Source of the DNA: a beta proteobacterium MWH-UniP1
Lineage (GTDB): Bacteria; Pseudomonadota; Gammaproteobacteria; Burkholderiales; Burkholderiaceae_A
Assembly (NCBI GenBank): GCA_036362785.1
Contig: CP143625.1
Span: forward strand, 559,401 to 623,400
Length of the DNA: 64,000 nt
Direction: 5' to 3'
This document shows positions 1 to 64,000 of the stretch, piece after piece. Made by a program: the position numbers and the translations under genes. A model generated the notes under the pieces. It was not told the DNA's origin and ran no database searches. It was given only the letters and a program-made list of their open reading frames with translations. The stretch's first letter is position 1. Every line of letters starts with the position of its first letter.

Positions 1-1
1 G

Positions 2-349
2 ATTACGCGGGCGAGTGTGCTGGATGTTCTGGCCCAAGACTATATCCGGACCGCAACTGCAAAGGGTATGAAAGAAAAGCAAGTCCTCTGGGGCCACGCG
101 CTTAAAAATGCGGCGGTGCCAATTGTCACGATTGTGGGTATTGGTATCGGCTTGTTGATCAGTGGTGCCGTGGTGACCGAGACGGTCTTTGCGATTCCGG
201 GTGTGGGCCGTCTTACGGTGGATGCGATCTTGCGTCGTGACTATCCCATCATTCAGGGCGTAATCCTGATCTTTTCTGCTGCCTATGTCCTGATCAATTT
301 ATTAATTGATCTCTCTTACATGATTTTCGATCCAAGAATTCGGTATTGA
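2..349 (+). CDS. Dipeptide-type ABC transporter permease, DppB-like (5' partial)
   Basis: Inner-membrane permease of a peptide/nickel-type ABC importer. The frame is open from the window edge, so only the C-terminal part (about 116 residues) is present. It holds an EAA-loop-like stretch (DYIRTATAKGM, then HALKNA) that in this family contacts the ATPases. After it come two hydrophobic membrane segments and the family's usual ending with a conserved FDPRIRY tail. A GTG at 17 is in frame but is only an internal codon. The next permease gene starts 1 nt after the stop. Family assignment is firm because all four downstream transporter partners follow in standard DppBCDF order; the substrate is unknown. 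Confidence 0.9.
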   Translation: MTRASVLDVLAQDYIRTATAKGMKEKQVLWGHALKNAAVPIVTIVGIGIGLLISGAVVTETVFAIPGVGRLTVDAILRRDYPIIQGVILIFSAAYVLINLLIDLSYMIFDPRIRY

Positions 350-350
350 T

Positions 351-1223
351 ATGTCCACAACTGGTTTGAGTTTGTGGTGGTCTGGGTTTCAGAAGCAGAC
401 CGCCACGCTGTATCGGCGACATCCATCGGCGTTAATTGGATCCATCGTCTTGATCTCTATGTGCCTGATGGCCTTCTTAGCCCCATACCTGGGGACGGTT
501 GATCCACAGGCGGTTGCGCCGATTAACCGCCTACAGTCCCCAAGCGCTGAGTTTTGGTTTGGCACCGATATGTTGGGCCGAGACGTCTATAGCCGGGTGG
601 TCTATGGTGCGCGCGTCTCGTTAACGGTTGGTATTGCGGTCGCCATTCTGAGCACAATTATTGGGTTGGCCATTGGATTGGTTACGGGCTTTTTGCGCTG
701 GGCAGATTCAGTGATCATGCGCATCATGGACGGATTGATGTCGATCCCATCAATTCTGTTGGCGATCGCCTTGATGGCCTTGACCAAGGCCAGTATTGAA
801 AACGTGATCATTGCGATTACGATTTCCGAGGTGCCACGGGTTGTGCGATTGGTGCGCAGTTTGGTGCTGTCTCTGCGTGAACAGCCCTATGTAGAAGCCG
901 CGACCGCATCCGGCACGCCGCTCATCAAAACACTGGTGAAGCACATTTTGCCCAACACGGTTGCACCGCTTCTGGTCCAGGCGACTTATGTCTGTGCGTC
1001 GGCCATGATCACGGAAGCGATTCTGTCGTTTATTGGTGCAGGAACACCACCGAATATTCCGAGCTGGGGCAACATCATGGCAGAGGCTCGCAGCATGTTC
1101 CAGATTGCAAGCTACTTGATCATTTTTCCCGCCATTTTCCTATCGCTTACGGTATTGGCCGTGAACTTTTTGGGCGACGGAATGCGCGATGCGCTTGATC
1201 CACGGCTTTCGCGGAGAATGTAA
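351..1223 (+). CDS. Dipeptide-type ABC transporter permease, DppC-like
   Basis: Second permease of the peptide-type importer, 290 residues, normal length for DppC/OppC. The N-terminus carries a cytoplasmic stretch and a first membrane helix (about residues 28-47), then the family motif FGTDMLGRDVYSRV (about 70-83). Several membrane spans follow, with the EAA-type loop YVEAATASGTPLIKT at about 180-195. It ends with DALDPRL, typical of the family. It starts 1 nt after the DppB-like stop and its stop is directly followed by the ATG of the first ATPase, so it is in one operon. Ligand specificity cannot be read from the permease. Confidence 0.93.
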   Translation: MSTTGLSLWWSGFQKQTATLYRRHPSALIGSIVLISMCLMAFLAPYLGTVDPQAVAPINRLQSPSAEFWFGTDMLGRDVYSRVVYGARVSLTVGIAVAILSTIIGLAIGLVTGFLRWADSVIMRIMDGLMSIPSILLAIALMALTKASIENVIIAITISEVPRVVRLVRSLVLSLREQPYVEAATASGTPLIKTLVKHILPNTVAPLLVQATYVCASAMITEAILSFIGAGTPPNIPSWGNIMAEARSMFQIASYLIIFPAIFLSLTVLAVNFLGDGMRDALDPRLSRRM

Positions 1224-2237
1224 ATGGCAGCTCAATTAAATAAATCAGTGCCCGTTCTCGAAGTTCGGGATTTAAAAACTTATTTTCATACCCGAGACGG
1301 CGTCGTACGTGCCGTCGACGGCGTATCGTTTAAGGTTAATGCGGGCGAGACCCTGGCTGTGGTCGGAGAGTCCGGCTGTGGCAAGAGCGTGACATCGCTT
1401 TCAATCCTGCGCCTGATCGCATCGCCACCAGGTCGAAACGAAGGTGGTGAGATTCTTTTTCAGGGTGAAGATCTGCTCAAGGCCAGCGAGGCACGGATGC
1501 GTGACATCCGTGGCAACAAGATCTCCATGATCTTTCAAGAGCCGATGACTTCGCTGAATCCCGTGCTCACTATTGGCAAACAGATTTCGGAAGTGTTGGT
1601 CTTGCACCAGAACATGACCGAAGCTCAGGCCAAGGCCAAGGCCGTCGACTTGTTAAAGCTCGTTAAGATCCCCGAGGCCGAAAACAGAGTGAATCAATAC
1701 CCCCACCAACTCTCGGGCGGCATGCGGCAGCGGGTCATGATTGCCATGGCGTTGGCCTGTGACCCAACGGTGCTGATTGCGGACGAGCCAACGACCGCAT
1801 TGGACGTAACGATTCAGGCTCAGATTCTGAACCTGATGCGGGAGCTGCGCGATCGCACTGGCGCATCCATTGTTTTGATCACGCATGATCTTGGGGTTGT
1901 CGCCGAGATGGCTCAGCGGGTGGTGGTGATGTATGCCGGCAAAAAAGTCGAAGAGGCCGACGTGAAAGAACTTTTTGCCTCGCCCCTGCACCCTTACACC
2001 CGTGGTCTGATGAATTCCATGCCCAAGCTTGACGAAGAAGAATCCAAACGCCTGGAAGAGATTCCTGGCATGGTGCCATCACTTCGTGAGCCAATTGTGG
2101 GCTGTGCTTTTGCGCCCCGGTGTTCCCACGCGACTGAGAAGTGTCGCAAAGAGACGCCAGTCTTGGAACAAAAAAAATCAGACCACCTTGCTGCCTGTTG
2201 GCATTCTGAAAAATTTCTGTCTGGAGTTCATGCATGA
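1224..2237 (+). CDS. ABC transporter ATP-binding protein, DppD-like
   Basis: First nucleotide-binding subunit of the importer, 337 residues. Walker A GESGCGKS lies at residues 48-55, the ABC signature LSGGMRQRV near 166, Walker [13 protein letters not shown] near 183, and the switch histidine in LITHDLG near 217. The C-terminal part has the oligopeptide-transporter cysteine region (CAFAPRCSH...CR) seen in DppD/OppD, some of which bind an Fe-S cluster. The ATG follows the DppC-like stop with no gap, and the next gene overlaps its end by 4 nt (ATGA), so translation is coupled. Substrate is inferred only from neighbours: peptides or amides. Confidence 0.94.
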
Positions 2238-3217
2238 GCCAGCCTCAGCCTTTGCTGGAAGTTAAAGATTTAAAGAAGCACTATCCGATTCGCAAGGGGC
2301 TTTTTGGCCGTGTGTCGGGTCAGGTCCATGCGGTGGATGGGGTGTCGTTCACGATTGGCGAGGGCGAGACCCTTGGTCTGGTGGGGGAGAGTGGCTGTGG
2401 CAAGTCAACGGTGGGTCGAACTGTTCTCAAGCTGATTGATCCCACATCGGGCGAGATTAGCTGGCGCGGTCGACGCATTGATGGGTTAAGTCGGGCCAAT
2501 ATGCGGCCATTTCGCCAAGAGATTCAGGCGGTTTTTCAAGACCCCTACTCATCGCTCAACCCCCGCATGCGGGCAATCGATATTGTGTCTGAGCCGCTGA
2601 TCAACTTTGAGAAGTTCTCAAAATCGGCAGGCAGGGACCAGGTCGCCTATTTGTTTGAGAAGGTCGGCCTTCGCCCCGATCAGATGATTCGTTTCCCGCA
2701 CGAGTTTTCTGGCGGTCAGCGTCAGCGTCTGGGCATTGCACGTGCGCTCTCGGTGAAGCCTCGGCTGATCATGTGTGACGAGCCCGTCTCAGCACTGGAT
2801 GTATCCGTGCAGGCCCAGGTGATTAACCTGCTGATTGATTTGCAAAAAGAGTTCGGCCTGTCCTATCTGTTTGTGGCGCATGACTTGGCAGTGGTCCGGC
2901 ATATCAGTCACCGTGTGGCGGTGATGTATCTGGGTCGAATTGTGGAGTTAGCCGAAACGCGCACCTTGTTTGATAGCCCTAAGCATCCCTACACGGAAGC
3001 TTTGCTGTCAGCGGTACCCATTCCAGATCCAACACTTAAGCGTAAACAGATCGTGTTGCAGGGGGATGTGCCAAGCCCGATCAATCGACCATCGGGTTGT
3101 CATTTCCACACCCGCTGCCCTTATGCCCAGGAGCGTTGCCGCAACGAGGAGCCGGTCACGCGCGAGCTGTCACCTGGCCATATCGTGGCCTGTCACTTTC
3201 CAGTTAACGCCAAATAA
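2234..3217 (+). CDS. ABC transporter ATP-binding protein, DppF-like
   Basis: Second nucleotide-binding subunit, 327 residues. Walker [10 protein letters not shown] is at 51-59, signature [10 protein letters not shown] near 157, Walker [13 protein letters not shown] near 177, H-loop VAHDLAVV near 213. The C-terminal extension [14 protein letters not shown] matches the DppF/OppF cysteine cluster. It overlaps the preceding ATPase gene by 4 nt. With the two permeases this gives a full translocation machine, but no family-5 periplasmic binding protein is visible in the window. That gene is expected upstream of position 1. Confidence 0.94.
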
Positions 3218-3231
3218 CCGTCGGGGGTCCT

Positions 3232-4359
3232 ATGGCTGCATTGACGAATCCGGTCTCGTTAACACAAGACTTATTGCGGTTTAACACCATCAATCCCCCT
3301 GGCCAAGAGGCAGCCTGTGCCCGTTATCTTGGCGATGCGTTAAGCAAGGTCGGGTTTTGCTGCAAGTACAAAGAGCTCGCCCCGAATCGACTCAGCCTGG
3401 TGGCCACCATCGGTGGCCAGGAGGGTCGTCTGCCACTTGGGTTCACTGGCCATATTGACACGGTTCCCTTGGGTGGCGCTACCTGGACGAAAGACGCTTT
3501 TGGTGAATCACTTGAAGGCGGAAAGCTCTTTGGTCGTGGTTCCTCGGATATGAAGAGTGGTGTTGGTGCCTTTGTCGCAGCGGCTATCGCCAGTGCCGAT
3601 GAACTGCGCGACTCTGCAGGGGTAACTATGGTGATCACGGCAGATGAAGAATGTGGCTGTGGCGGTGCTAAGCAGTTGGTAGAAGACGGAACGCTTCTTG
3701 GAAACGTTGGCGCATTGATTGTGGGCGAACCAACCAACAACTATCCGTTGGTGGGCCACAAGGGCGCACTCTGGTTAGAGGCGGTCGCCAAAGGGGTGAC
3801 GGCCCACGGCTCAATGCCTGAGCGCGGCGTGAACGCCGTCTACAAAGCGGCCAAAGCGGTGATGGCTTTGGAAAATTTCCATTTCCCAGATTGCAAGCAT
3901 CGGCTGATGGGATCGCCAACATTAAACGTGGGTAATTTCTTTGGTGGCATGAATATCAATTCGGTGCCGGATTCTGCCCGTATTGGCATTGATATTCGTA
4001 CGGTTGCGGGCATGAACCATGCGGATGTGAAAGCCCGAGTGCAAGAAACAATTGGACCAGACTTAGAGCTCAATACCCTGGTTGATGTCGGCCCGGTCTT
4101 CACCGAGCCAGACAACGACTGGGTTCAGCAGGTCTTTGGCGTCATGGAAAAGCAGCTTGGCGAACCGCCACAGGCCAAAACCGTGTCGTATTTTACAGAC
4201 GCCGCTATTTTGCATCAGGCCTATGTCAATACCCCCACGGTTGTGCTTGGTCCCGGTGAGGCCCAGATGGCCCATCAGACCGACGAATACTGCCTGGTCG
4301 ATCGCTTGGAGCAGGGCTTTGACGGCTATCGTGATCTGATCCGTGCTTGGATTAAATAA
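3232..4359 (+). CDS. M20 family metallopeptidase (ArgE/DapE/CPG2-like)
   Basis: Zinc-dependent amidohydrolase of the ArgE/DapE/carboxypeptidase G2 superfamily, 375 residues. Metal ligands are visible in order: GHIDTVP with His74 and Asp76, GRGSSDMKSG with Asp106 (bridging ligand), and ITADEECG with Glu139-Glu140 (catalytic base and ligand). A dimerisation domain follows (about 170-290), then a last conserved His near HQTDEY. The gene starts 14 nt after the importer operon, so it probably hydrolyses the imported compound by cleaving an N-acyl, N-succinyl or peptide bond. ArgE or DapE identity cannot be claimed: neighbours are catabolic, not arginine or lysine biosynthetic. Confidence 0.88.
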   Translation: MAALTNPVSLTQDLLRFNTINPPGQEAACARYLGDALSKVGFCCKYKELAPNRLSLVATIGGQEGRLPLGFTGHIDTVPLGGATWTKDAFGESLEGGKLFGRGSSDMKSGVGAFVAAAIASADELRDSAGVTMVITADEECGCGGAKQLVEDGTLLGNVGALIVGEPTNNYPLVGHKGALWLEAVAKGVTAHGSMPERGVNAVYKAAKAVMALENFHFPDCKHRLMGSPTLNVGNFFGGMNINSVPDSARIGIDIRTVAGMNHADVKARVQETIGPDLELNTLVDVGPVFTEPDNDWVQQVFGVMEKQLGEPPQAKTVSYFTDAAILHQAYVNTPTVVLGPGEAQMAHQTDEYCLVDRLEQGFDGYRDLIRAWIK

Positions 4360-4370
4360 AGAAATAAATC

Positions 4371-5657
4371 ATGAGTAATCTGATTCGAGTATCCGCAACA
4401 CAGGCCGCAACGGAAATAGCTCAACAGCGCCTGAAACCCTCAGCATTAGTGGCTGCTTATCTTGAGCGAATTGATGCGCGTGAGCCGCAAGTTGGTGCCT
4501 TTGATCACGTGGCACGTGACACAGCGATGGCCTTGGCAAAGCAATTTGATCAGCAAGCGCCGAGCGGACTGCTCTTTGGTATTCCGATTGGTGTGAAGAA
4601 TCTAATCGACACCAAAGATATGGTGACGACCTATGGCTCGCCGATTTACCAGAACCATCGTCCTGCAGTAGATGCGGCCTGTGTGGTGCAGTCGAAAAAA
4701 CAGGGTGCAATCGTCTTGGGTAAAACCGTGACCACTGAATTTGCGGTCTTCAATCCCGGTAAGACCGCAAACCCCCACAATCTCGACCATACGCCCGGCG
4801 GGTCATCGAGCGGATCGGCTGCGGCAGTGGCCGATCGTATGTTGCCCCTGGCTTTTGGCACCCAGACCGCGGCATCGATTTATCGGCCGGCATCGTTTTG
4901 TGGTGTGGTGGGCTACAAGCCAAGCTTTGGCACGATTGTCCGTGCAGGCGCAAAGCCACTTGCAGACTCACTCGACACCATCGGTACGCTTGCGAATTCA
5001 GTACAAGACGCCGCTTTATTTGCTGCAGCGGCTGGCGCCCGTCACGACTTGGTGCTTAAAAGTGGTGTGACCAAGAGTACGCCACGTATTGGTGTATGCC
5101 GAACCTATGAATGGGCTTTTGCGCAACCTGAGACGCAGCAGACGCTCGAAGCCTGCGCACATCAGTTAAGTGGTTCGGGTGCGAAGGTGGTGAAGTTTGA
5201 GCTTCCCAAGCCATTTCAGGGCTTGGTGGCCGCCCAGATCGATATCATGACCAAAGAGTCTGCCATGGCGTTGAGCGCTGAATATGAGTACAGTCGTTCC
5301 ATGCTGTCGACCAAACTGATCGAAGTGATTGAGCAGGGCCTGCGTGTGACCGATGCTCGATTGTTGGAGGCTTATGCGATCGTGGATCAATGCCGCCGTT
5401 TACTTAACGACATTTACAAAGATTTTGACGCGCTGTTGGCGCCTGCCGCCCGGGGCGAAGCGCCGGAAGGCTTGGCTGCAACTGGTGATCCAATTTTCAG
5501 CCGTATGTGGACGGCTTTAGGCAATCCTGGCGTGGTGTTGCCCTGGGGTAAAGGGCCCAATGGCCTGCCAGTGGGCGTGTTGTTGGCCGGCCGTTATCAG
5601 GCAGACTACGCATTATTGGAAGTGGCCCGTTGGGCCGAGCAACAACGGGGAGACTAA
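4371..5657 (+). CDS. Amidase (amidase signature family)
   Basis: Amidase-signature hydrolase, 428 residues, on the short side for this family. The Ser-cisSer-Lys triad can be placed: Lys76 in GIPIGVKNLID, the glycine/serine-rich motif GGSSSGSAAAV at 143-153, and the nucleophile region GTQTAASIYRPASF with Ser169. The usual GTDTGGSIRIPA is altered here to GTQTAASIYRPA, but the serine is kept. It probably releases ammonia or an amine from a carboxamide in the cytoplasm. It starts 11 nt after the M20 gene and is followed by the carbamoylase-type gene, so it belongs to the same catabolic operon. GatA is excluded by context and by absence of gatB/gatC. Confidence 0.88.
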   Translation: MSNLIRVSATQAATEIAQQRLKPSALVAAYLERIDAREPQVGAFDHVARDTAMALAKQFDQQAPSGLLFGIPIGVKNLIDTKDMVTTYGSPIYQNHRPAVDAACVVQSKKQGAIVLGKTVTTEFAVFNPGKTANPHNLDHTPGGSSSGSAAAVADRMLPLAFGTQTAASIYRPASFCGVVGYKPSFGTIVRAGAKPLADSLDTIGTLANSVQDAALFAAAAGARHDLVLKSGVTKSTPRIGVCRTYEWAFAQPETQQTLEACAHQLSGSGAKVVKFELPKPFQGLVAAQIDIMTKESAMALSAEYEYSRSMLSTKLIEVIEQGLRVTDARLLEAYAIVDQCRRLLNDIYKDFDALLAPAARGEAPEGLAATGDPIFSRMWTALGNPGVVLPWGKGPNGLPVGVLLAGRYQADYALLEVARWAEQQRGD

Positions 5658-5659
5658 TC

Positions 5660-6910
5660 ATGCTGGCACCGGTGAATCCCAAAATTAATGCTGATCGGCT
5701 TTGGAAAAGCCTGATGGACCTGGCCAAGATTGGCGCCACCGAAAAAGGGGGTGTCCGTCGATTGGCCTTGACCGCATTAGATGGTCAAGGCCGTGATCTG
5801 GTGGTGTCTTGGTTTAAAGAAGCCGGTATGTCAGTCCGCGTGGATCGCGTCGGCAATATTTTTGCCCGGCGTGCTGGCAAAAAAGACCTGCTACCCGTAG
5901 CAACCGGTAGCCATATTGATACCCAGCCATCAGGCGGCAAATTTGATGGCAACTATGGCGTATTGGCGGGCCTGGAAGTCGTGCGCACACTCAATGATCT
6001 TGGCATTGAAACCGATGCACCGATCGAAGTCTGCGTCTGGACCAATGAAGAGGGTTCTCGCTTCACGCCCGTGATGATGGGTTCTGGCGTCTGGGCGGGC
6101 GTTTTTTCTGCGGAGCATGTTCTTGCGCAAAAAGACATCGATGGCAAGCTGGTGGAAGACGAACTCAAGGCTATTGGCTATATGGGCCCAGAAGTGCTTG
6201 GCCCCGGTGGCAAGCAGCCCGGGTTCAAGGCCTATTTCGAATCGCACATCGAGCAAGGCCCTGTATTAGAAGACGCCAAGCTGCCGATTGGTGTGGTGAC
6301 TGGCGCGCTGGGTCAGCGTTGGTTTGATGTGGTGGTGACCGGCATGGAAGCCCACGCGGGGCCTACGCCTATGAATCTTCGCAAAGACGCACTCTTAGCG
6401 GCGTCGATACTGGTTCAAGAGGTGAATCGAATTGCGCTTTCAGAGTCGCCTTATGGCCGAGGCACGGTGGGCTCTATGCGGGTGAGCCCAAATTCGCGAA
6501 ATGTGATTCCAGGTCAGGTTGTTTTCTCGGTTGATTTTCGCCACCCCGATAATAATGGATTGGATCGTATGCATGCGCTCCTACAGCAGGCCTGCGATCG
6601 GGTCAAAGCAGCATGCGCCGTTGAGATCAGTCTCACCATCGTCTCGGAGTTTGCGGCAAGTGCCTTTGATGCGGGTTGTGTTGCCGCAGTTCGCAAGGCT
6701 GCTGATCAGCATGGCTTGTCTTCCATGGAAATCGTCAGCGGTGCGGCCCATGATGCGGTGTATGTCTCGCGGGTCTGCCCAACCGGCATGATCTTTATTC
6801 CGTGCAAAGACGGCATTAGTCACAACGAGATTGAAGATGCCTTGCCCGAGCATGTGGAAGCGGGCTGCAATGTGCTGCTTGGTGCAATGCTGAAGATGGC
6901 CAATGCTTGA
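5660..6910 (+). CDS. Zn-dependent hydrolase, N-carbamoyl-L-amino acid hydrolase / allantoate amidohydrolase family
   Basis: M20 hydantoinase/carbamoylase subfamily enzyme, 416 residues. The ATG at 5660 is preferred because GGGGAGA precedes it by a few bases; an upstream in-frame codon at 5630 lies inside the amidase gene. Family hallmarks are TGSHIDTQPSGGKFDGNYG (His85, Asp96) and WTNEEGSRF (Glu130-Glu131), then GALGQRWF and EAHAGPTPM in the lid/dimer region, and SHNEIE near the C-terminus. Members remove ureido or imino groups from N-carbamoyl amino acids, allantoate or ureidoglycine. It overlaps the following M81 gene by 1 nt. The exact substrate is open. Confidence 0.87.
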   Translation: MLAPVNPKINADRLWKSLMDLAKIGATEKGGVRRLALTALDGQGRDLVVSWFKEAGMSVRVDRVGNIFARRAGKKDLLPVATGSHIDTQPSGGKFDGNYGVLAGLEVVRTLNDLGIETDAPIEVCVWTNEEGSRFTPVMMGSGVWAGVFSAEHVLAQKDIDGKLVEDELKAIGYMGPEVLGPGGKQPGFKAYFESHIEQGPVLEDAKLPIGVVTGALGQRWFDVVVTGMEAHAGPTPMNLRKDALLAASILVQEVNRIALSESPYGRGTVGSMRVSPNSRNVIPGQVVFSVDFRHPDNNGLDRMHALLQQACDRVKAACAVEISLTIVSEFAASAFDAGCVAAVRKAADQHGLSSMEIVSGAAHDAVYVSRVCPTGMIFIPCKDGISHNEIEDALPEHVEAGCNVLLGAMLKMANA

Positions 6911-8385
6911 TGAAGGTACTGGTCGCCCGACTTAATCACGAGACCAACACCTTTTCCCCGGTAATCACCGATCGGGAGAGCTTTGAGCCAAAGCTTGGCC
7001 GTGCGGCTAGAGAAGAGCAGGTGGTTGGCAATACCGCGATGACTGCTTTTCTTCGGTATGCCGAGTCGCTGCCGAATGTACGCGTAGTGACCCCTTTATC
7101 GGCGATGGCCAATCCGAGTGGGTCAGTGCTGGTGGACGCTTATGAGTGGCTTTGTGATCAGATCCTGAGCGAGGCTAGCGATACGGATCTTTTCTTGCTG
7201 GATCTGCACGGCGCCATGGTGGTTGAGGGTGGTCGTGATGGCGAAGGCGAATTATTGGCTCGAATTCGGCAGGCGGCACCACAGGCAAAGATCTATGTGG
7301 CCCTGGACCTGCACGCCAATGTGACCCAGCTCATGGTTGACAATGTAGACGCCATGTTAAGTTTTAAGACGTATCCCCATGTGGATATGCAAGAGACTGG
7401 TGCACATCTGGTACGAATAGCGGAAAGCGATCTTAACGGCAAGACACGTTCCATCACCGCATGGCGCCAATTGCCATTGCTATCGCACACGCTGCACAGC
7501 AATACCCAAGAGGGTGCCATGCAGCGGGCGGTCGAGGCTGCCAAACGTGCCGAGCAGACACCGGGAGTTCTTGCGGTGTCGATTCTGGCTGGCTTTTCGT
7601 TGGCGGACTTTGCCGATGCTGGCGTGTCGGTCGTGGTGGTGGCGGATGGTGATGCGGCCTTGGCCCAGCAGGTGGCCAATGAGATTGGCGATCAGATCTG
7701 GTCGGATCGCGAGGGCTTTGTCTATCGGAGTGCAGCGCTAAAGGATTCTCTTCAGGAAGCCAAGCAGTTGTCTGAGGGTTCTGCAGGCAAACCCATTTTG
7801 CTCTTGGATCATAGCGATAACGTCATGTCGGGCGGCACCTGTGACACGCTAGATGTTTTGTCCGCCGCTCTGCGTGCGGGTCTTGAATCGATCACGGTTG
7901 GCCCCGTCTGTGATCCAGCTGCAGTAGCCCAGGCGATTTCAGCTGGCCTGGGCGCAGAACTTGAATTGGCGCTGGGCAATCGCTTCCCGCGCCCCATCCC
8001 TGAATTGAGTCCTAGCCCATTAATGCTTCGTGGCCGGGTAGTTCATATTAGTGACGGCACTTTTAAGGTTCGCGGCCCAATCTACACGGGTGCGACATTT
8101 TGCATGGGCCGCTCAGTTGCGTTTGATATTGGTACAGCCATCATTGTCGTGACCGAGAAGCGGATGGAGCCACTGGATATTGGGATCTTTGAGTGTGTCG
8201 GTATCGACTGCACCCAATATCGGTACATCTTGCTAAAGTCCAGAATGTACTGCCGGCCGGTCTTCGGTCCACTTTGTGCCGCCATGGTGGAATGTGATTC
8301 CGATATCGGAGGCCCCACCTCTTCGGATTACAGATTCTTCCGGTTCGAAAAATTGCGGCAGCCGATTTTTCCGCTAAATCACTGA
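6910..8385 (+). CDS. M81 family metallopeptidase (MlrC-like)
   Basis: Protein of the M81 family, named for MlrC, which degrades linearised microcystin in sphingomonads. It is 491 residues long, the usual size for the family. The N-terminal motif LNHETNTFSP (residues 8-17) and DLHGAMV (about 97-103) are family signatures with likely metal ligands, and DLHANVT and the C-terminal half are also present. The ATG at 6910 overlaps the preceding TGA (ATGA), and is preferred over a TTG 3 nt upstream. As the last gene of the importer/hydrolase operon it probably opens or shortens the imported peptide-like substrate. Most family members are uncharacterised, so substrate is not assigned. Confidence 0.86.
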   Translation: MKVLVARLNHETNTFSPVITDRESFEPKLGRAAREEQVVGNTAMTAFLRYAESLPNVRVVTPLSAMANPSGSVLVDAYEWLCDQILSEASDTDLFLLDLHGAMVVEGGRDGEGELLARIRQAAPQAKIYVALDLHANVTQLMVDNVDAMLSFKTYPHVDMQETGAHLVRIAESDLNGKTRSITAWRQLPLLSHTLHSNTQEGAMQRAVEAAKRAEQTPGVLAVSILAGFSLADFADAGVSVVVVADGDAALAQQVANEIGDQIWSDREGFVYRSAALKDSLQEAKQLSEGSAGKPILLLDHSDNVMSGGTCDTLDVLSAALRAGLESITVGPVCDPAAVAQAISAGLGAELELALGNRFPRPIPELSPSPLMLRGRVVHISDGTFKVRGPIYTGATFCMGRSVAFDIGTAIIVVTEKRMEPLDIGIFECVGIDCTQYRYILLKSRMYCRPVFGPLCAAMVECDSDIGGPTSSDYRFFRFEKLRQPIFPLNH

Positions 8386-8408
8386 TTGCTGCAGCTTTTA
8401 CAATCTTG

Positions 8409-8429
8409 TGGCCGCTTTTGTCGCGGCCA
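8409..8429 (+). terminator. Possible terminator hairpin after the hydrolase operon
   Basis: A 7-bp inverted repeat TGGCCGC / GCGGCCA around a 7-nt loop lies 24 nt after the M81 stop. There is no U-tract, so intrinsic termination is only plausible. Confidence 0.4.
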
Positions 8430-8465
8430 GAGCCGAAGTAAACTCTGGGTTTTAATTGGCTAAAC

Positions 8466-8846
8466 ATGCTTTATTTCTGGCTCTACAAAATTCACATCAC
8501 CAGCGTGATTCTCAGCGTGTCTCTCTTTGTCGCGCGTGGATTAGGCGTGCAACTAAAGCAAGCATGGCCTATGCAGGCCATGTGGCGGCGTTTAAGTGTT
8601 CTGATTGATGTGGTGTTGCTAAGTGCAGGTAGCGGCCTGTGGTGGGCGGTCTCGCACAACCCGCTGAATGAGCCGTGGCTCGCGTTAAAGCTGTTCTTGG
8701 TGGTGGTGTATATCGTGCTGGGCTCTTTCGCTTTGAAGCGGGCAAAAACACTAAATCAAAAGCGAATCTTTTTTGCCATGGCCTTAATCACGATTTTCTG
8801 GGTTGCGGCAATCGCACTCAGCCGCGATCCACTATTCGGACTCTAA
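8466..8846 (+). CDS. SirB family integral membrane protein
   Basis: Small membrane protein of 126 residues with four hydrophobic segments (about 8-28, 44-63, 70-90, 98-116). Its pattern, starting MLYFWLYKIHITSVILSVSLF with conserved lysine, histidine and a central tryptophan pair, matches the SirB/YchQ family named from Salmonella. Molecular function is not established. The gene stands alone between the hydrolase operon and a convergent DadA-like gene. It is probably transcribed from its own promoter in the 80-nt gap before it. Confidence 0.8.
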   Translation: MLYFWLYKIHITSVILSVSLFVARGLGVQLKQAWPMQAMWRRLSVLIDVVLLSAGSGLWWAVSHNPLNEPWLALKLFLVVVYIVLGSFALKRAKTLNQKRIFFAMALITIFWVAAIALSRDPLFGL

Positions 8847-8857
8847 GTCACGTCAGT

Positions 8858-8885
8858 GCTGAAAACCCAGAAAAGGGTTTTCAGC
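8858..8885. terminator. Hairpin between convergent genes
   Basis: An 11-bp perfect inverted repeat, GCTGAAAACCC / GGGTTTTCAGC with a 6-nt loop, fills the 55-nt gap between the SirB-like gene and the convergent DadA-like gene. The position suits a shared terminator, but neither side has a long U-tract. Confidence 0.55.
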
Positions 8886-8901
8886 GCGTTGACATCAGCT
8901 T

Positions 8902-10179
8902 TTAGGCGGGGTGTGTTTTCAAATTACTCGATGGCACGCCAGCATATGCGTTTTCGAATTCGGATGTTGCGCTGATGATCTCAGCAAGCATTTCCGCCGT
9001 ACCCGCCGACAGCGTCCAGCCCAGGTGACCATGGCCAGTGTTGTAAAACACATTAGGTTTGGTCCCCATGCCGACTCTGGGCATCATGTTGGGCATCATG
9101 GGCCGCAGGCCCGCCCAGGGTACAACTGATCGTGTGCTGACATTTGGGAAGCACTCATTTACCCACTTAATGAGCGGTTTAATCCGGTCTGCACGAATAT
9201 TCCAGTTTTTGCCATTGAACTCAGCTGTGCCAGCAACACGGAAACGATCAACGCCAAGCCGGCTGGTAACGAGTTTGGTCTCATCATCCAGCAGGCTGAC
9301 ATTGGGGGCCCCTTGTTGGCTTACTGCATCGTTTAGGTTAACGGTGATGGAATAGCCCTTCACCGGGTAGACATTGAGTCGATCACCGAGTTGTGCTGCC
9401 AAATTACGGCTCTCAATTCCCGCGCACACCACAACATTGTCAAATTGTAGTGATTCGGTTTTTCCGTCTCTGCGAATAGTTAATTTGACTTGCTTTCCAT
9501 CCGAAGAAAGGCTTTCTACTTCGCAGCCAAACAAAATCTTGACCCCATGGCGTTGGACTGCTTGTGCAAGTCCGTGGGTGAATTTGTGAATGTCGCCCGT
9601 GGAATCGCTCTCTGTGTAATAACCGCCGTAGTATGTGCCGCTTAGCGTGGGCTCGATTTGTTTCATCTCCGCTGGTGACACGGTCTGCCGCGCCAGGCCA
9701 CCCACAGCCAGCAGTTTTGACACCCGCCCTGCGTGATCAAAGCCGGCTTTATTGCGATAAATATGCAAGATGCCTTCTTTTTTTAAATCAAAGTCAATCG
9801 ATTCTTCTTTTGCCCAGTCAAAGAGGTGTTGCCGGGCATCGATAGCCATTTTGGCGGTAGCGATCGTGTTGGCTTCGTAGTTTGGGATGGATGCGATGAA
9901 CTCGGCAAACCAGGAGAGCTTGTGCCAGCTGGGTTTCAAGTTGATCAGCAGTGGCGCGTCTTTTTTGAAGATCCACTTGATGCCTTTGTAGACCGTGGAC
10001 CAGTGATTCCAAACCTCAGCGTTTGATGCCGAGAGCTGTCCGCCATTGGCAAAGGATGTTTCCATTGCCGCATAACGCTGGCGCTCGATCAGCGTGACGT
10101 TGTAACCGCGTTTAATTAATGCATAGGCGGTGGTCACACCCGTGATGCCACCACCAATCACTACAAATGAATTGGTCAT
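8902..10179 (-). CDS. FAD-dependent amino-acid dehydrogenase, DadA-like
   Basis: Flavoprotein of the DadA/DAO family, 425 residues. Its N-terminal dinucleotide-binding fold is VVIGGGITGVTTAYAL (GGGITG at 9-14), followed by the acidic end of beta-2 in LIERQ and a SFANGGQLSAS motif typical of D-amino-acid dehydrogenases. The C-terminus GHGHLGWTLSAGTAEML is the second FAD motif. It oxidises a D-amino acid or another small amino acid to the 2-oxo acid and passes electrons to the respiratory chain. The ATG at 10179 is preferred; the frame runs further upstream but only through the riboswitch leader. Control by a glycine riboswitch suggests glycine, or a pathway that yields glycine, as its physiological link. 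Confidence 0.88.
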   Translation of the reverse strand: MTNSFVVIGGGITGVTTAYALIKRGYNVTLIERQRYAAMETSFANGGQLSASNAEVWNHWSTVYKGIKWIFKKDAPLLINLKPSWHKLSWFAEFIASIPNYEANTIATAKMAIDARQHLFDWAKEESIDFDLKKEGILHIYRNKAGFDHAGRVSKLLAVGGLARQTVSPAEMKQIEPTLSGTYYGGYYTESDSTGDIHKFTHGLAQAVQRHGVKILFGCEVESLSSDGKQVKLTIRRDGKTESLQFDNVVVCAGIESRNLAAQLGDRLNVYPVKGYSITVNLNDAVSQQGAPNVSLLDDETKLVTSRLGVDRFRVAGTAEFNGKNWNIRADRIKPLIKWVNECFPNVSTRSVVPWAGLRPMMPNMMPRVGMGTKPNVFYNTGHGHLGWTLSAGTAEMLAEIISATSEFENAYAGVPSSNLKTHPA

Positions 10180-10235
10180 GTGAAGGTCCTTGTCACGTCG
10201 GGGGTTGGGCCTAATCGCGACATGCGGGTCAGGCG

Positions 10236-10416
10236 CCCCCTCTGTTTTTGGACCTGAGAGATTCGCGGGCCAGGGCGGCCTGCTTGCTCCTGCGGTGCTT
10301 TGGCGGACGTGCGCCAAAGGCTCTTCAGAGAATTATTCGGTAGCGGTCCTTTTGCCTGAGAGTTTCCGGGGCGGTTGCTCCTTCGGCGCCACCGCTTTGG
10401 GTGGGCTCTCCCGATA
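10236..10416 (-). promoter_or_regulatory. Tandem glycine riboswitch
   Basis: Read on the minus strand, aptamer 1 (about 10416-10340) shows GGGAGAGCC, then GCGCCGAAGGAGCAA, then CTCTCAGGCAAAAGGAC. Aptamer 2 (about 10335-10236) shows TCTGAAGAGCC, then GCACCGCAGGAGCAA, then CTCTCAGGTCCAAAAACAGA. These are the conserved core blocks of glycine riboswitch aptamers, in the usual tandem arrangement with a short linker. The leader ends 57 nt before the DadA-like ATG. A GGGGG/CCCCC pairing lies between aptamer 2 and the start codon, and no U-tract is seen, so control may be at translation. Established targets are mostly glycine cleavage or glycine transport genes. Confidence 0.92.
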
Positions 10417-10474
10417 CCTACTGGCTTTGCACTCTAGGCAGGAATTGAGAGCCAGTCAAGCCCCGTAGCGGGCT

Positions 10475-11383
10475 TCAGAGCAAGGAAGTCAACTTTTTGG
10501 CGGTTTTTTTCAGGGGCGGCAGCCACTCCATGATGCGAGAAAGGGGGACACGAGACGTTGGCGCGTGAACCGCAAGCGCCGCAATGACCTTGTTATCCTC
10601 GTTTTTTATTGGGACCGCCAGAGCGATGAGGCCGGGGATAAATTCCTCTGCATCAATTGAGAAATCTTTGCGCTGAATATCAGTGATTACTTTTTCAAGT
10701 TTTTCTTTATTCGTAATAGTGTTAGCAGTAAATTTCTCTAATTTCAGGTGATCCAAGATTTTTTTTCTATCACCCGTATCAAGCTGAGATAAGAATAACT
10801 TTCCGCTCGCGGTGCAATGTAGGGGCACCCGGGATCCGATCTCCAAGGTCAATCGAAGTGGCCATCGTGCCTCAACACGGTCGAGATACAAGACTTCAGT
10901 GCCATCCAAGATTGTTAAGTTACAGGTCTCTCCCACCTCGCCAACCAGTTGGGCAAGTGCCTGGTGCCTTAGGCTTCTCAAGGTGTCGTTGTTCAGTGTG
11001 TTGAGCGCGAGCGTTCGAAGTTCGCGCCCCACACCAAAACCTTTGGCGTTCACGCTTTGGGTCAGAAACTGCTGAGCAGTAAGTTGCAGGCAGAGACGAT
11101 GGACGGTCGTCTTTGGCAATTGCAGGCCATCTGCAATATCTGCGAGCGCAACTGGACTTGATGCGCGCGCTATAAATTTCAATACATCCAGGCTTCGGCG
11201 AGCTGTGCTCTGCTGCCGCGAATCTTGCTGAAATTCACTCTCAGGGGATTGGTGCACTACGGCTTTTGTTGCGGTGCGTCGAGAAGGGGTAATTCGCTTT
11301 ACTAGATTTTTCTTGATTTTCGGTACGCTGCGTTCCACTTTATTTCCTTGGGCTCTTTCTAAAATTGGAACAAATTGTTCCAT
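10475..11383 (-). CDS. IclR family transcriptional regulator
   Basis: 302 residues. A basic, low-complexity N-terminal extension of about 60 residues precedes the IclR winged helix (about 63-120, RRSLDVLKFIARASSPVALADIADGLQLPKTTVHRL in outline). The effector domain follows (about 135-300), with the typical LHCTASGKLFLSQL and SIDAEEFIPGLIALAVPI segments. It is divergent from the GMC oxidoreductase gene, with only 17 nt between the two start codons. It therefore most likely regulates the GMC/TRAP operon, and possibly itself, in response to a small aromatic or organic acid. The long N-terminal extension could partly be a misplaced start. Confidence 0.88.
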   Translation of the reverse strand: MEQFVPILERAQGNKVERSVPKIKKNLVKRITPSRRTATKAVVHQSPESEFQQDSRQQSTARRSLDVLKFIARASSPVALADIADGLQLPKTTVHRLCLQLTAQQFLTQSVNAKGFGVGRELRTLALNTLNNDTLRSLRHQALAQLVGEVGETCNLTILDGTEVLYLDRVEARWPLRLTLEIGSRVPLHCTASGKLFLSQLDTGDRKKILDHLKLEKFTANTITNKEKLEKVITDIQRKDFSIDAEEFIPGLIALAVPIKNEDNKVIAALAVHAPTSRVPLSRIMEWLPPLKKTAKKLTSLL

Positions 11384-11400
11384 AGTTTTCGAGAGGGTGT

Positions 11401-12999
11401 ATGGTGGTTTTTGATTACATAGTGGTGGGGGCGGGTTCCTCGGGCTGCGCCCTGGCAGCTCGACTGTCAGAAGACCCCCGTGCCCGTGTCTTGCTTTTAG
11501 AGGCAGGGCCGAGTGATGACTCTATCTGGATTCATCTGCCAATCGGCTATGGGAAAACGATGTGGAGCAAGAAGTACAACTGGTGCCTTCACACCGACCC
11601 CGATCCCAACATGAACAACCGCCAGATCTATTGGCCCCGTGGTAAGACCCTGGGCGGCTCCAGTTCAATCAATGGTCTGATTTACATTCGTGGCCAGCGC
11701 GAAGATTTTGATCATTGGGCGGCGCTTGGAAATAAGGGATGGGGGTACCAAGACTTGTTGCCGTACTTCATTCGCTCTGAATCGAATCAGCGCGGTGCGA
11801 GCGAGTTTCATGGAGGATCAGGGCCCCTTAAAGTGTCGGATATCGGTGCTGAGCACGAGCTTATTGAAGCGTTTATACGTGGCGCGAACGCTCGCGGAAT
11901 TCCACGAAACGATGATTTCAATGGCGCAAAGCAAGAGGGCGTTGGTTACTACCAGCTCACCACATCCAAGGGCTTACGCTGTAGCTCGGCTGTGGCTTAT
12001 TTAAAGCCTGCAAAGCACCGTTCAAACCTGACAATCCTTACTGAAGCGCAAACGACTGGCCTGGTGATGGAGGGCAGACGGGTGGTGGGGGTGCGTTATC
12101 AGCGCAATGGTGTTTTAGAGACTGCGCGTGCTGATCAAGAAGTAATTCTCTCGGCCGGGGCCATACATTCGCCGCAGATCCTGATGCTTTCAGGAATTGG
12201 TCCTGCGGCTCATTTATCTTCACTGGGGATTCCTGTCGTGGTGGATAGCCCGGGTGTGGGCGAGAATCTTCAGGACCACTTGCAGATCCGAATGATTTAC
12301 GAGTGCGCCAAACCAATCACGACCAACGACCAACTCCGGTCATGGTTTGGTCAGATGAAAATTGGCCTGCAATGGCTTTTGATGAGAAGTGGTCCTTTGG
12401 CAGTGGGAATCAATCAGGGGGGGTGCTTTGCCAAAACTGAGCTAGTTCGTGACGGCAGGCCCGATATTCAATTCCATGTGGCAACGCTGTCGGCAGATAT
12501 GGCCGGTGGTAAGGTCCATCCATTCTCGGGCTTTACCGTGTCTGTGTGTCAGTTACGGCCCGAATCCCGGGGACGTTTGCGACTCAAGTCAACGAATCCG
12601 TTTGAAGCACCCTCGATGATGCCGAACTATTTGGCGACTGAATTAGATCGCGCCACGGCCGTTGCCTCGGTGAGGCTGGCACGCTCCATTATTAAGAGTG
12701 ACGCGATGCGCCCCTATATCAAAAATGAGCACAAACCCGGATGGGAATCGCAATCTGATGATGACATTCTGAACTTTGTTCGGAATACAGGCGCTACTAT
12801 CTTCCATCCCTCGGGCACCTGCAAGATGGGCGTAGACGGCATGGCCGTTGTTGATGATCAGCTGCGTGTTCATGGTGTTGATCACTTACGTGTCGTGGAC
12901 TGTTCAATCATGCCAACACTTGTTTCAGGAAATACAAACGCTGCTGCGATCGCAATTGCTGAGCGGGCGGCTGACCTTATTCAGGCAGATCGGCATTAG
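11401..12999 (+). CDS. GMC family FAD oxidoreductase (choline dehydrogenase-like)
   Basis: Glucose-methanol-choline oxidoreductase, 532 residues. The N-terminal FAD motif is VVGAGSSGCALAARL (GAGSSG at 10-15). GMC signature 1 lies around RGKTLGGSSSINGLIYIRG, and signature 2 around GAIHSPQILMLSGIGP. The catalytic His is in TIFHPSGTCKMG (about residue 468), and the last conserved His/Asn pair position is in VSGNTNAAAIAIAERA. It oxidises an alcohol to an aldehyde. The TRAP genes downstream (69-nt gap) probably import its substrate, and the divergent IclR regulator probably controls both. Choline dehydrogenase itself is not claimed. Confidence 0.9.
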   Translation: MVVFDYIVVGAGSSGCALAARLSEDPRARVLLLEAGPSDDSIWIHLPIGYGKTMWSKKYNWCLHTDPDPNMNNRQIYWPRGKTLGGSSSINGLIYIRGQREDFDHWAALGNKGWGYQDLLPYFIRSESNQRGASEFHGGSGPLKVSDIGAEHELIEAFIRGANARGIPRNDDFNGAKQEGVGYYQLTTSKGLRCSSAVAYLKPAKHRSNLTILTEAQTTGLVMEGRRVVGVRYQRNGVLETARADQEVILSAGAIHSPQILMLSGIGPAAHLSSLGIPVVVDSPGVGENLQDHLQIRMIYECAKPITTNDQLRSWFGQMKIGLQWLLMRSGPLAVGINQGGCFAKTELVRDGRPDIQFHVATLSADMAGGKVHPFSGFTVSVCQLRPESRGRLRLKSTNPFEAPSMMPNYLATELDRATAVASVRLARSIIKSDAMRPYIKNEHKPGWESQSDDDILNFVRNTGATIFHPSGTCKMGVDGMAVVDDQLRVHGVDHLRVVDCSIMPTLVSGNTNAAAIAIAERAADLIQADRH

Positions 13000-13068
13000 G
13001 TTCGATTTGTGTGGATCACGTCCAGCGATCTTGGGCGCTTATAACGAAGTAATAAATAGGAGACGAGC

Positions 13069-14178
13069 ATGTACAAACTAGTGAAGAAAGTAGTGGCGGC
13101 AGCTTCTGTGGTCGCCATGAGCTTGTTAGCGACATCGGCTTACGCTCAGCAGACCTACCGCATGAAAATACAGACAGGTGTGCCAACGGCGAGTATTTAT
13201 TTTGATCTGATGAAGAAGTTTGGTCAGCGGGTTGAAAAGATGTCGAATGGGCGCATCAAAATGGAAATTCTTCCAGATGGTGCAGTTGTCGGTGCCTTTG
13301 GAATTCTAGATGCGGTAGATAAAGGTGTGGTGGATGGTGGATTTGCATGGACCCACTACTGGTCCGGCAAGAACTCGGCAGCGGCACTCTTTTCCAATCC
13401 AGCTGCTGGTGCTGGTACGGGTATGGACCAACTCTCGCACATGGCCTGGCTGAGCGAGGGCGGCGGTAACGCATTGTATAAAAAACTTTATACCGAGGGT
13501 CTAAAAGTCAACATCGAGCCTTTCATGATTCAGCCAATGGGCCCTGATCCATTTGGTTGGTTCAAGCAGCCCATTAAATCAATTGATGACATGAGGAAGA
13601 TGAAGTACCGCTCACCACCTGGATTGACCGGTGAAATCTTCAAAGAGATGGGCATTACAGCCGTTGCGATGCCAGGCGGAGAGATCGTGCCTGCTGCCCA
13701 GCGCGGCGTGATTGATGCTGCGGAGTGGATCGGTCCCGCTGACGACATGATTCTTGGTTTTCACAATGTCTTTAAGCACTACTATCTTCAGGGTCTGCAT
13801 CAGTCGACAGATGTGGGTGAGTTGCTGATTAACAAGACATTCTGGAATAAGCTGCCCGCTGATTTGAAAGCAGTGGTAGAGGGCGCTGTCTTGGCAAGCC
13901 AGGCAGAGACCTACACCTACAACGTCTATCGCAATGCGACTGCTTTAGATAAGTTGAAGCGGGATCACAAGGTAACCGTTCACGACACACCCAAAGAGTT
14001 CTATCCGGCCTTTATCAAAGCGACCAACACCGTCTATGACCGCGAGGCTGCGAAGAATCCTTTGTTTAAAGAAGTTCTTGAGTCGCAGCGTAAGTTTGCA
14101 AAAGTTGTAGTTCCTTATTGGACCAAGATTAATGGTCTCTACTACAACATTGGTAACGATTCGCCCAATAAGCAGTAA
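13069..14178 (+). CDS. TRAP transporter substrate-binding protein, DctP-like
   Basis: Periplasmic solute receptor, 369 residues. It has a signal peptide: a positive start MYKLVKK, a hydrophobic core and cleavage after SAYA (about residue 26). The mature part shows the DctP-family layout, with LPDGAVVG, KMKYRSPPG and a conserved arginine region (about residue 180-190) that contacts a carboxylate in characterised members. A GGAG Shine-Dalgarno precedes the ATG. The small and large permease genes follow, so the TRAP system is complete. A carboxylate-bearing or polyol-derived ligand is likely; it cannot be named. Confidence 0.92.
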   Translation: MYKLVKKVVAAASVVAMSLLATSAYAQQTYRMKIQTGVPTASIYFDLMKKFGQRVEKMSNGRIKMEILPDGAVVGAFGILDAVDKGVVDGGFAWTHYWSGKNSAAALFSNPAAGAGTGMDQLSHMAWLSEGGGNALYKKLYTEGLKVNIEPFMIQPMGPDPFGWFKQPIKSIDDMRKMKYRSPPGLTGEIFKEMGITAVAMPGGEIVPAAQRGVIDAAEWIGPADDMILGFHNVFKHYYLQGLHQSTDVGELLINKTFWNKLPADLKAVVEGAVLASQAETYTYNVYRNATALDKLKRDHKVTVHDTPKEFYPAFIKATNTVYDREAAKNPLFKEVLESQRKFAKVVVPYWTKINGLYYNIGNDSPNKQ

Positions 14179-14191
14179 GCACTAAGAGCGG

Positions 14192-14212
14192 GGGGAGAAA
14201 AAATCTCTCCCC
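14192..14212 (+). terminator. Attenuator-like hairpin between TRAP receptor and permease genes
   Basis: GGGGAGA / TCTCCCC inverted repeat with an 8-nt loop, 13 nt after the receptor stop and before the small permease gene. Hairpins here commonly lower expression of permeases relative to the binding protein; that role is inferred. Confidence 0.5.
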
Positions 14213-14232
14213 ATCTTTATCTGGGGATTTTC

Positions 14233-14778
14233 ATGGTTAATTCTTCTCTTGCGCGGTTTAGCAAGACACTCGATCAGGTGGCCATCTGGTCCGGGGAGTT
14301 GGTGTCTTGGATGATCGTGCCAATGGTGTTAAGCCTTACTTACGAGGTCATCGCACGGTATGCCTTTGGTGCGCCGACCCTGTGGGCCTATGACATGACA
14401 TTCATGCTTTACGGTTCGTTTTTTATGTTAGGTGCAGCCTACACGTTGCAACGTAAAGGCCATATTCGTACCGACTCTTTTTATGGGTCATGGCGCCCAC
14501 GCACCAAAGGGATCGTTGACACAATTTGCTATATCGGTTTCTTTTTCCCTTTTGTCTACATTTTCATGGTGACAGGCTTTGAATACTTCTGGAAGGCCTT
14601 TGAAACCAACGAGAAATTTGTATCTAGCCCATGGATGCCGGTCACCTGGCCATTTAAGTTGTCAATGCCTTTGATGGGGCTGTTGCTGGCGATACAAGGC
14701 GTATCAGAGCTAGCAAAGAGCATATACGCCGCCCGCTATAACCATTGGCCTGACGAGGAGATTCGCCATGAGTCATGA
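14233..14778 (+). CDS. TRAP transporter small permease, DctQ-like
   Basis: 181-residue membrane protein with four hydrophobic segments (about 18-40, 52-74, 94-116, 137-160), normal size for the four-helix DctQ subunit. Typical features are EVIARYAFGAPTLWAYD after the first helix and LQRKGHIRTD in the loop after the second. It pairs with the large permease to move the receptor-bound solute using a sodium gradient. It overlaps the large permease gene by 11 nt, which indicates translational coupling. Confidence 0.9.
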   Translation: MVNSSLARFSKTLDQVAIWSGELVSWMIVPMVLSLTYEVIARYAFGAPTLWAYDMTFMLYGSFFMLGAAYTLQRKGHIRTDSFYGSWRPRTKGIVDTICYIGFFFPFVYIFMVTGFEYFWKAFETNEKFVSSPWMPVTWPFKLSMPLMGLLLAIQGVSELAKSIYAARYNHWPDEEIRHES

Positions 14779-16078
14779 AGTCCTTGGGCTGGTTGGCCTT
14801 GCCTTGTTGTTCGTCGTGATCTTTATTGGATTCCCAATAGCGTTCACGCTGGGAGCCTTATCGTTAATCATTGGCTTAATTGCACTTGGGCCGGTGGTAC
14901 TCGACTTGGCGGTGCTGCAGACATTTTCCGTGATGCAGGATGCGGTACTTGCGTCCATACCATTTTTCCTCTTCATGGGGTTTTTGCTTGAGCAGTCCGG
15001 TCTGATGGAACGGCTGTTTACCGGCATTCAGCAGTTGCTTGCTGGTTTGCGGGGCTCTCTGTATCTCGCTGTCTTAATAACAGCAACCATTTTTGCCGCT
15101 GCCACGGGCATCGTGGGCTCATCTGTAACCCTGCTGGGCGTGATGGCCGCTCCGTCCATGACTAAGAGTGGTTATGACATTCGTATGTCAGCCGGCGCAA
15201 TCACAGCGGGGGGAACGCTGGGTATTTTGATTCCACCTTCGGTCATGCTGATTGTGATGGGTCCGGTGGTTGGGGTGCCTGCCACGGATCTTTTTGCAGC
15301 GGCGGTTATTCCGGGGCTCATGCTGTCGGGTCTGTTTATTGCCTGGTGTCTGGTACGGTGTTGGATTAACCCGGCGCTGGGTCCTGCACTTCCCATGGAG
15401 TTACGACCGAAGTCGAAGTGGCCGGTAATCAAAGATTTGGCCATTGGCGTATTTCCCGTGATCGTGGTGATTCTGTCTACCCTTGGCGTGATTCTCATGG
15501 GAATTGCGACTCCGACAGATGCTGGTGCAATTGGCTGTACGGCGACATTTGTACTGACGGTTCTTTCAGGCAAGCTGACCGTTGCAAAGATTCGCGCTTG
15601 CATGCGATCTACCTTGGAAATTTCGAGCATGATTTTGTTGCTCGTGGTGGCGTCTAATCTGTTTGGGGCGGTCTTCTCTAGGCTGGGTAGCGCAGACTTT
15701 ATTGCAAACGCCTTGATGAGTCTGTCCTTGCCGCCTACAGTCATGCTGATTCTGATTTTGTTGTTGATTTTCTTGTTGGGATGGCCATTGGAGTGGGTAC
15801 CGATCGTGCTGATTGTGTTGCCGATCACATTGCCAATTGTCCAGGCAGCTGGCATTGACCTGATCTGGTTTAGCACCTTGGTGGCAGTAACGCTGCAGAC
15901 CGCATGGCTTTCGCCGCCTGTCGCTTTGTCGGCGTACTTTTTGCGGGGGGTGGTACCAAGCTGGCGATTGACGGATATCTACGCCGGTATGTTGCAGTTC
16001 TTGTTCCTACAAGTCGTTGGGGTCGGGCTCTTGCTGGCATTTCCGAAAATCGCGACTTGGCTACCGACAGTGAGTTAG
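14768..16078 (+). CDS. TRAP transporter large permease, DctM-like
   Basis: 436-residue polytopic membrane protein with 11-12 predicted spans. DctM features are present: FPIAFTLGA in the first span, SIPFFLFMG, a glycine-rich AATGIVGSSVTLLGVMAAPSM repeat half (about 112-135), TAGGTLGILIPPSV, and LGIATPTDAGAIG in the second inverted repeat half. It is the ion-coupled transport subunit. It completes the receptor/DctQ/DctM trio that follows the GMC oxidoreductase gene. Confidence 0.93.
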   Translation: MSHEVLGLVGLALLFVVIFIGFPIAFTLGALSLIIGLIALGPVVLDLAVLQTFSVMQDAVLASIPFFLFMGFLLEQSGLMERLFTGIQQLLAGLRGSLYLAVLITATIFAAATGIVGSSVTLLGVMAAPSMTKSGYDIRMSAGAITAGGTLGILIPPSVMLIVMGPVVGVPATDLFAAAVIPGLMLSGLFIAWCLVRCWINPALGPALPMELRPKSKWPVIKDLAIGVFPVIVVILSTLGVILMGIATPTDAGAIGCTATFVLTVLSGKLTVAKIRACMRSTLEISSMILLLVVASNLFGAVFSRLGSADFIANALMSLSLPPTVMLILILLLIFLLGWPLEWVPIVLIVLPITLPIVQAAGIDLIWFSTLVAVTLQTAWLSPPVALSAYFLRGVVPSWRLTDIYAGMLQFLFLQVVGVGLLLAFPKIATWLPTVS

Positions 16079-16109
16079 CGTGGTGATGAATAGGACGGGA
16101 TTTCCCGAA

Positions 16110-16145
16110 GCCACAAAGAAACTCGTTTCTGAGATTCTTTGTGGC
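16110..16145 (+). terminator. Long hairpin after the TRAP operon
   Basis: Perfect 11-bp arms GCCACAAAGAA / TTCTTTGTGGC; a further 3 bp (CTC/GAG) pair after one mismatch, leaving a 6-nt loop. It lies between the DctM-like stop and the Bug binding-protein gene. It lacks a U-tract, so it may act as a terminator, an RNA-stability element or an operator. Confidence 0.45.
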
Positions 16146-16169
16146 TAACTATTCAAATAAGGAGACAAG

Positions 16170-17165
16170 ATGTCCAAGCTCAATCGTCGGCAGTTTGTTC
16201 AGGGGGCCGTGGCTGCGGCTGCAGTGCCCTCTTTGGTGACCCAGGCCAGTGCCCAGGCGGCCTGGCCGACCAAGCCCATTAAGCTGTTGGTGGGATTTGC
16301 ACCGGGTGGGGGTACCGATATTGTCGGCCGTGCTTTGGCCCCAAAAATGGGCGAGGTTCTGGGGCAATCTGTCGTGGTTGAGAACAAGGCGGGCGCAGCG
16401 GGCACCATCGCCGCCAATGAAATTGCCCGGGCACCTTCTGATGGTTATAGCTTGCTCATGGGCCACTCAAACTCCAATGCGATTGCGCCATTTGTACAAG
16501 CCAAGATTCCGTATAACCCCGCAACCGATTTCACTCCCATTACCTATCTTGGCTACGTGCCCAATGTCTTGGTGGTGCATCCGTCCTTGCCGGTGAACTC
16601 AGTGGCAGATCTCATTGCCTTGGCAAAGCAAAAGCCCAATCAACTGACCTATGGTTCTTCCGGTGTGGGGAGCACTCAGCATCTTGCAGGCGCACTTTTT
16701 TGCAAGATTGCCGGTATTCAGATGATTCACATTCCTTATAAGGGCAGTGGTCAGGCGGTGATCGATTTGGTCGCGGGCCAGATCAATATGAACTTCGACA
16801 CCATGCCGCCAGTGCTGGAGCACATTCGTAGCGGAAAACTCAAGGCACTCGCCATTTCTACGCCAAAACGTTTGCCCCAACTGGCCAATGTCCCCACCTT
16901 TGGCGAAGTGGGCATCAATGGCTTTGACGTGACGAACTGGTATTCGGTGATGGGCCCCAAAAATATGTCGGCAGAAGTGGTCAATAAAATTGATCGTGCG
17001 GTGAAGGCGGCCATGGCTGATCCGAAAAACAAGGCATCCCTTGAGGCCCAGGGCCTGCAGACCAGTGGTGCTGCAACACCAGCCGAGTTTGCTGCATTCC
17101 TGTCGGCAGAACTTGAAAAGTACGCAAAGCTTGTCAAAGAGCTCAACGTGAAGATTGCCGGTTAA
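16170..17165 (+). CDS. Bug family periplasmic substrate-binding protein (TctC-like)
   Basis: 331-residue extracytoplasmic receptor of the Bordetella uptake gene family. The N-terminus MSKLNRRQFVQGA has a twin-arginine motif followed by a hydrophobic stretch and a cleavage site near QASAQA (about 29-30), so Tat export is likely. Family landmarks are PIKLLVGFAPGGGTDIVGR, a VENKAGAAGTIAA loop and a SDGYSLLMG segment that bind a carboxylate ligand. It is preceded by AAGGAGA. No TctA/TctB membrane partners are nearby, as is common for the many orphan Bug receptors in Burkholderiales. Confidence 0.93.
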   Translation: MSKLNRRQFVQGAVAAAAVPSLVTQASAQAAWPTKPIKLLVGFAPGGGTDIVGRALAPKMGEVLGQSVVVENKAGAAGTIAANEIARAPSDGYSLLMGHSNSNAIAPFVQAKIPYNPATDFTPITYLGYVPNVLVVHPSLPVNSVADLIALAKQKPNQLTYGSSGVGSTQHLAGALFCKIAGIQMIHIPYKGSGQAVIDLVAGQINMNFDTMPPVLEHIRSGKLKALAISTPKRLPQLANVPTFGEVGINGFDVTNWYSVMGPKNMSAEVVNKIDRAVKAAMADPKNKASLEAQGLQTSGAATPAEFAAFLSAELEKYAKLVKELNVKIAG

Positions 17166-17181
17166 ATCACTTTTCACCAAA

Positions 17182-17210
17182 AACAAAGCCCGCTTCAAGC
17201 GGGCTTTGTT
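17182..17210. terminator. Bidirectional intrinsic terminator
   Basis: A 12-bp perfect stem AACAAAGCCCGC / GCGGGCTTTGTT with a TTCAA loop, followed by TTGTT on the plus strand and TTTTGG on the minus strand. It separates the Bug gene from the convergent efflux operon and suits both. Confidence 0.85.
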
Positions 17211-17227
17211 TTGTTCGCTTGGCGAAG

Positions 17228-18646
17228 TTAGCCTTCGAGTCCCCCACCCAGGGCCTTATACAGCCTTGCAACCGCTGAAAGCAGGCTGCGTTGCGTTTGA
17301 ATCAAGCTCTGTTGCGCAAAGAAAAGATCTCTTTGAGCATCCAGGACTTCAAGATAACTGGCCACGCCATGCTCATAACGGGCCTGAGCCAGGGTAAGAC
17401 GTTGCTGCTGAGACTTTTCATATTCCTGCAGGGCTTTGCTTTGCTCCAGCAAATTGTCTCGAGCAACAAGGCCGTCTGCTACTTCACGAAAGGCCTGTTG
17501 AATGGCTTTTTCGTATTCCGCGACAGCAATGACTTTTCGTGCTTGTGCTAAATCCAGATTGGCCACATTGCGTCCGCCCGCAAAGATGGGCAGCGAAATG
17601 CTTGGCGTAAAAGTCCATGCGGTGGTTCCGGCATCAAATAAACCAGATAGCTGCGGGCTGGCACTGCCGTAAGACCCGACCAATGAAATGCGCGGGAAAA
17701 AGGCTGCACGGGCTGCACCGATATTGGCATTCGAGGCGATCAGTTTCTGCTCGGCCGACAAAATATCGGGTCGTCTGAGCAGCACTTCCGAAGGCACGTC
17801 GGCGGACAGATCCATTTGTAAACCTTGATCCGTCAGGCTCTTGCCTTGCGGCCAGTCGGGCTTTTCCATGCCCACCAAGACGCGTAATAGATTTTCGGCC
17901 AGGCCTTTTTGTCGCTGCAAAGCAGCCACGTCAGCCCGAGCGGATTCATAGGCCCCTTTGGCCAGCAGATAATCGTTATCGCTTGCCAGCCCCACATCGC
18001 GGCGCTTGGTCAGAAGAAATAAGCTTTCTTCCCGAGCTTTGACGGTGGCTTGGGCCAGGGCCAAACGTTCTTCTGCCTCTTTCAGGGAGAGATAGCCATC
18101 GGCGACATCTGCAATCAATGACAGGCGAAACGCGCGCTGGGCTGACTCAGAGGCGAGATAAGATGCCTTTGCGGCACTGCTTAGGCTAGCCACTCGGCCC
18201 CAAAAATCGAGCTCAAAAGCCAATAGTCCAAGATTGGCGTCAACACGACGGGTGGTCTGTTGGACATCGGTGGACGATAGGGCTGCTGGAACACGGCTTT
18301 CGGTGCCACTCACGCCAATATTGAAATTCGGCAGCTGATCGGCACGTTGCACACCATATAAAGAGCGGGCCTCTTCCACGCGAGCCACCGCAATTCTCAT
18401 GTCGCGATTGTGTTCCAGAGCAGTTGCGATCATGGCCTGCAACCGTGGATCGGGGAAAAATACACGCCAGTCCTTGGGCGCAGGGACATTGTTCGCAGGC
18501 TGGGTTTGCGCACCACTTTGCTGCGGCCAGTTGCTTGGCACTGGGGCTACGGGCCGCTGATAGTCCGGCGCCATGTAGGCACAGCCACTTAATGCAACGG
18601 CTGTAACAGCACAGGCAAGCAGCGAGGCCGATGAATGATTAACCAT
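17228..18646 (-). CDS. RND efflux outer-membrane lipoprotein (OprM/NodT family)
   Basis: Outer-membrane channel of a tripartite RND pump, 472 residues. The start at 18646 gives a lipoprotein signal peptide ending LSGC (Cys at about 20), followed by YMAPDYQRP, the standard beginning of OprM-type mature proteins. Two long helical repeats (about 55-240 and 260-460) form the TolC-like coiled coils; LLRRPDILSAEQKL and FFPRISLVGSYG are family landmarks. The start codon overlaps the end of the pump gene by 8 nt. A longer frame upstream lies inside the pump gene and is rejected. Confidence 0.93.
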   Translation of the reverse strand: MVNHSSASLLACAVTAVALSGCAYMAPDYQRPVAPVPSNWPQQSGAQTQPANNVPAPKDWRVFFPDPRLQAMIATALEHNRDMRIAVARVEEARSLYGVQRADQLPNFNIGVSGTESRVPAALSSTDVQQTTRRVDANLGLLAFELDFWGRVASLSSAAKASYLASESAQRAFRLSLIADVADGYLSLKEAEERLALAQATVKAREESLFLLTKRRDVGLASDNDYLLAKGAYESARADVAALQRQKGLAENLLRVLVGMEKPDWPQGKSLTDQGLQMDLSADVPSEVLLRRPDILSAEQKLIASNANIGAARAAFFPRISLVGSYGSASPQLSGLFDAGTTAWTFTPSISLPIFAGGRNVANLDLAQARKVIAVAEYEKAIQQAFREVADGLVARDNLLEQSKALQEYEKSQQQRLTLAQARYEHGVASYLEVLDAQRDLFFAQQSLIQTQRSLLSAVARLYKALGGGLEG

Positions 18647-21600
18647 GACTGGACTCCTCGTGATGATGCCGGGCATGACCGGGGAAGATCTTGCGAACGA
18701 CCACGAAAAACACTGGCACCAAGATGATGGCCAAGAAGGTCGCCGCCAGCATGCCACCGATCACACCTGTTCCAATGGCATGGCGGCTATTGGCACCTGC
18801 ACCCGTCGAGATCGCGAGTGGCAAGACCCCCAAAATAAATGCCATAGACGTCATGATAATCGGGCGAAAACGCAGTCGACAGGCTTCGAGTGTGGCCTCG
18901 TAGAGATCTTTACCTTGCTCTTGGAGTTCGCGGGCGTACTCAATGATCAGAATGGCGTTCTTACTGGACAAGCCAATGATGGCAATCAATCCGACTTTGA
19001 AATACACGTCATTGGGTAGCCCACGCAGGGTGACACCCAGCGTGGCGCCAAATATGCCCAGAGGCACCACCAGAATCACGGCAAACGGAATTGACCAACT
19101 CTCATAGAGCGCAGCCAGGGCTAAAAACACCACGAGTAATGACACCGCAAACAAAAACGGTGCCTGCGAGCCCGAGAGCTTTTCTTCAAACGACGTGCCG
19201 GACCACTCAAAGCCAAACCCTGGCGGCAACTGCTTGGCGATGTCTTCCATGGTCTGCATTGCCTCGCCGGTGCTTCGGCCGGGTGCCGGTCCGCCAGTAA
19301 TCTTCATTGATGGCAGGCCGTTATAGCGGTCGAGTTTTGGAGCACCCACAATCCAATTGGTGGTCACAAGCTCGGAGAGCGGCACCATGCCACCCCGGTT
19401 GTTGCGCACCGACAGTGTCTTTAATTGTTCGGGTGAGGAGCGCAGATCGGCTTCTGCCTGCATCTGTACCCGCAGAATTCGACCCTGACGCTCGAAGTCA
19501 TTGATATAGGCGACACCGAGCGTGGACTGTAGCGTCTCGTTAAGATCTCCAATGGATACACCAAGGGACTCTGCTTTGCGGCGGTCCACCACTAAGGAAA
19601 GCTGCGGTGCTGCTTCCTGGCCTTCGGGACGCACCCCTATGAGTGCTGGATTTTGTCCCCCCAGACCGAGTGCGATGTTGCGGGCTTCCATGAGTTTTTC
19701 ACGGCCCAATCCTGATCGGTCCTGCAGCCGGAAATCAAAGCCCCCGGTTGCGGCGAGTTCTGGAATAGGCGGTGGGTTGACCGCAAAGATCATGGCCTGT
19801 TTGATTTGGAAAAATGCCATATTGGCGCGACGAATCAGCGCTGTGGCAGATTGATTCGCATCGGGCCGCTCATCCCATTCTTTCAGGCGCACAAACGTGA
19901 GCGCACCGTTTTGACCACGGCCAGCAAAGGAAAACCCCACTACGCCGATGACCTTGGCGACTTCGGGCTGACTCAGGTAATACTGCTCGACCTGCTCTAA
20001 GACTTCCACCGTGCGCTCTTGCGATGCACCGGGGGGCAGTTGAATCATGGAGATAAAGTATCCCTGATCCTCTTCAGGCAGAAAGCTTCCAGGCAGATTG
20101 ATAAATAGCCATCCGGCTGCGCCAATAATCGCTGCATACAGAGCCAAATAACGGCCCGTTTTTTTGATGGCCTTCGCTACCCAACTCTCATAGCGGCGTG
20201 TCGAGCGATCAAAGACGCGATTAAACCAGCCCAAAATTCCTTTGGTCGGCAGGTGTTCCTGGCCAGGCGAATGTTTCAATAACGTGGCGCATAGCGCGGG
20301 GGTGAGGGTGAGCGCCATCAAGGCCGAAAACAGCATGGTCAGGATGAGTGTGACCGCAAACTGTCTGTAAATGACGCCCACGGAACCGCCAAAAAAGACC
20401 ATTGGCGCAAACACAGCCGTTAACACGAGCGTCATGCCGACAATGGCGTTAAAAATCTGATCCATGGCCTTGCGGGTGGCATCCCGTGGCGATAGCCCCT
20501 CGGTGGTCATGATGCGTTCTGTCGCCTCAACCACCACAATGGCATCGTCCACCACGATACCAATGGCCAGCACCATGGCAAACAGCGTGAGCACGTTGAT
20601 GGAATAACCCAAGAGATAAAGCCCAACGACTGCACCAGTCAGTGCCACTGGCACCACAATGGTGGGGATCACGGTGGCCCGGATGTTCCCCAAAAAGAGA
20701 TACATGACCAGAAACACCAAGACCACTGCTTCGGCTAGCGTCTTGAGCACTTCATTAATCGAGATATCAACAAAGCGGGATGTGTCATAGGGCACGTCCC
20801 AGGAAATGCCTTCAGGGAAGTACTGGGAAAGCTCCGCCATGCGGGCGCGCACGGCCTTGACGACATCGAGCGCATTGCCGTCGGGTGAGACACGAACCGC
20901 GATTGCCGCGTTGGGTTGGCCGTTTAATCGGGCGTAAATGTTGTAGTCCTGGGAACCCAGTTCCACGCGCGCGACATCTTTCACACGGACCGCAGCGCCG
21001 TTGGGCAGTGTGCGAACCAAAATGTTGCCGAATTCTTCGGGTGTCTGCAGTCGGCTGCGGGTCACAATCACCGCATTCAGTTGCTGCCCCTTGGCGGCCG
21101 GTGCCTGTCCGATCTCTCCGGTGGCCAGCTCCACGTTTTGTGCGCGGACCGCGCGTGTGACATCAGCAGGCGATAAGGAATATGCATGGAGCTTTTCGGG
21201 CTTGAGCCACAGCCGCATGGAGTATTCGGTGCCGAATAAAATGGCTTCGCCAACCCCTTTAACGCGACGGATGGGGTCTAAGACGTTTGCGGCCGCATAA
21301 CTTCCCAAGTCGACCGAAGACTTGCTTTTATCGGGCGAATACAAACTGACAAACATCACGTAGTTACGCGATGGTTTTGTGACTGGCACACCAAGCCGGC
21401 GCACATCATCGGGCAGACGGGCTTCAATCCGTTTGAATCGGTTTTGGGCCTCGACCGATGCCACGTCAATATTAGTGCCGGGGCGAAAGGTCAGTGTGAC
21501 GGTGCCTGAACTCTGCTCTGATGCGGATTCCATATAGAGCAGGTTTTCAATACCGTTCATTTCCTGCTCAATGAGCGAGGTCACGGTGTCTTCAATGACT

Positions 21601-21767
21601 TTGGCAGATGCACCAGGGTAGGTGATATTGAATGCAATCGCGGGTGGTGCGACTGCAGGATATTGCGACAGTGGCAGGCCGCGCAGGGCCAAGACGCCCG
21701 CTAGCATGATCACCAGCGCAATCACCCAGGCAAAGACAGGGCGATCAATAAAGAATTTGGCAAACAT
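18639..21767 (-). CDS. RND multidrug efflux pump, AcrB/HAE1 family
   Basis: 1042-residue inner-membrane proton/drug antiporter, full length for AcrB/MexB-type pumps. It begins MFAKFFIDRPVFAWVIALVIMLAG (first helix). The proton-relay aspartates lie in GIVVDDAIVVVEATER in the middle of the membrane domain. The C-terminal domain has GLSSKNAILIIEYARE and SRHAIGTGVIGGM, all HAE1 hallmarks. The two large periplasmic loops that make the porter and docking domains are intact. It lies between adaptor (9-nt gap) and channel genes. The drug range cannot be predicted. Confidence 0.95.
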   Translation of the reverse strand: MFAKFFIDRPVFAWVIALVIMLAGVLALRGLPLSQYPAVAPPAIAFNITYPGASAKVIEDTVTSLIEQEMNGIENLLYMESASEQSSGTVTLTFRPGTNIDVASVEAQNRFKRIEARLPDDVRRLGVPVTKPSRNYVMFVSLYSPDKSKSSVDLGSYAAANVLDPIRRVKGVGEAILFGTEYSMRLWLKPEKLHAYSLSPADVTRAVRAQNVELATGEIGQAPAAKGQQLNAVIVTRSRLQTPEEFGNILVRTLPNGAAVRVKDVARVELGSQDYNIYARLNGQPNAAIAVRVSPDGNALDVVKAVRARMAELSQYFPEGISWDVPYDTSRFVDISINEVLKTLAEAVVLVFLVMYLFLGNIRATVIPTIVVPVALTGAVVGLYLLGYSINVLTLFAMVLAIGIVVDDAIVVVEATERIMTTEGLSPRDATRKAMDQIFNAIVGMTLVLTAVFAPMVFFGGSVGVIYRQFAVTLILTMLFSALMALTLTPALCATLLKHSPGQEHLPTKGILGWFNRVFDRSTRRYESWVAKAIKKTGRYLALYAAIIGAAGWLFINLPGSFLPEEDQGYFISMIQLPPGASQERTVEVLEQVEQYYLSQPEVAKVIGVVGFSFAGRGQNGALTFVRLKEWDERPDANQSATALIRRANMAFFQIKQAMIFAVNPPPIPELAATGGFDFRLQDRSGLGREKLMEARNIALGLGGQNPALIGVRPEGQEAAPQLSLVVDRRKAESLGVSIGDLNETLQSTLGVAYINDFERQGRILRVQMQAEADLRSSPEQLKTLSVRNNRGGMVPLSELVTTNWIVGAPKLDRYNGLPSMKITGGPAPGRSTGEAMQTMEDIAKQLPPGFGFEWSGTSFEEKLSGSQAPFLFAVSLLVVFLALAALYESWSIPFAVILVVPLGIFGATLGVTLRGLPNDVYFKVGLIAIIGLSSKNAILIIEYARELQEQGKDLYEATLEACRLRFRPIIMTSMAFILGVLPLAISTGAGANSRHAIGTGVIGGMLAATFLAIILVPVFFVVVRKIFPGHARHHHEESSHG

Positions 21768-21776
21768 GGCGTGGCC

Positions 21777-23018
21777 TTATTTTTTGTTAGAGGTGTTTTG
21801 ATCGCCGGGTTTCGCCGGGGCCGGGGCTGCTGCAGAGGGTGCAGGTGCTGCCGAAGGTGCCGTTGATGGTTCGGCTGCTGGCGCTGCAACTGGCTTGCCA
21901 TCTGGCCCGAGTAGCACCGGTTTGACGGTGGACCCTGGGCGTGCCTTTTGCACACCATTCACAACAATCTTTTCGCCACCCTTAAGCCCGTCAGACACGA
22001 CAAAATTCGTGCCGCTCATGCCCGTTGTTTTGATCATCTGCGGGGCGACGAGGTTGTTGTCATTGACCACAAGAACAAACTGCCCTTGGGGGCCGGTCTG
22101 CACGGCACGTTGTGGCACTAAGATGACTTGGTCTGCAACGGCCTCGGGGAATCGAACGCGGACAAAGCTGCCCGGTAACAAGTCTCGCCGCGGGTTGGGA
22201 AACACCGCACGCATGGAAATACTGCCGGTGGTTGGGTCTGTGGCGAGATCAGAGAACAGCAATTTGCCTGTCAGTTTGTAAACGGAGCCGTCTTCCTGGA
22301 TTAGCTCAATTTTGGTTTTGTCAGCGTTTTTAAGTTTTCCGGCAGCAATAGATTGTTTGAGACGAAGCACGTCTACGCCAGATTGTGTGAAATTGACGTA
22401 GATCGGATCAAGCTGCTCAATGATCGTGAGTGGGGTGGCCTCGTTTTTGCCGACGAGTGCGCCTTCGGTCACCAGCTCGCGGCCAATGCGGCCCGTGATC
22501 GGGGCGGGAACGGTGGTGTTTTCAAGATCAACGCGGGCGCGGGTTAAGGCCGCTTCAGCTTGCTTAAGCTTGGCTTCTGCGAGATCAAACTCTTGTTGGC
22601 TAATGGCTCTGATTTGCAAGAGTGGCCGATACCGATCTACCGTGATTTTGGCAACAGACACATCTGCTTTGGCAGAGTCGTATGCGGCCTGGTAGTTGCG
22701 CGGATCAATCCGAAAAAGTGGGGTGCCCTCTTTGACATCACTGCCCTCGGTGAAGAACCGTTTTTCGACAATGCCTTCAACTCGCGCACGAACCTGTGCT
22801 GTGCGGTAGGCTTGTAAACGTCCAGGCAGTTCCTGCGTGATGGTGGCAACGCCAGTGCTTGCCGTCATCACTTCGACTTCTGCTGGCGGCATGCCGGCCG
22901 AAGGCCCTCCTGGGCCCTTTCCGGGGGCGCCACCGGGCGATTGCGATCCGCCCTGACCACAGGCCGTTAGTAATGAAACGGCACAGGCCGTAATGAACAA
23001 AGCGGTGGGGTGCTTCAT
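21777..23018 (-). CDS. RND efflux periplasmic adaptor (AcrA family)
   Basis: Membrane-fusion protein, 413 residues. The lipoprotein signal ends LLTACGQGG (Cys at about 20), followed by a glycine/proline-rich linker. Then come the lipoyl half-motifs (QVRARVEGIV near 75 and the second half near 160-180), an alpha-helical hairpin (about 100-160), and beta-barrel and membrane-proximal domains. The C-terminus is an alanine/proline-rich tail of about 40 residues, which is unusual but common as low-complexity variation. It overlaps the TetR gene by 4 nt, so the repressor and pump genes form one transcript. Confidence 0.93.
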   Translation of the reverse strand: MKHPTALFITACAVSLLTACGQGGSQSPGGAPGKGPGGPSAGMPPAEVEVMTASTGVATITQELPGRLQAYRTAQVRARVEGIVEKRFFTEGSDVKEGTPLFRIDPRNYQAAYDSAKADVSVAKITVDRYRPLLQIRAISQQEFDLAEAKLKQAEAALTRARVDLENTTVPAPITGRIGRELVTEGALVGKNEATPLTIIEQLDPIYVNFTQSGVDVLRLKQSIAAGKLKNADKTKIELIQEDGSVYKLTGKLLFSDLATDPTTGSISMRAVFPNPRRDLLPGSFVRVRFPEAVADQVILVPQRAVQTGPQGQFVLVVNDNNLVAPQMIKTTGMSGTNFVVSDGLKGGEKIVVNGVQKARPGSTVKPVLLGPDGKPVAAPAAEPSTAPSAAPAPSAAAPAPAKPGDQNTSNKK

Positions 23019-23641
23019 GGGGTTTCCTTCTCGGGGGCAAAGAGGCGCAAAAATCGATCGATGATCTGTGCAGTGTTTTCGGGACTGAGGGTTACGGGGT
23101 TTAGGGTGAACAAGGCCTGAATTCGCTCATACTCGACGAGCATGGCGATTAGGGTCTGGGCGGCAAAATCCGGGTCTTCTTGGCGCAAGAGATTCGATTG
23201 CATTGCTTGCGCCAGATAAGTCGACAAGCGATTGCGGGTGGACAGCGGGCCAATTTGAAACACCTGCTGCGATAGGTCTGGAAAATGTGGGGCTTCCGAC
23301 ACGATGGTCCGAAATATCGCGAGCCCATCAGGACTTAAGACCTTTTCACGGTAGGCCTGACCAAAGTCAATCAACGCGGTTCGCAGATCTCGCCCGGTAT
23401 CCAGGGTGACAAGAATCGATCGGCTGGCCTGGCGAATCACTTCGGCAAATAGCGCATCTTTGCTGCCGAAATGGTTGTAGATGGTTTGTCGGGCGACCTG
23501 GGCGCGGGCTGCGATACGGTCAATGCTGGCCCGATAGCCCTCTTCGACAAAGGTCGCCAAAGCGGCATCGACAAGCCGGCCGCGAACATCAGGGCGGGGG
23601 TCTTGCGCGATCTTGTCTGGGCTAAGGAGGGTCTCAACCAT
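23015..23641 (-). CDS. TetR family repressor of the efflux operon
   Basis: 208 residues with an N-terminal TetR helix-turn-helix (about 20-66; core IDRIAARAQVARQTIYNHFGSKDALFAEV) and a C-terminal ligand domain resembling AcrR-type C-terminal families. It is the first gene of the operon and overlaps the adaptor gene by 4 nt. A perfect 16-bp palindrome lies 17 nt upstream of the start. Autorepression that is relieved by a pump substrate is the expected model. Confidence 0.92.
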   Translation of the reverse strand: MVETLLSPDKIAQDPRPDVRGRLVDAALATFVEEGYRASIDRIAARAQVARQTIYNHFGSKDALFAEVIRQASRSILVTLDTGRDLRTALIDFGQAYREKVLSPDGLAIFRTIVSEAPHFPDLSQQVFQIGPLSTRNRLSTYLAQAMQSNLLRQEDPDFAAQTLIAMLVEYERIQALFTLNPVTLSPENTAQIIDRFLRLFAPEKETP

Positions 23642-23657
23642 GGTCTGGCCTTTGAAT

Positions 23658-23673
23658 TAGACTGGCCAGTCTA
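23658..23673. promoter_or_regulatory. Palindromic operator of the efflux operon
   Basis: TAGACTGGCCAGTCTA is a perfect 16-bp palindrome just upstream of the TetR-family gene, the size and symmetry expected of a TetR-dimer site. It may also affect the divergent PAS gene about 95 nt away. Confidence 0.75.
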
Positions 23674-23767
23674 CTTGCTGGTGTTGGCCTTCGCAAGGGG
23701 TTTTAGGCTATTCCCTTATATGAAAGCGGGGGTAATCGGCGGGTGTGAAGCTGATAAAGTGGGACAT

Positions 23768-24178
23768 ATGTCGCGCACACTCGCACCACTACTTCCGTCG
23801 ACAGAGGCGGCACTCAGCCTGCTTGAGACGCTGTTGAACCACAGCTATGACGCTGTGCTGGTGACGGACAGTTCAGCCGACCCCAAGATCATTTACGCCA
23901 ACGCTGCGTTTGAAAAGTTGACTGGTTACGCGGCGGACGAGATCTTGGGCCAATCGCCCAGAGTGTTGCAGGGCCCTAGTACCGATCGCGATGAAACAGC
24001 CCGATTGGGCCGCTTGCTCAGAGAGGGAAAAGGGTTTGAGGGTCAGGCGGTGAACTACCGAAAGGATGGCCTGCCGTTCATGATGTCCTGGCGGGTTGAG
24101 CCTGTGAGCGTGAACCAGCAAATTGTGGCTTGGCTCGCCATTCAGCGGGAAGTTGTGATGCAGTGGCGGCCGGAGTGA
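23768..24178 (+). CDS. Stand-alone PAS domain protein
   Basis: 136-residue protein that is essentially one PAS domain: DAVLVTDSSADPKIIYANAAFEKLTGY (about 30-56), then ILGQSPRVLQGPSTD (about 60-75) and NYRKDGLPFMMSWRVEPV (about 95-112). The block GQSPRVLQG resembles the LOV loop GxNCRFLQG, but the photoactive cysteine is replaced by proline, so flavin photochemistry of the LOV type is not expected. There is no output domain. The start at 23768 is chosen for a compact domain; an ATG at 23720 is an alternative. It is divergent from the TetR gene and upstream of HigBA, with no clear partner. Confidence 0.75.
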   Translation: MSRTLAPLLPSTEAALSLLETLLNHSYDAVLVTDSSADPKIIYANAAFEKLTGYAADEILGQSPRVLQGPSTDRDETARLGRLLREGKGFEGQAVNYRKDGLPFMMSWRVEPVSVNQQIVAWLAIQREVVMQWRPE

Positions 24179-24278
24179 TTGGGGGGGGGTTGGAGCCGCC
24201 ATTTAACAAAACGTGTATTGCGGGCTGGCGCGATGGTTGCCAACTCACAATCCGATCTCCGCTTTTGAATATGTACGC

Positions 24279-24308
24279 TTGACGGATATATACGCTTCGC
24301 GTTAATAT
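24279..24308 (+). promoter_or_regulatory. Promoter of the HigBA pair
   Basis: TTGACG (24279-24284), an 18-nt spacer and TAATAT (24303-24308) give a good sigma-70 promoter. The direct repeat TACGCTT at 24274 and 24291 overlaps the -35 and spacer and could be an antitoxin operator. The -10 ends 7 nt before the toxin GTG, so the transcript should have almost no leader. Confidence 0.7.
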
Positions 24309-24315
24309 TCAGCTT

Positions 24316-24597
24316 GTGTCAATAAAAACTTTTAAATGTGCCGATACTGAAAAGTTGTTTTCGGGCTATTCGGTTAAGCGCTGGGTGGCGTTCGAGCGCC
24401 AGGCGCTCAGAAAGCTTGAGCAACTCGAGTGGTCTGAAAGGCTTGAGGATTTGAAGGTACCGCCGGGCAATCGCCTTGAGGCACTAAAAGGCAAAAGAAA
24501 AGGCCAATACAGTATTCGAATCAATGATCAGTGGCGTTTGTGTTTTCGATGGACAACTGATGGTGCTTATGATGTTGAGATCGTGGACTATCACTGA
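24316..24597 (+). CDS. higB: HigB-like toxin (RelE superfamily mRNA interferase)
   Basis: 93 residues, full size for HigB killer toxins. Family features include the N-terminal IKTFKCADTEKLF, the central RKLEQLEWSERLEDLKVPPGN layout, and the basic C-terminal core GQYSIRINDQWRLCFRW with the active-site arginines and a terminal VDYH. It cleaves mRNA on the ribosome in characterised members. The start is GTG with no Shine-Dalgarno, directly at the predicted transcription start. The toxin gene precedes the antitoxin gene, the usual HigBA order. Confidence 0.9.
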   Translation: MSIKTFKCADTEKLFSGYSVKRWVAFERQALRKLEQLEWSERLEDLKVPPGNRLEALKGKRKGQYSIRINDQWRLCFRWTTDGAYDVEIVDYH

Positions 24598-24610
24598 AAG
24601 GAAAATGAAT

Positions 24611-24910
24611 ATGAGGCGAATTGATCCTATCCCCCCGGGCGAAATGCTGGAGGAAGAGTTTTTAAAGCCGCTCGGCATTACCAAGTATCGGCTAGCAAAA
24701 GATATCGGTGTTCCGGCGGGGCGCATCAGCGAGATCGTGGCCGGCCGTCGTGCAATTACAGCGGACACAGACCTGCGTCTTTGCAAGTATTTCGGCTTGA
24801 GCGAAGGTTGGTGGTTACGCGGGCAAGTCCGCTTTGATACCGAGGTGGCGAAACGAACCCTTCAAAAGGAACTCGCTCGAATCAAGCAGTGTTCATTAAT
24901 TGCGGCCTAG
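24611..24910 (+). CDS. higA: HigA-like antitoxin (XRE helix-turn-helix)
   Basis: 99 residues with an XRE-type helix-turn-helix (about 14-68; PPGEMLEEEFLKPLGITKYRLAKDIGVPAGRISEIVAGRRAIT in outline, and LRLCKYFGLSEGWWLRGQ). These are standard HigA/VapI-like features. Two in-frame ATGs exist (24605 and 24611); the second is 8 nt from AAGGA and is preferred. It starts 13 nt after the toxin stop. It should neutralise HigB and repress the promoter at 24279. Confidence 0.9.
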   Translation: MRRIDPIPPGEMLEEEFLKPLGITKYRLAKDIGVPAGRISEIVAGRRAITADTDLRLCKYFGLSEGWWLRGQVRFDTEVAKRTLQKELARIKQCSLIAA

Positions 24911-24945
24911 AGATATAACAAAAAGTTCTTTCGGCCATTTAAAAT

Positions 24946-24990
<45 letters not shown>

Positions 24991-25285
24991 GAAAATCGCT
25001 CCAATTTTCATCAATAGAATCAATGGGTTACAAGGCCAAAACCCCGCCGTGTAATAAAACGTGTAACGCAGGTTCGGTGCTCTTGGTGGGGACGGAACCG
25101 TTACTACAAGTAACGCTTTTTCCTTTAGATGCCCCAGGGCCCGATGGGGCTGCCGTACTACTAACTCTGGCCTCTGAGTCTCATGTCATGGTTATCGAAG
25201 CCCCAAGTTTTCCAACGCCCCTACATAACTCATCTGTGAATTGAATTAGAAGGGTAATCCAGACGCCAACATTAACGTTAGCAGG
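24991..25285. other. Non-coding island edge with palindrome
   Basis: No convincing gene. A 73-codon frame at 25023-25244 has no family likeness or Shine-Dalgarno. The stretch contains the hairpin GATGAAAAT / ATTTTCATC at the att edge and the palindromic repeat copy at 25096-25120. It may be decayed recombination-module DNA. Confidence 0.5.
25096..25120 (+). repeat. 25-bp repeat, copy 1 (palindromic core)
   Basis: AACCGTTACTACAAGTAACGCTTTT; its core CGTTACT-ACA-AGTAACG is a perfect inverted repeat. A second copy with 23 of 25 identical bases lies at 29240-29264 in the same orientation. The pair brackets the hydrolase, the unknown partner and the ATPase gene. Confidence 0.75.
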
Positions 25286-26179
25286 CTAGTCTTTCCGATA
25301 CTGGTTGTCGACTATAAAATTTTTCACAGCTTCTCGAGCTTCGACCCGAAAATATGTTTCGTGCTCATGACCAGACAAAATTACATCTTTAATTGCGCGA
25401 CCACCAGACCTTTCAGCGCAACGCATTCCAGAATTTTTTAACCAAGGGTCAGTCTCGTAATTTACAGCTAGTGCCGGGGTTCCATCTTTCCAGTTCGCCC
25501 AGTGACAGTTATATCCGGAAATAATTATTCCGCGAAATCCGCCAGCTCCATATTTGGTAACCGCATATCCCCCTTCACTATGCCCCATTAAAAATAAATT
25601 GTTTTCGTCTGCCCAAGGCATTTTGGACAACATATGTCTAGCCCAGATAATCTCTTCTTGACGCAGAATATGCGCCAGCGGGTAGTAACCAGTACTAAAA
25701 TCACGGCCGTTACAATTAGATTGCCTACCCTTTCTCGCAAAGCTATCGGGCATGACGACTATAAAGCCCTGATCAGCTAAAAATCGCGCCCAGGGCCGAT
25801 CATTAAAAGTCGTTATCCCTCCACATCCATGTAGATAAACAACGACCGTATGCGGTATGGTCACATCAACATTGCTTGGAGAAGTTGGCCATCGCTTATT
25901 TGGCAGATAAACCGATGCTCGATCCCAGCTTCTGCGAACGTCCGGATTTAGACGTTCATGCATTGGGCGTGGCATTTCGAGTTGTGAAGTGTTGTCGTCG
26001 CCCTCGAGTTCGCCTTCATTTAACATGGACTCTTCAGAAGAACTGAGCTCTTGTCTTTGTTCCTCTAAAATCTTGAACATAAGTTCGGTCTGTTTTTCGT
26101 CTGCGAAGACGATCCCCGAGAGAAAACTTAACAAACAAGCCAAAAAGGTTTTGGTATCAATTCCAATGTGTTTGACCAT
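25286..26179 (-). CDS. Secreted alpha/beta hydrolase (dienelactone hydrolase-like)
   Basis: 297 residues. A hydrophobic N-terminus (about 9-26, ending VFADE) looks like a signal peptide, so periplasmic location is likely. After a charged, Glu/Ser-rich linker (about 30-70) comes an alpha/beta-hydrolase fold: oxyanion region VVYLHGCGGI, nucleophile elbow LMGHSEGGYA (Ser at about 198), and a late histidine in LSGHEHETYF. A cysteine pair may form a disulphide. It lies 59 nt downstream of the ATPase partner gene on the same strand. Whether it belongs to that operon functionally is unclear; substrate unknown. Confidence 0.75.
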   Translation of the reverse strand: MVKHIGIDTKTFLACLLSFLSGIVFADEKQTELMFKILEEQRQELSSSEESMLNEGELEGDDNTSQLEMPRPMHERLNPDVRRSWDRASVYLPNKRWPTSPSNVDVTIPHTVVVYLHGCGGITTFNDRPWARFLADQGFIVVMPDSFARKGRQSNCNGRDFSTGYYPLAHILRQEEIIWARHMLSKMPWADENNLFLMGHSEGGYAVTKYGAGGFRGIIISGYNCHWANWKDGTPALAVNYETDPWLKNSGMRCAERSGGRAIKDVILSGHEHETYFRVEAREAVKNFIVDNQYRKD

Positions 26180-26238
26180 TCTACACAGCCTCTGTGCTAT
26201 CTAAACTTCGACTCTAAATACCCATTATTGTTTGTTCT

Positions 26239-27201
26239 TTAATTGCTAAGCCTAACAATTTTGTTTCCGTTTTCTCTGTATAGAAAAATGTGATGTTCGG
26301 GGTATTCGGTCTGGATATCGCCAACAAAGAATCGCTCTCTTGCAGCCTTGAAGTGAGCTTGATTTAAAAGCTGCCATGGATGAGGTTTGCTGTTTATTTC
26401 AAGCCCATAATCCATCGAAATACCGCAATAATTTCCAAGTAGGTATCGATGGTGCAGGCGATCAGTCTGGTCATTGACAGCTATAAAACGAAATGTTCCG
26501 CTATAGCTGGAGGCCAGCAGAAATTTCTCTAATTCCTTGGTTTCTTCGCTCCAGCGTGAACTAAAAGGTCTTGGCTCATATTGGCTATCTAGCGATGAAC
26601 GAATCACCGTAAAGTCATTTCCCCCTTGAGCCGCCCAATGCTTAAATACTGTTTGAAAAAGGTCACGCTCCTTAGCTGTTGCTTGAAGCCATTGATGGCG
26701 ATTTACCAAAACTATTTTCTTATGTTTTTTTAGAAATGGATTCAGAAGTGGAATAAAGGAATCGGGAGTTGTTAGCTGAGATACATCTAAAAATCCGACT
26801 TTATTCTCTGATTCTTCAATGTATTCATCGATCTCGCTTGATGAGTACAAAGGGTCGTGCTCCACAGGCTCATCGCATATAAGCACATTGAAATGTGTCT
26901 TTGAGGTTTCAGCCTTGATAACTTCGACCCACGCCTTTTTCCGATCAAACGGCACATCTTTTGGCAATATTGCGCCGGATAAATCGAGCTGCTGCAAGAC
27001 GCCTTTTAACCTTTTTTTTAAGATTTCATCTTCAATTTTGTTGATCTGCTGCAGAGCGAAATTATGCCAGTCTCTTGGAAGTCCAGCGATGATGCGTCCG
27101 TTCATCAGACCAAATTTATATTTTAACGTAAGGCAAACAAGCTGATCTCTCGTGAGCGCGGGATCAATTGCTACCGTATCAAAAAGTTGCGTTTGGGGCA
27201 T
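26239..27201 (-). CDS. Unrecognised protein partnered with the DUF3696 ATPase
   Basis: 320 residues, not recognised as a whole. The start ATG at 27201 lies 2 nt after the ATPase stop, so the two are translationally coupled; a TTG at 27213 is an alternative. The N-terminal third is helical and charged. The middle has alternating beta/alpha segments (HFNVLICDEP, KKIVLVNRHQW). The C-terminal part contains DRLHHRYLLGNYCGISMDYGLEI (in outline), reminiscent of an H-x-R / DR-Y-L-L core found in phospholipase-D-like and similar nuclease-like effector domains. That resemblance is weak. It is a candidate effector whose activity is gated by the ATPase. Confidence 0.6.
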   Translation of the reverse strand: MPQTQLFDTVAIDPALTRDQLVCLTLKYKFGLMNGRIIAGLPRDWHNFALQQINKIEDEILKKRLKGVLQQLDLSGAILPKDVPFDRKKAWVEVIKAETSKTHFNVLICDEPVEHDPLYSSSEIDEYIEESENKVGFLDVSQLTTPDSFIPLLNPFLKKHKKIVLVNRHQWLQATAKERDLFQTVFKHWAAQGGNDFTVIRSSLDSQYEPRPFSSRWSEETKELEKFLLASSYSGTFRFIAVNDQTDRLHHRYLLGNYCGISMDYGLEINSKPHPWQLLNQAHFKAARERFFVGDIQTEYPEHHIFLYRENGNKIVRLSN

Positions 27202-27203
27202 CG

Positions 27204-28982
27204 TTAATTCCAAAGATCTTCGTCTCGTTCATCAAAAAAGCCCTCGGGCCAGCCGTCGATAAACTCTCCGGCCGAATTGACACGAACTAGAAATACTTGA
27301 CTTCTGTCGCCCATCGGTCTTATATAAATCAGCGACAACTCATCGGGATAGAGGGTTAATGAGGTATGCAGTAACTCGTCTTTGTGGGAGTTTCGAATTC
27401 GCCTCAGCAGTCGGAGAATCAAGTGCTCGCTATGTGTTTCGATTATGATATTCCCAGAGTATTTAGATTTTCGGTCATTAGCTACACAATTGACGATACA
27501 GTCGGCTACCCTGGATTGCAGCTTTGGATGCAGATGGACTTCCGGTTGACGAATCACATAGTTGTTGGAGATTCCCAGAAACGTCAGAATTGGGAGAATT
27601 TGTGAAAAGCCTGTACCGACCTCTGAGAATCTTAGCTCTCGACCACTTAAATCAACGAGAAATATTCGGGCGAGGAATTCAACGTTTTTCTTGAGTTGGA
27701 CTATATCCAACTGCTGATGTTCCTCGTTAGATACTTTGTTTTCCCGAATCTCAAACACATCCTTTATGTCAATCAAGCCGGAGTTTTTTAGCGTTGTATC
27801 TGTAAAAGGAATACAGGTTTTAAGATCGACTTTGATTTGATACCCAGAATCAAGAAAGGCTTTTCCACCGAGCCATTCGTTGATTTGTGTGAGCACACGA
27901 GATTTCGGGCGACTGGGGTCGCTCAATCGAGCAACATTTTGAAAAATAGCTTCTCGTGCAAGCACGTGTTTTCCTGAAGTGCCAGTTTGCTGATTGGGAT
28001 CTGCAAACTGGTGCGTGGCTAGTTTTTCTGAGTCAGGGTGTGGGTTCAATTTGCAAAAGAACCAGTCAGAGTTGAGATCGCGCACTGGGTCTGAGTTGAA
28101 AGTCCATGCATATCGCTGTATGAGTGTCGCAAGAGGGTAGTGAAATATTGCCGTAATGAGCGCAAATGCCTCATCTGCGAGTCTTGGGTCGTTCGACTCG
28201 TAAGGGGTGAGCTGAAACATGAAATTCGCAACAGACCCGAAAGATGGCCAAGCCGGGCCAATTTCTGGAGCTTGACTCGACCAATCGCTGTAGTAAAAGT
28301 TGTATTGGAAATCTGCGTGTTCATCGAATAGATTTTTGAGTTCTACCGACTCAGGCATAAACAAAGAGAGTGCAAAGGATTTGACATTGATATGCTGATG
28401 TCCATCCTCCGCCGTCCAGGTTGCAGCGAGATTTCCATCTAGATACACACTTAGAGAAAGTGTCGAATAGCCGATGTTTTCAAATACTGCAGTGAAAACA
28501 GTGTCCGAGATGTGCGCTTGAAATTCTTTGCTTCGAAAAAAGTTGCCAAACACAGGGAATTCGCCTTTGACAGCAAGGTCTGCCAATAGGCTTTTCTCGC
28601 CGGAGGCGGTATGTATCCTTCGATCTAGTCGCTCTTCGGCAAAGCTCAGGTATTCCCAAAGATTCCCAAGGTCCGTTGGGTATTTGGCGGAGATGCCGTA
28701 AGCGGGAGCGATTTCCTGTGATCTAGCGGAATCTTTTATGGTCGCGAGTTCGGTAGAACCGCGTGACTGGGCGCGAGTCAAGAAAGACAATATTTCAAAA
28801 GCTTCGTAAATGCTGCTCTTGCCCGCGGAGTTAGGTCCTAAGATTGTTGTAATTTTGGACAGCGGAATTAGATTCCAATCCGCAAGAGATCGATGGTTGC
28901 CAATCAAGATGGCCACATCAAAAAAGGGCTCTAGGTAGGCTTTTTGTATTGCTAAATTTTTTGTAGGAAACGTCAGTAGCAT
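27204..28982 (-). CDS. AAA family ATPase with DUF3696-type C-terminus (OLD/ABC-like)
   Basis: 592 residues. The N-terminal ABC-like ATPase half has Walker A ILGPNSAGKSS (GPNSAGKS at 49-56). A long insertion of about 350 residues (helices, perhaps coiled coil or substrate domain) separates it from FSEVGTGFSQILPI (signature-like), VIRQPEVHLHPKLQ (Walker B, Gln-Pro-Glu) and IIIETHSEHLILRLLRRI (switch His). It ends NSAGEFIDGWPEGFFDERDEDL, the pattern of DUF3696. Such SMC/OLD-like ATPases often form defence modules with an effector gene. It is the first gene of a coupled pair on AT-rich island DNA. Partner identity is open. Confidence 0.82.
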   Translation of the reverse strand: MLLTFPTKNLAIQKAYLEPFFDVAILIGNHRSLADWNLIPLSKITTILGPNSAGKSSIYEAFEILSFLTRAQSRGSTELATIKDSARSQEIAPAYGISAKYPTDLGNLWEYLSFAEERLDRRIHTASGEKSLLADLAVKGEFPVFGNFFRSKEFQAHISDTVFTAVFENIGYSTLSLSVYLDGNLAATWTAEDGHQHINVKSFALSLFMPESVELKNLFDEHADFQYNFYYSDWSSQAPEIGPAWPSFGSVANFMFQLTPYESNDPRLADEAFALITAIFHYPLATLIQRYAWTFNSDPVRDLNSDWFFCKLNPHPDSEKLATHQFADPNQQTGTSGKHVLAREAIFQNVARLSDPSRPKSRVLTQINEWLGGKAFLDSGYQIKVDLKTCIPFTDTTLKNSGLIDIKDVFEIRENKVSNEEHQQLDIVQLKKNVEFLARIFLVDLSGRELRFSEVGTGFSQILPILTFLGISNNYVIRQPEVHLHPKLQSRVADCIVNCVANDRKSKYSGNIIIETHSEHLILRLLRRIRNSHKDELLHTSLTLYPDELSLIYIRPMGDRSQVFLVRVNSAGEFIDGWPEGFFDERDEDLWN

Positions 28983-29344
28983 ATCGGCGATCGAGTTTTA
29001 TATTTTTTAATTTAGCTTCAAAAGGGTCTTGCCCTGGTCATCAATATTTGATTGGTGTCAGGACTGAGACCGCCCGTAGCTCACTGCTTTAGCCCGATTC
29101 TCTGGATCATGACTGTTTAAAACTTTAGCTAAAGCAGTTTGCCATTTATATTACAGCCATATCTATCTTGCAGCGGAAAAACGATCCCCGCTGTGCAGTA
29201 ATTCGCATATCTTGGGTCCGGCGCTCGAGGCTTGTATCAAACCGTTACTACGAGTCACGCTTTTCGCCGTGTTTGACCGCTGGCTATCGTTAGGTATGAC
29301 GCACATTTGGTGCGCGCTCATATCGACTATACAAGGAGGACCAT
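28983..29344. other. Intergenic region between divergent ATPase and HTH genes
   Basis: 362 nt without a convincing gene. It should hold the divergent promoters of the ATPase operon and the 420-residue HTH gene. The second copy of the 25-bp repeat lies at 29240-29264. A strong AAGGAGG Shine-Dalgarno lies just before the ATG at 29345. Confidence 0.55.
29240..29264 (+). repeat. 25-bp repeat, copy 2
   Basis: AACCGTTACTACGAGTCACGCTTTT, two mismatches from the copy at 25096-25120; the mismatches weaken the palindrome. Same orientation, 4.1 kb away. Confidence 0.7.
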
Positions 29345-30607
29345 ATGCCGCTTCCGCTAACTCGAGAGCAGCTCTATGACCTAGTCTGGGCCAAGCCAAT
29401 GACCAAGGTCTCCGAGGAGCTGGGCATTTCAGACGTCATGCTTGCCAAAATTTGCAGACAAAAAGATGTGCCCAGGCCACCACGCGGCTATTGGGCCAGC
29501 CTGGGTTCGAGCAAGAAACGACGCAAGTATGTGAAACCCCCTTTGCCCGAGCTGCTCTCCGGTGTGTCGGACTTCAATCGGCTCGTCATCACGGAGTATG
29601 AGCAGCGGGAGGCTGCGAGAACGGATCGATTTGACTGGGAAAACTTAGCCGAGCCCATTCCAGATCCGCCTAAGCCGCCTGAGGAGTCGGTGGAGGAGTT
29701 TGTCGCAAGGCTAGCTGAGAAGCTTCCCGAGATCCCTGAGCCGGGCAGCTACAAGAAACTGCACCCGATTGCTCAAAAGATCTATGACCAGGACTGCCAA
29801 AAAGCCCGTTTAAGGGGCTATTCGATATTCGATCGACCCAGGTATCAAGACGGGGACGGAAAGAGACTTTTAGAGGCGTTTAATGGGGTGTTATGGGCCT
29901 TCCACAGGTTGGGATTTAAGCCTCGCGTTACTGGTAGGGTGCATTTTAAGACGCATATCACCTTTGCCGAGCGCCACAAAAGTTTTGCTCTGTTTTTATC
30001 AGAGGCCAGTGAGCGACGCAGCGGAAAAAACGCAGAGACTGTTGCAGCGCCACAAATCTGCTTTGCCTGGGAATCCGAAGAATGGGATGCTAGACGAGGG
30101 GGGAATTACCAGTGTTATCGCCATTTCACCTCAGGCGACATCCGAACGCTAGTGCTTGGGCTGCTGGCAAAAAAAGAAAGCGACTATCGAGACTGGCTGA
30201 CAAGCGGTTACGAGTGGGACGTCTCCCGCCGCCAAGAGCTCATCGAAAAGAATGAAGAAAAGCGCCAGCGGGCTTTAAGGCGTGAGCGGGCCCGTATTGC
30301 TACGCTCCTAAATCGACGATTGGAGTTACTCGCAGATGCCGGTAAGCGAATCGAGGACTCTGATCGTATCCGTGAGCTCGTGACAGTGTTTGACGCAAAA
30401 GCGAGAGCCGCAGGTAAAGAGATAGTAGGATTTAACAAGTGGTCACGCTGGGCGCTACAGCGCGCAGATGACATTGACCCTCGACATATGAGCATTAAGC
30501 ACTTTGAGAAATGGATTGCGGGTTTTGCCCTAGGCGTTCGCCAAAACACGCCGAGGAAAAAGACCGCTAGCCAAGAGCGACAAATAGGCAAACACTCCAC
30601 TTGCTAG
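29345..30607 (+). CDS. Large HTH protein of unknown function
   Basis: 420 residues. The N-terminus has a helix-turn-helix-like module of a type I recognise from many unnamed island proteins: REQLYDLVWAKPMTKVSEEL, GISDVMLAKICRQKDVP and PRPPRGYW (about 6-50). A proline-rich linker (about 95-115) follows, then an uncharacterised mixed alpha/beta domain (about 135-290). A strongly charged helix (about 300-340, many Arg/Glu) could be a coiled coil. The start is fixed by AAGGAGG 6 nt upstream. Function unknown; DNA binding is a reasonable inference from the N-terminus and the high content of basic residues. Confidence 0.75.
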   Translation: MPLPLTREQLYDLVWAKPMTKVSEELGISDVMLAKICRQKDVPRPPRGYWASLGSSKKRRKYVKPPLPELLSGVSDFNRLVITEYEQREAARTDRFDWENLAEPIPDPPKPPEESVEEFVARLAEKLPEIPEPGSYKKLHPIAQKIYDQDCQKARLRGYSIFDRPRYQDGDGKRLLEAFNGVLWAFHRLGFKPRVTGRVHFKTHITFAERHKSFALFLSEASERRSGKNAETVAAPQICFAWESEEWDARRGGNYQCYRHFTSGDIRTLVLGLLAKKESDYRDWLTSGYEWDVSRRQELIEKNEEKRQRALRRERARIATLLNRRLELLADAGKRIEDSDRIRELVTVFDAKARAAGKEIVGFNKWSRWALQRADDIDPRHMSIKHFEKWIAGFALGVRQNTPRKKTASQERQIGKHSTC

Positions 30608-30622
30608 GCTTAAAATTGACAG

Positions 30623-30979
30623 ATGAGAAAAACATCTGATTTTCGCTGGATTGCAGCGAGAGAATTTATGAAAGCGCAAGAACAAGAGTTCACTCTTGGA
30701 AAACTTGATCGCCTAAGCCGTGAGTTTCTAGATTGGATAGTCTTGCGCTGCCAATCAAATGAGCCGTTACACATCCAAGAGATCGTCATGGGCAGTGCAA
30801 TTGCCTCACCGGCCACAGTCCATAAGTGCGTTGATACGCTTTACCATGAAAAGCTGATTGACCTCACCATCGACAAGTCTGATCACAGGCGACGCATTGT
30901 GCGCCCAACAGCCTTAGCCCTAAGAGAGCTCACAGCGCTGGATGCGGCATTTCAAGGGTGGCTCAAGAAGCAGGACTAA
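30623..30979 (+). CDS. MarR-like winged-helix protein
   Basis: 118 residues resembling a small MarR-type winged helix: LHIQEIVMGSAIASPATVHKCVDTLYHEKLIDLTIDKSDHRRRIV in outline covers the recognition helix and the DxxDxRRR-like wing (about 50-95). It follows the HTH gene after 15 nt on the same strand. An ATG at 30668 (after GAGAGA) is an alternative start giving a 103-residue protein. It is probably a local regulator; target unknown. Confidence 0.65.
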   Translation: MRKTSDFRWIAAREFMKAQEQEFTLGKLDRLSREFLDWIVLRCQSNEPLHIQEIVMGSAIASPATVHKCVDTLYHEKLIDLTIDKSDHRRRIVRPTALALRELTALDAAFQGWLKKQD

Positions 30980-31001
30980 CACGAGCTGGTCTATCGCGAG
31001 A

Positions 31002-31391
31002 CTAATCCGAGTAGACGACGATTTCGATTGAAAACTTCTCGCCGATAGGCCGCAGCTCCGCATCATCTTCGGTGCAAACCGCAACGCTTTTTATCGAGCG
31101 GGGACTAAATCGCTTCATTAACTCAATCGACAAGATTGCTTGTCCTAGAAGGCTCATGCTAAGCCGAGTTGCTTTGGTCTGAATGACAACAATATCTTTG
31201 TCGGTAATTTTTTGACTTTTATCTTTCGATATTTCCGCTGGGCCGCCAAGGATGATGACTCCGTCAATCAAGCGTTGGGCATGATGTGGGCCTTTTGCGA
31301 CTGCCTGAAACTCTTCAATGAGTGTGCCGCCTACTGACTCCCAATATCGTCGGGTTAAGGGTGTTTCACGCTTACTCAACAATCTCTCCAC
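31002..31391 (-). CDS. Unknown protein with PD-(D/E)xK-like residues
   Basis: 129 residues, no family recognised. It shows a possible restriction-endonuclease-like core: Glu26/Glu27 in GTLIEEF, Asp43 in LIDGVIILGG, then DIVVIQTKATRLSM with Gln71 and Lys73 (QxK). Spacing and beta-strand pattern fit a PD-(D/E)xK fold, as in Holliday-resolvase-like or Mrr-like nucleases. It starts at GTG, overlapping the zinc-protein gene by 20 nt; an overlapping TTG is possible. It is the third gene of the Mrr operon. The nuclease reading is inference only. Confidence 0.55.
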   Translation of the reverse strand: MERLLSKRETPLTRRYWESVGGTLIEEFQAVAKGPHHAQRLIDGVIILGGPAEISKDKSQKITDKDIVVIQTKATRLSMSLLGQAILSIELMKRFSPRSIKSVAVCTEDDAELRPIGEKFSIEIVVYSD

Positions 31392-31698
31392 GAAAACCCA
31401 CGTGAAGGCATAAACAGGGGGGTGGTGGCGGGTTTACTGTAAATCCGAACGAATTACCGTAAGGAATGTTTTCGATGCTCTGGTGCACGCCAATCATTTC
31501 TCCGTCTCCAAGATTATTTTTTACCGCATATTCCTTTAAATCTGGAGCTATGTATTCAAAACCATCATCGGTAGCGATGTAGAGTGTGTGCGCGCAAGGG
31601 TTGGTGTCGGGCGCCTTGTCTTCATCGACGACCTCTTCTCCGCAAAAAGGGCAGTGTAGTCGAGATGCGTATTGCTGGGACAGGTCGATAAGTTTCAT
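31372..31698 (-). CDS. Small zinc-ribbon-like hypothetical protein
   Basis: 108 residues. Cys16 and Cys19 in HCPFCGEEVV resemble half of a zinc ribbon; further cysteines and histidines are in NPCAHTLYI and CLCLHVGF. The ATG at 31698 lies 1 nt after the Mrr-like stop (TGAAATG), so translation is coupled; longer starts inside the Mrr gene are less likely. Function unknown. Its fixed place between two nuclease-like genes suggests a subunit or immunity role. Confidence 0.6.
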   Translation of the reverse strand: MKLIDLSQQYASRLHCPFCGEEVVDEDKAPDTNPCAHTLYIATDDGFEYIAPDLKEYAVKNNLGDGEMIGVHQSIENIPYGNSFGFTVNPPPPPCLCLHVGFRGEIVE

Positions 31699-31699
31699 T

Positions 31700-32614
31700 T
31701 CAAATCGCTGGATCGTAAAAGAATACTGGGCGTAGCCGGAGCCGCTCTTTATCTTCATCGGAAAGTTTTGGGTAAAACTCTTGCCAAAGGGCAATGAATC
31801 GATCGAGGTCAACTAACTCGACATGGACATGTGAGTTTCGGGCCTGGATTTTGGCATCGCTTGTGAATCCACCTGTGGAGACAAACATCCCTACATCCCC
31901 GTCTTTGCTAAGCAGTCCGATTAACTCTCGTATCTCTTGGACGCTTGCGCTACTGTCACGATGCTTGATCTGCACTTTGATGCGGGGGCTAACTGCGCCT
32001 AGGGGATCTTGATAGGCGATGATATCCACCCCACCATCTTTGCCTCTTGGGGCAATAAACGGCGTGTAGTATTTCATCCCGCGGAGGAGCGCTGCAACGA
32101 GGTCCTGGAACTCATAAGCATTAATACTATCGATACGCTGTCGTATGCCATCAGCAGCACGCTGTTCAACCTCTTGTAAGGTCGCCTCTTGCCCTTGCTC
32201 TCCTTGACTAACATCGACTTCTTCCAAGTCTTCATCAGATGACTTCTCGCGCTTTTCTCTTGGGTTCTCTTCGCGCCACTCTTTGTACTTTGCGAGTGCC
32301 GATTGCAGCATTCCAATCTCGCCGAGATCAAGCGCTGCAACACCTTCTTTTGTCAGGTACCAGACGCCTTTTCGTTTAAGCATGTACCCTGCTTTAATCA
32401 TGTCAATACTGTAAAAATGCAGGATGCTGATCCAACGTGTATAGCCAGACTTTTCGTACGTGGAGCGAGCCCAATCATCAAGATCAAGCGTTTGTTCGAT
32501 AGCGCTGATAACTTCGCGACCAGGAAGCTCGCCGCCTCGGTCTCTTAAAATTTGCATCGCAGCGAAAATTACCTTTGCACCTAGTGCTTTAGATCTAGAA
32601 AGTGGTTTACTCAA
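31700..32614 (-). CDS. mrr: Mrr-type restriction endonuclease
   Basis: 304 residues from a TTG start at 32614, which has GCGAGG 8 nt upstream; E. coli Mrr is also 304 residues. An in-frame ATG at 32686 is the alternative. The N-terminal winged-helix Mrr domain (about 10-100) is followed by an acidic linker (about 115-155) and a C-terminal nuclease domain. There YEFQDLVAALL, GKDGGVDIIAY (Asp197) and VQIKHR (Gln215-x-Lys217) give the Mrr-type PD-(D/E)xK active site. The family cleaves modified (methylated) DNA. No methyltransferase is nearby, consistent with a type IV enzyme. Confidence 0.85.
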   Translation of the reverse strand: MSKPLSRSKALGAKVIFAAMQILRDRGGELPGREVISAIEQTLDLDDWARSTYEKSGYTRWISILHFYSIDMIKAGYMLKRKGVWYLTKEGVAALDLGEIGMLQSALAKYKEWREENPREKREKSSDEDLEEVDVSQGEQGQEATLQEVEQRAADGIRQRIDSINAYEFQDLVAALLRGMKYYTPFIAPRGKDGGVDIIAYQDPLGAVSPRIKVQIKHRDSSASVQEIRELIGLLSKDGDVGMFVSTGGFTSDAKIQARNSHVHVELVDLDRFIALWQEFYPKLSDEDKERLRLRPVFFYDPAI

Positions 32615-32776
32615 GTGGAATACCTCGCTGGCAGTGCACGACCGAAAATGGCTTTTAGCTTCAACGACTAAGTATAAAGACAACAATCAACGCGGTCCAC
32701 CGCCAAAAGGCAATGACGCCGGTGTTCGGCTTATCTGTATGAGTAAAGAGAGGGGCAGCGTTCAGTGGCAATTAGT

Positions 32777-32977
32777 TCAGACTATCGGGGCGTGATTTTT
32801 CCGGGCGGTCCTTGCCCGCTCGATTTCCGCGATGACAATTGGCTCGCACTGGCAACATTTATTACAGATGCGCTCTTTGGCTCTCAACTCTTCAATAGAC
32901 TCGCTAGGATATCGGGTTAGATCGTCTCGAAGATCTTCGTCCCAGACCCCATTACACACACAGACAATGTCAGCCAT
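32777..32977 (-). CDS. Bacterioferritin-associated ferredoxin-like (2Fe-2S) protein
   Basis: 66 residues with the BFD-like [2Fe-2S] pattern: CVCNGVWDEDLRDDL near the start and CNKCCQC in the second half. Bfd-type proteins donate electrons for iron release from ferritins; others serve in copper or nitrite systems. The ATG at 32977 overlaps the start region of the divergent metallo-beta-lactamase-fold gene by 11 nt; an ATG at 32986 is possible. Dps-like ferritin in the same island is a possible partner. Confidence 0.78.
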   Translation of the reverse strand: MADIVCVCNGVWDEDLRDDLTRYPSESIEELRAKERICNKCCQCEPIVIAEIERARTARKNHAPIV

Positions 32978-33821
32978 ACGCCGCATTTTTACCCACATCA
33001 CTCTGCTTTTGGCGCTAGCCAGTATTTCTTTGGGCCTTGCGGCCAAGGACATCACGGGCCGAGTGGTCACCGCCACAGGCGTGATCTTGATTGACAGTGG
33101 CGCAAGTTCTCATAGTGCAGCCATGCTTGAACAGGCGGTCAAAGCTGTGACAAGTAAACCCATTAAATGGGTGTTGAATACAGGCTCACAAGATCATCGC
33201 TGGCTCGGTAACGGTTACTTTGCAAAGCAGGGCGCAGAAATCCACGCTATGGCCGGCACGGTCAAGACTCAGCAGGCATCGGCTCAACAGCAGTTGAACA
33301 ATTTAAAGCGGTTTGTCGGCGGGCAGCTGGCGGGTACTACGCCGTTTTATGCAACGAAAACACATCAGCTGCCAGAGCAGGTAGTCACAATTGATGGCGT
33401 TCGCATGCAGTGGATAGAGACCAATGCGCACTATCCCGGCGACACGATGATTTACTTTCCTGAAGCCTCTGTCGTATTCACAGGTGACCTGGTGTATGTT
33501 GATCGAATCTTGGGTGTGCTGCCCCAATCAAATGTTCGCAAAGCCCAAGCCGCCTTTCAGCGGCTGATGGCGTTAAACCCGAGACACCTTGTTCCCGGGC
33601 ATGGTCGAGTTACTGACCTAGCCCAGGCGAAACGGGAGACGGGTGATTACTACGATTTCTTGATTGCCAATGTGGGCGCTGCCGCGCGCAATATGGATCC
33701 GATTGGCGAAACCTTGGATAAGTTCGCCAAGCCAGCTCAGTTCATGCACCTTGAAAACTTTGCGGAGCTGCACCGGGCAAATATGAACCGGGTGTTCGTG
33801 GATTTTGAGGCAAATCCCTAG
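32967..33821 (+). CDS. Metallo-beta-lactamase-fold protein with degenerate metal site
   Basis: 284 residues with a signal peptide (hydrophobic 8-25, cleavage near LGLAA). The fold is recognisable, but the HxHxDH motif is replaced: NTGSQDHRWLGN (71-82) stands where NTHxHxDHxGGN is usual, so both histidines and the Asp-His pair are out of register. The second half of the site is kept: His in TNAHYPGD (about 141), Asp in VVFTGDLVY (about 160), His in VPGHGRV (about 212). Related periplasmic proteins occur near quinoprotein or sulphur-oxidation genes (SoxH-like). It may bind one metal or act non-hydrolytically. Confidence 0.75.
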   Translation: MSAIRRIFTHITLLLALASISLGLAAKDITGRVVTATGVILIDSGASSHSAAMLEQAVKAVTSKPIKWVLNTGSQDHRWLGNGYFAKQGAEIHAMAGTVKTQQASAQQQLNNLKRFVGGQLAGTTPFYATKTHQLPEQVVTIDGVRMQWIETNAHYPGDTMIYFPEASVVFTGDLVYVDRILGVLPQSNVRKAQAAFQRLMALNPRHLVPGHGRVTDLAQAKRETGDYYDFLIANVGAAARNMDPIGETLDKFAKPAQFMHLENFAELHRANMNRVFVDFEANP

Positions 33822-33834
33822 AGTAACGATAATT

Positions 33835-34185
33835 TCACCCTGAATTTGCCATGGCATCCCAAGCGGCAAGAGCCTCGGCCGCGTACATGAGCGATGGGCC
33901 ACCGCCCATGTATACACAAACTGCTAGCATTTCTTCAAGTTCGGCCCGTGTTGCGCCAAGTTTGATCAGTGCTTTGACATGGAATGCAATACAGCCGGAG
34001 CAGCGCTGGCTGATACCAATGCCCAGAGCAATAAGCTCTTTGTGCTTGGCGCTAATGGCGCCTTCAGCCATGGCGCCTTGCGCAAGCTTTGAAAATCCTT
34101 GCATGGGCTCGGCTTGTGATTTGCGAAAAGGACCCAGCGTGTCATTGATGCTTTTCATCAGTCCAGCGTGATCAAAACTGCTCAT
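33835..34185 (-). CDS. Carboxymuconolactone decarboxylase / AhpD-like protein
   Basis: 116 residues. The AhpD-type core includes the CxxC in QRCSGCIAFHVKALIKLGAT (about 62-81) with the following His, and VYMGGGPSLMYAAEAL near the end. Such proteins are small alkylhydroperoxidase-like redox enzymes or decarboxylases; which one cannot be told here. The start at 34185 is fixed by AAAAAGGAGA upstream; a longer frame overlaps the membrane-protein gene. It ends 13 nt from the convergent metallo-beta-lactamase-fold gene. Confidence 0.85.
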   Translation of the reverse strand: MSSFDHAGLMKSINDTLGPFRKSQAEPMQGFSKLAQGAMAEGAISAKHKELIALGIGISQRCSGCIAFHVKALIKLGATRAELEEMLAVCVYMGGGPSLMYAAEALAAWDAMANSG

Positions 34186-34199
34186 ATAAATCTCCTTTT

Positions 34200-34607
34200 T
34201 TAACGCCATTGAAGGCCAAGTTGAATATAACCCGCGGATAAGCCGATCATGTGTAACGCAACCGCAACAAACGCAGCCCTTGGTTTCCAAAAGGCCAGTG
34301 CGGAAATCGGCAGCGACGCCATGCCCCACCACAGGTTTGCTGGCGCAATAAGAAAAAGAATCGATGCGGCAAGACTTGTATAGGCACTTGCTGACAGCAC
34401 AAAAAGCAATTTTCGGGTTTTTGAAACCGCTGTTGCTGCGCCAAGCAAGGCCGGGCTTATTGCTACCACGGCTGGAATTAAAAACAACTCGCCACGTTGT
34501 ACGAGATCAGCAAGATTGAAGATTAAATACAGCGTTGCCGCAAGCCAAATGGCACTGAGCCGCGGGCGAGCTTTATTTACAAGTGGCAAGGAATAGATCT
34601 GTGCCAC
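34200..34607 (-). CDS. Small integral membrane protein, unknown function
   Basis: 135 residues from a GTG at 34607, with four to five hydrophobic segments. The reading frame stays open upstream, without ATG, GTG or TTG, as far as the end of the DUF2892 gene at 34724. That extra stretch encodes a further hydrophobic, signal-like segment and a CGC motif. The real protein could therefore be about 40 residues longer from a rare start codon. It sits between the DUF2892 and AhpD-like genes on the same strand. Function unknown. Confidence 0.6.
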   Translation of the reverse strand: MAQIYSLPLVNKARPRLSAIWLAATLYLIFNLADLVQRGELFLIPAVVAISPALLGAATAVSKTRKLLFVLSASAYTSLAASILFLIAPANLWWGMASLPISALAFWKPRAAFVAVALHMIGLSAGYIQLGLQWR

Positions 34608-34723
34608 CCCTAATCCGGAAAATGAGATCAGGAATACAGCTAGCCCATGCAGCCACTCAAAGCCGCAGCCGCACGAGGCGGCCGAGGCGGTACCCAGAAC
34701 AGTTGCCAGGGCAAAGAGAACGA

Positions 34724-34912
34724 TTACTTCTTGCAGGTGTTGATCCCGAGCAGCGAGTAAGCCGGGCAGTTGGCCATTAAGCCCGTAAGAATCGGCACCA
34801 CGCCAATGTAGGCCCAGGCTCCGAGAGAGCCTGCCGCCGCCGCTGCAACCAGGCCAATGCCGACAATTACGCGAATACCACGATCAATTGTTCCCATATT
34901 TTTTTTAAACAT
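34724..34912 (-). CDS. DUF2892 / YgaP-type transmembrane protein
   Basis: 62 residues; begins MFKKNMGTIDRGIRVIVG and has two hydrophobic helices (about 13-29, 34-45) with a C-terminal NCPAYSLLGINTCKK. This matches the small DUF2892 membrane domain that is fused to rhodanese in YgaP and occurs alone in sulphur and metal contexts. The paired cysteines at the end are typical. It leads the three-gene set ending with the AhpD-like gene. Confidence 0.8.
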   Translation of the reverse strand: MFKKNMGTIDRGIRVIVGIGLVAAAAAGSLGAWAYIGVVPILTGLMANCPAYSLLGINTCKK

Positions 34913-35028
34913 TTGTAGGTCCTTCGAGGAGTTGAGAAAGAGGGAGTGAAATCAATATTTTCAAAAACATTCTATTATTTTATATACTGTAAGCGCCCGA
35001 GCAAGAGCAACTTCTTGATCTAAATCAG

Positions 35029-35523
35029 TTAGTCTTCAAGAAGGCTTCGCAACATCCAGGCGTTTTTCTCGTGAACGTCCAGCCGCTGGGTGAGCAGGTC
35101 GGCCGTCGGCTGGTCTTCTGCCCGGCTGACAAGGGTAAACAGCTTGCGCGCAGTGCGCGCAGTAGTCTCTTGGGCGACCACCAAATGACGAATCATGTCA
35201 GTAGCCTTAGGCACACCTTCAACCTGCTTTACGCTAGCAAGCCTGGCAAACTCGGCATAGGTGCCGGGGGCGGGGTGGCCAAGGGCACGAATTCGCTCTG
35301 CAATTTGGTCGAGTGCGCCCCACTGTTCGGTGTACTGACCCATGAACATCTGGTGCAGACTGTTAAATTGGGGCCCAGTAACGTTCCAGTGGAAATTGTG
35401 AGTCATCAAATACAAGGCGTAGCTGTCGGCCAAAAATGCCGAAAGCCCTTTGGCAATCTTTGCGCGATCCGTTGCGCTAATGCCGATATCTATCATTGGT
35501 GTCTTCGTCTTTTTCGTGGCCAT
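35029..35523 (-). CDS. dps: Dps family DNA-binding ferritin-like protein
   Basis: 164 residues of the Dps fold. The inter-subunit ferroxidase site is visible in LMTHNFHWNVTGPQF (His) and HQMFMGQYTEQWGALDQIAERIRALG (Asp/Glu ligands), and a Lys-rich N-terminus MATKKTKTP may bind DNA. Dps dodecamers oxidise Fe(II) with peroxide, store iron and protect DNA. It is 12 nt downstream of the ZIP gene and probably cotranscribed with it. With the Bfd-like ferredoxin it suggests iron or oxidative-stress handling on the island. Confidence 0.92.
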   Translation of the reverse strand: MATKKTKTPMIDIGISATDRAKIAKGLSAFLADSYALYLMTHNFHWNVTGPQFNSLHQMFMGQYTEQWGALDQIAERIRALGHPAPGTYAEFARLASVKQVEGVPKATDMIRHLVVAQETTARTARKLFTLVSRAEDQPTADLLTQRLDVHEKNAWMLRSLLED

Positions 35524-35535
35524 ATCAACTCTCCC

Positions 35536-36465
35536 TTACGCTAATGCAGTGTCGAGTACCATCATGACAGCAAACCCGCTCATCAAGCCCATGGTCGCTG
35601 CTGTTTGATGCCCGTTGCGATGAGTCTCGGGAATCACTTCATGCGACACCACAAAAATCATAGCCCCGGCTGCAAGCCCCATTGCCAACGGATAAGCAAA
35701 CGCCATTCCGCTTGCAAGTGTCACGCCGAGCAATGCGCCCAACGGCTCCAAGGCGCCACTCACCCCGGCGACCATGACGGCCTTCATTGGAGACAGTCCG
35801 ATTGCTCGCAAGGCGAGCGCTACTGCCAAGCCCTCGGGTATGTCTTGCAGGGCAATTGCGGTTGCCATTGGAATTCCCACCGAAAAATCAGCCTGTCCAA
35901 ACGCAACACCAACAGCCATGCCTTCGGGCAGGTTATGAATGGCCATCGCCATTACAAAAAGCCACATTCGAGAGCAACACTCCGGTGCGGGGCCACACGG
36001 ACCGGTGCTGTCATGTTCATGGGGTGCGAAGGCATCTAACCCGAGCATGAGCAAGACACCGAGCGCCATTCCGCCGACTACCAAGAAGGCACCCGAAAAA
36101 CGCCCACCGGTAAGTTCGACCCCAGCCTCCAGGCCTGGAAGAATTAGTGAAAATGCTGCCGCGGCAAGCATCATTCCTGCAGCTAACCCGAGCAAGCTGT
36201 CTTCCAGTTTTTGTGGGATTTTTCGAATGCTAAGCGCTACGCTTGCACCAAGCGTAGTGGTGGCAAAGCCCGCCAGGCCGCCATAGACCGCGTACGCCAA
36301 ACCCTCCGGAATTGCGCCACTGGCAATAACCGACAGACTCTGCCCTAAGAGCACGGCAACGGAGACTAGTCCCAAGCCAAGCCCGAAAGAGGCCCACCGA
36401 TGCTCACGCGCATAAGTAAAAGCACTTGATAGATAAGTAACCGAGGCAATAACGGCGGTATTCAT
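35536..36465 (-). CDS. ZIP family divalent metal transporter
   Basis: 309 residues with eight hydrophobic spans. The metal-binding helices IV and V are recognisable: AMAIHNLPEGMAVGVAFG and ALQDIPEGLAVALALR (about 176-215), the HNxPEG/xxIPEG motifs of ZIP transporters (ZupT/GufA type). The loop before them is His/Asp-rich (FAPHEHDSTGPCGP), a likely metal-sensing loop. It imports zinc, iron or manganese. A metal-type inverted repeat lies about 40 nt upstream. It is followed by dps. Confidence 0.9.
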   Translation of the reverse strand: MNTAVIASVTYLSSAFTYAREHRWASFGLGLGLVSVAVLLGQSLSVIASGAIPEGLAYAVYGGLAGFATTTLGASVALSIRKIPQKLEDSLLGLAAGMMLAAAAFSLILPGLEAGVELTGGRFSGAFLVVGGMALGVLLMLGLDAFAPHEHDSTGPCGPAPECCSRMWLFVMAMAIHNLPEGMAVGVAFGQADFSVGIPMATAIALQDIPEGLAVALALRAIGLSPMKAVMVAGVSGALEPLGALLGVTLASGMAFAYPLAMGLAAGAMIFVVSHEVIPETHRNGHQTAATMGLMSGFAVMMVLDTALA

Positions 36466-36505
36466 AAAAGCTAGTGTCGCCCGCGCTCTTCGTTTAGTCC
36501 AATTG

Positions 36506-36525
36506 ATTGTCCTAAAGGCGACAAT
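36506..36525. promoter_or_regulatory. Candidate metal-responsive operator upstream of the ZIP gene
   Basis: ATTGTC-CTAAAGGC-GACAAT is an inverted repeat with 6-bp arms located 41 nt before the ZIP start codon. Size and position fit a dimeric metalloregulator site; the regulator is not identified. Confidence 0.45.
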
Positions 36526-36550
36526 TAAAAAAAACGATAAGCCTGTCGTT
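36526..36550 (-). terminator. Intrinsic terminator of the truncated TolC-family gene
   Basis: On the minus strand AACGA / TCGTT form a short stem followed by a run of eight T residues, 15 nt after the stop of the outer-membrane fragment. Confidence 0.6.
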
Positions 36551-36564
36551 TGGGCACAGCCGTT

Positions 36565-37320
36565 TTAGTTAGCCCAAGGCTTATTCCTCAAAACGCTCTG
36601 AATCTTGTGAAAGTCTTTGTCTTCCATCACGCCTGCGGCAGCCTGAAGCCGAGCCCAGCTTCGGGCGTGATTTGCCTGCTCAAGGATCAGCTGTTTTTCC
36701 GCATCGACAACCGCGGCTTCTGCGGCAAGCAGCTCAAGCGTTGATCGTGCGCCGTTGGCGTGGGCCTTTCGGGTTTCCAAAAGCCGCTGCCGAGCGCTCG
36801 TCAGTGCAGATTCAAGAGCGCTTATGCTGGCGGGAAAGCTGTTGAGCATCTGCCAGGCCGCACGTGCCTGTTGTTCAAGCGCAAGTGCCGCAAGTGCGCG
36901 GTCCGCCAAGGCTTTTTCTGCGATCGCCAACGCCTCTCGTTGTTTTGCAACATTCAACCCGCCAGTGGAAAGCGGCATTGTGATTTGAACTCCGACACGC
37001 TGATCCGCTCCAAGACGTCCGGCCGAGGAGCCATAGTCGCCGGGGCCACTTAAGACGTCCGCGGAAGCCTGGGCAATGAAGTCCACCTTTGCAGAACGGG
37101 TGCCTAAATAAAACTTCTGTGCTTCATATTGTGCGATCTGGTGTTGTAGGTCATAGGCTCTAAGCTCCGGGTGACCGAGCGCGAGATTGGCAACAATTTT
37201 TTGCAAGTTCAGGGGCGAAAGGACAGAAGCTGAACGCTGCATTCGGGGCGGAAGGCTGTCCACTCCAGAGAGGTCTTTTAACGCAAGGCGAGCAATTTCC
37301 AGTTCCGTTTGCAGGCGCAC
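36565..37320 (-). pseudogene. N-terminally truncated TolC-family outer-membrane efflux protein
   Basis: 251 residues that match only the C-terminal part of TolC/CusC-type proteins: a repeat-start segment HPELRAYDLQHQIAQYEAQKFYLG, the beta-barrel-like strands around RVGVQITMPLSTGGLNVAKQREA, and a long helical pair to the end. Full-length relatives have about 420 residues. The frame begins at GTG right after an in-frame TAG, with no signal peptide, so about 170 residues are missing. Short direct repeats (AGGTCAACAG, near 37332 and 37397) just upstream may mark the deletion. It is probably a relic of a metal efflux operon. Confidence 0.75.
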
Positions 37321-37602
37321 CTAGCCTCGCTCAGGTCAACAGGTTTTGAGCAGAAAGCGGTTTGAGCAGGGTTTTGGGGTTGTTTTCAGCCAGGCAAGGT
37401 CAACAGCCCAAAGCAAAAAGCCCGGCGTGGTGCGGGGCTCCGGGCATGCTCATGTGGCCATGAGCAAGTTAGTACAGGTAATTTTGGCGGAGTATTGGGG
37501 AGTCGAACACTCTCTATACATTGTATGAAATATTTTGGAATTTAGTGGTGATGATTTAGGCATTTGATATTCTGGCCAGTAAACTAGCGGAACGTTCTCA
37601 CT
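37321..37602. other. Non-coding scar region
   Basis: 282 nt with no gene. It holds two copies of AGGTCAACAG, a minus-strand terminator-like hairpin (37413-37438) and a stretch at 37485-37515 vaguely like a tRNA 3' end. Confidence 0.45.
37413..37438 (-). terminator. Minus-strand terminator-like hairpin
   Basis: AGCCCCGCACCACGCCGGGCT forms a stem with one mismatch and is followed by TTTTTGC on the minus strand. It lies downstream of the 106-residue hypothetical gene. Confidence 0.55.
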
Positions 37603-37920
37603 CTAATCTTGTTTTAATTTAACTTCTTTGCCTTTTTCGTCTTGAAGCGTAATCGTCACTTGATAGCCCCCTTTATTAAAAGTCCACCAATCTTCCTTTT
37701 CGTCTTCATACTCCGAATTACTTACCCAGCTGAGTAGGTCGAACCAGATATCTACGTTCTTCGGCGCTTTTTTGGGAAACTCGTCGATTCGGTCGCCTAA
37801 ATTGTACTGCGCAAGTTCTCTAAATTTTTCCCAGGCGTTCTGATCAGATGTGTCAAACGTTTGGCTTCGAATAATATCGACTTTGTGGTGCTCAATTTTA
37901 CTAATTACATACTTTGCCAC
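37603..37920 (-). CDS. Hypothetical protein
   Basis: About 105 residues from a GTG at 37920, which has GAGGAG 8 nt upstream; an in-frame GTG at 37929 is also possible. The sequence is acidic and aromatic-rich (DIWFDLLSWVSNSEYEDEKEDWWTFNKGG), with a final beta-rich YQVTITLQDEKGKEVKL. No family recognised and no membrane segments. AT-rich codon use is like the left part of the island. Could be a small antirestriction or immunity-type protein, but there is no evidence. Confidence 0.5.
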   Translation of the reverse strand: MAKYVISKIEHHKVDIIRSQTFDTSDQNAWEKFRELAQYNLGDRIDEFPKKAPKNVDIWFDLLSWVSNSEYEDEKEDWWTFNKGGYQVTITLQDEKGKEVKLKQD

Positions 37921-37929
37921 TATGACCAC

Positions 37930-38241
37930 TCCTCGCCTGAAAGTATTAAGCTGTAAAAATATCGATACTCAATAGGTTTCGTGTTGACACTTTGTTATGC
38001 CAATTCGATAGTCGAACGGTCAATCATGGGTAGGTAGTTGTAGACAATCAACCCTGATAATTCTTTGTGAAGACTCTATACAGACGTTTCAATTGCATGC
38101 GTAGCAGCGAGCGGCGATCCCTTTTGGGTATGCACCTTTTAGATTTGAATAGCAATTCATGATTGATACAGCAGCGTAGATGTTACCAACCTTCCAAACT
38201 GCAAGCCGAAGCATCGCTCTTGAGCGCACATCGCAATGCAA
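37930..38241. other. Intergenic AT-rich island DNA
   Basis: 312 nt between the hypothetical gene and the insertion sequence. I see no gene, hairpin or repeat worth naming. Confidence 0.5.
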
Positions 38242-39532
38242 TGTAAGTACTGAGAGATAGTTTACAGGTCATACCGGAGACATTGTTTACATTTTTGGCA
38301 CAGGGAGGGAACTCGCTATGCCATGGAAGGAATGTAACAAGATGGACGAGAAGCTTCGGTTTGTGGCCCGGTACTTAGACGGGGAGAAGATTGCGGGGTT
38401 GTGCCGGGAGTTCGGGATTTCTCGGGTTACGGGCCATAAGATCATTGATCGGTACAAAGACTGCGGGATGCAAGCATTTACTGACCGCAGCAAGCGTCCG
38501 TTTCGGCTGGCCAATCAGCTACCGTTTCAGATCGAGAACGTGATTTTGCAGGTCAAAAAGGAGTTCCCGCACTGGGGTGCCCCAAAGATCCGAGAGCGGC
38601 TGATGACGCACTTCCCGGACATCACTGCTCCGGCTAAAAGTACGGTGCATGCCGTTTTGGATCGACATGGACTTGTGCGTAAAAAGCGTAGACGGCACCC
38701 CAGGTTAAACGGCACTGCGCTATCGAACGTCACCGACCCCAATTACCTTTGGTGCACAGACTACAAGGGCGAGTTCATGCTGGGCAATAAGCGGTACTGC
38801 TATCCCTTGACCGTGACGGACTACAGCACCCGATACTTGATCTGTTGCGAGGGCTTAGAGAGCACTCAGGAGGCCATGGCATTTACTGTGTTTGAGCGGT
38901 TATTTAAGGAGTACGGTCTCCCCGTTGGGATACGGTCCGATAACGGCGTACCGTTTGCCAGCCCCATGGCCATTTACGGTTTAAGCAGACTGGCCGTATG
39001 GTGGCTGCGTCTTGGCATCCATATCGAGCGCATACAGCCGGGTAACCCTCAACAAAACGGCCGACATGAGCGCATGCACTTAACGCTGAAGCAGGCCACC
39101 ACTAAACCGCCAGCACGCACCTTCTTGCAGCAGCAAGATAAGTTCGAGGACTTCATCTACGAGTACAACTACGAGCGTCCGCATCAGGCTTTAGACATGA
39201 AGCGCCCCGGCGACCTCTATCGGCCCTCTACCCGCCAGTATCAAGGACTACCGGACGTGGAGTATCCCTTCCACGATAGGACAATCACCGTGACAGCCTG
39301 TGGCCGCATCTGCATTGACACCAAAAAGATCCACCTGAGCACCGTCTTTGCCGGTCAAAATGTGGGGGTACGCCAGGTCGAAGACCGCGTCTGGTTGGTC
39401 AGTTTTATGGATTACGATTTGGGATACTTCGATTTAGATAGCTGCAAAGTTGAACCACTTGAGAACCCCTTTGGGCCAAAAGTGTTAACTATGTGATCGG
39501 TACGTTCTGTAAACCATCTATCCAGTACATAC
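38242..39532 (+). mobile_element. IS481-like insertion sequence
   Basis: The left end TGTAAGTACTGAGAGATAGTTTACAG (shown as 38242-38267) and the inverted right end at about 39507-39532 share GTACTG and GTTTACAG blocks, separated by 7 or 8 nt. The single transposase gene fills the element. End positions are good to a few bases; no clear target duplication is visible. The right end is about 12 nt from the tRNA CCA end. Confidence 0.75.
38318..39496 (+). CDS. IS481 family transposase
   Basis: 392 residues, intact. An N-terminal helix-turn-helix (about 8-60, GLCREFGISRVTGHKIIDRY) is followed by a second HTH_29/IS481-type domain. The DDE integrase core contains LWCTDYKGEF (first Asp), GIRSDNGVPF (second Asp) and the Glu in NPQQNGRHERMH (about 243-254). 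It ends with a beta-rich C-terminal domain typical of this IS481 subgroup. It catalyses cut-and-paste or copy transposition of the element. Several upstream ATGs are possible (38318, 38342). Confidence 0.9.
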   Translation: MPWKECNKMDEKLRFVARYLDGEKIAGLCREFGISRVTGHKIIDRYKDCGMQAFTDRSKRPFRLANQLPFQIENVILQVKKEFPHWGAPKIRERLMTHFPDITAPAKSTVHAVLDRHGLVRKKRRRHPRLNGTALSNVTDPNYLWCTDYKGEFMLGNKRYCYPLTVTDYSTRYLICCEGLESTQEAMAFTVFERLFKEYGLPVGIRSDNGVPFASPMAIYGLSRLAVWWLRLGIHIERIQPGNPQQNGRHERMHLTLKQATTKPPARTFLQQQDKFEDFIYEYNYERPHQALDMKRPGDLYRPSTRQYQGLPDVEYPFHDRTITVTACGRICIDTKKIHLSTVFAGQNVGVRQVEDRVWLVSFMDYDLGYFDLDSCKVEPLENPFGPKVLTM

Positions 39533-39543
39533 CCAAAGCATTA

Positions 39544-39620
<77 letters not shown>

Positions 39621-39630
39621 GAGAGCCGCA

Positions 39631-39659
39631 ATTGTAGGGTATTCCGGGGCTATACTCAA
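39631..39659 (-). promoter_or_regulatory. tRNA promoter
   Basis: On the minus strand TTGAGT (39659-39654), a 17-nt spacer and TACAAT (39636-39631) lie 10 nt before the tRNA 5' end. Confidence 0.7.
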
Positions 39660-39721
39660 CTGGTTCCGCCCACAGGCTCCCGGGCTCTAAGCCCCGAGTG
39701 GACGCCGTTTAAGGGCTACAA

Positions 39722-41512
39722 ATGACTTATCAGGACCCCATGGCTTCTTCCCATTTCGGCAGCATCACCCGCTGGCTCTCTGACTACCGGGTACTGACCC
39801 GATATAGTCGGCAGTGGCTCCTGGCCATTCTATTTTTATTGCTGGCAGCAGGCGCAACGCTGGCTGTACCCCTGGCCTTTCGCGATCTGGTGGATACGGG
39901 CCTGACCAGCGGAGCAATCAATCAGAAGTTTTTAAATCTCCTGGCCTTGGCCGTGGTGTTGGCCATCGTGACCGCCAGCCGGTTTTATCTCATGTCTTGG
40001 TTGGGCGAGCGGGTGGTGGCCGATATCCGGTCGCAGGTCTTTGGCAATGTGCTTCGCCAGAGCCCAAGTTACTTTGAAACATTGCAAACCGGCGAGGTCC
40101 TATCACGCCTGACCAGTGACACCACCCTGATTCAGGCCTTAGTGGGAACGAGCATCTCCATTGCGTTGCGAAGTGCCGTCATGTTTATTGGCGGCTTGAT
40201 CATGATGCTGGCGACCAGTGCCTGGCTTGCGGGTGTGATGGTGGTGCTCTTGATGATTGTGGTGCTGCCGCTGTGGGCGCTGGGTCGAACGGTGAGAAAG
40301 ATGTCACGCACGAGCCAAGATAAAGTCGCCGATACCAGTGCGATGGCAGGAGAAGTATTAAATGCCATGCCCACTGTGCAAGCATTTGTTCGCGAACCTT
40401 ACGAGCGCGAGCGATTTGATCGGGCGGTCGAGAGCACGTTTTCCCAAGCCAAGAGGCGGATTCGGCTACGCTCCACACTGACTGCGGTCGCGATCATGCT
40501 GGCCTTTGCGGTGATTGTGTTTGTGCTGTGGATTGGTGCCCGGCAGGTCAGCTCGGGTGAGATGTCACTGGGTGAACTGACACAGTTTGTGATGTATGCC
40601 GTATTGATTGCCGGATCGATTGGTGCATTGTCTGAAGTCTGGGGTGATCTACAGCGGGCAGCCGGTGCCACGGAGCGGCTGGTGGAGCTGATGCAGGCCG
40701 AGCCCGCGATTGCGGCCGCATCGGGGGCGGGTGTTCAGTCAACGACTCAGCCGTTCGCCCAGTCGGAACATTGCGCATCGGTTCCTGCAATCCAATTTAA
40801 ATCCTTGAATTTTTCTTATCCGTCTCGTCCGGATACGCGCGCACTTGCGGACTTTGATCTGAAAATTGCGCAGGGAGCAAGAGTCGCGCTGGTCGGGCCC
40901 TCTGGCGCGGGCAAGACGACCTTGTTTTCTTTGCTGCTGCGTTTTTACGAGTCCTCGGGCGGAGAATTAATGATTTTTGGTCGCGATATTCGTGATTGGC
41001 CGCTGGATCAGTTGCGCTCGCAGATGGGCATTGTTCCGCAAGACCCAGTGATTTTTGCAGCGAGCGCGATGGACAACATTCGTTATGGCCGACTGGATGC
41101 TACCGATGAAGAGGTAATCGCCGCAGCCAAGACGGCCCATGCGGATGGGTTTATTTCATCTTTACCAGATGGCTATCGGAGTTTCCTGGGGGAGCGTGGC
41201 GTGCGGCTCTCGGGTGGACAGAAACAGCGGATTTCAATTGCACGCGCTATTTTGAAAAACCCGCCTATTCTGTTGTTGGACGAAGCAACATCGGCTTTAG
41301 ATGCCGAATCCGAACGGGAGGTTCAGCGTGCGCTGGATGAGGTGTTGCCGGGGCGAACCTCGCTCACGATCGCACACCGTCTGGCAACCGTATTGCGGGC
41401 CGATCAGATTGTGGTCATGGATGCTGGCCGCGTGGTGGAGCAGGGCACCCACACGGAATTGCTTGCCAAGCAGGGCCTCTATGCACGACTGGCCAAGCTT
41501 CAATTTGCTTAG
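39722..41512 (+). CDS. ABC transporter, MsbA/multidrug half-exporter type
   Basis: 596-residue half-transporter: six membrane helices (about 30-330) fused to a C-terminal ATPase. Walker A VGPSGAGKTT (about 393), Q-loop GIVPQDPVIF, signature RLSGGQKQR, Walker B ILLLDEATSALD and switch TIAHRLATV are all present. It works as a homodimer exporting lipids or drugs. It is a close neighbour of the tRNA on the chromosome side and is probably unrelated to the island. A hairpin upstream of hicA may end its transcript. Confidence 0.9.
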   Translation: MTYQDPMASSHFGSITRWLSDYRVLTRYSRQWLLAILFLLLAAGATLAVPLAFRDLVDTGLTSGAINQKFLNLLALAVVLAIVTASRFYLMSWLGERVVADIRSQVFGNVLRQSPSYFETLQTGEVLSRLTSDTTLIQALVGTSISIALRSAVMFIGGLIMMLATSAWLAGVMVVLLMIVVLPLWALGRTVRKMSRTSQDKVADTSAMAGEVLNAMPTVQAFVREPYERERFDRAVESTFSQAKRRIRLRSTLTAVAIMLAFAVIVFVLWIGARQVSSGEMSLGELTQFVMYAVLIAGSIGALSEVWGDLQRAAGATERLVELMQAEPAIAAASGAGVQSTTQPFAQSEHCASVPAIQFKSLNFSYPSRPDTRALADFDLKIAQGARVALVGPSGAGKTTLFSLLLRFYESSGGELMIFGRDIRDWPLDQLRSQMGIVPQDPVIFAASAMDNIRYGRLDATDEEVIAAAKTAHADGFISSLPDGYRSFLGERGVRLSGGQKQRISIARAILKNPPILLLDEATSALDAESEREVQRALDEVLPGRTSLTIAHRLATVLRADQIVVMDAGRVVEQGTHTELLAKQGLYARLAKLQFA

Positions 41513-41569
41513 ACCAATGAGTATTGATCTTAAGTGTGATCGACGCCGAGGGCGGTGAGTAATTAAATA

Positions 41570-41589
41570 AACCCTCTTTCAAGAGGGTT
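41570..41589 (+). promoter_or_regulatory. Hairpin covering the hicA ribosome-binding site
   Basis: AACCCTC and GAGGGTT pair around a TTTCAA loop. The 3' arm contains GAGGG, the only Shine-Dalgarno for the hicA ATG at 41592. It can act as a terminator of the exporter mRNA and as a block to toxin translation. Confidence 0.55.
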
Positions 41590-41591
41590 GC

Positions 41592-41789
41592 ATGCCACCA
41601 AAAATTAGTGAATTAATCCGGCGCTTAGAAGGCGTCGGCTATAAAAATCGGGGTGGAAAAGGAAGCCATCGAAATTTTTTGCACCCATCCGCTTCCAAAC
41701 CGATTACGATTTCCGGTAAGTTGAGCGACGATGCTAAGCCTTACCAAATAAAAGCCGTTCAAGAGGCTATTCATGAGGTCACAAAATGA
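41592..41789 (+). CDS. hicA: HicA-like toxin
   Basis: 65 residues with the double-stranded-RNA-binding-like HicA fold: ELIRRLEGVGYKNRGGKGSHRNFLHP, with the catalytic His in GKGSHRNF (about 27), then PITISGKLSDDAKPYQIKAVQE. HicA cleaves mRNA when free. It overlaps the antitoxin gene by 4 nt (ATGA), standard for hicAB. Confidence 0.88.
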   Translation: MPPKISELIRRLEGVGYKNRGGKGSHRNFLHPSASKPITISGKLSDDAKPYQIKAVQEAIHEVTK

Positions 41790-42004
41790 GCCCTGCAGCC
41801 CGTTATCCGAAAGTTGTCGAGTGGTCTGAAGCGGACCGCTGCTTCGTTGGAAGCGCCCCTGGTTTATTGCTTGGGGGTTGCCATGGTGACGACGAACAAA
41901 AAGTTTTTGCTGAACTTTGCCAAATTGTCGAGGAGACGGTTGATCTTTATTTGAAAGAGGGCCGCTCGTTACCTGATCCCGCATTCAGCGCATTGACCGC
42001 TTAG
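41786..42004 (+). CDS. hicB: HicB-like antitoxin (short form)
   Basis: 72 residues: the partial RNase-H-like HicB fold (VEWSEADRCFVGSAPGLLLGGCHGDDEQKVFAELCQIVEETVDLYLKEGRSLPDP in outline). The usual C-terminal HTH or ribbon-helix-helix DNA-binding part is lacking, so transcriptional autoregulation by this protein is uncertain. Coupled to hicA by a 4-nt overlap. Confidence 0.85.
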   Translation: MSPAARYPKVVEWSEADRCFVGSAPGLLLGGCHGDDEQKVFAELCQIVEETVDLYLKEGRSLPDPAFSALTA

Positions 42005-42026
42005 ATTATTTTTGATTATTTTCGGT

Positions 42027-42845
42027 TTAGCCGCGAAGCTTCCAGCCAGACGCGATCAATTTCAGTGTGAGCAGGGTCAGCGCACCGGCGGCAGACGCAG
42101 AAATGCCAAGGCTGACCCAGGGTGACACATCGGCCACGCCATGAATGCCGAATCGAAAGCCATCAATCAGATAGAAAAACGGGTTCAGGTGGCTAATCGC
42201 CTGCCAGATGGGCGGTAGTTGGTTGACCGAATAAAACACACCGGCCAGCATGGTGAGTGGGTTGATTACGAAGTTCTGAAAGACCGAGACATGATCCCAT
42301 TTCTCGGCCCATAGTCCTGCGATAAAACCGAGCGCTGCAAGAATCACACAGGCGAGCACTGCGAAGACGAGTGTCCAGATCACGGAGTGCGGCATCTCAG
42401 GTGCAACGAACACCCCCACTGCCCAGACACCAGCACCGCAAGCAAGCCCCCGCATGACGGCGCCGCCGATATAGCCGACAAACCACTCCCATGGCCGCAT
42501 GGGAGACAGCAAGAGAAACACCAGGTTTCCGGTCATTTTGCTTTGCGTAAGACTGGAGCTGGTGTTCGCAAACGCGTTTTGCTGCAGGGTCATCATGACC
42601 AAGCCAGGCAGCAAAAATGCGGTGTAGCTAATGCCGGGGTGGGGCTCCACGCGGCCATTTAACAAATAGCCAAAAATGAGCAAGAACAATAGGCTTGAGA
42701 CGACCGGTGCAAGAATGGTTTGTGCCGACACCTTTACAAACCGCATGGTTTCTTTGTGCAGCAGGGCCATGGCCCCAGAGCCGCTGGGCAAACGCGGCTG
42801 GGGCGCTGCCACAGTTCCGGTCTTAGAAAGCGGCATTGATGTCAT
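42027..42845 (-). CDS. ABC-2 type transporter permease (YadH-like)
   Basis: 272 residues with six hydrophobic spans and the ABC-2 pattern: KETMRFVKVSAQTILAPVVSSLLFLLIFG, then FANTSSSLTQSKMTGN and FLLLSPMRPWEWF, and LNPFFYLIDGFRFG near the end. It is the membrane subunit of a two-component exporter like YadGH. No matching ATPase gene is adjacent, which is unusual. Its start lies inside the end of pyrF (ATG at 42845 or 42836), so it is coupled to pyrF. Confidence 0.87.
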   Translation of the reverse strand: MTSMPLSKTGTVAAPQPRLPSGSGAMALLHKETMRFVKVSAQTILAPVVSSLLFLLIFGYLLNGRVEPHPGISYTAFLLPGLVMMTLQQNAFANTSSSLTQSKMTGNLVFLLLSPMRPWEWFVGYIGGAVMRGLACGAGVWAVGVFVAPEMPHSVIWTLVFAVLACVILAALGFIAGLWAEKWDHVSVFQNFVINPLTMLAGVFYSVNQLPPIWQAISHLNPFFYLIDGFRFGIHGVADVSPWVSLGISASAAGALTLLTLKLIASGWKLRG

Positions 42846-43647
42846 CTTTGGTTTGGCGTGCGGCCTGGGCAGCAGCGTCTTGCCAGTGATCGTTGTGGCC
42901 TGCGTAAATGATTGCTCGGGAAGAATTGATCAGCATGCCGCCATTGGCGGTTTTGCCAGCATGCACCGTGGCGACTAAATCGCCACCCTGGGCACCGATG
43001 CCGGGAATGAGTAACGGCAATGTCTTGGCCATATACCGCACAGCCTCGATCTCTTTTGGATAGGTTGCACCCACCACCAGCCCAACCTGTTGATGTTGAT
43101 TCCAACGCTCGGAGGCCTGTTTCGCTACTTCCATATACAGCGGGTGGTGGTTGGTGGACAGCATCTGAAAATCATCGCCACCTGCATTGGATGTTCGGCA
43201 CAGCACAAAGATGCCCCGGCTCTCATACTGCAGATAGGGCATGAGACTGTCCGTGCCCATATAGGGGTTCACGGTGACGGCATCGGCCTGATAGCGGATA
43301 TAGGCCTCTTTGGCGTAATGTTCAGCGGTGCTGCCAATGTCGCCGCGTTTGGCATCTAGGAGCCAAATATGGTGGGGATAGTGATCGCGCACAAAAACGG
43401 ATAAACGTTCTAAGGCGGCCTCTGCGCGGCTAGACGCAAAGTAGGCGATTTGTGGTTTGAAAGCCGCGCAAAAGGGCGCTGTGGCTTCTATGATTCCCCG
43501 ACAGAATGCCTCAATGGCCGCCACCGGATCTTGTTCGGCCAGTGCTTTAAGGGGGGGGGGAAACTTGGTGGGGTCGGGGTCAAGGCCCACGCAGAGCATG
43601 GACTGTTGGGTGTCCCAGGCGTGTTCAAGGCGCGATAGAAAGTTCAT
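42823..43647 (-). CDS. pyrF: Orotidine-5'-phosphate decarboxylase (type 2)
   Basis: 274 residues; decarboxylates OMP to UMP in the last step of de novo pyrimidine synthesis. Type-2 pattern: LCVGLDPDP near the N-terminus, AAFKPQIAYF, and the catalytic LLDAKRGDIGSTAEHYA (Asp-x-Lys-x-x-Asp, about 90-106), then IGAQGGD. The ATG at 43647 is chosen by homology to MNFLSRLE starts. The coding strand contains a run of ten C residues encoding FPPPLKA (about residues 28-34), a possible slippage site. Confidence 0.92.
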   Translation of the reverse strand: MNFLSRLEHAWDTQQSMLCVGLDPDPTKFPPPLKALAEQDPVAAIEAFCRGIIEATAPFCAAFKPQIAYFASSRAEAALERLSVFVRDHYPHHIWLLDAKRGDIGSTAEHYAKEAYIRYQADAVTVNPYMGTDSLMPYLQYESRGIFVLCRTSNAGGDDFQMLSTNHHPLYMEVAKQASERWNQHQQVGLVVGATYPKEIEAVRYMAKTLPLLIPGIGAQGGDLVATVHAGKTANGGMLINSSRAIIYAGHNDHWQDAAAQAARQTKDDINAAF

Positions 43648-43662
43648 GCATGCATCATAAAT

Positions 43663-43688
43663 AAAAAAGCCCCGCGTTGCCGCGGGGC
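43663..43688 (-). terminator. Terminator of groESL
   Basis: 8-bp stem GCCCCGCG / CGCGGGGC with a four-base loop, followed on the minus strand by TTTTTTAT. It lies about 80 nt after groL. Confidence 0.85.
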
Positions 43689-43766
43689 GAAAGATGCGTG
43701 GAGACAACACGTGTGAGACGGGTGGTCCTTTGAAAAGTTCCACCCATACCCACAAGGGACGAGGAA

Positions 43767-45422
<1,656 letters not shown>

Positions 45423-45486
45423 TTAACTCCGTTTAAAAAATTCGTTAAGAAAAAAATTTGATTCGTGTGGATGTTGGCGATACCGA

Positions 45487-45774
45487 TTAGGCAATCACGG
45501 CCATCACATCATCTTCACGCAGCACCAGCAGCTCTTCGCCGTCGACCTTGACGGACTGGCCGGAGTACTTGCCAAAGAGAACCTTGTCGCCGACTTTGAC
45601 ATCAAGTGCGCGGACTTTGCCGTCTTCCAGGATTTTTCCGTTGCCAACGGCCAGCACTTCGCCCTGATCAGGCTTTTCGGCGGCGTTGTCGGGAATCACG
45701 ATGCCCGAAGAGGTTTTGCGCTCGTTGTCGAGGCGTTTGACCACGAGGCGGTCGTGCAGGGGACGCAATTTCAT
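45487..45774 (-). CDS. groS: Co-chaperonin GroES
   Basis: 95 residues, [16 protein letters not shown] at the start, mobile loop [14 protein letters not shown] (about 18-31), and C-terminal [16 protein letters not shown]. The ATG at 45774 follows GGAGC-type Shine-Dalgarno sequence; a longer frame runs into the CIRCE region and is rejected. It caps GroEL. Confidence 0.98.
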
Positions 45775-45863
45775 ATTCAAAAGCTCCATTCCAATAAAAG
45801 ACAGGTTTAAACAGGGGTTTCGAGTGGCGGAGGCGGCCAGGGCAGAAGGGCTCTGGGCAGCTA

Positions 45864-45890
45864 TTAGCACTCGCCACTCTTGAGTGCTAA
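45864..45890. promoter_or_regulatory. CIRCE operator
   Basis: TTAGCACTC-N9-GAGTGCTAA, a perfect match to the HrcA-binding CIRCE element, 90 nt upstream of the groES start. Confidence 0.97.
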
Positions 45891-45891
45891 T

Positions 45892-45919
45892 AATAGGGGC
45901 GCAAAGCCCCCTTTTCAAG
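45892..45919 (-). promoter_or_regulatory. Heat-shock (sigma-32-like) promoter of groESL
   Basis: On the minus strand CTTGAAA (45919-45913), a 13-nt spacer and CCCCTATT (45899-45892) match the sigma-32 consensus CTTGAAA / CCCCATNT. The start of transcription would fall in the CIRCE element. Confidence 0.75.
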
Positions 45920-45942
45920 GCCAAGGCCAGGAAAACTAAGGG

Positions 45943-46203
45943 TTAACCCCCGAAAAACTTGGTTTTTTGCTCGCGCAGGGACTGGCAGTCGATACAGCGG
46001 ATCTTCTGAAGCTTGAGCCGGGCGGCAGGGATCTTCTCCCCGCATTCAATGCAATGTTTGCCGTCAAAGTCGGGGCTGGTCTCAGGCGCAGTCTTACGGC
46101 GGGCCTCTTCCAGGGCGTCCTCGTTGAACTGAGCCTCGATGGCCGATGCGCGATCGCTGTCGTCGGTCAACTCGAAGTAGTTCTCGTTTTTCTCTAGTGC
46201 CAT
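45943..46203 (-). CDS. DksA/TraR family C4-type zinc-finger protein
   Basis: 86 residues from the ATG at 46203 (an ATG at 46218 is also possible). The C-terminal half carries the DksA/TraR zinc finger CIECGEKIPAARLKLQKIRCIDCQ (four cysteines), preceded by a charged helix. DksA itself is longer (about 150 residues), so this is a short TraR-like paralogue that could act on RNA polymerase. It lies upstream of groES on the same strand, but the groES promoter is separate. Confidence 0.85.
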   Translation of the reverse strand: MALEKNENYFELTDDSDRASAIEAQFNEDALEEARRKTAPETSPDFDGKHCIECGEKIPAARLKLQKIRCIDCQSLREQKTKFFGG

Positions 46204-46300
46204 AGCCGGTGTCCCCATAATGCTCGGATTACTTTTCTTGCGTTGCTCGTTGATAATTTGAGGCAACGCTCCGAATTGAATCAGCAAAATATCTCACGAA

Positions 46301-47746
46301 GTGACAATAAACGCACGTCTTGGCCTTTTGGTGCTCCTGGGCCTTCTGCCCGGCTGGGTCTGGGCCCAGTTTTCCCCGAAGATCCAGCTCGCGCCTTTGC
46401 CAGCGGAGATTCGTAAAGAGCTGGCCATGGTGGGGCTGCCAGAGTCTGCATGGAGCGCGGTGGTCTTACCGCTTCCGGCCCGCGTGTTGATTGGGTCAGA
46501 GGTGCGCGGCTTCGGGTTAAACGCAGAACTGCCGATGAATCCGGCATCGGTCATGAAGCTGGTGACCACTCGCGCAGCACTTGGTGTATTGGGACCAGGC
46601 TTTCGCCACCGCACCCGCATTGCCACCACCGGCCGGCTAGAGGGGCACACCCTGAAGGGGGACTTGTTTTTTCAGGGGGGTGGGGACCCTAAGCTTGTTG
46701 TTGAAGATCTTGATGAGATCGTTCAGCGGCTGCGGGCCATTGGGGTGGAAAAAATTGAGGGCCACCTGGTCATTGACGGCACGCGATTTGCAGAGCCCGA
46801 GGTGGATCCAGGTGCTTTCGACCGTAAGCCCAACTCGACTTACAACGTTGGGCCGCATGCGGCCATGGTGAACTTCAAGTCGGTCAAGATTTCAGTCTGG
46901 CCAGAGTCGAATCTGCGGGTGCGGGTGGTGACCGAGCCCAAAATTCCCGACCCAGAATTAAAGACCAGGGTGCAGCTGGTCGATGGTGACTGTCGGCGGT
47001 CTCAGGTCTCTGCCCGCATGGAGGGAGATCAGAAAATTCTGGTCAGTGGGGTGATGGGCCGCCAGTGTCGCGGCCTGGACTTCTATGTCAGTCTGATGGA
47101 TCACGCCCGGTTTGCTTACACGGCGTTTAAGTCGGCCTGGGAAACGGCTGGGGGCAGCATTAAGGCGGGCCTGCAGGTGGGGGCCACGCCAACGCACGCC
47201 AGAACACTGGTGGATTGGGAGTCGCCCAGGCCCTTGATTGAGTTGGTGGCCGACATCAATAAGATGAGCAACAACCCAATGACCCGCCAGCTTTTTCTTA
47301 ATCTGTCGGCCAATGGGAGCGGCCCCGCCACCCGAGAGGCCTCGGGCCGGGTGGTGCGGCAGTACCTGGCATCCCGTGGCCTTGTTTTTCCAGAGCTGGT
47401 CATGGACAACGGGTCTGGGTTGAGTCGTGATGAGCGCATCTCGGCCGAGAGTCTGGCCAGACTTCTGACCGACGCCCTGATGGAGCCCAATGCCTCGGAC
47501 TGGATTGCAACCCTGCCGATGGTGGGTATTGAGGGCACGGTTAAAAATCGGATGCGCAATAGTCTGTTGGAGGGCAAGGCCTGGGTGAAGACCGGAACTT
47601 TGAATAACGTCCGGGCTCTGGCAGGCTATGTCCGGTCGGCCGAGGAGCGATGGGTGATTTTGGTCGTGATGGTGAATCACCCCGAGGCGTCTCGGGCCCG
47701 CCCGGCCATGGACTCTTTGATTAAGTGGGCCTACACTTACTATTAA
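46301..47746 (+). CDS. dacB: D-alanyl-D-alanine carboxypeptidase/endopeptidase (PBP4, S13)
   Basis: 481 residues with a signal peptide (hydrophobic 7-20, cleavage after VWA). Penicillin-binding motifs are in order: SVMK in NPASVMKLV (about 83, catalytic Ser), SNN in NKMSNNPM (about 326), and KTG in WVKTGTL (about 430). A domain insertion follows the first motif, as usual in PBP4. It trims or cleaves peptidoglycan cross-bridges in the periplasm. The start is GTG at 46301. It is divergent from the TraR-like gene. Confidence 0.92.
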   Translation: MTINARLGLLVLLGLLPGWVWAQFSPKIQLAPLPAEIRKELAMVGLPESAWSAVVLPLPARVLIGSEVRGFGLNAELPMNPASVMKLVTTRAALGVLGPGFRHRTRIATTGRLEGHTLKGDLFFQGGGDPKLVVEDLDEIVQRLRAIGVEKIEGHLVIDGTRFAEPEVDPGAFDRKPNSTYNVGPHAAMVNFKSVKISVWPESNLRVRVVTEPKIPDPELKTRVQLVDGDCRRSQVSARMEGDQKILVSGVMGRQCRGLDFYVSLMDHARFAYTAFKSAWETAGGSIKAGLQVGATPTHARTLVDWESPRPLIELVADINKMSNNPMTRQLFLNLSANGSGPATREASGRVVRQYLASRGLVFPELVMDNGSGLSRDERISAESLARLLTDALMEPNASDWIATLPMVGIEGTVKNRMRNSLLEGKAWVKTGTLNNVRALAGYVRSAEERWVILVVMVNHPEASRARPAMDSLIKWAYTYY

Positions 47747-47821
47747 AAATAGTATAACTACTTGATTTAATTAGACTTTTTTCGGATTGCGGGCGGGGGT
47801 CTGGTGTGTTCCAATCCCGGA

Positions 47822-48490
47822 ATGACTGATCCTAACCAGACGAGCCCCAGCATGATGCAGGGCTGGGAGTCCTTCAAACAGCGGACCGCAGCCTTTGTGG
47901 TGGTTGGGCTGCTTGCACTGTCGACATTGTTGACGCCCGCTGGCCGCGAACGCCTTGGCGCCTGGACGGCCCTGGCCTTAGAGGCCTTATCGCCCACTCA
48001 GATGACCTCGGTGTTTTCTGCCTTGCCCACCAATCTGACCGTAGAGCAACGCCGGGTTGCCAGATGGATCGCCAATCATCACCGGGTTTCGATGGACGCT
48101 ATTGAGCAGTTGGTCGCCCGGAGTTTTGATGTGGCCCATGCCAACCGGCTGGATCCCTACCTTCTGTTAGCCGTGATATCGATCGAGTCAGGCTTTAACC
48201 CCTTGGCGGAGAGCCAGGTGGGGGCGGTTGGCCTGATGCAGATCATGCCCAAGGTCCATGCGGACAAGTTCAGGGCCCTGGGGGGCGAGAAGTTGGCCTT
48301 GGACCCCTGGATCAATATGCAGGTCGGCGCGCAGATCCTGCGGGAATACATCGATCGTTTTGGCTCAGAGGTCGCAGCCCTGCGGGCTTATGTTGGTGTG
48401 GCGCCGGATCAGGCGAGCGAGTACCCCGAGCGTATACAGCGGGTGCGCGACCGTATTTTGGCGGCGGCCCTGGGCCGTGTGCTGGCCTAA
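47822..48490 (+). CDS. Lytic transglycosylase (SLT domain)
   Basis: 222 residues from the ATG at 47822. A hydrophobic helix (about 26-42) may be a signal anchor. The C-terminal SLT domain has LLAVISIESGFNPLAESQVGAVGLMQIMP (catalytic Glu at about 123), then ALDPWINMQVGAQILREYIDRFG and ALRAYVG, a soluble-lytic-transglycosylase core. It cleaves glycan strands to anhydromuropeptides. It follows dacB after 75 nt, forming a small cell-wall pair. A GTG 18 nt upstream is an alternative start. Confidence 0.88.
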   Translation: MTDPNQTSPSMMQGWESFKQRTAAFVVVGLLALSTLLTPAGRERLGAWTALALEALSPTQMTSVFSALPTNLTVEQRRVARWIANHHRVSMDAIEQLVARSFDVAHANRLDPYLLLAVISIESGFNPLAESQVGAVGLMQIMPKVHADKFRALGGEKLALDPWINMQVGAQILREYIDRFGSEVAALRAYVGVAPDQASEYPERIQRVRDRILAAALGRVLA

Positions 48491-48554
48491 CGCCAAATCA
48501 TCAGGCCCGTGTTTTGGGCCTGATCGTCAAGCGTGTGTTAACAGTTCGACCAAG

Positions 48555-49778
48555 TTAGGCCTGTTGAATGACTTTCTCGGCGATCAGGGTTTGAATCTCA
48601 TCGTCGCTAAACCCGAATTCCTTTAGAACCTCGCTGGAGTGCTGGCCAAGCTCTGGCGCGGCCTTGGGTTCGGGCCGCGGTAGCCCGCCAAATTTGATCG
48701 GGTGGCCCACTCCCTTGACTCGACCGGCAGTCGGGTGGTCAGTCTCGACCACCATCTCACGGGCAATCGCCTGCGGATGCGTAAACGCCTGCTCAATTGA
48801 ATTGACGGGGCCTGCCGGAACACCTGCTGCATCAAATGCCGCAATCCAATGGTCGGTGGTTTGGTGGGCTAAGACTTTCTCAATCTCAGCTGCCAAGAGT
48901 TCATTGTTTTGTAGGCGTAACGAGTTGGTCTCAAAGCGTGGATCGGTTTTCCATTCGGGGTGGCCGAGTGTCTCAGCGATCCGCTCCCAGTTGGGCTGAT
49001 TGGCGCCACCGATATTCACGTAGCCGTCTTTGGTGCGAAAGGCCTGATAGGGTGCAGTCAGCGGATGGGCTGAGCCCAGCGGTTTGGCGGATAAGCCTGT
49101 TGCAAAAAACATGGCGGCCTGCCAGTAGGTCTGCTGCATGGCTGCTTCCATGAGTGAGGTCTCAACGAATTGACCTTCGCCAGTCTTCATCTTGTGAATC
49201 AGCGCCGCCAAGATACCCACGCACGTCAGAATGCCGCCGTTGATATCAGCCACCGAGTTACCGGTTTTCGCGGGTGGGCCACCGGGGTGGCCGGTAATGC
49301 TCATGAGCCCACTAAAGCCCTGAGCAATCAGATCGAACCCCGGCTTTTCGGCCAAGGGGCCGGTGCGGCCATAGCCAGAGACCGCGGCGTAAATTAAACC
49401 GGGATTTATTTTTTTGAGCTCGTCATAGCCCAGGCCAAGTTTTTCCATCGTGCCCATACGATAGTTTTCGGTGAGCACATCGGCCTGTTGCACCATGCGT
49501 TTCAGAACATCGCGGCCTTTTGGGTTTTTTAAATCAAGTGCCACACCGCGCTTATTGCGATTCAGCACCAAAAAAGGTGCCGACACACCATTGACGCGGG
49601 GCTCGCGATAGCCACGGGAGTCATCCCCTGCTGGAATTTTTTCAACCTTGATGACATCGGCGCCCATGTCGGCAAGCATCATGCCCGCCGTTGGGCCCGC
49701 CATGATCTGGGCAAGTTCTAAAACCTTAATACCAGCCAGTGGGCCGGGACCATAGTGGGTGTTGGGTAATGAGTTCAT
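48555..49778 (-). CDS. CaiB/BaiF family CoA-transferase (family III)
   Basis: 407 residues. Hallmarks: GIKVLELAQIMAGPTAGMMLADMGADVIKVE (nucleotide/CoA fold), FLVLNRNKRGVALDLK, and GNSVADINGGILTCVG with the catalytic Asp (about 177), then EGQFVETSLMEA. It moves CoA between carboxylic acids. It is the third gene of a minus-strand operon after the aminotransferase and enoyl-CoA hydratase-like genes (6-nt gap). The acid pair is unknown; oxalate/formate and succinate-dependent types are both possible. Confidence 0.9.
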   Translation of the reverse strand: MNSLPNTHYGPGPLAGIKVLELAQIMAGPTAGMMLADMGADVIKVEKIPAGDDSRGYREPRVNGVSAPFLVLNRNKRGVALDLKNPKGRDVLKRMVQQADVLTENYRMGTMEKLGLGYDELKKINPGLIYAAVSGYGRTGPLAEKPGFDLIAQGFSGLMSITGHPGGPPAKTGNSVADINGGILTCVGILAALIHKMKTGEGQFVETSLMEAAMQQTYWQAAMFFATGLSAKPLGSAHPLTAPYQAFRTKDGYVNIGGANQPNWERIAETLGHPEWKTDPRFETNSLRLQNNELLAAEIEKVLAHQTTDHWIAAFDAAGVPAGPVNSIEQAFTHPQAIAREMVVETDHPTAGRVKGVGHPIKFGGLPRPEPKAAPELGQHSSEVLKEFGFSDDEIQTLIAEKVIQQA

Positions 49779-49784
49779 GCAAGG

Positions 49785-50564
49785 TTATCGGCCAATAAAT
49801 TCCGGGGGCTGTTTGGCAAGAAAGGCTTTGTAGCCGATTTGAAAATCTTCGGTGTCAAAACAATCGAAGCACTCGTCGCGCTCTGCAGCGGTTAGTGGTT
49901 TGGGATCGGCCAAGCGGCGTGCAAACTTTTTGTGCCAGCGGGCAACCAATGGGGCACCAGCGGCAACACGCTCAGCAGTTTCTTTGGCTTCTTTGGCCAC
50001 ATCAGCATCGGGCACCACGCGCGAGACCATGCCGATACGCAGGGCTTCTTGCGCATCAAAGATTCGGCCTTCCAACAAAATTTCCAGAGCCTTGGATGTG
50101 CCAAGAAGATCTGCAATCGGGGCCATCTCGCTATAGGCCATCACCAGCCCGAGATTTTTAATCGGCGCGCCGAAACGGCTGGATTCGCCGCAGATGCGAA
50201 TGTCGGCAAGTGAAGCAATCTCCATGCCCCCACCCACGCAGATGCCATGAATCTGGGCAATGATGGGGTGGCGGCAGTTTTGAATGGCATGCACCGTGCG
50301 GTGCATGATCTCGCCGTAGGCGATGGCCTGTTGTTTGTTGGCGCGTTCGTTTTCAAATTCGCTTATGTCATTGCCGGGTGAGAAGGATTTTTCTCCGGCA
50401 CCACGCACAATAATGCAGCGAACATGGTCATCGGCGGAAAGTTCGGTAAACGCATCACCAAGGGCCTGCCAAAGCGGCTTGGTCATGGCGTTGAGTTTTT
50501 CTGGCCGATTGATCGTGAGGGTCACGACATGACCCTCACGGGATTGCAACAGAATATTAGACAT
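49785..50564 (-). CDS. Enoyl-CoA hydratase/isomerase family protein
   Basis: 259 residues of the crotonase fold. The oxyanion-hole segments are SFSPGNDISEFE (about 63-74) and CVGGGMEIASLADIRICGESSRFGAP (about 108-133). The usual two catalytic glutamates are not both obvious, so hydratase activity is not certain. It may instead be an isomerase, dehalogenase-like or decarboxylase-like member. It is sandwiched between the aminotransferase (3-nt gap) and CoA-transferase genes in one operon. Confidence 0.87.
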   Translation of the reverse strand: MSNILLQSREGHVVTLTINRPEKLNAMTKPLWQALGDAFTELSADDHVRCIIVRGAGEKSFSPGNDISEFENERANKQQAIAYGEIMHRTVHAIQNCRHPIIAQIHGICVGGGMEIASLADIRICGESSRFGAPIKNLGLVMAYSEMAPIADLLGTSKALEILLEGRIFDAQEALRIGMVSRVVPDADVAKEAKETAERVAAGAPLVARWHKKFARRLADPKPLTAAERDECFDCFDTEDFQIGYKAFLAKQPPEFIGR

Positions 50565-50567
50565 GCC

Positions 50568-51806
50568 TTAGGCCTTGGCCAAATAATCAATCGCTGCCTG
50601 CACCCCCCCTTTTTGATGGGGAATGCCAGCAGCGGCCAGGCCCATTTCAACACCGCCCAAAGTACCCAGCAACGTTAAATCGTTGAAGTCCCCCAAGTGA
50701 CCAATACGGAACACCCAGCCCTGCAGCTTGGCCAATCCCGTGCCCAACGACATGTTGAATTTCTCAAGAACGAGTCGACGGAAATCATCGGCGTTGTAGT
50801 GGGTGCCATCTGGTTTTTTGGGCATGACCACGGCGGTCAGCACGGGGCTGTATTCCGCAGGGTTTTCACAAAGAATCTCTAAGCCCCATGCTTTGACTGC
50901 ACGGCGAGTGGCCTCGGCATGGCGTTTGTGACGGGCATAGATATTGTCTAAGCCTTCTTCATAAAACATGTCGAGTGCCTCGGCCAGGCCATACAAAATG
51001 TTGGTGGCCGGAGTCGTTGGCCAATAGCCAGTTTTATTGGACACAAGAATTTCATCCCATGCCCAATAGGCCTTGGGCAGTGTTGATTTCTTGCTGGCTT
51101 CAATGGCTTTGTCGCTGATGGCATTAAACGAAATGCCTGGCGGCAGCATCATGCCTTTTTGTGAGCCGGCAATGGTCACGTCGACACCCCATTCGTCATG
51201 ACGGAATTCCACACTGCCCATGGATGAGATGGTGTCGACCAATAGGAGTGCAGGGTGTTTTGCGGCATCCATTGCACGACGGACGGCGGCAATGTCAGAA
51301 GTCACACCAGTAGACGTTTCGTTGTGAACGACGCAGACTGCCTTGATGCTGTGACTGCTGTCTTCTTTTAGCCGTTTTTCAATGACGGTTGCGTCAACAC
51401 CACGGCGCCAATTGCCGGGAATGAACTCGGGCTTTAGGCCCAGCTTTTCGGCCAGCTTTTTCCACAGGCTGGCGAATTGGCCGGTCTCGACCATGAGCAC
51501 ATGGTCCCCTGCAGATAGGGTGTTGACCAAGGCCGCTTCCCAGGCGCCGGTGCCAGAGCCCGGGTAGATGATCACGGGGTTCTTGGTGCCAAAGACGGGT
51601 TTGATGGCTTCCAGAATACGCAGCCCAAGCTTGCCGAACTCCGGCCCCCGGTGGTCAATGGTCGGGAAGTCGATGGCCCGTAGCACGCGATCCGGCACAT
51701 TGGTGGGGCCTGGAATCTGCAGGAAATGGCGGCCCTGCCCAATGCGGTTGAGTGATGAACGGGGGTTGATGGCGGGCATGGTGGCGTGGGACGGGTCGCG
51801 TTGCAT
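50568..51806 (-). CDS. Serine-glyoxylate aminotransferase family (class V)
   Basis: 412 residues, PLP-dependent class V. GRHFLQIPGPTNVPDRVLRA and TIDHRGPEF at the N-terminus, GSGTGAWEAAL and WLVDT-type strand LLLVDTISSMGSVEF, and the Schiff-base Lys in TIAGSQKGMMLPPG (about 205). These match serine-glyoxylate/alanine-glyoxylate aminotransferases, which make glycine from glyoxylate. An ATG at 51779 is an alternative start. The divergent GntR gene with its palindrome (51835) probably controls this operon. The dehydrogenase across the divide could supply the 2-oxo acid. Confidence 0.9.
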   Translation of the reverse strand: MQRDPSHATMPAINPRSSLNRIGQGRHFLQIPGPTNVPDRVLRAIDFPTIDHRGPEFGKLGLRILEAIKPVFGTKNPVIIYPGSGTGAWEAALVNTLSAGDHVLMVETGQFASLWKKLAEKLGLKPEFIPGNWRRGVDATVIEKRLKEDSSHSIKAVCVVHNETSTGVTSDIAAVRRAMDAAKHPALLLVDTISSMGSVEFRHDEWGVDVTIAGSQKGMMLPPGISFNAISDKAIEASKKSTLPKAYWAWDEILVSNKTGYWPTTPATNILYGLAEALDMFYEEGLDNIYARHKRHAEATRRAVKAWGLEILCENPAEYSPVLTAVVMPKKPDGTHYNADDFRRLVLEKFNMSLGTGLAKLQGWVFRIGHLGDFNDLTLLGTLGGVEMGLAAAGIPHQKGGVQAAIDYLAKA

Positions 51807-51834
51807 GGTGTTGGGCTCCTTAGGGTTTACACCT

Positions 51835-51848
51835 TTTTGTATACAAAA
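51835..51848. promoter_or_regulatory. GntR-type palindromic operator
   Basis: TTTTGTATACAAAA is a perfect 14-bp palindrome in the 57-nt gap between the divergent aminotransferase and GntR genes, of the TTGTATACAA type bound by FadR/VanR-subfamily GntR proteins. Confidence 0.7.
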
Positions 51849-51869
51849 TAATTTAATACAATTGTGCCC

Positions 51870-52550
51870 ATGTTATTGCCCATGTCAACCGAAAAAACCC
51901 TAATCCCACGGCAGGGTCTCCACGATGCCGTGGCAGATCGGCTTCGGCAGTACGTGGTCGAGGGAAAGCTGTTGCCCGGCCAGCGGCTCAATGAGCGGGT
52001 GCTGTGCGAACAAATGGGTGTCTCGCGCACGCCCATGCGCGAGGCCATTAAAAAATTGGCCGGCGAGGGGTTGGTGCGGCTTGAGCCCAATCGCGGCGCT
52101 GTGGTCCATCGGCTCACGCCTGATGAAGTCGCCGCCGCCTTTGAGGTCGTGGCCAGCATGGAGGCGCTCTCTGGCGAACTTGCCGCCCAGCGGGCCACGC
52201 CAGAGCAAATTCAGCATGTCTTGGATTTGCAGGGTCAAATGGAGCTTGCCCATCGCAACAATGATTTGCCAAGCTATTACCGGATCAATTCAGAAATTCA
52301 TGCAGCGATCAACGAGGCTGCTGGCAATCCTGTACTGACCGAGATGTTTCGGTCGATCAATCTGCGGCTGCAAAGCCTGCGTTTTCGATCCAACCTGGAT
52401 CAAAAAAAATGGGACGCCGCGGTCAAGGAACACAAAGACATTGCCAATGCCCTGGCCAGTCGCGACCAAGCGGGGTTATCGCTGCTATTGCGGCAACACT
52501 TAATGAACAAGCGCGAGATCGTGCTGAAATTATCGGAGCAGGAATCATGA
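51870..52550 (+). CDS. GntR family regulator, FCD domain
   Basis: About 226 residues from the ATG at 51870 (GTG 51864 and ATG 51882 are alternatives). N-terminal winged helix (about 16-80; LRQYVVEGKLLPGQRLNERVLCEQMGVSRTPMREAIKKLAGEGLV in outline), then an FCD effector domain with the metal-binding His residues in YYRINSEIHAAI and EHKDIANAL (about 130-195). It should sense a small organic acid. It overlaps the fused dehydrogenase gene by 4 nt and is divergent from the aminotransferase operon. Confidence 0.92.
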   Translation: MLLPMSTEKTLIPRQGLHDAVADRLRQYVVEGKLLPGQRLNERVLCEQMGVSRTPMREAIKKLAGEGLVRLEPNRGAVVHRLTPDEVAAAFEVVASMEALSGELAAQRATPEQIQHVLDLQGQMELAHRNNDLPSYYRINSEIHAAINEAAGNPVLTEMFRSINLRLQSLRFRSNLDQKKWDAAVKEHKDIANALASRDQAGLSLLLRQHLMNKREIVLKLSEQES

Positions 52551-55500
52551 GCAATATGGCCCAGGGCCGTCGCGCCTTTTTGTCGGGTGATTTGAAAAAA
52601 GCAACGGGCCGAAGCGCCCTGGCGGCACGTCTGCGCAAAGAGATGCGTGGGGACATTTATTTTGATGTGGCCTCGCGCGGGCGTTACGCCACAGATGCAT
52701 CGATTTATCAGGTCATGCCAATCGGCGTGGCCGTGCCCAAGACGGATGTGGATGCACGCATTGCATTAGATATCGCACGTGATTTGAAGATCCCTGTGTT
52801 GCCCCGTGGTGCGGGTACATCCCAGTGCGGCCAGACCGTTGGCGAAGCCCTGGTGATTGACAACAGCAAACATCTGCGCAACGTGATTGATCTCGATTTG
52901 AATGCGATGACGGTCACGGTGCAGCCCGGCATTGTGTTAGATCACCTGAATGCTTATTTAAAACCACACGGTGTCTGGTTTCCGGTGGATGTGTCCACAT
53001 CAGCACAGTGCACGATTGGCGGCATGACCGGGAATAACTCTTGTGGGTCGCGCTCGCTGTACTACGGCAACATGGTCCACAACGTAGAGGGTGTTCGCGC
53101 AGTGTTGGCCGATGGCACCCGCGCTTATTTTGGCCGTTTTGGTGATGGCGGCGACATGACGTTGTCATCGGCCCGACTCAATGGTCTGATCCCCCAGTTA
53201 TTTCAGATTGCCGATTCAGTAAAAGAGGAGATTGCCAATGTTTGGCCCAAGGTCATGCGCCGCGTGGGGGGCTACAACCTGGATGTGTTTTATCCCCAGA
53301 GTGAGCGGCCCTATTTGGTGGGGGCCGCACCGGGTGTTGTGAACTTCGGTCAACTCTTGGTGGGCTCCGAGGGAACACTGGGTTACTTTGAGTCGATCAA
53401 GCTCAAACTCTCGCCGCTGCCCAAGACCAAGGTCTTGGGTGTGGTGAACTTCCCCACTTTTCATCAGGCCATGGCCCTGACGCAGCACATTGTGAAGCTC
53501 AATCCCGTTGCGGTGGAGTTGGTGGACCGCACCATGATTGAACTCTCACGTGCCAATCCGATGTTCGCATCGGTCATTGAAACGGCAATCACACGCGTGG
53601 ATGGCAAAGAAACCGATGCGTTGTTGCTCGTAGAGTTCGCAGGTGAAGACAGCGCAGTGCTCGCCAGCAAGTTGCAGGATCTCGACACGCTGATGGCCGA
53701 TCTTGGGTTGCCCGGTTCGGTGGTGAAGATGGCGGATGCCAAAGCCCAGTCTGCATTATGGGAGGTGCGCAAGGCGGGCCTAAACATCATGATGTCGCTG
53801 AAAGGCGATGGAAAGCCCGTGTCCTTTATTGAAGACTGTGCCGTGCCTTTGGAACACTTGGCTGATTACACCGCCCAGCTGACCGAGGTCTTTGCACGCC
53901 ACGGCACCCAGGGCACCTGGTATGCCCATGCTTCCGTGGGCACACTTCATGTGCGGCCCATTTTGGATATGCGCCGTGATGGTGCTGAAAAAATGCGGGC
54001 CATTGCCGAGGAAGCCGGCCAACTGGTGCGCCGTTACAAGGGGGCCTTTTCTGGCGAGCATGGCGATGGGCTGGTGCGTAGTGAGTGGGTGGAGTGGCAA
54101 TTTGGTGAGCGCATCACCCGCGCATTTGAGCAAGTCAAAGATGCGTTTGACCCCGACAACCTAATGAACCCTGGGAAGATCGTGCGTTGTACCAAGATGG
54201 ACGATCGTGCGCTCTTTCGGTTCAAACCCAATTATCAAGCGCAGGTCATCACCACCGGCCTGGATTGGTCGGCCTGGAATGTGCAAAACGACCCGTCGCA
54301 AAAAGGGGGCCCTGGCACCTTTGGTATTGCCGTGACTGCTGCTGGAAGCGGCGGTGATCCCGCGATGGGTTTTGCGAAAGCCATTGAGATGTGTAACAAC
54401 AATGGCCACTGCCGAAAATTCGATGCGGGCACCATGTGCCCAAGTTATCGGGTCACACGAGACGAACAACATTCGGTGCGCGGCCGGGCGAATACTCTGC
54501 GGCTTGCGGTGAGTGGTCAGCTGGGTGGTGATGCATGGGAATCGGATGCGGTGCGCGAAGCACTTGATCTGTGTGTGGGCTGCAAGGGCTGTAAACGTGA
54601 GTGCCCCACCGGGGTCGACATGGCCCGCATGAAGATCGAAGCCCAATATCAATACGGCAAACGCCACGGCTTTTCTCGCAAAGACCGTCTGTTGGCGGGC
54701 CTGCCAGAGATGGCCCGGCGTGTGGCCCGAATTCCGGGCTTGGCCTGGCTGATGAATCTGCGCAATCACAGCGGTGTCTTGCGTGCCTTAAACGAAAAGT
54801 GGCTGGGCATTGCTGCCGAACGCACGCTACCCAAGTGGCGATCTGACACCTTTGATCGTCGTGTGTTGCGCAACGATCAAGTCACGGTGGAGAACTGTGA
54901 TGTGGTGCTGTGGGCCGATACCTTTAATAACGCTTACGAACCGGAGCATCTGCGCGCAGCCTTGGCAGTCATGCAGCACATGGGCGTGAAGGTGTTGATC
55001 TCGGGCGCTGCATCCCAAGAGCCGCTGTGTTGTGGCCGCACATCACTGTCGGTCGGCATGATCGATCAGGCCAAGGCCCATGCCCGCAAAACGCTAGATG
55101 CCTTGGCGCCCGCGATTGCCCGCGGTGTGCCGGTGGTGGGCCTAGAGCCATCATGCCTGTTGAGCATGCGCGATGAATGGCTTGGCATGGGCCTGGGGGA
55201 TTCCGCAGTCGCGTTATCGAAGCTGGCCATGCTCTTTGAGGAGTGGTGGCTTGCGCAGATCAAAGACAAAACGGTCAACACTGTGGCCAGTCTTCCGCCG
55301 GTAATGGTGCATGGCCACTGCCACCAGAAGGCCCTGGGGGCCATGACCCCCACACTGGAAGCCCTGCGTTCCATTGGTGTGGACCCGCAATTGATCGAGA
55401 CCAGCTGCTGCGGCATGGCCGGAAGCTTTGGCTATGATGCATCGCACCTACATGCATCGCTTGCGATGGCTGAAGCGAAGCTGCTGCCCGCGGTTCGGCA

Positions 55501-55624
55501 GGCTCCGGCAGGTGCCCTGATTGTTGCCGATGGCTTTTCTTGCCGCCATCAGATCCAAGACGGTGCGAAACGTGGGGCTATTCACGTGTCCCAAGTGATT
55601 GCGCGCGCCTTGGGCGTGGGATAA
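52547..55624 (+). CDS. FAD-linked 2-hydroxyacid dehydrogenase fused to Fe-S/CCG domains (YdiJ/GlcDF-like)
   Basis: 1025 residues. N-terminal FAD-binding PCMH half (about 40-260; PVLPRGAGTSQCGQTVG, TIGGMTGNNSCGSRS), then the FAD-oxidase C-terminal half (about 270-560; FSGEHGDGLVRSEW). Next come a 4Fe-4S ferredoxin-like region (CNNNGHCRK, DLCVGCKGCKRECPTG, about 615-690) and two CCG-type cysteine motifs (SQEPLCCGR and ETSCCGMAGSFGY). This fusion matches E. coli YdiJ (a D-2-hydroxyglutarate dehydrogenase) and D-lactate/glycolate dehydrogenase relatives. The ATG overlaps the GntR stop (ATGA). The operon partner suggests glyoxylate-level substrates, but this is not settled. Confidence 0.9.
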   Translation: MSNMAQGRRAFLSGDLKKATGRSALAARLRKEMRGDIYFDVASRGRYATDASIYQVMPIGVAVPKTDVDARIALDIARDLKIPVLPRGAGTSQCGQTVGEALVIDNSKHLRNVIDLDLNAMTVTVQPGIVLDHLNAYLKPHGVWFPVDVSTSAQCTIGGMTGNNSCGSRSLYYGNMVHNVEGVRAVLADGTRAYFGRFGDGGDMTLSSARLNGLIPQLFQIADSVKEEIANVWPKVMRRVGGYNLDVFYPQSERPYLVGAAPGVVNFGQLLVGSEGTLGYFESIKLKLSPLPKTKVLGVVNFPTFHQAMALTQHIVKLNPVAVELVDRTMIELSRANPMFASVIETAITRVDGKETDALLLVEFAGEDSAVLASKLQDLDTLMADLGLPGSVVKMADAKAQSALWEVRKAGLNIMMSLKGDGKPVSFIEDCAVPLEHLADYTAQLTEVFARHGTQGTWYAHASVGTLHVRPILDMRRDGAEKMRAIAEEAGQLVRRYKGAFSGEHGDGLVRSEWVEWQFGERITRAFEQVKDAFDPDNLMNPGKIVRCTKMDDRALFRFKPNYQAQVITTGLDWSAWNVQNDPSQKGGPGTFGIAVTAAGSGGDPAMGFAKAIEMCNNNGHCRKFDAGTMCPSYRVTRDEQHSVRGRANTLRLAVSGQLGGDAWESDAVREALDLCVGCKGCKRECPTGVDMARMKIEAQYQYGKRHGFSRKDRLLAGLPEMARRVARIPGLAWLMNLRNHSGVLRALNEKWLGIAAERTLPKWRSDTFDRRVLRNDQVTVENCDVVLWADTFNNAYEPEHLRAALAVMQHMGVKVLISGAASQEPLCCGRTSLSVGMIDQAKAHARKTLDALAPAIARGVPVVGLEPSCLLSMRDEWLGMGLGDSAVALSKLAMLFEEWWLAQIKDKTVNTVASLPPVMVHGHCHQKALGAMTPTLEALRSIGVDPQLIETSCCGMAGSFGYDASHLHASLAMAEAKLLPAVRQAPAGALIVADGFSCRHQIQDGAKRGAIHVSQVIARALGVG

Positions 55625-55685
55625 TTCGCCCCTTCTTTTCACTCGTCGCATTTTTGTTCACTCGTCCGACACAACAGGCCACTCC

Positions 55686-57962
55686 ATGGATCCGCAATTC
55701 AGAAAACAGGCGCTCGAATATCACCAAAAAGGCACCCCGGGAAAAATTTCGGTCACCGCCACCAAGCAGCTCACCAACCAACGGGACCTGGCCTTGGCTT
55801 ATTCTCCGGGTGTGGCGGCGGCCTGTGAAGAGATCGTTGCGGATCCTGCCAATGCCTTTCGCTACACCGCCCGTGGCAATCTGGTGGCTGTGATCACCAA
55901 CGGCACTGCGGTGCTGGGTCTGGGCAATATCGGACCACTGGCGTCTAAACCGGTGATGGAAGGTAAGGCAGTTTTATTTAAAAAATTTGCTGGCATTGAT
56001 GTCTTCGACTTGGAAGTCAATGAACTGGATGTTGATCGCATCGTGGATGTGATCGCAGCCCTGGAGCCCACCTTTGGTGGTGTGAATCTGGAAGACATCA
56101 AGGCGCCCGATTGTTTCTACATCGAGCGCAAGCTGCGCGAGCGGATGAAGATCCCTGTCTTTCACGATGATCAGCACGGTACGGCGATCGTGGTGGGCGC
56201 GGCCTTTGTTAATGGCCTGCATGTGGTGGGCAAAGACATCAAGAAGATCAAACTCGTGGTCTCGGGTGCGGGTGCGGCTGCATTGGCCTGTTTGGATCTG
56301 CTTTTGGATCTGGGCGTGCCCAAAGAAAATATCTGGGTCACTGATTTGGCGGGCGTGGTTTACGAGGGCCGCAAGGAATTGATGGACCCTGAAAAAGAGC
56401 GTTTTGCGCAAAAGACCGACGCCAGAACACTGGCCGATGTGATTGGCGATGCAGATGTGTTTCTTGGTCTTTCCGCCGGGGGCGTCTTAAAGCAAGACAT
56501 GGTCAAGAAGATGGCCGCCAATCCGCTGATCTTCGCTTTGGCCAACCCGAATCCGGAAATCCTGCCTGAAGACGTGAAGGCCGTGCGCAGTGATGCAATT
56601 GTGGCGACAGGCCGCACGGATTATCCGAACCAGGTCAATAACGTCTTGTGCTTCCCCTTTATTTTCCGGGGCGCACTTGATTCTGGTGCCACCACGATCA
56701 CCCGTGAGATGGAATTGGCCGCAGTCCAGGCGGTGGCGGAGCTTGCCCGCGCCGAACAAAGCGAGGTGGTTTCGGCAGCGTATGGCTCAGGCAGCATTTC
56801 CTTTGGCCCGGAATACTTAATTCCCAAGCCGTTTGACCCACGTTTGATTACCAAGATCGCACCTGCAGTGGCCAAGGCCGCAGCCGAAAGCGGTGTGGCC
56901 TCTCGTCCGATTCAGGACTTTGACGCCTATGTGGATCGTCTGCGCGAGTTTGTCTATCACTCGGGCAACTTTATGAAGCCTGTCTTTGCGGCAGCAAAGC
57001 GTGCCACCCGTAAGCGAGTTGTGTACGCCGAGGGCGAAGAAGAACGTGTGCTGCGTGCTGTTCAGGAAATCGTCGATGAGAAGCTGGCAACGCCAATCCT
57101 GATTGGCCGGCCAACCGTGTTGGAAAAACGGATCGAGCGCTTTGGTCTGCGTCTGCGGCCCGGGGTGGATTTCGAGGTGGTGAACCCCGAGTCTGACCCA
57201 CGCTACCGCGAGTATTGGGAAACCTATCACCGCATGACCGAGCGCAAAGGCGTGACCCAGCAGTATGCCAAGTTAGAAATGCGTCGCCGTCATACCCTGA
57301 TTGGTTCCATGATGATTCATCGCGGTGAGGCTGACGGCATGATCTGCGGCACCTTTGGCAGTCACGCATTGCACCTGCATTACGTGGACCAGGTCTTGGG
57401 CCATCGGCCAGGTGAAAAAACCTATGCGGCAATGAATTTGTTGATCATGCCGAACCGCGCTCTGGCCATGGTCGATACCCATGTCAATGTCGACCCAACG
57501 GCAGAACAGATTGTTGAAATCACGTTGATGGCCGCCGATGAGATGCAGCGCATTGGCATTGAGCCACGTGTGGCCTTGCTGTCTCACTCAAACTTTGGCG
57601 GCAGCAGTCAGCCATCGGCAGTGAAGATGCGTCAGGCCTTGGATCTGGTGCGTGCCCGGCGGCCAGACTTAAATATTGACGGCGAGATGCATGGCGATGT
57701 GGCCCTAGATCCTGAGTTGCGCAAAACCATCATGCCGAATTCGACGCTGCAGGGCGAGGCGAATTTGTTAGTGTTGCCCACCATTGATGCCGCCAACATT
57801 GCTTACAACCTGTTGAAGGTTGCTGCGGGTAACGGTATTGCGATTGGCCCGATTCTGTTGGGCTGTAACGCACCGGTCAACATCATGACATCGTCAGCCA
57901 CCGTGCGGCGCATTGTGAACATGACAGCCCTGACCATCTTGGAAGCTAATAGTCGGAATTGA
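55686..57962 (+). CDS. maeB: NADP-dependent malic enzyme with phosphotransacetylase-like domain (MaeB type)
   Basis: 758 residues. The malic-enzyme half (about 1-430) shows [36 protein letters not shown] (Asp/His metal ligands), and an NAD(P) fold at [18 protein letters not shown]. The C-terminal half (about 440-758) is PTA-like ([38 protein letters not shown]) and is usually regulatory rather than catalytic. It decarboxylates malate to pyruvate. The ATG at 55686 is preferred; an earlier frame overlaps the dehydrogenase gene. It overlaps the next gene by 1 nt. Confidence 0.93.
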
Positions 57963-58528
57963 TGTCTGCGCCTCGGTCCAACGCGGACCTATTCTGGACA
58001 TTCACCAAGATGGCCCTGCAGGGCTTTGGTGGCGTTTTGCCCGTTGCCGAACGCGTGATTGTTCACGAGCGCCGCTGGATGTCGGCAAAAGAATTCGTGG
58101 AGTCGCTCGCGGTCGCGCAGGCTCTGCCCGGCCCCAATGTGGTCAACCTCTGTCTAATGGTGGGCGATCGGTTTAGCGGTGTGCGGGGCGCACTGTCGGC
58201 CCTGGCTGGCATGATGTTGTTTCCTGTGCTGATTGTGCTGGCGCTGGCATCGGTTTATCAGTTTTATTCCCACTTGGAGATCACCCGCAACATTTTGTTG
58301 GGCATGGCGGCGGTCTCTGTCGGTTTGATTGCGGGCATGGGCCTGCGGCTGGCCAAAACCCAGGGCCACTATCGGGTGGGTTGGTTGGCGGGGCTGGCAA
58401 CGTTTCTATTGATTGCAGTTGTGCATGCGCGACTCGGCTTTGTGATTTTGGCCGTTGGTATTCCGTCGTTCTTATTTCGTTGGTGGCAGTTGGTGCGCGC
58501 ACGAAACGGTGCGGGTGGGGTGCAGTAA
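57962..58528 (+). CDS. Chromate transporter, N-terminal half type (ChrA1)
   Basis: 188 residues, short-chain CHR family with about five hydrophobic segments. Family landmarks: MALQGFGGVLPVAERVIVHERRWMS and SLAVAQALPGPNVVNLCLMVG (Pro-Gly-Pro motif). Short CHR proteins occur as adjacent pairs that act together as one anion exporter. It overlaps maeB by 1 nt and its partner by 1 nt, so it may be cotranscribed with maeB; chromate as physiological substrate is not proven. Confidence 0.85.
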   Translation: MSAPRSNADLFWTFTKMALQGFGGVLPVAERVIVHERRWMSAKEFVESLAVAQALPGPNVVNLCLMVGDRFSGVRGALSALAGMMLFPVLIVLALASVYQFYSHLEITRNILLGMAAVSVGLIAGMGLRLAKTQGHYRVGWLAGLATFLLIAVVHARLGFVILAVGIPSFLFRWWQLVRARNGAGGVQ

Positions 58529-59079
58529 TGGATTGGCTGATGCCTGCGTTGCCACCTTCCGTGCTCTTTGAGGTCTTTCAACATTTTTTGTTGATGTCGC
58601 TCTTAGCGACGGGCGGTGCGATCACCTTGGCCCCAGAGATGCACCGTTTTATGGTGGGTGAGACGGGCTTACTGACCGATGTGCAGTTCACCTCATCGAT
58701 TGCGATTGCCCAGGCAGCGCCCGGCCCGAATCTGTTGTTTGTCACGGTCATGGGCTGGCAGGCGGCGGGTGCGTGGGGTGCTTTGGCCACCACGATCGGT
58801 GTGTTGACGCCTTCGGCAATTCTGGTGATTCTGGTCCATCGGTTTAGTCATTCGCGCGCTGACTCGGTCTGGGTGCAGGCCATGAAAGAGGGCCTGGCAC
58901 CGGTGGTGATTGCATTGATGCTGGCCACTGCCTGGATTTTGGCGGAGCCATGGTTTGACAACACGCGTGTGCTGCTCTTGTTGGTGACAGCGACAGCGTT
59001 GACGACACTCACCCGGATCGCGCCTGTGATCTTAATCGCGGGGGGTGCGCTGGTCGGCGGCCTGGGCCTGTTGCAATAG
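58528..59079 (+). CDS. Chromate transporter, C-terminal half type (ChrA2)
   Basis: 183 residues, second member of the short CHR pair: LLMSLLATGGAITLAPEMHRFMV, then SSIAIAQAAPGPNLLFVTVMGWQAAG (AxxPGPN) and four to five hydrophobic spans. The ATG overlaps the stop of the first half by 1 nt (TAATG). It is convergent with rsmE, 4 nt away. Confidence 0.85.
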   Translation: MDWLMPALPPSVLFEVFQHFLLMSLLATGGAITLAPEMHRFMVGETGLLTDVQFTSSIAIAQAAPGPNLLFVTVMGWQAAGAWGALATTIGVLTPSAILVILVHRFSHSRADSVWVQAMKEGLAPVVIALMLATAWILAEPWFDNTRVLLLLVTATALTTLTRIAPVILIAGGALVGGLGLLQ

Positions 59080-59083
59080 CCGC

Positions 59084-59812
59084 TTAGAACTCGCCGATTC
59101 GCACGGCAAGGGCGGCCAGCACAGCGGCTGCGGCCGTTTCTGTGCGCAGAATTCTTGGGCCAGACTGCACACCGATAAAGCCGGCGTTGCGTGCCAGCGT
59201 TTCTTCTTCGTCGGTCCAGCCGGCCTCGGGGCCAATCAAGAGCGTGATGGCTCCCTGCAAGGCCACGGTGGAGAGTTTGGTCGCCGCAAATGGATCCAGA
59301 ATCAGGCCGGTTTTTGGCCCAGGTCTCGCGCCCCAGTCGGCCAGAAACTCGGCCAGCCGCATCACCGGGGAGATCGTGGGCACGATCGTGCGGCCTGACT
59401 GGGCTGCGGCCGCGGCTGCGATCGCCATCCAATGATCTCGTCGTTTTTCGGCACGCTGTGGTTCCAGCTTTAAGACACTTCTGGACGCCGCAAGTGGCAC
59501 AACCTGTCTTGCGCCGAGCTCGGTGGACTTTTGCACCACCCAATCCATCTTGTCGCCCGTGCACAGGGACTGCACCACGCAGATATCGGCGGGCGACTCA
59601 CGGTTGATGGATTCGATGCGTTCGATTTCAACGCAGACCTGTTGGCGGTCTGCCCGGGTCACCCTGGCCTGCGCTTCCTGGCCGTGGCCATCAAACAGTG
59701 TGACTGCTGCGCCGGGCATGACCCGCAAAACGCCTGCCAAGTGATGGCTTGTCTGGGCGTCCAGCGTGAGCGGGCCTAATTTCAGGTGCTGGAAAAGGAC
59801 TCGTGGCTGCAT
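59084..59812 (-). CDS. rsmE: 16S rRNA (uracil1498-N3)-methyltransferase RsmE
   Basis: 242 residues. N-terminal PUA-like part (about 1-70) with HHLAGVLRVMPGAAVTLFDG, then the SPOUT knot: DWVVQKSTELGARQVVPL, GPEAGWTDEEETLA and ILRTETAAAAVLAAL. It methylates U1498 in the 30S decoding region. Single gene with the tkt gene divergent from it. Confidence 0.95.
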   Translation of the reverse strand: MQPRVLFQHLKLGPLTLDAQTSHHLAGVLRVMPGAAVTLFDGHGQEAQARVTRADRQQVCVEIERIESINRESPADICVVQSLCTGDKMDWVVQKSTELGARQVVPLAASRSVLKLEPQRAEKRRDHWMAIAAAAAAQSGRTIVPTISPVMRLAEFLADWGARPGPKTGLILDPFAATKLSTVALQGAITLLIGPEAGWTDEEETLARNAGFIGVQSGPRILRTETAAAAVLAALAVRIGEF

Positions 59813-60050
59813 GATTGGGGGCCGTTTGAGGGGTAAAATTCAGAGTTTCGATGAATTCTATGGGTGAGCCGTCTGCCGCGGGTTGGCAGGGTAGAACAGG
59901 TCCGATTTCCCTCGATATTCACCCAAAAAGTAAGACCGACTTAAGTATTCATTCAAGATTAGTGACTTTAACTTAACAATTAAAAATCCTAGAGTTTGTG
60001 GGTGAATTAGCCCTCAACCATCTTTTCACCCACTCATCGGATCTCTCGCC
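59813..60050. other. Intergenic region between rsmE and tkt
   Basis: 238 nt holding divergent promoters. An AT-rich core (about 59935-59990) contains several TTAA/TNA-type motifs that could be LysR-type sites. ATTCACCC (about 59914) and GGGTGAAT (about 60000) are inverted with respect to each other. I see no gene. Confidence 0.4.
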
Positions 60051-62093
60051 ATGCAATTTCCCGCCCAAGACCTCCCCACCTCTGTCATTCCCATGGCCAA
60101 TGCCATCCGTGCCCTGTCGATGGACGCGGTCCAAAAAGCCAACTCGGGTCACCCCGGCATGCCGATGGGCATGGCAGACATGGCGGTGGCGCTCTGGGCC
60201 TGCCACCTAAAGCACAACCCAGCAAACCCCTGTTGGCCTGACCGCGACCGGTTTGTGGTGTCCAACGGCCATGGTTCGATGTTGCTCTACAGCCTGCTGC
60301 ATCTTGCGGGCTATGACTTGCCGATGGAAGAGCTGAAAAACTTCCGACAGTTGCACTCCAAAACGCCGGGCCACCCCGAGTACGGCATGACGCCAGGCGT
60401 GGAGACCACCACTGGCCCGCTGGGCCAGGGTATCTCCAATGCGGTGGGTTTGGCGCTGGCCGAGCGACTGATGGCGGCGCAGTTCAATAAGCCCGGCATG
60501 GAAATTGTTGATCACAACACCTATGTGTTTTTGGGTGATGGCTGTCTGATGGAAGGTGTCTCGCATGAGGCCTGCTCGTTAGCGGGGGTGTGGGGCCTCT
60601 CTAAGTTGATTGCACTGTATGACGACAACGGCATTTCGATTGATGGCCAGGTTGATGCATGGTTTCGTGATGACACGCGCAAACGTTTTGAAGCCTATGG
60701 CTGGCATGTGATTGGCCCGGTGGATGGCCACGATGCCAAGGCCGTGAGCAAGGCGATTGCCCAGGCACGTGAGTGGTCGGTCAAAGGCCACAACGGTCGC
60801 CTCGCACCCACCATGATTATTTGTAAGACCCAGATCGGCAAGGGCTCGCCCAACCGGGTGGGCACGGCCAAGGCCCACGGTGAGGCGCTGGGTCCTGATG
60901 AAATTGAGCTCACACGTCAGGCCATTGACTGGCCGTATGCACCCTTTGAAATTCCTGCAGATCTGCAATCCGCATGGGACGCCCGTGCAACAGGTGCAGA
61001 GCGCGAGGCCAAGTGGAATGCCCTCTTTGAGCGTTATGCCCAGGCCCACCCACACGAGGCCGCCGAATTTACCCGCCGCATGAAGGGCGATCTGCCCAAA
61101 GACTTTGCGCAAAAGACACAGGCCCTGATTACCAAACTCACCACTGAGAGTCTGACTGTTGCCAGCCGCAAGGCCTCGCAGATGGTGTTGGACGATCTTG
61201 GCCCCCGCACCCCTGGATTGCTTGGGGGTTCTGCCGACTTAACCGGCTCTAACTTGACCAACTGGAAGGGCGTCGCCGCAGTTCGCGTTGATGCCAAGGG
61301 TGGGCTGACGGCCGGTGAGCACATCAATTACGGTGTTCGTGAATTCGGCATGGCGGCAGTCATGAATGGCATTGCTTTGCATGGCGGCTTTATTCCCTAT
61401 GGCGGCACCTTCTTAACGTTTTCTGATTACAGCCGCAATGCCATTCGCATGGCTGCGCTGATGAAGATTCGTGTCATCCATGTTTTCACCCATGATTCGA
61501 TTGGCCTTGGCGAAGACGGCCCAACCCATCAGCCCGTCGAGCATCCCGCATCACTGCGGCTGATTCCGAATCTGCATGTCTGGCGCCCCGCAGACGCTGT
61601 CGAAACAGCTGTGGCCTGGAAGGCTGCCGTGACCCGCCGCGATGGCCCAACAGCCTTGTTGTTGTCGCGTCAGAATCTGCCCCCGCAGATCTGCCAAGAC
61701 AAGATGGCCGAGCAAGTCGAAAAAGGGGGTTACGTTTTATCGAGCGATCCCAAACCGCAGGTGGTGCTCATGGCAACAGGCTCGGAGGTGTCTTTGGCCA
61801 TGCAGGCGGCCGGCCAGCTGAAGTCCGAGGGGCTGCGTGTGCGTGTGGTGTCGATGCCATCGACCACGGTCTTTGATCAGCAGACCGTGGCCTACAAACA
61901 ATCCGTGTTGCCCGATGGTGTGCCCCGTGTCGCAGTTGAAGCCGGTGTGACTGATTTCTGGTGGAAGTATCAGCCCGACGCCGTCTTGGGCTTGGACCGC
62001 TACGGTGAGTCGGCCCCAGCCGGTGAGCTCTTCAAATATTTCGGCATCACGGTAGACAACCTGGTGGCCACTGCAAAGGCAGTTGCCAACTAA
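60051..62093 (+). CDS. tkt: Transketolase
   Basis: 680 residues, typical length. The ThDP/Mg motif is [13 protein letters not shown] (about 163-175), with conserved His in [12 protein letters not shown] (about 33-44) and [11 protein letters not shown]. The pyrimidine domain has [13 protein letters not shown] (catalytic Glu) and [18 protein letters not shown]; the C-terminal domain ends with a regular transketolase_C fold. It moves two-carbon units in the pentose phosphate pathway. gap follows 33 nt later, so carbon metabolism genes form one cluster. Confidence 0.96.
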
Positions 62094-62126
62094 ACGTTTA
62101 ATTTTTTAATTCAGGAGAGGAATGCA

Positions 62127-63143
62127 ATGACCATCAAAGTCGCAATCAACGGGTACGGACGTATTGGCCGCAATGTGCTGCGGGCCCACTACGAAGGTGG
62201 CAAGAAACATGACATTCAAATCGTGGCCATCAATGACCTTGGCGACCCCAAAACCAATGCCCACCTGACCCAATACGACACGGCCCATGGCAAGTTTCCT
62301 GGCACCGTTTCGGTCGATGGTGATTGCATGGTGGTCAATGGCGATCGCATTCGTGTTCTGGCCAATCGCAATCCTGCTGAACTGCCCTGGGGTGAGTTGG
62401 GTGTGGATGTGGTGCTGGAGTGCACCGGATTTTTCACCAGCAAAGAAAAGGCTTCTGCCCACTTAAAGGGCGGCGCGAAAAAAGTTGTGATCTCTGCCCC
62501 TGGCGGTAAAGATGTCGACGCTACCGTTGTCTATGGTGTGAACCAAGGCGTGCTTAAGGCCTCCCACACCGTGATTTCGAATGCATCGTGCACCACCAAC
62601 TGTCTGGCTCCCGTTGCAAAAGTGCTCAACGACAAGCTTGGCATTGAAAGCGGTTTGATGACCACGATTCATGCTTACACCAACGACCAGGTGTTGACTG
62701 ACGTGTATCACGAAGATCTGCGCCGTGCCCGTTCGGCCACCATGTCCATGATTCCTACCAAAACCGGTGCTGCTGCCGCAGTCGGCCTGGTGCTGCCCGA
62801 ACTCAATGGCAAGTTGGATGGCTTTGCCATGCGTGTGCCCACCATCAACGTGTCGGTGGTTGACCTAAGCTTTGTGTCGAAAAAAGCCACCACCGTGGAA
62901 GAAGTCAACGCCATGATGAAGGCCGCCAGCGAAGGCGAGCTAAAGGGTATTTTGGGATATAACACTGCCCCGCTGGTGTCGATCGACTTTAATCACGATG
63001 CCCGTTCCAGCGTGTTTGATTCCACCCAGACCCGCGTGTCGCACGACGGCAAGCTGGTGAAAATCCTGTCGTGGTACGACAACGAGTGGGGCTTTTCTAA
63101 CCGCATGTTGGACACCACGGTTGCACTGATGTCCGCGAAGTAA
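62127..63143 (+). CDS. gap: Glyceraldehyde-3-phosphate dehydrogenase, type I
   Basis: 338 residues. NAD fold [14 protein letters not shown] (about 7-20), catalytic Cys in [15 protein letters not shown] (about 153), and C-terminal [13 protein letters not shown]. It oxidises glyceraldehyde 3-phosphate in glycolysis. AGGAGAGG precedes the ATG. It lies between tkt and pyk. Confidence 0.97.
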
Positions 63144-63171
63144 TCCGCGGCGCATCAACGGCAAGACTTAA

Positions 63172-64000
63172 ATGCCTGATCAACTCGCAGTGGCCCTGCC
63201 GCGTGCAACGAAGATTGTTGCGACGCTGGGCCCTGCGACTTCTTCTTCCGAGATGATCGAGCGGCTTATTGCCGCCGGGGTCAATGTGGTGCGCCTGAAT
63301 TTTTCGCACGGCTCAGCCCAGGATCATTTGCAGCGTGCAGCGATCGTGCGTGCCGCAGCAGAAAAGCTGGGCCGAGATGTGGGCATTCTGGTGGACCTTC
63401 AGGGCCCAAAGATTCGTGTGGGCAAATTCTCCGAAGGCCGTGTGAACCTGGCGGCGGGCGACACCTTTACCTTTGACACCGCCTGCACCCTGGGGGATCA
63501 GCATCGCGTTGGGCTGGACTACCCCGAGCTTGTGAACGACGTGGCGCCTGGTGATACCTTGCTGCTCAATGACGGGCAGATCTCCATGCGGGTCAATGAA
63601 GTGACCGCAAGCACCATTGTCTGCACCGTGCTCGAGGGCGGCGTGCTGTCTGATCGCAAGGGCATCAATCGCCAGGGTGGTGGCTTGTCTGCACCAGCAT
63701 TGACCGATAAAGACATTGAGGACATCCAAACAGCCGCTGCAATGGAGGCTGATTTTCTGGCCGTGTCTTTTCCCAAGGGGGCTGCCGATATGCTGCAGGC
63801 CCGATCAATTCTAAAAAAAGCTGGTGGCCGCGCAGCCCTAGTGGCAAAGATTGAGCGTGTCGAAGCCATCGACAATCTGCAAGAAATTATTGATGCCTCC
63901 GACGTCATCATGGTGGCCCGCGGTGATCTAGCAGTGGAGGTGGGGGATGCAGCCGTGCCCGCCTTGCAAAAACGGATGATCCGCATGGCCCGTGAATCCA
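63172..64000 (+). CDS. pyk: Pyruvate kinase (3' partial)
   Basis: 276 residues before the window edge. N-terminal TKIVATLGPATSS (about 12-24), VNVVRLNFSHGS (about 37-48, substrate-binding Asn/Arg), VDLQGPKIRVG (about 74-84), the B domain (about 85-175), and VAKIERVEAIDNL and IMVARGDLAVEVG (about 224-260, catalytic Lys and metal-binding Glu/Asp). It turns phosphoenolpyruvate into pyruvate. The ATG at 63172 is 29 nt after gap. Confidence 0.95.
   Translation, partial: MPDQLAVALPRATKIVATLGPATSSSEMIERLIAAGVNVVRLNFSHGSAQDHLQRAAIVRAAAEKLGRDVGILVDLQGPKIRVGKFSEGRVNLAAGDTFTFDTACTLGDQHRVGLDYPELVNDVAPGDTLLLNDGQISMRVNEVTASTIVCTVLEGGVLSDRKGINRQGGGLSAPALTDKDIEDIQTAAAMEADFLAVSFPKGAADMLQARSILKKAGGRAALVAKIERVEAIDNLQEIIDASDVIMVARGDLAVEVGDAAVPALQKRMIRMARES

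Follow-up and report, generated by a model that had tools for sequence, protein, structure and literature searches.

What does a tandem glycine riboswitch control when the gene behind it belongs to the D-amino-acid dehydrogenase family, and in which direction does it act? The question is raised by a sequence-only reading of the window, by which we mean the whole 64,000 bp stretch of the genome of beta proteobacterium MWH-UniP1 analysed here (contig CP143625.1, positions 559,401 to 623,400); it placed such a riboswitch at 10236-10416, in front of a DadA-like dehydrogenase, and saw in it a hint of glycine oxidation. We consider it highly probable that the element is an ON-switch acting on the translation of a DadA6-type enzyme, and that this enzyme converts glycine to glyoxylate and ammonia by oxidation.

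Two adjacent glycine aptamers upstream of a PRK12409-type gene

Both aptamers passed the gathering score of the glycine riboswitch family RF00504 (32 bits) in an Rfam cmscan search: aptamer 1 scored 71.6 bits (E 5.7e-13) at 10423..10334 (-), and aptamer 2 scored 39.9 bits (E 1.3e-4, local) at 10330..10240 (-). A whole-genome search extended aptamer 2 to 10338..10232 (-), with 47.6 bits over model positions 1-94. The two matches are adjacent and read on the minus strand into the one gene downstream (8902-10179). The sequence-only reading was therefore right about a tandem element that is significant in a covariance-model search and leads into a DadA-like gene; its interval overlaps both aptamers but omits the 5′ terminus of aptamer 1, and it is given without a strand. 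Its claim of conserved core blocks in both aptamers holds except that aptamer 2 has CCGCAGG where CCGAAGG is expected. The binding pocket of aptamer 1 is GCC/GGC and that of aptamer 2 is ACC/GGU.

The features of the leader and its flanking genes are given in Table 1. The promoter-like site is suggestive by position only, one such site being seen against 1.3 expected by chance, and the IclR-type regulator gene is probably not part of the switch. The linker hairpin was also found in the leaders of relatives. The coding strand shows no terminator-like site from the end of aptamer 2 to the gene, and transcriptional control was set aside for the window leader on this ground; U-tracts are present in some gcvT leaders of relatives.

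Table 1. Features of the riboswitch locus in the window.
Feature	Position	Strand	Description
IclR-type regulator gene	10475..11383	-	Pfam PF01614, PF09339; stop about 50 nt before aptamer 1
Promoter-like TTGACT-17-TAGAGT	10431..10459	-	Consensus scan; ends eight bases before aptamer 1
Aptamer 1	10334..10423	-	P3a binding-pocket stem GCCGAAGG / CUCUCAGGC intact; RF00504
Aptamer 2	10232..10338	-	Weaker pocket ACCGCAGG / CUCUCAGGU with A-U closing pair and C.U mismatch; RF00504
P2 loop of aptamer 2, CACGUC	10306..10311	-	Proposed partner GACGUG at 10199-10194
AGGUCC, 3′ strand of aptamer 2	10250..10255	-	Shine-Dalgarno partner in ligand-free fold (RNA folds, swap test)
Linker hairpin	10200..10240	-	G tract after aptamer 2 and C tract close the stem; minimum free energy fold
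GACGUG, just 5′ of Shine-Dalgarno	10194..10199	-	Kept as GACG, GACU or GGCG in relatives
Shine-Dalgarno region AAGGACC	10185..10191	-	Sequence; sequestered in predicted free fold
PRK12409-type DadA gene	8902..10179	-	ATG at 10179; NF009074; predicted glycine dehydrogenase/oxidase

Gene family and relation to the Cupriavidus dadA6 locus

The controlled gene had been assigned to the D-amino-acid dehydrogenase family, in agreement with its score of 713.7 bits against NF009074 (PRK12409, D-amino acid dehydrogenase; equivalog cut-off 494). It remained below the cut-offs for canonical DadA (NF001933, 339.6 versus 383 bits) and for the ThiO equivalog (TIGR02352, 137.6 versus 250.8 bits), and a ThiO-like gene with a better score lies elsewhere in the window genome.

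The original description of Cupriavidus necator DadA6 as a glycine oxidase is reportedly that of Claassens in 2020. Two studies from 2025 use the same assignment, one deleting 'glycine oxidase (dadA6)' in C. necator (PMC11879842) and the other assigning glycine oxidation in this species to the D-amino acid dehydrogenase DadA6 (PMC12421819). The identity of the dadA6 gene was tested by means of the published deletion-verification primer dadA6-rev, a site for which was present, with one mismatch, in 10 of 60 Cupriavidus genomes (H16 not among them). In nine of these ten the primer lies approximately 1.2 kb upstream and points at a PRK12409 gene with a tandem riboswitch. In the seven Cupriavidus genomes that were fetched more fully, the identity between the PRK12409 protein and the window protein is 68-71%, and one of the nine genomes is that of C. 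necator N-1 (a 4-kb replicon stretch is 100% identical to NC_015727.1), whose dadA6-locus protein shares 71% identity with the window protein. The forward dadA6 primer was not found near the PRK12409 gene in the Cupriavidus genomes examined (H16 not among them) and had no match in five Cupriavidus genomes; its single match (L143) fell in an unrelated locus and was discarded.

Judged by primer position and protein identity, the window gene is the ortholog of the Cupriavidus dadA6 locus and, since DadA6 has been described as a glycine oxidase, it probably serves to oxidise glycine to glyoxylate under induction by glycine. The window genome encodes malate synthase, which would consume glyoxylate. 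The little glycine oxidation flux found in a study of P. putida concerned ThiO, a different enzyme.

Conservation of the riboswitch across relatives

The window protein and its closest relative served as queries against one genome per species (84,980 species), and the best 80 of the 483 loci found were searched with a covariance model derived from 34 aptamers in the window genome and related genomes. Aptamer 1 lies approximately 245 nt before the ATG at 76 of these 80 PRK12409 loci and a 77th contig ends within the leader with aptamer 2 visible, giving a riboswitch at 77 of the best 80, a count that is silent on distant relatives because the loci were chosen as the closest. The covariance model detected no riboswitch at L054 and L088, where an amidohydrolase gene lies directly upstream of the dadA-like gene, or in the 733 nt upstream of the gene at L099. 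L054 and L088 are secondary losses in the maximum-likelihood tree described below; at L054 the motif that precedes the Shine-Dalgarno remains although the riboswitch has been replaced by the amidohydrolase gene.

The 80 loci belong to beta- and gammaproteobacterial genomes, from genera that include Polynucleobacter, Limnohabitans, Cupriavidus, Trinickia, Comamonas, Polaromonas, Janthinobacterium, Stutzerimonas, Halopseudomonas, Nitrincola and Endozoicomonas. One PRK12409 locus of Comamonadaceae type (L041) sits on a contig that bears the name Akkermansia muciniphila; mislabelling or contamination of the assembly is the most likely cause.

A set of 185 genomes of the class, drawn independently and including the window genome, contained four PRK12409 genes of at least 697 bits, all with a tandem RF00504 element immediately upstream, and a fifth of 518 bits with no RF00504 match upstream. 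The riboswitch was likewise absent upstream of the 24 lower-scoring DadA-like genes sampled (L119-L142) and of the window genome's own canonical DadA, and we therefore rejected the idea that DadA genes in general carry a glycine riboswitch. The riboswitch-bearing PRK12409 genes form one clade in a maximum-likelihood tree (support 100/99), and a second, separate small clade with the same support holds canonical-type DadA genes with riboswitches. Canonical-type DadA (NF001933) stands behind glycine riboswitches at L010, L011, L025 and L027, all from other Burkholderiales, so that the association either originated or has been maintained in two subfamilies of DadA.

The riboswitch could be real and the enzyme a D-alanine or D-amino-acid dehydrogenase to which glycine is merely a signal, for example if D-alanine turnover were tuned at high glycine, glycine being a competitor of D-alanine in the synthesis of the cell wall. 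This account draws on the name given by the family models and on the canonical-type clade in four Burkholderiales relatives. It is unlikely, however, given that canonical DadA is encoded by a separate, riboswitch-free gene in the window genome, that the ortholog in C. necator is regarded as a glycine oxidase and that the best solved-structure relatives are, weakly, glycine oxidases, with no closer solved DadA.

Genomic context and other glycine riboswitches

The window genome is a single contig of 2.05 Mb. As the sequence-only reading had supposed, the target of this leader is not the glycine cleavage operon, which has a riboswitch of its own: the one other tandem glycine riboswitch in the genome stands before gcvH and gcvP, with gcvT further on. 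The order in that region (C1:262794-267803) is riboswitch-gcvH-gcvP-gcvT, not gcvT first.

Two other leaders were considered as further dadA cases and rejected. At L009 a tandem glycine riboswitch (1389-1590, -) precedes a serine hydroxymethyltransferase-like (glyA) gene. L014 (1501-1790, +) is a gcvT leader whose aptamer 2 is of the dadA6 type and which shows the CGUC/GACG complementarity discussed below, possibly as a result of leader exchange between gcvT and dadA6.

Convergent to dadA, the region 351-8385 of the window encodes a peptide ABC transporter, two M20 peptidases, an amidase and an MlrC-type gene, and an amidohydrolase gene (TIGR01891) was found near approximately 34 of the best 80 of 483 loci, mostly upstream and on the same strand. 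The neighbouring transporter and hydrolase genes may supply amino acids to the DadA-type enzyme; hydrolases that release amino acids would make sense beside an enzyme that oxidises glycine.

Predicted Shine-Dalgarno sequestration and ON-switch

At low glycine, aptamer 2 would be unfolded and its 3′ strand AGGUCC would pair with GGACCU and block ribosomes. At high glycine, aptamer 1 would fold and aptamer 2 with it, and the folded aptamer 2 would take up the AGGUCC strand, leaving the Shine-Dalgarno free and allowing the enzyme to be made. The predicted ligand-free fold of the window leader contains this pairing, between AGGUCC (10255..10250) and GGACCU beside the start codon. The 3′ strand of aptamer 2 and the Shine-Dalgarno strand covary between species: the pairing of 3′ strands with their own Shine-Dalgarno strands had a mean of -12.9 kcal/mol versus -10.6 when partners were permuted (none of 10,000 permutations as low), 12 non-redundant leaders gave -12.2 versus -9.4 kcal/mol (none of 20,000 as low), and ten newly fetched leaders, unused before, had a mean of -14.9. 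When aptamer 2 was imposed in constrained folds, the predicted accessibility of the Shine-Dalgarno rose from a mean of 0.25 to 0.51, with an increase in 71 of 77 leaders, which are related and do not represent 77 independent tests.

The pocket strings of aptamer 1 are the same in 75 of the 77 leaders. In aptamer 2 an A-U replaces the first G-C pair in all 77, with an added C.U mismatch in 31; this mismatch weakens the pocket, so that cooperative binding may be lost. In glycine ON-switches the pocket is retained in aptamer 1 or in both aptamers, in OFF-switches it is retained in aptamer 2, and the gcvT riboswitch of N. gonorrhoeae is a translational ON-switch by experiment (PMC13104608). The dadA6-type leaders have the anatomy of an ON-switch in two respects, namely a predicted ligand-free fold that hides the ribosome site until aptamer folding frees it, and a three-GC pocket conserved in aptamer 1. 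For MWH-UniP1 itself we infer that the leader binds glycine, that binding raises expression and that the enzyme acts on glycine. The earlier hint of a glycine-oxidising role gains support from this anatomy, from the riboswitch at 77 of the best 80 of 483 loci and from the orthology with Cupriavidus dadA6.

Glycine OFF-switches are known for sodium:alanine symporters (PMC13104608), and glycine binding might conceal the Shine-Dalgarno and lower the enzyme here also. We judge this very improbable, since the Shine-Dalgarno is predicted to be buried in the free state and exposed once the aptamer is folded, the sequestering pairing covaries and the best-kept pocket is in aptamer 1, as in ON-switches. 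A decayed riboswitch that has lost regulation, to which the pocket mismatch and low score of aptamer 2 in the window might point, is scarcely credible when exactly the same aptamer 2 pocket string is found in 31 of the 77 leaders, aptamer 1 stays close to the consensus and distant genera share the expression platform.

A candidate P2-loop pseudoknot

The P2 loop of aptamer 2 has CGUC, and the leader has GACG right before the Shine-Dalgarno. Complementarity of 4-6 nt between P2 loop and leader occurs in nearly all relatives, with co-changes. Both sides are altered in a Comamonadaceae group (AGUC and GACU), six further leaders have GGCG, with which G-U pairing is still possible, L077 and L061 are exceptions with one mismatch each, and L089 has neither motif. 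On the protein tree the AGUC/GACU combination has two origins by parsimony, of which the well-supported branches demand one only. Among the gcv leaders compared, L014 alone clearly shows the complementarity.

On these sequence grounds the P2-loop pairing makes a good candidate pseudoknot of the ON state. We also propose tentatively, with slightly less than even confidence, a joint reading in which DadA6-type leaders would be a distinct platform: in the glycine-bound state the P2-loop CGUC would pair with GACG, the resulting pseudoknot would clamp the ON state and the 3′ strand of aptamer 2 would be kept off the ribosome site.

Novelty and significance

The riboswitch class is known; its widespread DadA6-type target appears to be undescribed in the literature searched. 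Supplementary tables excepted, the papers searched contain no joint mention of 'glycine riboswitch' with 'D-amino acid dehydrogenase' or 'dadA', and a glycine riboswitch at dadA6 is unmentioned in the text of PMC11879842 and PMC12421819. A count of twelve glycine-metabolism orthologs has been published, with dadA possibly listed in its supplementary tables (PMC3766115).

The sensor-enzyme pair offers a prediction of how glycine oxidation is regulated in many beta- and gammaproteobacteria, including C. necator, in which the glycine oxidation route diverts glycine in formate-assimilation engineering. Glycine oxidation would thereby join glycine cleavage and transport as a target of glycine riboswitches, and there is testable ground for renaming the conserved PRK12409 family, now 'D-amino acid dehydrogenase', as glycine dehydrogenase/oxidase.

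Comparison with known systems

The enzyme shares membership of the DAO superfamily with the glycine oxidase ThiO, and among solved structures glycine oxidases match it best (E 4e-12), although it falls far under the ThiO equivalog cut-off. Canonical DadA (PRK00711/NF001933) is of the same family, with approximately 37% identity, but forms a separate clade. The gene resembles that of C. necator DadA6 in being its ortholog at a riboswitch locus. Like the tandem glycine riboswitch of gcvT (RF00504; N. gonorrhoeae), the leader has two aptamers of which the first is the better match, and as in N. gonorrhoeae gcvT (PMC13104608) a strand of aptamer 2 is predicted to hide the ribosome site without glycine. 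Unlike the gcvT riboswitch, the dadA6-type leader controls a flavoenzyme gene rather than the glycine cleavage system, and it differs from gcv leaders in the GAAGAG and ACCG[A/C]AGG variants of its aptamer 2 and, L014 excepted among the gcv leaders compared, in a P2 loop that is complementary to the leader.

Follow-up and report, generated by a model that had tools for sequence, protein, structure and literature searches.

A small PD-QxK nuclease-like protein encoded behind Mrr belongs to an uncatalogued, widely scattered family and may serve as an accessory to larger nucleases

Introduction

Passages of a review name PD-QxK as the catalytic site of the restriction endonucleases Mrr and MspJI (PMC12707154), and the same name is applied to the Mrr catalytic domain in a passage of a second paper (PMC11037411). 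The protein considered here, 125 residues long, is encoded in an operon with Mrr in the beta proteobacterium MWH-UniP1, within a window of 64,000 nucleotides, the whole stretch of DNA that was analysed and to which all coordinates refer unless a locus is named. It shares with the Mrr/MspJI catalytic domain (Mrr_cat) the order D...Q-x-K and the restriction context, its neighbour in the window being itself a Mrr_cat member, whereas it matches Mrr_cat neither by HMM search nor by hhalign and carries neither a winged helix nor an SRA reading domain. The nearest solved fold is the C-terminal nuclease domain of EndoMS/NucS, and genes of the NucS_C type are the commonest direct neighbours of its relatives. 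However, identity to EndoMS/NucS is only 14%, the N-terminal domain is missing, there is no PDB sequence match, and the small protein has Q-x-K where the NucS-like neighbours have E-x-K. XisH, the excision controlling factor of the fdxN element, has a similar length (chains of 128–129 aa) and fold (Z 7.9–8.0), but identity is 9–10%, neither Pfam nor PDB gives a sequence match, and a Z near 8 can reflect a shared arrangement alone. The nuclease domains of Can2/Card1 are also alike in fold (Z 7–8.8), but the small protein, at 125 residues, has no CARF sensor domain. The best-supported statement is that the protein represents an uncatalogued family of single-domain, PD-QxK nuclease-like proteins, a single-gene traveller that sometimes sits directly behind a larger nuclease.

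The operon in the window

The genes for Mrr, a CPFCG zinc-ribbon-like protein and the small protein follow each other in this order on the minus strand, and all three reading frames were confirmed in the window. A first-pass annotation had placed three coupled genes here, which holds, and had given the last product 129 residues, a length that a homology-based start reduces to 125. The Mrr gene (31700–32614, minus strand) begins with TTG at 32614, in agreement with the start position in relatives. Its product combines a winged-helix Mrr_N domain (Pfam, E 7.1e-11) with a Mrr_cat domain (E 5.6e-23), matches the PADLOC model PDC-S02 at 1.7e-41, and on alignment with seven relatives displays the PD-QxK motifs D-x-G-x-D and Q-x-K (D193/D197...Q215-x-K217). 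Judged by its sequence, it is an ordinary Mrr.

One base separates the Mrr stop from the ATG of the second gene (31372–31698, minus strand), which encodes 108 aa with the motifs C16-P-F-C19 and C35-x-H37. No confident match to this protein was obtained in Pfam, NCBIfam or PADLOC, and no library, PHROGs included, gives it a name. Relatives at 26–33% identity occur in the same genome, in Acinetobacter and in Azoarcus, and C16, C19, C35 and H37 are kept in all four aligned rows (C16-P-x-C19, C35-x-H37), a pattern that would fit a zinc ribbon.

The gene of the small protein (31002–31379, minus strand) starts with a TTG that overlaps the zinc-gene stop by 8 bases and is preceded at a distance of 4 bases by GGAGAG (31384–31389, minus strand), a putative Shine-Dalgarno-like element. 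Since the relatives begin with MSK(x)ET in the alignment, TTG 31379 is probably the true start, and the frame from GTG 31391, with 129 aa, is probably four residues too long. The G+C content of the three genes is 0.47–0.49, compared with 0.537 for the window.

A family absent from four libraries

Searches with the small protein yielded no usable match in Pfam, NCBIfam or PADLOC and chance-level matches only in PHROGs (E 0.044); the family is uncatalogued in these four libraries. Nor was a description of it found in literature on Mrr, NucS, integron defence, Q-x-K and PADLOC, although absence from the literature is not claimed. Relatives were collected by scanning 84,980 species genomes with two peptide patterns derived from an intentionally loose alignment composed of the window protein and two invented probes. 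This returned 108 candidate stretches, within which tblastn confirmed 44 relatives at 36–61% identity, a biased, pattern-recruited sample that spans at least 11 phyla. The family alignment (A5) holds 41 rows, the window protein and 40 of the 44 relatives. Left out were L073, which is broken, L069 and L077, for which no open family frame was found, and L076, which like L036, L039, L040, L075 and L078 is partial or starts late.

Within this alignment Q71 and K73 are invariant in all 41 rows, as are E27 and D43 in the 39 rows that have no gap at these positions. Such conservation is not mere ascertainment, because neither pattern includes E27 or D43, and half of the aligned relatives (20 of 40) entered the set solely through the pattern that does not contain Q-x-K. 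On the aligned sequences, the conservation of Glu26/27, Asp43, Gln71 and Lys73 is judged to be far above chance.

Close to home the family is sparse. Searches with the single sequence revealed nothing real in plasmids, phages, 26 genomes of the family, 369 of the class and 398 of the phylum, nor did the protein's own 8-mers against viral contigs and genome contigs; among the 26 family genomes only the window's own (1/26) carries the gene. The family profile recovered the window's own copy alone from 299 phylum genomes and nothing from viral contigs, in which two looser alignments also found none, and a family protein from L045 gave nothing in plasmids and phages. Three kinds of apparent hit were discarded: a weak match in L005 that we read as a response-regulator-type frame, one in L009 that we read as ClpB-type, and three phage portal-type proteins in viral contigs that matched the codon pattern Q-x-K...GQA by chance. 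One family member, in L060 (3986–4576), carries an extra C-terminal stretch, and a GYF_2 match (1.8e-7) occurs in 1 of the 41 members, by our reading the same protein.

Predicted fold and active site

Is the small protein likely to be an enzyme? AlphaFold2 modelled it from the 41-row alignment with a pLDDT of 94.1 and a pTM of 0.87, and with a pLDDT of 39 when no alignment was supplied. By DSSP the alignment-based model consists of H9-20, E23-31, E40-47, E66-72, H79-95 and E99-106, that is a core H-E-E-E-H-E corresponding to the alpha-beta-beta-beta-alpha-beta core of PD-(D/E)xK nucleases. The conserved residues fall where this superfamily has them: the first strand contributes E27, the second D43, and Q71 and K73, the (D/E/Q)-x-K element, close the third main strand or adjoin it. 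VIA-align ranked the EndoMS/NucS nuclease domain (2vld) first with Z 11.5 over 101 residues and an rmsd of 2.6, indicating that the model has the fold of this domain, followed by AF1548 (Z 9.7), Can2 (8.8) and XisH (8.0). Foldseek also ranked EndoMS first, with a weak best E value of 0.019. At the level of sequence the window protein had no Mrr_cat match in Pfam up to E 1, Mrr_cat is not among the six Pfam families matched by any of the 41 members at E 0.1, hhalign of the family against Mrr and NucS-like profiles was insignificant, and neither NucS_C (Pfam) nor the solved EndoMS chain (PDB) was matched.

The first-pass annotation had read Glu, Asp43 and Gln71-x-Lys73 as a PD-(D/E)xK core and proposed a fold prediction as the check; the confident model with its H-E-E-E-H-E core, the EndoMS/NucS similarity and the conserved E, D and Q-x-K support this reading and the prediction of a PD-(D/E)xK-type nuclease. 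The glutamine in Q-x-K is no ground for calling it dead, since PD-QxK is given as catalytic in the cited passages on Mrr and MspJI (PMC12707154; PMC11037411). Alternatively, it could be imagined that the protein has kept the nuclease fold and acts as a regulator, an antidote or a DNA-end binder for the neighbouring nuclease. It consists of a single domain without a DNA-reading domain, and XisH, which bears the title of an excision controlling factor, is found at Z 8.0 (VIA), both of which would suit such a role; yet E27, D43, Q71 and K73 are invariant wherever present across at least 11 phyla, which would be unexpected for an inactive scaffold. We therefore regard a non-enzymatic role as improbable, and the protein is treated below as a predicted nuclease.

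Search for the triplet at other loci

The first-pass annotation had further suggested that Mrr is usually single and that a conserved three-gene version would be a new type IV-like or two-nuclease system. Mrr loci were examined in other genomes (11 loci: L010, L011, L026–L034), together with L008 from the window's own genome. None of the 11 carries either small gene, in agreement with Mrr being usually single; over all 12 the small nuclease is absent and the zinc protein is present in L008 only. Full-length Mrr relatives with 34–38% identity over the alignment, one on an Ideonella plasmid and three in genomes of the class, are likewise without both small genes. As a separate observation, one of the Mrr loci (L027, 908–8459) has DNA methyltransferase-like and Mrr genes interleaved in what we read as a nuo (complex I) operon.

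Viewed from the small nuclease the result is the same: the zinc gene is present in none of the 44 loci (480 kb), and a Mrr-type gene in one, L047, where it lies on the opposite strand about 0.9 kb away. The neighbourhood survey thus turned up no second triplet (0/44 small-nuclease loci, 0/11 other-genome Mrr loci, counts limited by sampling), and the idea of a conserved three-gene Mrr system was not upheld. Could Mrr, the zinc protein and a second nuclease still form a true system that is too rare for this sample? The 1-nt gap and 8-nt overlap would favor it, as would the fact that each of the genome's two zinc-protein copies shares a locus with a Mrr_cat gene, the second copy (L008) lying in a restriction locus, type I by our reading of the ORFs, with the Mrr_cat gene about 4 kb away. 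However, besides the zero counts at both sets of loci, the zinc-protein relatives of Acinetobacter and Azoarcus stand alone among unrelated neighbours, and the small nuclease is confined to a single one of the 26 family genomes, so that such a system appears very improbable. A profile of the zinc protein found this genome's two copies and no others in 274 class genomes, and no relatives were found in viral contigs.

Larger nucleases next to the small nuclease

The two-nuclease idea, unsupported as a conserved Mrr triplet, survives in another form, as the small nuclease recurs immediately downstream of larger nucleases, mostly of the NucS_C type. A same-strand gene lies within 130 nt upstream in 18 of the 44 loci, the neighbour genes here and below being mechanical ORFs, many on short contigs. 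In four of the 44 (L058, L060, L064, L069) it is a NucS_C-type gene at gaps of 26–89 nt, scoring above the Pfam cut-off of 24 bits in L060, L064 and L069 and just below it, with 22.5 bits, in L058. Moreover, in L037 the upstream gene overlaps the small-nuclease gene by 8 nt and encodes a DUF4357 protein (36 bits, cut-off 38.4), GIY-YIG-like by our reading. Another upstream neighbour is endonuclease/exonuclease/phosphatase-like, again by our reading, and the remainder of the 18 are unrelated or unassigned. On the downstream side, a protein of L075 matches DUF5655 below the cut-off (21.7 bits against 24), and a PDDEXK_4 protein is encoded further off in L055. A NucS-like profile run over the 44 loci retrieved its four source proteins and one weak match, likewise beside a small nuclease, a recurrence that is only suggestive, as the profile was built from these same four proteins.

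How much of this neighbourhood is specific? PADLOC and restriction-type matches occur both near the small nuclease and in control genes at least 3.5 kb away (143 near proteins; 143 distant ones drawn from 177), which indicates that many of the loci are defence islands. Since PADLOC models match the distant genes too, part of the nuclease neighbourhood may reflect islands instead of pairs. NucS_C does not appear among the Pfam matches listed for the distant genes (25 of 164 families), which falls short of proving its absence there.

Spread and mobility

A tree of 38 rows, from which rows under 105 residues were left out, carries 11 phylum labels and groups copies from different phyla with strong support, for example the Verrucomicrobiota copy L035 and the Cyanobacteriota copy L037 as sisters (support 98/96), although bins can be contaminated and such grouping alone is no proof of transfer. 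Many relatives are solitary among unrelated genes. In L065 (437–1963) the gene stands alone between attC sites at 896–1007 and 1412–1523 and forms a one-gene integron cassette; the repeats of the series start with GCCTAAC and end with GTTAGG, and on folding three of four have z values of about -5 and the fourth -1.0. Sites resembling attC were also seen next to the gene in L042 and L056; an Rfam scan of 12 loci returned no attC family. In L057 (7138–9203) the gene is flanked by two direct copies of an apparent uvrB 3' end, and an intact uvrB is adjacent to these, as would result if units were inserted at the end of uvrB. No copies were found in plasmid, phage and viral collections. For an empty-site comparison within the genus, G015 was the sole relative with the flanking genes, and their order there differs from that in the window. 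Mobile and often solitary, with one clear integron cassette, the small-nuclease gene may pass between phyla as a mobile unit of a single gene. In an Endozoicomonas genome (L061, 3175–6153) a relative was noted downstream of genes that we read as phage-type.

These observations bear on a competing explanation, in which the small nuclease needs no partner and works on its own, for example as a one-gene restriction or repair nuclease that cassettes and islands carry, and came to stand behind Mrr by chance, as genes were packed into a defence island. The many relatives between unrelated genes, the cassette in L065, the attC-like sites in L042 and L056, the position between uvrB ends in L057 and the failure of the triplet to reappear are all consistent with it. 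It does not readily account for the 8-base overlaps seen with the zinc gene in the window and, in L037, with the DUF4357 gene, nor for the four loci in which a NucS_C-type gene immediately precedes the small nuclease; three of these four relatives were placed in the tree and fall on separate branches. A purely solitary existence is a serious possibility but would not be our first choice.

An accessory nuclease?

The reading that we prefer, at a probability of roughly 45%, is that of a minimal, single-domain PD-QxK nuclease acting as an accessory, either solo or co-translated with a larger nuclease of restriction type whose gene lies just upstream. Most relatives lack an adjacent nuclease, which counts against it, while the operon in the window suggests that here the small nuclease acts with Mrr as its partner. 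In such an arrangement the winged helix of Mrr would recognise DNA that is modified or damaged, Mrr_cat would introduce a nick, and the small nuclease translated along with Mrr, if catalytically active and physically partnered with Mrr, would extend or complete the cut, presumably in defence. The zinc protein would be a second passenger that may dock to or restrain Mrr or the small nuclease.

A bolder extension of the accessory idea, which we consider doubtful, is that the 125-residue PD-QxK protein is a cassette-borne plug-in that works across phyla, repeatedly joining unrelated larger nucleases upstream of it (Mrr, NucS_C-type, DUF4357-type) and converting each into a two-nuclease restriction system, the zinc protein serving as an adaptor where present. 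The family itself adds to the known repertoire a small, widely scattered nuclease-like protein that is absent from four libraries, occurs in at least 11 phyla and sometimes resides in an integron cassette. If it truly pairs with different restriction-type enzymes, it would represent a transferable add-on by which defences based on one enzyme are upgraded, and also a clean small enzyme for the study of the PD-QxK active site.

Other genes near the operon

Further genes of the window deserve mention. At 26239–28982 on the minus strand a gene for a 592-aa AAA_15 ATPase (PADLOC NsnB 5e-30, PDC-M55A 1.3e-25) overlaps by 10 bases that of a 324-aa protein without family match (G+C 0.44), and the pair is a candidate two-gene defence system. 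Between this pair and the Mrr operon lie two plus-strand genes, one (29345–30607) for a protein of 420 aa that matches RWP-RK weakly and the other (30623–30979) for one of 118 aa with weak MarR/RPA_C-type matches only.
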